Below are positions 1 to 21,654 of a stretch of 21,654 nt of DNA, in pieces (position 1 is the stretch's first letter; the number at the start of each line of letters is the position of its first letter). This DNA comes from a virus, in the IMG/VR virus record IMGVR_UViG_3300025896_000212, positions 1 through 21,654 of that record. One strand, written 5' to 3'. Under the pieces are notes generated by a model, which was not told where the DNA came from, did not search any database, and worked only from the letters and a program-made list of their open reading frames with translations. The position numbers were made by a program, and so were the translations under genes.

Positions 1-95
1 CGGAGCAGATCGCATTCGTGGATGCAGTGAACCGCGCGGGCGGCAAGGCCGGGATCGCGCGGTCTGTAGAGGATGCATTGGCGATATTGGGCTAG
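1..95 (+). CDS. VRR-NUC domain nuclease-like protein, C-terminal fragment (5' end outside window)
   Basis: An open frame enters from the left edge (codons start at base 3) and stops at TAG 93-95, giving 30 residues. It reads EQIAFVDAVNRAGGKAGIAR, then SVEDALAILG. This matches what I know of the C-terminus of VRR-NUC proteins, where a QxxFxxAVxxAGG segment is followed by a (A/V)xSVEDAL segment. VRR-NUC domains are PD-(D/E)XK-fold nucleases, common as small stand-alone proteins in phage replication regions. The catalytic residues lie upstream of the window, so activity cannot be judged. The gene points toward the minus-strand gene ending at 101, with 5 bp between the two stops. The short length visible is the main limit. 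Confidence 0.6.
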   Translation, partial: EQIAFVDAVNRAGGKAGIARSVEDALAILG

Positions 96-100
96 GCGCC

Positions 101-283
101 TCACGCATTCGCCAGAAGCATTTCGACCGTCGCGGCGCGGGTCGCGTAATCGCGAGCCATCGCATACAGCGATGCGGCCTTGGCGCTATCAATGACAACG
201 CGATCAGCCTGAGCGCGAATGTCACGCGCCATCAGGCGCGAGCCGCGAGCTTCAAGGCGGGCGATTGCGATGGGGTTGCTCAT
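101..283 (-). CDS. small hypothetical helical protein (60 aa)
   Basis: The gene encodes 60 aa starting MSNPIAIARLEARGSRL. It is Ala/Arg-rich and predicted helical, with no membrane segment and no family I recognise. I chose the ATG at 281-283 because a GGAGA sequence lies about 7 nt upstream and because the conserved promoter element at 296-348 ends just before it; an upstream in-frame ATG at 293-295 is possible. It is separated by 109 bp from the methyltransferase stop on the same strand and has its own promoter, so it is probably a separate transcription unit. It converges on the plus-strand nuclease fragment ending at 95. Function unknown. Confidence 0.6.
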   Translation of the reverse strand: MSNPIAIARLEARGSRLMARDIRAQADRVVIDSAKAASLYAMARDYATRAATVEMLLANA

Positions 284-295
284 GTCGGTCTCCAT

Positions 296-348
296 TTGTT
301 GACACTCACTATGTCGCATATGCCGCAATGAGTGTCAAGCGACTAGTT
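296..348 (-). promoter_or_regulatory. phage promoter/operator element A (TTGACA, 17-bp spacer, GACATA)
   Basis: Read on the minus strand, the element has AACTAGTC, then TTGACA (333-338), a 17-bp spacer ending TGC, GACATA (310-315) and GTCAACAA (296-303). A perfect 10-bp inverted repeat, TTGACACTCA and TGAGTGTCAA, spans the -35 and the downstream half-site. AACTAGTCGCTTGAC is identical to the element at 5871-5923. It lies directly in front of the 60-aa gene. The -10 match is weak, so either an activator or a phage-modified polymerase may be involved. Confidence 0.55.
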
Positions 349-392
349 AGAAGATTTTGCATGACCGTATGGGCGGGTCGCGTAGGTCGCGG

Positions 393-1775
393 CTACTGTT
401 GCGCTACCGGCATGCGCTTGCCCTGTAGCGAGGCGTCTACGCGGCGCATTATCCAGCGGATGGTATCGACCGTGAACGAGTTGCCAAGCGCCTTGTAGCG
501 CGGACCGTCAGGCGTCCGGTTGCGCGTGCCGTATGGCACATCAGTCCAGCCATCAGGGAAGCCCTGCAACCGCTCACACTCGGTTGGCGTGAGGCGGCGG
601 ACTACGGACGACGCGACATAGCTTCGCGACGATCCGCCGGAACTGGCGCGGATGTTGGCGGTATCGTGCTCGCCTTCGGGCATGGCACCGCCTTCGCGGC
701 CTCGCAGGTCAAATGCGATTGCGGCATGGCCACCAGCGTTCGCGTGCGAGCCAGATGCAGACATGGACCGAAGTGGCGGATGCTTGCCGTCCGTGGTGAA
801 TTGCACCTGCGTGCCTTTGGCATCAAATGCCACCAACGGCACGCCGCGCCCGGTTCCATCCTCGCTCGCATCGTGGCCTTCGGCGCGGAGGGAGTGGGTG
901 ACAAACATTCCAGCGCCGCTATCAATGTGCTGGTTATCAAGGCCAAGCTTGCTGCCAAATGCGGCATTCAATGTCGGCGCGACGATGCCTCCATCTAGGT
1001 CGAAATCGGTTCCAAGTCCGCCGCCGCCATGAGTGCGCGCGCTAATGGTTCCGGCAACGTCTTGCCTATTGCCTCGGTGCGGCGGAGTATCCCGGCGCAT
1101 GCCTTCTGGCTCAAAAAGTACGGTTGCAGGGTCGAACTGTCCGCCTCCAGTATCTGCGACAACGTAGACGCGACGGCGTCGTTGGGGCACTCCGAGATAT
1201 TGACTGTCGAGAACCCGCCAAGCGAGCCGTGCCCTTGGCCCGGCAACCATACCTGCGTCAGGCCACCGTCGCCCGAACGGTGAGACCAGGGCGTCATCGT
1301 GCCCGACAAGTGCTCCCAGGAAACATCCGAAGGCGTTGGTTTTGTCGCTGAGAACTCCGGGGACATTCTCCCAAAGAAGTCCGGCCAGTCCGTTTCCATC
1401 CTGCATCTCCCTCGCAAGCCGCACGAATTCCAGCGTCAGGTTGCCGCGCGCGTCCTTCAGTCCGCCGCGCAACCCGGCGAACGAGAACGACTGGCATGGC
1501 GTGCCGCCGACAAGCCATCCGACATGCCCGATCGTTGTCGGGTCGATAGCGGTGAAATCCCCATGGTTCACCACCGATCCGCCATCCCGCATGCGCCGGA
1601 ACGGTTTCCGCGACTTGCCGGCCGGCAATACGCGCGGCGGCGTGGCATCGAACCGATGCGCCAACACGTGGCATGGAAACGGCTCGATTTCCGCGAACCC
1701 GGCAGGCGTCCATCCCATGCCGTCAACTGCGACCGAGAATGCTTCAATGCCGCTGCATACGCTGAGGTATCTCAC
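393..1775 (-). CDS. C5-cytosine DNA methyltransferase (orphan, phage-type)
   Basis: This 460-aa protein transfers a methyl group from S-adenosylmethionine to C5 of cytosine in DNA. All key motifs are visible: SAM-binding SVCSGIEAF (residues 5-13), motif IV GTPCQSFSFAG with catalytic Cys about 94, motif VI WENV (about 135-138), motif VIII QRRRR (about 198), LTPTECERLQGFP (about 395) and GNSF (about 431) near the C-terminus. The roughly 190 residues between QRRRR and LTPTEC form a long target-recognition region. The GTG start at 1773-1775 is preceded by GGAGG 7 nt upstream, and its GTGA overlaps the primase stop, so translation is probably coupled. No restriction endonuclease is adjacent, which fits a self-protection or anti-restriction role. 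The recognised sequence cannot be predicted here. Confidence 0.95.
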   Translation of the reverse strand: MRYLSVCSGIEAFSVAVDGMGWTPAGFAEIEPFPCHVLAHRFDATPPRVLPAGKSRKPFRRMRDGGSVVNHGDFTAIDPTTIGHVGWLVGGTPCQSFSFAGLRGGLKDARGNLTLEFVRLAREMQDGNGLAGLLWENVPGVLSDKTNAFGCFLGALVGHDDALVSPFGRRWPDAGMVAGPRARLAWRVLDSQYLGVPQRRRRVYVVADTGGGQFDPATVLFEPEGMRRDTPPHRGNRQDVAGTISARTHGGGGLGTDFDLDGGIVAPTLNAAFGSKLGLDNQHIDSGAGMFVTHSLRAEGHDASEDGTGRGVPLVAFDAKGTQVQFTTDGKHPPLRSMSASGSHANAGGHAAIAFDLRGREGGAMPEGEHDTANIRASSGGSSRSYVASSVVRRLTPTECERLQGFPDGWTDVPYGTRNRTPDGPRYKALGNSFTVDTIRWIMRRVDASLQGKRMPVAQQ

Positions 1776-4420
1776 TCGCTCGCCTCCGGCACATAACTCC
1801 CGTCCAGCAAGCCATACGGCAACCACGTGGCGCGGCTGACGCCTCCGCCCGGAAACCGCTCGGTCGAGTGCGAGCGGAACGCGCCTGGCAGCATGCGCAA
1901 CGGGCGTTTCCAGTCTGCCTGCCATTGCGGCGCGTCCCGGAACAGGTCGCGCGTCGATGGCGCGCTATCGCTGATGGCGATCAGGTCGGGCGTCACCTTG
2001 ATATTCACCATCCCCAGCGCCATGCGGTGCGGACCGCGATCCGGCTCCATACGTGCCTCCTCAATGGCACTTCCGATGGTCATATCCACCGGGCCATGCG
2101 TCAGGAACACCCGCACCTTGCGACCGATGATGTACTGCAACAGGCGCTGCTCGTCGGTCTCGGACCCGATGGCGAGGTACTCGCTCCATCCATGCTGCGA
2201 TGCGATCCACTCCGCAGCTCGCTCCGGCGTCACGCGGTCGGTCTTGTGGAGCAGGTAGTACCCGGCCAGCATCGGCCCGATTTGGTCCGCCGCGCGGCGG
2301 GATCTGAACGCCACGGCGGCGGCGGATGTGAACACGCCAGCGTTGTGGAGCAGCGTTGGCAGGTTCCGCACCGTCCGCGCAAACAGCCTCGAGGCATATT
2401 CCTCGGTAAGCCATGCATCGATATCCCGCACCAGTCCCTGATAGTGCGCGTCGGCGTCCGGCGCTGTATTGGGCCGCAGCACCAGCCTCGATATGCGGCT
2501 TTCATCGGCCCGGTGGCGCACTGACGTGTTGATGGACGAAAAGCAGAAGCACGATCGGATGATGAACGTGACGGACCTGTGGTTGCTCCCGCCTTTGCTG
2601 ATCTCGCCTCCGCTCGATGCCACGCGCGCGAGGTCGAGAACGCCTTGCATGCGCCCCGACGATTGAGCGTCCTCCGCCTCGCTTTCGTCAAGTATGACGG
2701 GCCTCGCATCATACCCCATGCGCTGCCTAATGCTGGCCTCAGTCGTCTTGCCGTCAGCCCGTAGTGCGGCAGGCCCGACGATCCGGTTGATGATATCCAC
2801 CACGGTTGATTTGCCGGAGCCGGACGGACCGGTTATCCAGATATGCGAGCGCCAGTGCAGCGCGCCACTGACCGGTGCTATCACGCACCATCCGGCCATG
2901 AGCGCGGCGCTCAGCCGGTCATCCCATGTCAGCCGGCCGGATATGTCGGCCAGCCGATGCGCCTCGGCGCCCGTCGCTGGGTCGCCGAACCCGAACGCCC
3001 ATGGCGCGCTGGCCTCGTACACGTAGCGCGAGGCGACGGCGTGCAGCGGCACGGTCTCGTCACCGATGCGCGCCTCGGTGCCTGTGTGGACGATAATGCG
3101 CCTGCCATCCACCCACGCGCCGCGCCCACGAACCCGGCTCTCGTCGTATATGCCTGCCGCCTCGCATTGCCGCATCAGGCTGTTGGCGTACGCCTCCCAT
3201 GTCTCCTTGGTCAGCTTGCCGTCCGGCGCGATGCGTTGCCACCAGTCGAGCGGCGCCAGCTCCATCAGGCGCAACTTGGTGTGCTCCGCCGCGGTGAGGC
3301 AGACCACCTGCCCCTTGCCGCGCGGCAGGTACCAGTAGCCTTGCTTGGTATACCCGAGTGCGACGAATGGCGGACGCTCGCCTTGCGGGGCGGCTGGTTG
3401 CGGTGACGGCTCGTTGTCCGGCAAGGCTGGTGGTGGATATGCCCCGTCCATGGCGTCTGGTGACACGGCGTCGTCCTCGATTACCTCGCCAGTGTCGGGG
3501 TCGTGGGCAGGTATGGGCGTGTGGGCTGTGGCCGGTAGTGGCGCTGGTGCGGCGCGCTGCGGGCGGGATGGCGCGGGCGTCGGATCGAGCGCAGCGAACG
3601 CGAACGCGCGGCGCACCACGTCCTCGACCTGAGCCTGTGTCCATGCCGGGCGCCCGGATTGATTGGCCATGGCGCACCCCGCCGCGACCATGGCGGTGTA
3701 TGCCTCGCGCTCGGCAATGGAGCCGCCATAGGCCAGCGACCCGGCACGCACGCTGCGACGATATAGCGTGTCGTTCTGCCCACCAGGTGGGCACGCCGCG
3801 ACCTCAGCCACCAGCGCGTCCAGCGCCTTACGCCCATATGGCGTGGTGGCGCCGCTGCGCACGGGTTGCATGGTCGGCATGTCGGCTGGGCGTGGGCTCT
3901 TGCCAGTGTCGCGGACCATATCCACCAGCCATTGCGGGGCAGGTGGCGGGGCGACGTCGCGCGGATGCACCATCCACTCATACGCGCCATCGTCGCGGAC
4001 GGACGGGGCTACGGCGAAATACCCGCCCTTCCCCCCATCGCGCTCCCCCAGCGCGTCGAGGCCGGGCGCGAACCGGATGCGGCGCGGGATGTCGCCATCT
4101 GCAGGCCATGCGAATATGCGGTGCACACCGCCCCGTGGCGTGCGCTGTGTCGGGCATGCGGGCAGCGGACCGTTGATCGCCACCAGCGATGCGAGCGTAT
4201 CCTCGCCGCCATCGTCGCTATCCAGCACCCAGATCCCCGACGCGGCGCATGTGCGCACGGCTATGTTGCGGCGCGGTGAGCGTGCCCATGCGGCGCGGAT
4301 GGTGGCAGGGTCGGCGGTGGCATCCTTGAAGCCGTGCTTGGTCGCAGGCTTGGACGTGCGTGGCGCGAGCGGGTGGACCTGCCAGCCCATGGCGGCGTAG
4401 GCGAGTGCGTGGTCAAGCAT
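1772..4420 (-). CDS. bifunctional prim-pol primase / superfamily helicase-like ATPase
   Basis: This 882-aa replication protein has three parts. Residues 1-165 are a prim-pol domain: ALAYAAMGWQVHPL at the start, KHGFKDATADPATIRAAW, metal-binding D67 and D69 in WVLDSDD, and H100 in RGGVHRIF. Residues about 190-280 resemble a primase C-terminal helical region, followed by a Pro/Ala-rich linker (280-350). Residues 470-700 form an ATPase with Walker A GPSGSGKST (531-539) and Walker B PVILDESE (574-581), plus arginine-rich RISRLVLRP further on. Such proteins prime and unwind DNA at phage or plasmid origins. The gene begins 4 bp after the 73-aa gene's stop and overlaps the methyltransferase start by 4 bp, so the three form one operon transcribed away from the 4647-5025 region. 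Confidence 0.93.
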   Translation of the reverse strand: MLDHALAYAAMGWQVHPLAPRTSKPATKHGFKDATADPATIRAAWARSPRRNIAVRTCAASGIWVLDSDDGGEDTLASLVAINGPLPACPTQRTPRGGVHRIFAWPADGDIPRRIRFAPGLDALGERDGGKGGYFAVAPSVRDDGAYEWMVHPRDVAPPPAPQWLVDMVRDTGKSPRPADMPTMQPVRSGATTPYGRKALDALVAEVAACPPGGQNDTLYRRSVRAGSLAYGGSIAEREAYTAMVAAGCAMANQSGRPAWTQAQVEDVVRRAFAFAALDPTPAPSRPQRAAPAPLPATAHTPIPAHDPDTGEVIEDDAVSPDAMDGAYPPPALPDNEPSPQPAAPQGERPPFVALGYTKQGYWYLPRGKGQVVCLTAAEHTKLRLMELAPLDWWQRIAPDGKLTKETWEAYANSLMRQCEAAGIYDESRVRGRGAWVDGRRIIVHTGTEARIGDETVPLHAVASRYVYEASAPWAFGFGDPATGAEAHRLADISGRLTWDDRLSAALMAGWCVIAPVSGALHWRSHIWITGPSGSGKSTVVDIINRIVGPAALRADGKTTEASIRQRMGYDARPVILDESEAEDAQSSGRMQGVLDLARVASSGGEISKGGSNHRSVTFIIRSCFCFSSINTSVRHRADESRISRLVLRPNTAPDADAHYQGLVRDIDAWLTEEYASRLFARTVRNLPTLLHNAGVFTSAAAVAFRSRRAADQIGPMLAGYYLLHKTDRVTPERAAEWIASQHGWSEYLAIGSETDEQRLLQYIIGRKVRVFLTHGPVDMTIGSAIEEARMEPDRGPHRMALGMVNIKVTPDLIAISDSAPSTRDLFRDAPQWQADWKRPLRMLPGAFRSHSTERFPGGGVSRATWLPYGLLDGSYVPEASE

Positions 4421-4424
4421 GGCG

Positions 4425-4646
4425 TCAGCCTACGCGACCGACGCGGAACTTTCTGCCTTCCGGTACGATGGCGAACTGCCCGACAAGCGGATTTTTGACC
4501 GATCTTCCGGCTTGCCGGATTGTGGCATGTATATATTGATATGATAGGTCAACCAGCACGGATTGGCCGACATTCATTGACCTCAGTGTGTTCGTCAAAC
4601 CGCCGCCACGAACTGGCGCGATGACCGGGATATCTTCGATAATCAT
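4425..4646 (-). CDS. small hypothetical protein of the replication operon (73 aa)
   Basis: The 73-aa product starts MIIEDIPVIAPVRGGG and ends KFRVGRVG. A central VGQSVLVDL and the C-terminal basic KFRVGR pattern resemble small phage proteins with a VGDSF... FRVWR layout found beside replication genes, but this is only a pattern match by eye. No membrane segment is seen. The ATG at 4644-4646 has GGAG 10 nt upstream. It is the promoter-proximal gene of the minus-strand operon with primase and methyltransferase. A DNA-binding or accessory replication role is a guess from position. Confidence 0.72.
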   Translation of the reverse strand: MIIEDIPVIAPVRGGGLTNTLRSMNVGQSVLVDLSYQYIHATIRQAGRSVKNPLVGQFAIVPEGRKFRVGRVG

Positions 4647-4711
4647 GGCGTGCAGGCTCCAAATTTATTCACACAGTGACACATTTAAAACCGGCCTGCA
4701 AACCGAAACAA

Positions 4712-4740
4712 TTGACACGGGATTGTTACGCGGTTTGATA
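4712..4740 (+). promoter_or_regulatory. candidate rightward promoter overlapping a GTATCAAA-type site
   Basis: TTGACA at 4712-4717 and TTGATA at 4735-4740 are 17 bp apart. The TTGTTACG and TTTGATAC sequences that recur elsewhere in this gap lie in the spacer and over the -10, as expected if a repressor blocks the promoter. It would transcribe toward the small terminase with a leader of roughly 280 nt. The -10 is imperfect. Confidence 0.35.
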
Positions 4741-4847
4741 CGGGCTTCCGTAGCGCTTTCCTATATATATTTCAATAGGTTATGTGATGTGTGTGTATAG
4801 GGGGTATCAAACGTAACAAAATGATGCACCTAGTGTGCGCGCTCGCT

Positions 4848-4899
4848 CGCGCATGTGTGTGCGCACACATACACGCATGCACACATATGCGCACATATG
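4848..4899. repeat. 52-bp perfect alternating purine-pyrimidine tract (Z-DNA-prone)
   Basis: Every base from 4848 to 4899 alternates pyrimidine and purine without a break, built from CG, CA/TG and TA steps. Inside it are the palindrome TGTGTGCGCACACA (4855-4868) and the short palindromes CATATG and GCATGC. Such tracts can adopt left-handed Z-DNA or cruciforms under negative supercoiling. It lies 127 bp before the terS start, in the only long intergenic region of the window. Confidence 0.85.
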
Positions 4900-5025
4900 G
4901 GTGCGCTTCCAGAATTTCGGTACAAATGCGATTTTCCGGTACGGCCTTTATTTTGCAGGTGAATTAGGCGTATCAAAGCGCAACAGGCCGTTACAGTTGC
5001 CTGTCGGTGGGCGGATGGGGTAGGG

Positions 5026-5706
5026 ATGGGTATGGCTGAGAACACTGAAATCACTGCGGAAAACTGGCTCGACGGGCTTGATGACCGGGAGCAGATTTTC
5101 GTGCTGGAGTACCTGCGGACCCTGAATGTCCGACAGAGTGCATTGAAGGCCGGATATTCGCAGAAGATGGCCATCACCACGGCCTATCTGTGGACAACAC
5201 CGCCGACGGGCGCGCCTGTCAGCGATAGCAAGCGAAAGCCTAAAGTTTATGCAGCAATCCAGTTTGGGCTGGATTTGCGCAAAAAAGAGGCAATGGTCAC
5301 GGCCGATATGGTTGTGCGCGAGCTGAAATCGATCGCGTTCGCCGATCCACGCGAACTCATGGCGTGGGACACGACGACAGAGACCGAGGAAGATAACGAC
5401 GATGGCGGTGAGACGCTCGTCGTCCGCAAGATCGTGTCGAATACCGTCCGGCTCAAATCGAGCGATGCCATCAGCGACGAGATGGCGTCGGCCATCAAGG
5501 AAATCCGCCAGAACCAGGATGGCAGCATCACCATCAAGTTGCATGACAAGCGCGCCGCCCTTGCCGACCTTGGCAAGCATCTGGGCATCATGGACGACCG
5601 CGTGCGGCATCTCGGCCCGACCGGCGGACCAGTCGAGGTTATCACCTCCGAAATGGACCCGCAGGAAGCTGCGCGCCTGTGGCAGGCATCCATCATCGAC
5701 GAATAG
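5026..5706 (+). CDS. terS: terminase small subunit
   Basis: The 226-aa product recognises phage DNA and hands it to the large terminase. The N-terminal part (residues 21-60) has the Terminase_2 family pattern: REQIFVLEYLRTLNVRQSAL followed by KAGYS, a helix-turn-helix DNA-binding region. Residues 92-115 show the family's VVRELKSIAFADPRELMAW segment. Near the C-terminus, DKRAALADLGKHLGIMDDR is also typical. An acidic stretch TETEEDNDDGGE (about 118-129) separates the DNA-binding part from the oligomerisation/C-terminal part. Two starts are possible, ATG 5026 (GGATGGGG 5 nt upstream) and ATG 5032 (AGGG 6 nt upstream). Its partner, the large terminase, is unusually about 2.66 kb downstream. Confidence 0.92.
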   Translation: MGMAENTEITAENWLDGLDDREQIFVLEYLRTLNVRQSALKAGYSQKMAITTAYLWTTPPTGAPVSDSKRKPKVYAAIQFGLDLRKKEAMVTADMVVRELKSIAFADPRELMAWDTTTETEEDNDDGGETLVVRKIVSNTVRLKSSDAISDEMASAIKEIRQNQDGSITIKLHDKRAALADLGKHLGIMDDRVRHLGPTGGPVEVITSEMDPQEAARLWQASIIDE

Positions 5707-5870
5707 GCTAGTGCTTCAACGGAAACGGGGTAAGGGTGGCAAACCGTGGCGTGTCTGGTATAACCCTAGCCTGAGACGCAAACGCCAGCCTGCGGCCTTC
5801 TAAAACGCTCGCGCGTTGCAGGCCGGCGCCGGGAGCGCAAAGCCTGCCCGACTATTCGCGAAAATAATGC

Positions 5871-5923
5871 AACTAGTCGCTTGACGGTATGCGCAAGGTG
5901 TGCGACTGTGTTCCTGTCAACAA
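5871..5923 (+). promoter_or_regulatory. phage promoter/operator element B (TTGACG, 17-bp spacer, GACTGT)
   Basis: AACTAGTC (5871-5878), TTGACG (5881-5886), a 17-bp spacer ending TGC, GACTGT (5904-5909) and GTCAACAA (5916-5923) match element A base for base in layout, with the same 40-bp distance from TTGAC to GTCAA. The sequence upstream is AT-rich (AAAATAAT at 5861-5868), like an UP element. It precedes the 71-aa gene. The rest of the 5707-5870 gap shows no convincing gene. Confidence 0.6.
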
Positions 5924-5935
5924 TGGGGAACGCAA

Positions 5936-6151
5936 ATGACCAACCGCACCGCAGCCGACGCACTCATCGGACACCGCGCTCGCATGGAAGCGCTGATCGA
6001 CATGCTGCGCACCCACGTTGTCGATGATCACATGGGCGTCAGTCCGGACGAGGCTCACTGGGGCCATGTTGGCAGCGCCGAACATGCTAGCCAGCTGCTT
6101 GAGCGCGCTGCGGCTGCGCTCGGTCTGGTCCCGCATGTGGATGGGGAATGA
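5936..6151 (+). CDS. small hypothetical protein (71 aa)
   Basis: The product starts MTNRTAADALIGHRARMEAL and is helical and His-rich (RTHVVDDHMGVSPDEAHWGH). I recognise no family. The ATG at 5936 was chosen because GGGGAA lies 6 nt upstream and promoter element B ends 12 nt before it. It is the first gene of the run of small genes between the two terminase genes; its last four bases (ATGA) are also the start of the next gene, implying translational coupling. Confidence 0.68.
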   Translation: MTNRTAADALIGHRARMEALIDMLRTHVVDDHMGVSPDEAHWGHVGSAEHASQLLERAAAALGLVPHVDGE

Positions 6152-6402
6152 GTGACATGACCAACGACCAGATGAAGGCAGGCCGGTTTCTCAATCTCCA
6201 GCGCGGGCGCAAGATCATGGCGCGCATGAACGCATGCTGGGATGTTGGCGGCTTTGTGCGCATCGGAACGGCGCGCACCTATTGCGACGTCAAGCCGAAG
6301 TCGCGCGCACTCATCACCATGGGCGCCGATGGGTCGCTCTATATGGCGCGCGGCAAATACCGCGACTGCATCGACTTCTGCTCAATCCAGTTCAGCGCGT
6401 GA
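6148..6402 (+). CDS. small hypothetical protein (84 aa)
   Basis: The product starts MSDMTNDQMKAGRFLNLQRG and appears to have an alpha-helical N-terminus followed by a beta-rich part (RIGTARTYCDVKPKSRALIT, then GSLYMARGKYRDCIDFC). No known family or catalytic motif is recognised; three cysteines lie in the C-terminal half. ATG 6148 overlaps the preceding stop by 4 bp and has GGATGGGG upstream; ATG 6157 is an alternative. It belongs to the operon driven by element B. Confidence 0.65.
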   Translation: MSDMTNDQMKAGRFLNLQRGRKIMARMNACWDVGGFVRIGTARTYCDVKPKSRALITMGADGSLYMARGKYRDCIDFCSIQFSA

Positions 6403-6409
6403 GGCAACC

Positions 6410-6607
6410 ATGGACCTGCGCACCATCCGCGAACTCGTCGGTCACGCCATCGACAACGGCATTGCCAGCAATCTCAGGCAGGCGTTGGAGTACCTGGACA
6501 ACCTGCGCTGGCGCGAGGACCGGTATTGGGATGCATGGGAGGAGATGGGCCAGCCGGACCCGGATCGGATGCGGGATGACCGCGATGAGATGAGATCGGC
6601 GTATTGA
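6410..6607 (+). CDS. small hypothetical protein (65 aa), charged C-terminus
   Basis: The product starts MDLRTIRELVGHAIDNGIAS. It is helical, with an aromatic and acidic middle (WREDRYWDAWEEMG) and a highly charged tail (DPDRMRDDRDEMRSAY). No family recognised. ATG 6410 lies 7 nt after the previous stop, with GAGGCA close upstream. Its last codons overlap the -35 box of promoter element C, so a new transcription unit begins at its end. Confidence 0.62.
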   Translation: MDLRTIRELVGHAIDNGIASNLRQALEYLDNLRWREDRYWDAWEEMGQPDPDRMRDDRDEMRSAY

Positions 6608-6646
6608 CACGGCGCGCCATCCGTGCGCCTGTGGTGACTGCAACAA
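6604..6646 (+). promoter_or_regulatory. phage promoter/operator element C (TTGACA, 17-bp spacer, GCCTGT)
   Basis: TTGACA (6604-6609), a 17-bp spacer ending TGC, GCCTGT (6627-6632) and TGCAACAATGGAGA (6639-6652) follow the layout of elements A, B and D. The downstream half-site has GCAACAA instead of GTCAACAA, so it is the most diverged copy. The GGAGA serves as ribosome-binding site for the membrane protein starting at 6659. Confidence 0.5.
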
Positions 6647-6658
6647 TGGAGACTGACT

Positions 6659-6835
6659 ATGCATGACGACGATGACGGCCACATGGCCGCATGGGACGAC
6701 GGTAGCGGCGGATGCACCGTCAGCGAGGCGTCGGGGCGCGTGCTTGGCGTGCTTGGCGTGCTTGGCGCGCTTGGCGTCATGGCCATCGTCGCGGGACTGG
6801 TAGCCCTCGCCATCGCTGGATGGGGGCGGCCGTGA
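6659..6835 (+). CDS. small single-pass membrane protein with V-L-G repeats (58 aa), holin-like by size
   Basis: The product has an acidic N-terminus (MHDDDDGHMAAWDDGSGG) followed by one long hydrophobic segment, residues about 27-55, that begins with VLG VLG VLG ALG and continues VMAIVAGLVALAIAGWG. ATG 6659 has GGAGA 7 nt upstream. The TGA (6833-6835) overlaps the GTG of the next gene. An acidic N-terminus plus one transmembrane segment near an exported protein suggests a lysis or inner-membrane role, but no holin family is recognised. The repeats come from a 9-bp tandem DNA repeat (6740-6775). Confidence 0.65.
   Translation: MHDDDDGHMAAWDDGSGGCTVSEASGRVLGVLGVLGALGVMAIVAGLVALAIAGWGRP
6740..6775 (+). 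repeat. 9-bp tandem repeat, 4 copies, within a transmembrane segment
   Basis: Three exact copies of GTGCTTGGC and a fourth with GCGCTTGGC run head to tail in frame, encoding V-L-G or A-L-G. Slippage could lengthen or shorten the transmembrane helix in three-residue steps without breaking the frame. Confidence 0.9.
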
Positions 6836-7317
6836 GCGAGCTGCAGCCCATTACCCGCACCCGTCGCATCGCCGCGCTCATCGCCGCGCTGCTGGCCTTG
6901 GCCGCGACCGATGCTGCAGGCCGCGACTGCCGCGATATGCCGCCCGGCACCACGCTCAAGATGCCGCTGCCATCGATGTGGACGCAGCCGCCTGCCAGCG
7001 CGGTCCGGTACGTGTCATGCGAGCGGATTGGCGAGCTGTACGCGGCCATGCGGCATCTGCCGCTTGACCGTGGCGTGCGGGAGAACCGCGACTGCCACCT
7101 GCTCGGGGCGTGGCTTGCTGACGGCGACATGATCGCCAACATGGCCTACGGCGCCGATGCCGGGCATATCGTGGTGTGCGCCGGAATGAGCCGCGACATG
7201 GCGCGCATGGTGGCCGTGCATGAGAACGCGCATCGGGCGCATGGGTGGCGCGACGATGGGCCGGGCAAGCAATACACGCTCAAGGCGTGGCTGGTGGCGT
7301 GGAGGGCGCGCAAATGA
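6832..7317 (+). CDS. exported HExxH putative metallopeptidase-like protein (161 aa)
   Basis: The GTG start (6832) overlaps the previous stop. The N-terminus (TRTRRIAALIAALLALAATDA) looks like a Sec signal peptide, with cleavage likely near residue 25. The mature part has four cysteines that could form disulfides in the periplasm (RDCRD, YVSCER, NRDCHL, IVVCAG). Near the C-terminus, MVAVHENAHRAHGW contains an HExxH zinc-binding motif (about residues 133-137), and the HGW ending resembles small phage proteins with HE..H..GW motifs. A periplasmic zinc peptidase, perhaps acting on the cell wall or envelope during lysis, is an inference; I see no other endolysin here. The next gene overlaps by ATGA. 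Confidence 0.68.
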   Translation: MSELQPITRTRRIAALIAALLALAATDAAGRDCRDMPPGTTLKMPLPSMWTQPPASAVRYVSCERIGELYAAMRHLPLDRGVRENRDCHLLGAWLADGDMIANMAYGADAGHIVVCAGMSRDMARMVAVHENAHRAHGWRDDGPGKQYTLKAWLVAWRARK

Positions 7318-7403
7318 CCCGCTTCGAAGACCTTCTCGACCGCGCCGTTGCCGTCATGGGCGCGGTTGTCGGCTTCATCATGCTCATCGGAGGGATGCTG
7401 TGA
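7314..7403 (+). CDS. very small membrane peptide (29 aa)
   Basis: The frame encodes MTRFEDLLDRAVAVMGAVVG followed by FIMLIGGML, an amphipathic start followed by one hydrophobic helix. It overlaps the upstream stop by ATGA and the downstream gene by GTGA, and it fills the space between them exactly, which is the main reason to accept it. Function unknown; a lysis accessory or membrane anchor is possible. Confidence 0.5.
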   Translation: MTRFEDLLDRAVAVMGAVVGFIMLIGGML

Positions 7404-7960
7404 CCACGCTCACCAAGGAACGATCAACCGACAACCTGCCAGATGGCGTGAGGTCATCCCTCGAATACCTGCGAACCGGCGGCCTCGGGGAGGTTATCGG
7501 GTTCACATCAATGGCGCTCGAAATGGGTGAGCCGAAGGTACAATCCGACACCGATATGGCGATGGCCCTTTGCCTTCTTGCGGCCGACGCCCTCGACGCC
7601 GCAGAGATAGAGAGGGAGCTAGAGCTGGAGAGGGTTCGCTTGGTGGGGATTGTCGAGCGCGATCCGAAGACAGTTATGATCGCTTACGAAGATGGCGACC
7701 ACCAGCGGTTGGCCAGAGCCGCGTCAAACGCGTTAGCCCGCGCCGACGCCGCCGAAGGCCGCCTCGCAAAGGCGGTGGAGGCACTCACCCCAAGCGGCGA
7801 AACCAAAGCCGCTTACATCGGCGAATTCAGCTTCACTGTAGACTTCACCAATGAAGATGGTGAGGACGACTACATGCGCGTTGATGTGCCGTGGACGACG
7901 ATCAAGGAGATCATGGCCGCCATCCGCGCCCGTGCCGCCCTCTCAGAACTGGAGGGGTGA
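7400..7960 (+). CDS. hypothetical protein with coiled-coil middle (186 aa)
   Basis: GTG 7400 overlaps the preceding TGA by 4 bp. The N-terminal third (SLEYLRTGGLGEVIGFTSMA) is followed by a helical, Glu/Arg-rich section (AAEIERELELERVRLVGIVE and ALARADAAEGRLAKAVEAL) likely to form a coiled coil. The C-terminus has a short beta-like part (GEFSFTVDFTNEDGEDDYMR) and a final helix. I recognise no family. Its GGAGG near the stop is the ribosome-binding site of the next gene. Confidence 0.68.
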   Translation: MTTLTKERSTDNLPDGVRSSLEYLRTGGLGEVIGFTSMALEMGEPKVQSDTDMAMALCLLAADALDAAEIERELELERVRLVGIVERDPKTVMIAYEDGDHQRLARAASNALARADAAEGRLAKAVEALTPSGETKAAYIGEFSFTVDFTNEDGEDDYMRVDVPWTTIKEIMAAIRARAALSELEG

Positions 7961-8245
7961 ATGAGCGACATGAACACGGTGAGCGCTACCGAACTAGAAT
8001 CCGAAAATGAGCGTCTGAAAGTAGCGCTGCGGAAGATGCACCGCCGGGCGCAGATCGCGGAAGGCGCAATCCAGTCGGCACAGGCAGCGGTGGATTTTGA
8101 GAAAATCTTGATCTCGAACCACACGGCGCGAAAGTCTAGGGTGCCTTATCCATATTACGAAGCGTTCACGCTCACGGCCAAGCGTATCAGCCGGGGCCTA
8201 TCCCGCATATACGCCGCCCGCGCCGCTCATGGGCGCAAGTCATGA
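7961..8245 (+). CDS. hypothetical protein with coiled-coil N-terminus (94 aa)
   Basis: ATG 7961 follows the previous TGA directly, with GGAGG 5 nt upstream. The N-terminus (TELESENERLKVALRKMHRR) is a clear coiled-coil heptad pattern, and the C-terminal part (YEAFTLTAKRISRGLSRIYA) is basic and amphipathic. Heptad plus basic helix could mean oligomerisation and nucleic-acid or membrane binding, but no family is recognised. It is followed by a 25-bp gap before the next membrane peptide. Confidence 0.65.
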   Translation: MSDMNTVSATELESENERLKVALRKMHRRAQIAEGAIQSAQAAVDFEKILISNHTARKSRVPYPYYEAFTLTAKRISRGLSRIYAARAAHGRKS

Positions 8246-8270
8246 CCCGCATGGAACGCAAGGTCAGACC

Positions 8271-8366
8271 ATGACCATCCTGATCGCATCTATCGCCGGC
8301 ACCGTCATATTCGGCATCATAACCCTGATCTTGCTGATTGCTCTCATCTCGGGCAGCAAGGACTGA
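8271..8366 (+). CDS. very small membrane peptide (31 aa)
   Basis: The frame encodes MTILIASIAGTVIFGIITLI followed by LLIALISGSKD, almost entirely one transmembrane helix with a short charged tail. The stop TGA shares its last base with the ATG of the large terminase (TGATG at 8364-8368), which supports it being translated. No strong ribosome-binding site is visible. Function unknown; lysis-related or superinfection-exclusion roles are only guesses from size. Confidence 0.52.
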   Translation: MTILIASIAGTVIFGIITLILLIALISGSKD

Positions 8367-10060
8367 TGACCACCAACGCCCGCCAGTGGAGCGGCTCAAC
8401 TCCGCCCAATTACGTCGAGGTCTACCGCTGGCGACAGGGCCGCTTGCTCGGCATGCGCAAGCACAAGCACATGCTGGCTGGCGCGCTGGAATACTACCGC
8501 ACCATGCCAGTCGAGTGGATCAACGACTGGTGCGACACATATAACCCGCGCAACGCCATGGACCCGGATGCGCTGGTCTACATGCCGATGGTGCTGTTCC
8601 CGCGCCAGCGGGAGTTCGTGCAATATCTCCACCAGCTCGTCACGTCCGCTGCGAACGGGCTGGTGGAGAAATCCCGCGACATGGGCGCAACGTGGGTGGC
8701 GTGCGCCTACTCGGTATGGGCATGGCGGTTCATCCCCGGCGCAGCCATCGGATGGGGCTCGCGATCGTCGACGCTGGTTGACCAGTTGGGCGATCCGAAA
8801 TCCATCTTTGAGAAGATGCGCGACATTATCCGCCGCTTGCCGCGGGAGTTCTGGCCAGTCGGGTTCAACCCCAAGCTGCACATGACATCGATGCGCATCC
8901 TGAACCCCGAAACTGGCGCATCCATCATCGGGGAGATTGGCGACAACATCGGTCGCGGCGGTCGCACGCTCGCCTATTTCGTTGACGAGGCCGCGCACCT
9001 CGCGCACCCCGAGGCCATCGAAGCCGCACTCGGCAATAACACCAACGTCCGCGTCGATATCTCGTCCGTGTTCGGCGTCGGCAACGTGTTCCACCGCAAG
9101 CGCGAGGCAGGCGTCGTCTGGAAACCCGGCCAGCCGATGGTGAAGGACCGCGCCAACGTGTTCATCATGGACTGGCGCGAAAACCCGCTTCACACTCAGG
9201 AATGGTACGATAACCAGCGGGCCGAGAAGGAAGCCATCGGCCTGTTGCATATCCACGATCAGGAAATCAACCGCGTCTATGGCGCGGCCATCACTGGCAC
9301 CATCATCCCCGACGCCTTCGCTCGATCGTGCCTTGACGCTCATCGCGTCATCCCCGGTATGGACCGAGGCAAGTGGCGCGCGGCCATCGACCCTGCAGAC
9401 GAGGGCCGCGACCGACACGCGGCCGGCGCGGCTCGCAACGTGGTGCTGCGCCGGGCGGACCACTGGCATACCGGCGACACTGGCGACACGACGCGGCGTT
9501 GCGTTGCGTGGTTCCGTGATCTGGGGTGGCTCGATATCCAGTACGATAGCGTCGGCGTCGGGGCGGGCGTGAAATCCGAGGCCAACCGCCTTGCCGCGCT
9601 ACCGGAAGGCAACCCGGAGCGGTTGCCGCGCGGCATGCGGTTCATCGCGTGGAATGCGGGCAGTGGCGTGCTGTGGCCTGACGCGCATATCGATCCGAAC
9701 GATCCTGATAGCCCGACCAATGCGGAGCAGTACGCGAACCTGAAAGCGCAAGCGTGGTGGAGCATGCGCACCAGGTGCGAAAAAACCATGAAGGCCATTG
9801 CGGCGATCAAGGCTGGCGAGCCATGCCCATATCACCCCGACGAACTGTTCTCTATCGACACGGACAGCATCGGCATGGACACGGCGTTGCAACTGGTAAA
9901 GGAGCTGACGCAGCCCGCCCGCAAGGAAGGCACGACAACGACCAAGATCGTGGTGGACAAGAAGCCGGGCGGCAGCGAATCCCCGAACCTCGCCGACATG
10001 GTTGTGATGCTGATGTTCCCGATCCCCGGCGAGGGGTATGACCTTGCGTCGGCGCTGTGA
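8366..10060 (+). CDS. terL: terminase large subunit (packaging ATPase/nuclease)
   Basis: This 564-aa motor pumps DNA into the prohead and cuts it. The N-terminal ATPase shows the adenine-binding region PRQREFVQYL (79-88), a terminase-type Walker A, EKSRDMGATW (101-110), Walker B LAYFVDEAA (202-210) with catalytic Glu 208, and coupling motif NVRVDISSVFG (227-237). The C-terminal RNase H-like nuclease shows AIDPADEGRDRHA (340-352), the second acidic site IQYDSVGVGAG (391-401) and a final Asp in SPNLADMVVMLMFP. Length and motifs are complete. The ATG shares a base with the preceding TGA. A strong terminator follows at 10112-10144, so the packaging operon ends here rather than running into the portal gene. 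Confidence 0.96.
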   Translation: MTTNARQWSGSTPPNYVEVYRWRQGRLLGMRKHKHMLAGALEYYRTMPVEWINDWCDTYNPRNAMDPDALVYMPMVLFPRQREFVQYLHQLVTSAANGLVEKSRDMGATWVACAYSVWAWRFIPGAAIGWGSRSSTLVDQLGDPKSIFEKMRDIIRRLPREFWPVGFNPKLHMTSMRILNPETGASIIGEIGDNIGRGGRTLAYFVDEAAHLAHPEAIEAALGNNTNVRVDISSVFGVGNVFHRKREAGVVWKPGQPMVKDRANVFIMDWRENPLHTQEWYDNQRAEKEAIGLLHIHDQEINRVYGAAITGTIIPDAFARSCLDAHRVIPGMDRGKWRAAIDPADEGRDRHAAGAARNVVLRRADHWHTGDTGDTTRRCVAWFRDLGWLDIQYDSVGVGAGVKSEANRLAALPEGNPERLPRGMRFIAWNAGSGVLWPDAHIDPNDPDSPTNAEQYANLKAQAWWSMRTRCEKTMKAIAAIKAGEPCPYHPDELFSIDTDSIGMDTALQLVKELTQPARKEGTTTTKIVVDKKPGGSESPNLADMVVMLMFPIPGEGYDLASAL

Positions 10061-10111
10061 GCCTGATACATGATCAGTGCGCTCACGCGCGACCTCCTTG
10101 TTGCTGACACC

Positions 10112-10144
10112 AGCCCCGGCGCTTGCCCCGCGCCGGGGCTTTTT
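10112..10144 (+). terminator. rho-independent terminator after terL
   Basis: An 11-bp perfect stem (AGCCCCGGCGC pairing with GCGCCGGGGCT) with a 7-nt loop is followed by a run of five T. It lies 51 bp after the terL stop and rules out the in-frame upstream portal start at 10077, since that would place the hairpin inside the coding sequence. Confidence 0.92.
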
Positions 10145-10175
10145 CATTGCCGCGCGCCATGCTACCAATGCCGGC

Positions 10176-12020
10176 ATGAACAAGCCCATCATCCGAGTGC
10201 CTGCCGGCAGCACGCCATTCCTCGCGGATGGGTTCGTGAATTTCGCGTCTCGCATCGGCACGGCGTCCGACAAGTCGCGCTATGGGCATTACCAGACGAC
10301 ATGGGCCGACTATGCCGACATAGACGCGGCCTACAGCACGTCATGGTTCCGCAAGATCGTAGATATCCCTCCCTTCGACGAGGTTCGCGAGTGGCGGACG
10401 TGGATGGGGCTGGACACGAAGCAGGTCGCGGCCGTCGATGAGACAGAGAAGCGTCTCGACATCCGCCGCAAGGTGCGGGACGCGCGCATCCTCGCCCGCA
10501 AAGATGGTGGCGCGCTGCTGCTGATGGGCGTTGCCGGGCAAGACCCATCGCAGCCGCTCGGTCCGGTCGCGCGCGGGGCGTTGCAATTCGTGACGGTGCT
10601 GAGCCGTTGGGAGGTATCGCCCGGCCCGCGCGATAACAACCCCATGTCGCCCTCACATGGTGGGCCTGAGTATTACACGCTCACCGACATGGCCGCGACC
10701 CGCGTGCACCCGTCGCGCGTCATCCGGTTCATCGGCAGTCCCATCCGCGACCGCCGATATTACGATGGATGGGGCGAAAGCCTCTGGATCGAGATGCGCG
10801 ATGCCGTGTCCAAGGCGGACCAGATCGCGGCCGGCGTTGCAGCGCTGGTGGATGAAGCCAAGATTGACGTGGTGCGCATCAAGGGGCTGATGGGCAACAT
10901 CGCGACGGCTGAATACGAGACCCTGCTGGCGCGTCGGTGGTCATCGATCATGACGCTGAAATCGTCCGTCAACGCGCTCATGCTGGACGGCGAAGACGAG
11001 TACGAGCAGAAAACCCTGACGTTTCAGGGTCTGACCGATATCCAGAACAACGCCCTGATGATCATGGCCGGTAAGGCTGATATCCCTGCCACGCGCCTGC
11101 TCGGCCGCTCGCCACAGGGCATGAACGCAACGGGCGAAAGCGACTTGCGAAACTACTACGACCGCATCCGCGCCGGCCAGCAAACCGACCTCGCGCCGAC
11201 GCTCCGCCCGCTCGATATGGCCCTGCTCGCATCCACGCTCGGGGCCGTGCCGCCTGAGGCGTATGTCGAGTGGAACCCGCTCTATCAGATGAGCGAAAAG
11301 GAATCGGCGGACGTTGAGAAGGTGTTTGCCGACACGGCTGAGAAATACGCCAACATGGGCGTAATCCCGGACACGGCGCTCACTGCCATGGTGCGCGGCG
11401 GTATCATCGAGCGCGGGCAGTGGCCGGGCGCGGATAACGCCTACGCCGATGCTGACGCCGCTGGTGAAATGCCGGACATGCTGGACGAACCTGACCCGGA
11501 GCCTGTGGTGGATCCGGTTCCGGTGACGCCGCCCGCACCAGTCACCGACGCCGCGCCCCGCACGCTGTATGTGCGGCGCGACGTGGTTAACGCCGCCGCG
11601 ATCAAGGCATGGGCTGCGAAGCAGGGGTTTGCCGCGACCGTCGATGACATGCACGTCACCATTGCGCATAGCACCACGCCGATTGACTGGATGAAGGTGC
11701 CTGCGGAGTGGTCCATTGGCAAGGCGGACGGCAAGATGACCGTGCCAGCCGGTGGCGCGCGACTAGTCGAGCCGCTTGGCGACAAGGGCGCTGTGGCGCT
11801 GCTGTTCAATTCGACGGAACTGGCATGGCGTCACATGGCCATCCGCGAGGCTGGCGCGTCATGGGATTTCCCGGAATACCAGCCGCACGTCACCATCACG
11901 TATGACGGCGCTGGCGTTGATCTGCGGACAATCGAGCCGTATCGCGGCCCGATAGAGCTTGGGCCTGAGGTGTTCGAGGAGGTCAAAGACCCCGGCACCA
12001 TCGAACACACGGAGAGTTGA
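10176..12020 (+). CDS. portal protein (DUF1073-type) fused to a C-terminal Acb1-like 2H phosphoesterase
   Basis: The 614-aa product has two parts. Residues 1 to about 425 are a DUF1073-type portal: GFVNFASRIGTASDKSRYGH near the start, AAYSTSWFRKIVDIPPFDEV, and LLGRSPQGMNATGESDLRNY in the middle. This forms the DNA channel and tail-attachment ring. After an acidic, proline-rich linker (MPDMLDEPDPEPVVDPVPVT), residues about 462-614 form a 2H phosphoesterase-like domain with two HVT motifs, MHVTIAHS (H493) and PHVTITYDG (H571), 78 residues apart. In Acb1 (T4 gp57B family) paired HxT motifs cleave cyclic oligonucleotide signals of CBASS immunity. I chose ATG 10176 because it lies after the terminator; it has no Shine-Dalgarno sequence. 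Whether the fused domain is active is inference. Confidence 0.93.
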   Translation: MNKPIIRVPAGSTPFLADGFVNFASRIGTASDKSRYGHYQTTWADYADIDAAYSTSWFRKIVDIPPFDEVREWRTWMGLDTKQVAAVDETEKRLDIRRKVRDARILARKDGGALLLMGVAGQDPSQPLGPVARGALQFVTVLSRWEVSPGPRDNNPMSPSHGGPEYYTLTDMAATRVHPSRVIRFIGSPIRDRRYYDGWGESLWIEMRDAVSKADQIAAGVAALVDEAKIDVVRIKGLMGNIATAEYETLLARRWSSIMTLKSSVNALMLDGEDEYEQKTLTFQGLTDIQNNALMIMAGKADIPATRLLGRSPQGMNATGESDLRNYYDRIRAGQQTDLAPTLRPLDMALLASTLGAVPPEAYVEWNPLYQMSEKESADVEKVFADTAEKYANMGVIPDTALTAMVRGGIIERGQWPGADNAYADADAAGEMPDMLDEPDPEPVVDPVPVTPPAPVTDAAPRTLYVRRDVVNAAAIKAWAAKQGFAATVDDMHVTIAHSTTPIDWMKVPAEWSIGKADGKMTVPAGGARLVEPLGDKGAVALLFNSTELAWRHMAIREAGASWDFPEYQPHVTITYDGAGVDLRTIEPYRGPIELGPEVFEEVKDPGTIEHTES

Positions 12021-12023
12021 GAC

Positions 12024-12635
12024 ATGGCCATTACCGCATTGCAGGACGTATTCCGCTACCTCGACGCCGATGGTCGGTTGCAGGCCGCTGAACTGGTGCG
12101 CGCCGTCATGGCGGGTCTTGACGGGGCAGGCCCCATCTCTCGCGCCAATCCGCTTCCCGTGCTTGGGGCGGCAGGCTGCTACGCCACCGCTTCATTCACG
12201 CCAGCGGCTGCGGCCTATTCCGCCAATGACATTATCGGCGCAAGCGGCGAGTTCGCCTTCACCTTCGCGGATGGCACGGCCATTCCGGCGGGGTCGGTGG
12301 TGCGGGTGCTGGACAGTCTGCTTCGCATCGACGCGACGGCGTTGCAGGCGTCGGAGGCCGGCTACCAGTTGCAGACATACTCCGCGACCCAGCCCAGCGC
12401 GCAGGCCGACAATGATGCGTGGACGCTGGCGAGCGGGGACTTGACGACCTATCGCGGCGCGATGGCCATCGGAACGCCGGTGGACCTCGGCGCGGCGCTG
12501 TTCGTGCGGACGCCCTATCAGGACTTTGACGTGCGGCTCACCACGTCCAGCCTGTGGGCGCGGTTGCAGACGCTCGCCGGGTTTACCGCGACTGCCGTCG
12601 CCCGGCAGGTGACACTTTACGGGATCGTGCTCTGA
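12024..12635 (+). CDS. phage structural-type protein (203 aa)
   Basis: The product starts MAITALQDVFRYLDADGRLQ and is beta-rich with few charges: ASFTPAAAAYSANDIIGASG, then a jelly-roll-like series of short strands and ADNDAWTLASGDLTTYRGAM. I know this layout (AYxANDxxG near the N-terminus, ADNDAW in the middle) from uncharacterised virion-associated proteins near portal genes. GGAGAG lies upstream of ATG 12024, 3 nt after the portal stop. Its stop overlaps the next start. A capsid-surface or head-decoration role is inferred from composition and position only. Confidence 0.75.
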   Translation: MAITALQDVFRYLDADGRLQAAELVRAVMAGLDGAGPISRANPLPVLGAAGCYATASFTPAAAAYSANDIIGASGEFAFTFADGTAIPAGSVVRVLDSLLRIDATALQASEAGYQLQTYSATQPSAQADNDAWTLASGDLTTYRGAMAIGTPVDLGAALFVRTPYQDFDVRLTTSSLWARLQTLAGFTATAVARQVTLYGIVL

Positions 12636-13429
12636 TGGTTTCGGCCCCGGCCTATATGGCCCTGTTGAGCGGCTACGACCCGCTGGCGCGTGGGCTGTTT
12701 GATCGGTCCCCGGAGCAGGGCGCCCCCAGGCGTGGGCTGATCAGCCGAACGCTGAAGAAGCTCCGCGCCGCTGGCGTGGTGGCTCGTGGCGACTGTCTAT
12801 GGTTCCAAGCTGCCGCCGACGCCACAATTGCGCGGCTCAACTGGCTCTCGTCGTCCTACACCCTTGCGGCTGTCAACAGCCCGACGTTCACGGCAGATCG
12901 CGGCTACACTGGCGACGGCGCGAGCGCCTATCTGACGACGGGGTTTGTGCCATCGACAGCGGGCGGGAAGTTCGTTCAGGACAGCGCCGCACTTGGCGTA
13001 TGGGTGCGTACTTTTTCGGCATCCGCCAACCGCGGGCACGGCGCGAGCGACGTAGCGGTCAACTCCTATTCGACCATCGAGTTCCGCACTGATGGTGCGA
13101 TGTGGGGCAAAACCAACGGCGTTAGCACGTCCAATGTCGTCTATGCCGGGGCAACCTCGGCGCCGGGCCTATTCGTAACCGAGCGACTCGGCGCGGCATC
13201 GGTACGGATAGTGAAAAACGGCGTGTCTCAGGTCACGGACGTGTTTGCGTCGACGGCCAATGTGCCCCGTGAAATGTACCTATTGGCTCGAAACTCGAAT
13301 GGCAGCGGAGCGGGCTTTAGCGCGGATCAGATCAGCATGGCCTATCTCGGTGGCGCGCTCACCGACGAGCAGCACGTCGCGCTCTATGACATTGCGCGCG
13401 AATACCTGACCGCAGTGGGGGCAATCTGA
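12635..13429 (+). CDS. LamG/concanavalin-like virion protein (264 aa)
   Basis: ATG 12635 shares its first base with the preceding TGA. The N-terminal 55 residues (PLARGLFDRSPEQGAPRRGL, then a basic segment) are followed by a beta-rich domain with the pattern SPTFTADRGYTGDGASAYLT, LGVWVRTFSASANRG, YSTIEFRTDGAMWG and AYLGGALTDEQHVALYDIAR. Such a series is typical of LamG/concanavalin-like lectin folds that bind glycans. The small final helix after ALTDEQ is usual in these proteins. In a phage, such a domain would sit on a surface fibre or head decoration; placement among head genes favours a head or neck appendage. No enzymatic motif is seen. Confidence 0.78.
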   Translation: MVSAPAYMALLSGYDPLARGLFDRSPEQGAPRRGLISRTLKKLRAAGVVARGDCLWFQAAADATIARLNWLSSSYTLAAVNSPTFTADRGYTGDGASAYLTTGFVPSTAGGKFVQDSAALGVWVRTFSASANRGHGASDVAVNSYSTIEFRTDGAMWGKTNGVSTSNVVYAGATSAPGLFVTERLGAASVRIVKNGVSQVTDVFASTANVPREMYLLARNSNGSGAGFSADQISMAYLGGALTDEQHVALYDIAREYLTAVGAI

Positions 13430-13665
13430 TGCGCTGGATTCTGCTCACCGACGCCAAGCTGCGATATGCGCGCTCACTGGACGATGACGCCAACTATGTC
13501 ATCGCCGGGCGCGAGGTCGAAATCGGCCCCCTGGCTGGCCAGCATGCGGTTCCGGCCCGGATGATGGACGATCCGGCGTGTCCGGTGGGGCTGGCGGACT
13601 ATCTCGGCACGCTCCCTAGCGGAGAGTATCAGGCGGCGGAGTTGTTTGCGCCGAATGATGAATGA
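13429..13665 (+). CDS. small hypothetical protein of the head module (78 aa)
   Basis: The product starts MRWILLTDAKLRYARSLDDD and seems to be a small beta-strand protein (NYVIAGREVEIGPLAGQHAV) with an acidic tail. I recognise no family. Its ATG overlaps the preceding TGA by one base and its end overlaps the head morphogenesis gene by ATGA, so it belongs to the structural operon. It may be a partner of the lectin-like protein just upstream, but that is from position only. Confidence 0.68.
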   Translation: MRWILLTDAKLRYARSLDDDANYVIAGREVEIGPLAGQHAVPARMMDDPACPVGLADYLGTLPSGEYQAAELFAPNDE

Positions 13666-14456
13666 TCCCCATCCCGCTCGCAGACCTCGCGCGCGCGGCC
13701 GGCCGCCGCAAGTCCACACGGCTGCGGCCTGTGGTCCCGACGCGGACGCTGGCTGACGACCTATATGCCATCTATGCCGACAGTTTGCGGGTGTGGGCAG
13801 ACCTCGCCATTGAGCTTGCACGCGACTATACGCAACCCGCGCCAGTGCGCACCGACGCTGACGGCATGCAGTTGCAGTGGCTGGTGAACCAAGCCGCCGC
13901 CAAGGCTGACAACACGCTGATCTATCAGACCGAGAAGCTGGGCCGCTGGGTCAGCCGCGTTGGCGAGTGGCACGGGCGCAAAACCATATCGTCTGTGCAG
14001 TCGGCGTTGGGCGTCGATATCGCGCCATACATGCGCCTGTCCGACATCCGCGAGCCGCTCGAGCTATCCATCCGGGAGAACGTGTCGCTGATTCGGTCCA
14101 TCAACGCCGACACGAGAACCAAGATGGAGGCGATCATATTCGACGCCATCGCCAACCGGCGGAACAAGAAATACGTGACCGACGCGCTCGCGGCGGCCAT
14201 GGGCGTGACCAAGAAGCGGGCGCGGCGCATTGCCAACGATCAGTTGCACCGGCTATCGATCACGCTCACGTCGCTGCGTAACCAGCAACTCGGGATCGAA
14301 ACCTACATCTGGCAGACCCGCGAGGATGACCGGGTGCGCAAGGTGCACGCGGCACGCAACCATCACGTGTTCCGATGGGACACGCCACCATTCGACGGAG
14401 CCCCCGGAAACCCGATAAATTGCAGGTGCATTGCTATTCCACAAATCGAGCTATAG
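13662..14456 (+). CDS. head morphogenesis protein, Mu gpF / SPP1 gp7-like
   Basis: This 264-aa minor head protein belongs to the Phage_Mu_F family, which binds the portal and helps DNA ejection or head assembly. The C-terminal family signature is clear: KKRARRIANDQLHRL, LRNQQLGIETYIWQTREDDR (about 203-224), VRKVHAARNHHVFRWDTPPF and PGNPINCRC (about 248-256). The N-terminal half is helical and less conserved. The start overlaps the previous stop by ATGA. The C-terminal NCRC and HAARN positions are those expected for an intact protein. Confidence 0.92.
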   Translation: MIPIPLADLARAAGRRKSTRLRPVVPTRTLADDLYAIYADSLRVWADLAIELARDYTQPAPVRTDADGMQLQWLVNQAAAKADNTLIYQTEKLGRWVSRVGEWHGRKTISSVQSALGVDIAPYMRLSDIREPLELSIRENVSLIRSINADTRTKMEAIIFDAIANRRNKKYVTDALAAAMGVTKKRARRIANDQLHRLSITLTSLRNQQLGIETYIWQTREDDRVRKVHAARNHHVFRWDTPPFDGAPGNPINCRCIAIPQIEL

Positions 14457-14458
14457 CC

Positions 14459-14938
14459 ATGGTCAACCCCGGCCTCCGCATCCATCGCAACCGGCTGGCG
14501 CGCATGCGGCGCATCAAGACACCATCGCTCAAGGCGCTGTACGAGGCTGGCGAGGTGATCCGCGCCGACGCGGCGGCCTCGATCAAAGAGGGCGCCATCA
14601 GCGGACCGGGGCATATCCCATCGCAGCCGTTCACCGCGCCCAATGCTGACACGCATCAGCTTGATCTGAGCATTGACGTGGTGCTGAACCCGTCTCGCCT
14701 CAGCGCCAGCGTTGTCAGCCGCGCGCCGTATTCGTCGTTTCTTGAGTTCGGCACGAGCAAGATGGCCGCGCGCCCGTTCCTGCGGCCGGCGCTGCTGCGC
14801 AACCGAAACCGGATCATTTTCGGGCAGGTGCAGGCGGTGAACAGCCTCATCGGGCTGCGCAAGGGCACGGCGGCACAGGATCAGGCCGTGCTCAGTTCCA
14901 TCAGCTACACGGCAGTGCAAAGGGCCTTGACAGTGTAG
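14459..14938 (+). CDS. HK97 gp10-like neck/tail-joining protein
   Basis: The 159-aa product contains the HK97-gp10 signature RAPYSSFLEFGTSKMAARPF followed by LRPAL (residues 88-112), and an N-terminal LKALYEAGEVIRADAAASIK helix typical of the family. These proteins form part of the head-tail connector or tail-completion ring. ATG 14459 lies 2 nt after the previous stop TAG; no good ribosome-binding site is visible, so translation is probably coupled. Its location before the capsid genes, rather than after DUF4054, is somewhat unusual but seen in this portal family's gene order. Confidence 0.9.
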   Translation: MVNPGLRIHRNRLARMRRIKTPSLKALYEAGEVIRADAAASIKEGAISGPGHIPSQPFTAPNADTHQLDLSIDVVLNPSRLSASVVSRAPYSSFLEFGTSKMAARPFLRPALLRNRNRIIFGQVQAVNSLIGLRKGTAAQDQAVLSSISYTAVQRALTV

Positions 14939-15133
14939 CGTGCGCGTGCGCACCATGCCTGCATATCCGACGCTACTTTCGAGCCGAACGAGGGGATAGG
15001 CGAAGTCTCAGTCACTCATGCGCGCAAGCGTCAAACCGGGGCGTCGGGCGGTGGAGACCGTGACATAGCCCGGCAATGAGTGGCGTCCCCGTCTTATTGC
15101 GCATTGCGCCCATGGCGTGCTATGTGGCGATGC
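14939..15133 (+). other. 195-bp non-coding gap before the DUF2213 gene with nested inverted repeats
   Basis: No gene is apparent. CACTCAT (15013-15019) pairs with ATGAGTG (15076-15082), and inside it CCGGG (15036-15040) pairs with CCCGG (15069-15073). There is no T-run, so this is not a standard terminator. TTGCGC (15097-15102) and TATGTG (15121-15126), 18 bp apart, form a weak candidate promoter ending 7 nt before the DUF2213 start. Confidence 0.4.
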
Positions 15134-16210
15134 ATGTACCTGACAGACCGCATCACGATTGACGCGCCACGCCGCACCAATGACGGATATATGGCTGCGA
15201 CCGTGAAGGTCGCGCGGACCGGTATCCAGCAGTATCTCCCATCCGAGGTTGACCCGAAGAACGAGCACGGCATGCGTGATCGCGGCGTCGTGCGCATCTA
15301 CCGGCCCGAGGACGAGGTGTTCAGTGCGGACAGCATGGCAACTGCGGCGCATCGGCCCGTGACCGTTGACCATCCGTCCGAAGCCGTGACCGCCGACAAC
15401 TGGCGCAAGTACAGCGTCGGCATGGTTGGCGGCGAGGTGGCGCGCGACGGGGATTTCCTCGTTGTCCCCATGGCCATCATGGACGCCGACGCCATCCGCG
15501 CCATTGAGAGCGGCAAGCGGGAAATCTCGCAGGGCTACAACTGCGATTTCGACTGGACTGCGGGCGTCACCAAGGACGGCTTGGAATATGACGCAATCCA
15601 GCGTAACATCCGCCACAACCACACGGCCATCGTCGGCCTCGCACGCGGCGGCCACGAACTCAGGATCGGAGACGACATGCCTGACATCAAGCTGACGCAG
15701 ATCGTACGCGACGGCGTGCCCGTCGATGTGAACGACGCTGCCAAGATCATCATCGACGCCCTCGATGCCAAGCTGGCCGCTGCGAGCACGCAGATCGGCA
15801 CGCTCACCGCTACCGTATCGACCAAGGATGGCGAGATCGCCGCGCTGCGCCAGCAGGTAGCCGATGCTGCCATGACCCCGGCCAAGCTCGACGCTGCTGT
15901 TGCTTCCCGCGCCAAGGTGATCGACGCTGCCAAGCGCATCTTTCCAGCCATCGTCACGGACGGAAAGACCGACGCGGCAATCCGCAAGGAAGCCGTGGTG
16001 CACCGCATGTCCGACGCCGCGACCATGGACGACAACGCCATTTTCGGCGCGTTCACCGCTCTCGCTGCAAGCGCGACCGTCACCGACAACAAGACCGCCG
16101 ACGCAGTGCGTGGCGTGGTCCCGCAGGGCGATGCGATCAAGGCCGCCGAAGCCGCTCATGCCGCCCGCCGCAAGTCCATGTCGGATGCGTGGCGCGACAA
16201 GGCGAACTGA
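15134..16210 (+). CDS. DUF2213 prohead protease/scaffold fusion (358 aa)
   Basis: The N-terminal half (residues 1-180) is a DUF2213 domain: YLTDRITIDAPRRTNDGYMA, VARTGIQQYLPSEVD, RPVTVDHPSEAVTADNW with H80, REISQGYNCDFDW with S132, and QRNIRHNHTAIVGLARGG. The His/Ser arrangement resembles prohead maturation proteases, so I infer that it cleaves scaffold and capsid proteins during head maturation. The C-terminal half has a coiled coil (ALDAKLAAASTQIGTLTATV and on, about 205-245) and Ala-rich helices typical of scaffolds. ATG 15134 was chosen by the family's N-terminus; it has no Shine-Dalgarno sequence. An in-frame start at 15677 probably makes the scaffold alone. Confidence 0.9.
   Translation: MYLTDRITIDAPRRTNDGYMAATVKVARTGIQQYLPSEVDPKNEHGMRDRGVVRIYRPEDEVFSADSMATAAHRPVTVDHPSEAVTADNWRKYSVGMVGGEVARDGDFLVVPMAIMDADAIRAIESGKREISQGYNCDFDWTAGVTKDGLEYDAIQRNIRHNHTAIVGLARGGHELRIGDDMPDIKLTQIVRDGVPVDVNDAAKIIIDALDAKLAAASTQIGTLTATVSTKDGEIAALRQQVADAAMTPAKLDAAVASRAKVIDAAKRIFPAIVTDGKTDAAIRKEAVVHRMSDAATMDDNAIFGAFTALAASATVTDNKTADAVRGVVPQGDAIKAAEAAHAARRKSMSDAWRDKAN
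15677..16210 (+). CDS. probable nested scaffold protein (in-frame internal start, 177 aa)
   Basis: Within the DUF2213 gene, ATG 15677 (MPDIKLTQIVRDGVPVDVND) is preceded by GGAG at 15668-15671 with 5 nt spacing, a better start signal than that of the full gene. It sits at the junction between protease and scaffold halves. Separate scaffold made from an internal in-frame start of the protease gene is known in lambda (C and Nu3) and Mu. Here the separate product is inferred from the start signal and the domain boundary. Confidence 0.5.
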   Translation: MPDIKLTQIVRDGVPVDVNDAAKIIIDALDAKLAAASTQIGTLTATVSTKDGEIAALRQQVADAAMTPAKLDAAVASRAKVIDAAKRIFPAIVTDGKTDAAIRKEAVVHRMSDAATMDDNAIFGAFTALAASATVTDNKTADAVRGVVPQGDAIKAAEAAHAARRKSMSDAWRDKAN

Positions 16211-16271
16211 AACCGAGACGACGCTATCGCCGCGACGGCGTTGGCAATGATCCCTGAGATGGAGCCATAAA

Positions 16272-17033
16272 ATGGCCGTTGCGCAGAGCACGTACAGCAC
16301 TACCCTTCCTGTGGGCCTCGCCGGCCAGATTGCCAATGGCGAGACCTCCAACCGCATTTCCCGCACCATCGAAAGCGCGGCAGGCGTCGGCTTCGGCCAG
16401 CCCGTGTTCCGTGGCACTGCCGACCATGGCGTTGTGGTCGGCGCCACGTTCGCCGCTACCGGCGCGGGGTCTGCGGCAGCTTCTGGTAACGTGGGTACCG
16501 GCACTATCACCGCTGAACCCGCTATCACGGCTGGCGCGAAGGCGGGTCGATACACCATCATCCTGCTCGCCACGTCCGCCACAGCGGCCTACGCTGTCTA
16601 TGACCCGGACGGTCTGCTTGTCGGGCATGGCAACGTGGCGTCGGCCAACACCACGATCCCCGGCATCACCACGTTCACCATCTCGAACGCCGGCACGATG
16701 ACCATCGGCGACACGTACTATATCGACGTGACCTACACGGCGAACGTGAAGTTCATGGGTCTCACCATCCTCAGCCATTCGCTGCAGGTGCTGGCAGGCG
16801 GAACGGCGGACCTGTACGCGCAGTACGCCAACGTCAACATCATGACCGAGGGCGTCATGTGGGTGACTGCCGGCGCGTCCGTCACCGATGGCAGCGACGT
16901 GTATTGGAACCCGGCGACGGGCCGCTACACCTCCACCACGACGCATATCCGCATCCCGAACGCCAAGTTCGATGGCGACGGTACCAACGGCAACCTCGTC
17001 AAGGTCGCGCTCAAGTCGCGCCTGATCAACTAA
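16272..17033 (+). CDS. capsid cement/decoration protein with inserted Ig-like domain (253 aa)
   Basis: The product starts MAVAQSTYSTTLPVGLAGQI with NGETSNRISRTIESAAGVGF and later SHSLQVLAGGTADLYAQYAN and VMWVTAGASVTDGSDVYWNP. I recognise this as a phage cement-type protein that stabilises the capsid shell. Residues about 60-155 form an inserted module: SGNVGTGTITAEPAITAGAK, AVYDPDGLLVGHGNV, TFTISNAGTMTIGDTYYIDV. The same GNxGxGT...DPDG...GD pattern occurs in other phage capsid decoration proteins, which suggests a mobile Ig-like module. ATG 16272 has GGAG 7 nt upstream. It is followed after 16 bp by the major capsid gene. Confidence 0.88.
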   Translation: MAVAQSTYSTTLPVGLAGQIANGETSNRISRTIESAAGVGFGQPVFRGTADHGVVVGATFAATGAGSAAASGNVGTGTITAEPAITAGAKAGRYTIILLATSATAAYAVYDPDGLLVGHGNVASANTTIPGITTFTISNAGTMTIGDTYYIDVTYTANVKFMGLTILSHSLQVLAGGTADLYAQYANVNIMTEGVMWVTAGASVTDGSDVYWNPATGRYTSTTTHIRIPNAKFDGDGTNGNLVKVALKSRLIN

Positions 17034-17049
17034 CCAGGAGCGCGAGCAA

Positions 17050-18015
17050 ATGCCCGGCATCTACGACAATATGCAGCTCGACGCCCAGACCGCGCTCGGG
17101 TTCCTCGTTCCGCAGTTCTACAACCTCGAAACGACCGTCTACGAGGTTCGCTATCCCGAGTTCGACTATGCGTCGATCGTCCCGGTGGTTACCGAGGGCA
17201 ACGCATGGGCGGCCGGAACGGTGTTCTACACGTCAGATCAGACCGGATCGGCGCAGTGGCAGGGCGGTGGCGCGTTCGATATCCCGTATGCGGATATCCA
17301 GCGCACGCAGCTCACCGCGCCGTTCTACATGGCCGCGATCGGATATGAGTGGAACCTCGAAGAGGTGAACCGGGCGCGCATGACCGGCATCGACATCGGC
17401 GCCGACAAGGCCCGTGCCGCGCGTCGGGCTGCGGAGCAGTTCCTGTGGCAGCTCGCCACCACGGGCAATACCGAAAAGAACATGACGGGCCTGTTCAACG
17501 ACGGCAACGTGTCGGCGGCTGACGTGGCCGCCAATGGGTCCGGCAGTGTGACGTGGTGGTACGACAAGACCCCGGCGCAGATTCTCAAGGATATCAATGA
17601 CGGCATCAGCGGCGTCTATTCCGGCTCGAATGAGACCGAGATGGCGAACACCGTGATCATGCCGACTGCGATCCGCGACTATCTAGCATCGACGCAGCTT
17701 TCGTCCGGCTCCGACGAGACCATCCTGAGCTACCTGCTCAAGAACAACTCCTATACCGCCGAAACTGACCAGCCGCTGCTCGTTCGCGCCAACCGCGCGC
17801 TCGCCACGGCAGACCCCGGAGGCGACGGCCGCGTTGTGGTGTATCGCCGCGCGCCGGACGTGGTGCGGTTCCATCTGCCCATGCCGCACCAGTTCCTCCC
17901 GCCGTTCCAGAAGGCGAGCATGGTCTGGGAAGTGGCCGGAATCATGCGGACAGGCGGCACGGAAGTCCGCCTGCCCGGCGCCATCCGCTACCTCGATGGC
18001 GTGCTGAATAGCTGA
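17050..18015 (+). CDS. major capsid protein (DUF2184 type)
   Basis: The 321-aa product matches the DUF2184 major-capsid pattern: LGFLVPQFYNLETTVYEVRY and FDYASIVPV near the N-terminus, DIPYADIQRTQLTAPFYMAA, IGYEWNLEEVNRARMTGIDI, ADKARAARRAAEQFLWQLAT, GLFNDGNV, and AGIMRTGGTEVRLPGAIRYL at the end. It is expected to assemble the HK97-fold shell and to be cut or guided by the DUF2213 product. AGGAG lies about 11 nt before ATG 17050. Its 3' end overlaps the converging gcrA-like gene by 28 bp, and a terminator follows. Confidence 0.94.
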   Translation: MPGIYDNMQLDAQTALGFLVPQFYNLETTVYEVRYPEFDYASIVPVVTEGNAWAAGTVFYTSDQTGSAQWQGGGAFDIPYADIQRTQLTAPFYMAAIGYEWNLEEVNRARMTGIDIGADKARAARRAAEQFLWQLATTGNTEKNMTGLFNDGNVSAADVAANGSGSVTWWYDKTPAQILKDINDGISGVYSGSNETEMANTVIMPTAIRDYLASTQLSSGSDETILSYLLKNNSYTAETDQPLLVRANRALATADPGGDGRVVVYRRAPDVVRFHLPMPHQFLPPFQKASMVWEVAGIMRTGGTEVRLPGAIRYLDGVLNS

Positions 18016-18518
18016 CGCTTCTTCGCCGCGCCGTACTGCACAGGCCGCCCCTCATCGGGCGGCCTTTTCGCATAGACGAAGCCATGATGATCCGGGCAGT
18101 ACATCGCCTCACCTGATGGCGCGCCGCAGTAGCCACCAGTTACTGGAAACCGGCAACGGACGCCTTCACGGTTCGGCAGGTCAACCAGGCTCACGGGCGG
18201 CACGCCAGCCAGTGGCGGACGGCATTGTGTCGTCCAGTCCGTCCTATCGACCGGCATGGGCGGCGGTACTGCAATGCGGTCCGGCTCCGGGCGTGGCGGC
18301 GGCTTGGGCTTTGGTGCGCGCGCCGGCTTCGGTTTGGGCTTAGCGCTGCCAGATCGAGGCAATACGTGCCCACGGTTTTTGACGCGACCCCAATACCCGA
18401 TGATGGCGTTGCGCGTCGTTCCGTACATCGCCGCGATCTGCGATGCGCTCTTGCCGTTGGCGCGACCGTCGATAGCGGCCCGGTCACGCTCGTCTTGCGT
18501 CATGGTATTCCACGTCAT
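17988..18518 (-). CDS. gcrA: GcrA-family cell-cycle regulator homologue
   Basis: The 176-aa product has the two conserved ends of GcrA. Residues 7-50 (GRANGKSASQIAAMYGTTRN then AIIGYWGR) form the helix-turn-helix. The C-terminal domain has CRFPVTGGYCG (122-132) and MYCPDHHGFVY (139-149), the Cys/His pattern expected in GcrA. A Lys/Pro-rich linker (about 58-80) joins them. In Caulobacter, GcrA works with sigma-70 at promoters carrying N6-methylated GANTC. A phage copy could redirect host transcription. It is last in the minus-strand cassette; its ATGA overlaps the previous stop. Identity to the host protein cannot be assessed here. Confidence 0.86.
   Translation of the reverse strand: MTWNTMTQDERDRAAIDGRANGKSASQIAAMYGTTRNAIIGYWGRVKNRGHVLPRSGSAKPKPKPARAPKPKPPPRPEPDRIAVPPPMPVDRTDWTTQCRPPLAGVPPVSLVDLPNREGVRCRFPVTGGYCGAPSGEAMYCPDHHGFVYAKRPPDEGRPVQYGAAKKRQLFSTPSR
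18042..18068 (+). terminator. rho-independent terminator after major capsid gene
   Basis: A 9-bp perfect stem (AGGCCGCCC with GGGCGGCCT), 6-nt loop CTCATC and TTTT end the plus-strand head operon 27 bp after the capsid stop. It lies inside the coding region of the opposing gcrA-like gene, so the same bases encode its C-terminus. Read on the minus strand it lacks a T-run. Confidence 0.87.
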
Positions 18519-18769
18519 GGAAGGTCGCGCCTCTCGATGGCGTGAGCGGCGTCGGCGTCGGTCACTGCCGGCGGACCGCGCCGGATGCGCGCCGCAACCT
18601 CGCGCCGGATGCTGTCATAGAGACTGCCCGGAACCCAATCGCGCGTCTGTTCGAATCCTTCCGCGACACGGGCGCATCGTTCGCGCTCATCTGCGATGGC
18701 GCGGTTGATGGCGTCGGCAACGGTGGTTGCGTCGATATATTCGCGTGATCCGGTGGAGTTCACAGCCAT
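18515..18769 (-). CDS. small hypothetical protein (84 aa)
   Basis: The product starts MAVNSTGSREYIDATTVADA and is helical, with the RAIADERERCARVAEGFEQT segment often seen in small phage proteins of unknown role, and an IRREVAARIRRG segment near the end. I chose ATG 18767-18769 because GAGGGAGA lies just upstream. It overlaps the membrane-protein gene upstream by 10 bp and the gcrA-like gene downstream by 4 bp, so it is translated as part of the cassette. Function unknown. Confidence 0.68.
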   Translation of the reverse strand: MAVNSTGSREYIDATTVADAINRAIADERERCARVAEGFEQTRDWVPGSLYDSIRREVAARIRRGPPAVTDADAAHAIERRDLP

Positions 18770-18924
18770 TTCTCCCTCAGTGCGATGATGACGGCGAACA
18801 GAAATGCAGCCGCTGCGCCGACGCTGTAAGGCCACTCGCCAGTGACATATCCGGCAATCAGTAGGCCGGTACCAATGGCGCATTCCAGCAACATGGTGGC
18901 AAACGCTTCTTGCCTCCTATTCAT
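18760..18924 (-). CDS. small two-helix membrane protein (54 aa)
   Basis: The product starts MNRRQEAFATMLLECAIGTG and has two hydrophobic segments (MLLECAIGTGLLIAGYV and YSVGAAAAFLFAVIIAL) joined by a short loop TGEWP, then ends REKWL. It is too short to assign. ATG 18922-18924 has GAGG nearby upstream and overlaps the preceding stop (ATGA). Membrane association is firm from sequence, the role is unknown; being next to another membrane peptide suggests they act together. Confidence 0.62.
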   Translation of the reverse strand: MNRRQEAFATMLLECAIGTGLLIAGYVTGEWPYSVGAAAAFLFAVIIALREKWL

Positions 18925-19070
18925 CGCCCATACCTCCGAACTGCCCACGCGATGGCGAGCCCTGCCAACGCCATCACCGCAAGCACCCAGCTTGCCGTCA
19001 CCACAGCTCCGGCTGACGTTCCGATGGATACGCCGAGAGACAGCAGCACTATGTCTCGCTTTGCGCCCAT
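18921..19070 (-). CDS. small membrane protein (49 aa)
   Basis: The product starts [20 protein letters not shown] and has two hydrophobic stretches (IVLLSLGVSIGTSAGAVV and WVLAVMALAGLAIAWAV) ending RRYGR. Its ATG shares a base with the gapR stop (TGATG), and its own stop overlaps the next start by 4 bp. It is the second gene of the gapR-gcrA cassette. No family recognised; a two-component membrane pair with the 54-aa protein is possible. Confidence 0.6.
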   Translation of the reverse strand: MGAKRDIVLLSLGVSIGTSAGAVVTASWVLAVMALAGLAIAWAVRRYGR

Positions 19071-19330
19071 CACTCGCCACCGTCTGTCGGCGCCGCCATG
19101 CCCAGCGCGCTCATGTAGAGTTCGAGCAGCGCTTCGGTCTCCATGCGCTCGTTCTGGTCCTGCTTGCGGATGGAGACGATCTTGCGCAGCACCTTGGTGT
19201 CGAAGCCGTTGCCCTTGGCCTCGGCATAGACTTCCTTCATGTCGTCGGAAATGGCCTGCTTCTCTTCGGCAAGCCGCTCGATCCGCTCGATGAAGGCCTT
19301 GAGTTGCGATGCTGCTACTGTGTCGGACAT
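19070..19330 (-). CDS. gapR: GapR-like nucleoid-associated protein (DUF2312)
   Basis: The 86-aa product matches the DUF2312/GapR family over its full length: [70 protein letters not shown]. GapR in Caulobacter forms a clamp around overtwisted DNA ahead of replication and helps topoisomerases. ATG 19328-19330 has an AGGAGG-type sequence 5-6 nt upstream, and promoter element D ends in GTCAACAA just before it. It is the first gene of the minus-strand cassette. A role in protecting or reorganising replicating phage DNA is inferred from the host protein. Confidence 0.92.
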
Positions 19331-19340
19331 GCCGTCCTCC

Positions 19341-19386
19341 TTGTTGACGATGCGCAACGGTGCGCATTTATCGCGGGGCTTGTCAA
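19341..19386 (-). promoter_or_regulatory. phage promoter/operator element D for the gapR-gcrA cassette
   Basis: On the minus strand: TTGACA (19381-19386), a 17-bp spacer ending TGC, GCACCG (19358-19363) and GTCAACAA (19341-19348). The layout equals elements A-C, with a slightly longer distance to the second half-site (43 bp in total). On the plus strand the same region reads TTGACGATGCGCAACGGTGC, close to the sequence of element B, so the site may also act on the divergent gene at 19416. Confidence 0.55.
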
Positions 19387-19415
19387 CACGCAATTGACAT
19401 GGCAATGTGCGGCTC

Positions 19416-19745
19416 ATGGACATGAAGCATCAAGCAATCATCAGGATGCGCGCCACGGGCAAGAGCCTGTCCGCAGTGGGCGCGGCTTTCGGCATGACGC
19501 GGCAGGGCGTTGACCAGGTATGGCGTCGTCACGCCACCGATGCGGATCGCGCGGAGCTTGCGGCGACTACGCCTATCCGCGAGCCGCGTCCGCCGAAACC
19601 GCCCAAGCCGGATGCGATGGATAATCGCATTTTCATCAACATTCGCAGCGAGGAAAAAGCGGCGCTTGCCGCACTGTGCTCCGCGCGCGATACTACGCCA
19701 TCGGCCCTGATACGGTCGCTCATCAGCAAGGAACTCGCACAATGA
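19416..19745 (+). CDS. putative transcriptional regulator with HTH and ribbon-helix-helix segments (109 aa)
   Basis: The N-terminal part (residues 14-38, [20 protein letters not shown] followed by QVWRR) is a helix-turn-helix of the resolvase/sigma-like type. After a Pro/Lys linker ([15 protein letters not shown]), residues 71-108 ([20 protein letters not shown], then [14 protein letters not shown]) match an Arc/CopG-like ribbon-helix-helix. Two DNA-binding segments in one small protein suggest a repressor. It is transcribed divergently from gapR, so it may bind the TTGAC/GTCAA repeat between them; that is inference. Starts at GTG 19407 or ATG 19422 are possible. ATG 19416 has no clear ribosome-binding site. 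Confidence 0.78.
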
Positions 19746-20230
19746 AAACGCTCAAGGTCACGAACAAAATCAATGCGCCGTATGGCGTCCGCACCACAAA
19801 GGGCGTGCGGGTTCTCGCGCCCGGCGAGACCGTTCAGGCCGAGTTCGAGGATGGCGAAGCCGCCAATATCATCGCCAATACGGCGGTTTTCGCGGTGGAT
19901 GGGCATGGCGATGCGCATGCCGCATCCGCAGACACGGTGAACCGCGACCGCGCCCAGCTGGCAGCGCTTGCCGCGATGTTCGGCGACCCGAACGTGAACG
20001 CCGACAATGTGCATGAAGCGGTCAAGGAACTACTCGATGTCGCGCCGTGGGCAGACCGCAATGGCTTCTCCGATCCGTCGATGGCCGAAGCCGTCGCCAA
20101 GCTGGACGATGGCGAGCCTGACCACTGGACGCAGGCAGGCAAGCCCGCCATCGCCGCCGTCGAGGCCATCTACGGCAAACCAGTCACGCGCGACGAGGTT
20201 GACGCCGTGGGTCGGGTTCGGAAGATTTAA
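19742..20230 (+). CDS. hypothetical phage protein (162 aa)
   Basis: The product starts [20 protein letters not shown] with a small beta-rich N-terminal part (VRVLAPGETVQAEFEDGEAA), a helical middle and a C-terminal segment DHWTQAGKPAIAAVEAIYGK followed by PVTRDEVDAV. The last pattern (DHWT..GKP...A.E...G..VTR.EV) recurs at the ends of diverse phage proteins, in my recollection as a short interaction module. The ATG overlaps the regulator's stop by 4 bp, so the two are coupled. Role unknown; a virion-associated role is possible given the flanking head genes. Confidence 0.72.
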   Translation: MKTLKVTNKINAPYGVRTTKGVRVLAPGETVQAEFEDGEAANIIANTAVFAVDGHGDAHAASADTVNRDRAQLAALAAMFGDPNVNADNVHEAVKELLDVAPWADRNGFSDPSMAEAVAKLDDGEPDHWTQAGKPAIAAVEAIYGKPVTRDEVDAVGRVRKI

Positions 20231-20232
20231 CC

Positions 20233-20352
20233 ATGCTCACCATCAAGGGCATCAAGACGCTTTCAGACGAAGACCTCGCGCGCCATTTCTCTGGCGCATT
20301 CGGCAATGATCGCATGCGCGAGGCTATCGCGCTGATGCGACGACTGGCCTAG
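20233..20352 (+). CDS. very small hypothetical protein (39 aa)
   Basis: The frame encodes MLTIKGIKTLSDEDLARHFS followed by GAFGNDRMREAIALMRRLA, a compact helical sequence. It begins 2 nt after the previous stop and is followed by a strong terminator, so it would be the last gene of the 19416 operon. No ribosome-binding site stands out and no family is recognised, so it is accepted mainly on position and protein-like composition. Confidence 0.5.
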   Translation: MLTIKGIKTLSDEDLARHFSGAFGNDRMREAIALMRRLA

Positions 20353-20410
20353 ATCGCGGAACGCGCCAACGCAGTTTAGCGGTGCACCCTCCTCCTGCAC
20401 CGCACCAACT

Positions 20411-20438
20411 GGCCCGGTTCACAGCCGGGCCTTTTTTT
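20411..20438 (+). terminator. rho-independent terminator upstream of the DUF4054 gene
   Basis: A 7-bp perfect GC stem (GGCCCGG with CCGGGCC), 7-nt loop TTCACAG and seven T. It ends the 19416-20352 operon. Its loop also supplies the -35-like TTCACA of the promoter described next. Confidence 0.92.
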
Positions 20439-20446
20439 GTTATGGT
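20418..20446 (+). promoter_or_regulatory. candidate promoter embedded in the terminator, giving a leaderless transcript
   Basis: TTCACA (20418-20423, in the terminator loop) and TATGGT (20441-20446) are exactly 17 bp apart. TATGGT ends 6 nt before ATG 20453, the spacing expected for a leaderless mRNA, and that start has no Shine-Dalgarno sequence. The boxes match the sigma-70 consensus at 5 of 6 and 4 of 6 positions. Confidence 0.45.
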
Positions 20447-20452
20447 CGCGCC

Positions 20453-20883
20453 ATGGCATACACCGCACCGACTGCCAGCGACCTCAAGACCATGTATCCG
20501 GCGTTCGCGTCCGCGCGGATGCGACCGTGGACGCCTACCTGACGCGCGCCATGCGCTCGGTGGATGAGACGTGGACCGAAGGCGATTACGCCGACGCGAT
20601 CATGCTGCTGGCATGCCACCTGATGGCCATGAACGGCATCGGATCGAGCAACGACGCCAAGGCGTCCGGTTTCGCCACGATCAAGAGCGGCAACCTCACG
20701 CTCACGCGAGAAAAAGCCGGGGATGGCTCCGCGCCTGACCCGTGGGGCCGCACTGTCTATGGCGTGCAATTCTACTCCCTGCTCCGCCAGAACAAGGCCG
20801 GTGGAGCGGTCGCAGCTGGAACCACAGCGACGGCTGACGGATGGGAGCCTGTGCTTCCCTATCCTGCGGCATGGGCGCAATGA
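20453..20883 (+). pseudogene. DUF4054 head-tail connector gene with an apparent 1-nt frameshift
   Basis: The frame from ATG 20453 reads MAYTAPTASDLKTMYPAFAS, the typical DUF4054 N-terminus, then runs out of register and stops at 20540. The expected continuation, DATVDAYLTRAMRSVDETWT and onward to PYPAAWAQ, lies in the next frame and ends at 20883. The switch falls near 20510-20515, where adding one base would restore one reading frame of about 143 aa, the normal family size. DUF4054 proteins form a head-tail connector ring, normally essential. A sequencing or assembly error is the simplest cause; a real mutation or programmed frameshift is possible. The next gene overlaps its stop by ATGA. 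Confidence 0.82.
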
Positions 20884-21227
20884 GCATCTATGCCGACATA
20901 TCGGCGCTGTTTGGCGACGTGTTCGGCGCGCTCTATCTGGACGGTACGCTAACGCATGTCGCCATGGTGGCGGACAGCTATGGCGGTGGCAGCACGGTCG
21001 AGACTTCCGAGGCAGTCAAGCTCCAGGTTGATGCGTGCACAGAACGCATGCGCATCGATCCGGGCTACACCTCCGGCGACGTGCGCGTGATCGTGTTGCA
21101 GGATGGCGTCGGCATTGCGCTCAACACGGATTGCCGCGTCACCGTGGACGGGGATACCTATTTCATCGCGTCGGTCGAGCAAGACCCGGCGCAGTCCTAT
21201 TGGGAATGCCGGGCGCGACCGGCGTAA
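20880..21227 (+). CDS. connector-region hypothetical protein (115 aa)
   Basis: The product starts MSIYADISALFGDVFGALYL and then is beta-rich: LTHVAMVADSYGGGSTVETS, VKLQVDACTERMRIDPGYTS, VRVIVLQDGVGIALNTDCRV, VDGDTYFIASVEQDPAQSYW. This resembles small head-closure or tail-completion proteins found after DUF4054, which have an OB-like or SH3-like barrel and a similar DxxYxIxxVxxDP ending. The start overlaps the DUF4054 stop by 4 bp. Precise family not recognised. Confidence 0.75.
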   Translation: MSIYADISALFGDVFGALYLDGTLTHVAMVADSYGGGSTVETSEAVKLQVDACTERMRIDPGYTSGDVRVIVLQDGVGIALNTDCRVTVDGDTYFIASVEQDPAQSYWECRARPA

Positions 21228-21236
21228 GGAGCCATC

Positions 21237-21647
21237 ATGGCAGACATTTCGATCACAGCCGCCAACGTCCTCGCCGGCACCAACTCAACCCGCAAGAGCG
21301 GAACCGCTGGCGCGACCATCACTGCCGGGCAGGTGGTGTATCTGGATGATAGCTCCAACACATGGAAGCTGGCCGACAATAACAGCGCGACCGCTGCGGT
21401 GCGCACGGCACAGGGTATCGCGCTCAATGGCGCGTCTGCCGGCCAGCCGCTTTTCGTGCTGACGGGTGGCGATATCACCATCGGCGGAACGCTCACCGCT
21501 GGCGTGGCCTACTATCTCAGCGACACTCCGGGCGGTATCTGCCCTGTCGCCGATATCGGCTCGGGCGAATATTCGTGCCTGCTCGGCATGGCGACTTCGG
21601 CCAGCGTCCTCAGCGTGGCGATCAAGTACAGCGGCGTTGCCCTGTAA
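21237..21647 (+). CDS. small virion surface/decoration-type protein (136 aa)
   Basis: The product starts MADISITAANVLAGTNSTRK and continues SGTAGATITAGQVVYLDDSS, NSATAAVRTAQGIALNGASA, GTLTAGVAYYLSDTPGGICP and GSGEYSCLLGMATSASVLSV. It is Gly/Ala/Thr-rich and beta-structured with few charges. I recognise this as a recurring phage structural protein, a DUF2190-like or head-fibre type. AAGGAG lies 5 nt upstream of ATG 21237. It is the last gene in the window; only 7 bp follow. Confidence 0.8.
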   Translation: MADISITAANVLAGTNSTRKSGTAGATITAGQVVYLDDSSNTWKLADNNSATAAVRTAQGIALNGASAGQPLFVLTGGDITIGGTLTAGVAYYLSDTPGGICPVADIGSGEYSCLLGMATSASVLSVAIKYSGVAL

Positions 21648-21654
21648 ATGGGGA

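Follow-up and report, generated by a model that had tools for sequence, protein, structure and literature searches.

An Acb1-like 2H phosphoesterase domain on a phage portal protein and its relatives on other head proteins

The window analysed here, the whole 21,654-nucleotide stretch (21.7 kb) of IMG/VR virus record IMGVR_UViG_3300025896_000212, holds an ordinary head module encoded on the plus strand (Table 1). Two proteins encoded between the portal and MuF genes (12024-13429) have no Pfam match, the second resembling a LamG-type fold by eye. Genes for a C5 cytosine DNA methylase (393-1925) and a Prim-Pol primase protein (1772-4420) lie on the minus strand, opposite in orientation to the head genes.

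Table 1. Head genes of the window and features of the portal gene (nucleotide positions in the window)
Feature	Position	Strand	Remarks
Small terminase subunit	5026	+	
Gene at large-terminase position	8366-10060	+	No Pfam match; DNA matches annotated large terminase genes
Portal with C-terminal Acb1-like domain	10176-12020	+	614 aa, ATG start
Portal core PF06381 Phage_portal_3 (DUF1073), residues 49-390	10320-11345	+	E 4.5e-98; Pam3 portal 8hds Z 28.9
Pro/Asp/Glu-rich linker, predicted disordered, residues ~433-458	11472-11549	+	Full-model pLDDT mostly <50
GGAG and tandem in-frame GTGs, candidate internal start	11498-11510	+	Unconserved, probably non-functional
Acb1-like 2H phosphoesterase domain, PF23474, residues 462-605	11559-11990	+	Profile match, fold
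First catalytic motif H493-V-T495 (H44/T46, paper numbering)	11652-11660	+	
Second catalytic motif H571-V-T573 (H113/T115, paper numbering)	11886-11894	+	
E601, counterpart of Acb1 E141	11976-11978	+	
MuF	13662	+	
Maturation-protease-like DUF2213 gene	15080-16210	+	
Major capsid	17050	+	

The Acb1-like domain makes up the last quarter of the portal protein and is preceded by the linker ADAAGEMPDMLDEPDPEPVVDPVPVTPPAPVTDAA. In a model of the full-length portal, pLDDT falls below 50 in linker segments 433-441 and 446-458, and the domain is predicted to stand as a separate unit, in which a pair of strands (493-503 and 571-575) carries the two H-x-[ST] motifs of the 2H superfamily. Among 123 relatives the linker between portal and domain spans 19-99 residues, with a median of 34.

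An earlier note on this DNA had proposed an Acb1-like domain fused to the portal from two HVT motifs lying 78 residues apart behind a proline-rich linker. Both motifs are present, and the Pfam profile PF23474 (Acb1) bears out the assignment with an E-value of 8.5e-36 and 123.3 bits, against a curated cut-off of 27. The solved Acb1 structure 7t26 was matched with E 2.4e-7 when the single sequence served as query and with 6e-20 when a family profile did, and these sequence matches exclude a chance resemblance to Acb1. The comparison of folds that the note had proposed gave the same answer. An AF2 model of the domain alone, built from 65 sequences (the window together with viral or genome-contig sequences), reached a pLDDT of 90.6. 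Its top matches among solved structures were the Acb1 of Erwinia phage FBB1 (7t27 and 7t26; VIA Z 16.2 and 15.8, superposed at 2.0 and 1.9 Å over 133 and 130 residues), with Foldseek E-values of 2.4e-7 for 7t26 and 7.9e-7 for 7t27. They were followed by the phosphodiesterase of Burkholderia phage BCSR5 (9Q2G/9Q2Y, deposited as Acb1; Z 13.7), which shares the 2H fold but is a 165-residue chain of remote sequence (profile E 1.6e-5), and then by LigT-type RNA phosphodiesterases with Z around 10. Judged by sequence profile and predicted fold, the C-terminal domain of the portal is a 2H phosphoesterase of the Acb1 family. It shares with T4 gp57B and FBB1 Acb1 the fold, the HxT/HxT tetrad, Tyr12, an aromatic residue at 107, Glu141 and a single Pfam family. 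Unlike those free proteins it is fused to a portal, with about 24% identity in the structure alignment, and it belongs to a separate clade. Some caution with names is needed, as the database name Acb1 is also borne by large fused phage proteins.

The catalytic tetrad of Acb1, H44/T46/H113/T115 in published numbering (PMC9117128; one higher than in the T4 sequence used here), corresponds to H493/T495/H571/T573 of the portal. Retention of the HxT residues in homologues, on which the earlier note had made its proposal depend, is nearly universal: in all but one of the 184 other non-redundant domains the tetrad reads H-T-H-T or, in about 15, H-T-H-S. Serine at the place of the second-motif threonine is normal among 2H enzymes. 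The cleaner figure comes from the first scan (19 HTHT and one HTHS among 20), because the patterns of the wide scan include the histidines whereas those of the first scan omit the first HxT motif. A single head-linked domain, in locus L150, has an altered tetrad, the first catalytic histidine being replaced (H44R), and this is possibly a natural inactive form; it lies in an open reading frame at 1584-3444. Across 25 independent pairs of fused genes the median dN/dS was 0.098 for the domain and 0.109 for the portal core. Values near 0.10 indicate that the domain is maintained as a protein and is not a relic; by this measure it is under purifying selection.

Conservation across many portals could also reflect a role in structure or assembly, with the enzyme activity unused. 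We consider this very unlikely, given that the catalytic tetrad is conserved, that the tether is flexible, that the domain is also found elsewhere, both attached to unrelated proteins and encoded by genes of its own, and that most related portals lack it: of 1252 phage records matching the portal query, only 33 do so over 80% or more of its length.

The substrate pocket is more varied than the tetrad. No fused domain in the five classified partner groups has lost the counterpart of Y12 (Y465 here), and that of F107 (F565 here) is W, H, F or Y across fused domains. E141, which in Acb1 reads the N6 of adenine (PMC9117128), corresponds to E601; it is E in 95 of the 139 DUF1073 fusions and A or S in many. 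W74 is V531 here and V, I or M, rarely L or H, in nearly all members of the clade, while the lid residue W147 is G607 here and W in 95 of 139 DUF1073 fusions. This portal domain thus has two of the four nucleobase-stacking aromatics (Y12, W74, F107 and W147). With the tetrad kept and the pocket residues variable, catalysis is very likely, while the sequence does not tell precisely which substrates are cleaved. One may ask whether the domain acts on another nucleotide substrate, such as the 2',3'-cyclic phosphate ends of RNA, as in tRNA repair, or on cyclic signals outside CBASS. Such reactions are widespread among 2H enzymes, PHROG 755 labels the family RNA ligase, and this portal lacks two tryptophans of the pocket that binds cyclic dinucleotides. 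However, both fold and sequence are nearest to Acb1, well above LigT, the Y12 and, in this portal, the E141 counterparts are retained, and it is not obvious why a repair enzyme should be joined to head proteins. We regard this alternative as rather improbable.

The domain is carried by hundreds of viral contigs, with about 460-590 confirmed matches per scan. We surveyed 185 non-redundant loci ranked by their similarity to such domains, and because of this ranking the following partner counts are not population frequencies. In agreement with the earlier note's suspicion that the fusion is widespread, the domain stands behind the portal in 139 DUF1073 portals; it also does so in PF04860 portals (nine, plus the divergent L188) and nine Mu-type portals. 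It stands in front of four S78 prohead proteases and two DUF2213 maturation proteases, and is further found on three XkdF-like proteins (two assigned by similarity to L018 only), two MuF proteins and a few large unclassified proteins (L021, L167, L175 and L207). Stand-alone domains occur in RcXuper, DSS3P8, L139, L171 and others. The Acb1-like domain therefore occurs on three portal families, on maturation proteases and on MuF, all of them head proteins, and in the loci inspected it sits mostly on such proteins. The protease (S78, XkdF-like or DUF2213) and MuF fusions are those of L020, L121, L122, L173, L018, L193, L200, L155 and L168, and in L020, L121, L122, L193 and L200 a portal gene lies upstream of the fusion.

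In a tree of the domains, a fully supported long branch splits the head-linked clade from T4/FBB1-type Acb1, and the tree requires the domain to have switched partners no fewer than 14 times among ten classes, although many of the inner forks are weak. Pairs such as L052/L049, with 97% identity in the domain and 56% in the portal core, suggest exchange of the domain. That the domain has spread faster than the portal was considered and rejected: its mean identity exceeds that of the portal, but this comparison is biased by the ranking of loci on domain similarity, and close pairs show equal rates.

Acb1, an anti-CBASS nuclease by which phages break down the alarm signals of this bacterial defence, was defined from T4 57B, and nine further homologues, which may or may not include the head-linked clade, cleaved 3'3'-cGAMP and cAAA (PMC9117128). 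The portal domain probably cleaves cyclic di- or trinucleotide signals made by CBASS-type cyclases of the host, so that infection would not be aborted. With the head-linked clade lying well apart from T4-type Acb1, we hold this activity likely and no more than inferred; the long branch counts against an anti-CBASS role, as do the loss of W74 in nearly all of the clade and the glycine at W147 here. To our knowledge, no activity is known for the head-linked clade, and in the open papers we found no experimental test of a portal-borne Acb1. A CD-NTase (PF18144, SMODS) was detected in only one of five host genomes with such prophages, which would likewise count against the role, but five genomes are too few for a conclusion and the model misses some CD-NTases.

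According to the proposed model, a folded 2H enzyme domain would be made only as part of the portal, on a flexible linker, and would work as part of portal subunits in the cytoplasm or in the procapsid. It would most likely act late, as head proteins accumulate and CBASS is provoked by head components; according to a review (PMC12409349, citing Richmond-Buccola 2024), interaction with a CBASS sensor was shown for a prohead protease. As the domain would hang free of the portal body, assembly need not turn it off.

The main alternative to late action is delivery from the head, which involves the same enzyme activity by another route and at another time. According to this alternative, the domain is housed within the head, where it is cut loose or carried along, and would be delivered with the DNA to act early in the next host. 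Fusions of certain viral 2H domains to MuF or portal domains were described in 2022 by Iyer, Burroughs and Aravind, who took them to be probably packaged, with a possible role against nucleotide signals (PMC9503650). The partners found here (portal C-termini, maturation proteases and MuF) are in, or face, the procapsid interior, and the window itself holds a maturation-protease-like DUF2213 gene. Pseudanabaena phage Pam3, the sole relative with a solved portal that we found (PDB 8HDS), bears on this route. Its portal matches the two-domain architecture over residues 32-605 (E 3e-108), and its gene order is likewise terminase, portal, minor capsid; its second motif is HIS. Only 442 of the 621 residues of the Pam3 chain are modelled, our alignment to the structure stops at 440, and 8HDS was not retrieved when the Acb1 domain model was compared with solved structures. 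Missing from the portal structure, the Pam3 domain (463-619) is therefore mobile or removed in the virion. We know of no report of activity for it. However, a flexible linker explains the missing density equally well, and fusion by adjacency could yield the same partners, given that the genes for portal, MuF and protease lie side by side. Release would, moreover, require a putative proteolysis, because portal rings remain with the emptied head. We consider packaging and delivery possible but unlikely. Equally tentative is the wider notion that a dedicated Acb1-like clade forms a portable head module, repeatedly attached to unrelated portals, maturation proteases and MuF, exchanged between phages and serving as a head-delivered anti-signalling enzyme, unlike the early-made Acb1 of T4.

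A different way of freeing the domain was raised in the earlier note, namely translation from an internal start in the linker. The sites exist as described: GGAG at 11498-11501 stands 3-6 nt ahead of tandem in-frame GTGs at 11505 and 11508, the latter opening a frame of 170 aa. Their use as a start did not hold up. In the nearest relative (L002), whose domain is 85% identical, GCGGAAG replaces the GTGs and a Shine-Dalgarno-like site is likewise absent; among relatives such a site with a start occurs in 12 of 134 linkers (9.0%), barely above the 6.9% of same-sized windows elsewhere in portals. As GGAG and GTG are also frequent in G+C-rich DNA, we rejected the internal start as unsupported, and release of a free Acb1 domain in this manner is very improbable.

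Since the fusion and its anti-signalling role were already proposed in 2022, they are not new in themselves. The text of that proposal (PMC9503650) deals with the same kind of fusion and the same role against nucleotide signals, but with MuF and portal only, whereas we also find S78, XkdF-like and DUF2213 proteases and three portal families. What our analysis adds is that the clade is intact yet altered in its pocket, that it has several partners among head proteins and that its tether is flexible. Acb1 has been called relatively rare and limited to specific phage groups (2024 preprint, PMC11722364); if the proposed activity is confirmed, anti-CBASS capacity may be commoner, and otherwise timed, than thought. 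As CBASS can respond to head proteins, an antidote borne on head proteins would open to testing a direct connection between what triggers the defence and what counters it, and the variety of carriers turns when and where the enzyme works into a testable question.

In Synechococcus phage Yong-M3-232 (L040:1480-2144) portal and Acb1 are encoded by two overlapping genes, while Ssp-JY40 (L042), otherwise nearly identical there, has the fused gene; the apparent natural split comes from a stretch of about 130 bp that is duplicated in tandem, either a real event or an assembly error. The 'prohead protease' labels in GenBank of DSS3P8 gp129 (L034) and ZHS_4 (L032) are names only, perhaps carried over from fused relatives, the proteins being stand-alone and Acb1-like. 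An in-frame TAG in L293 is the natural stop behind the domain. L167:1-5484 is a single open frame of 1828 aa, with an FAD/pyridine-nucleotide oxidoreductase region and an Acb1 domain near residue 1000.
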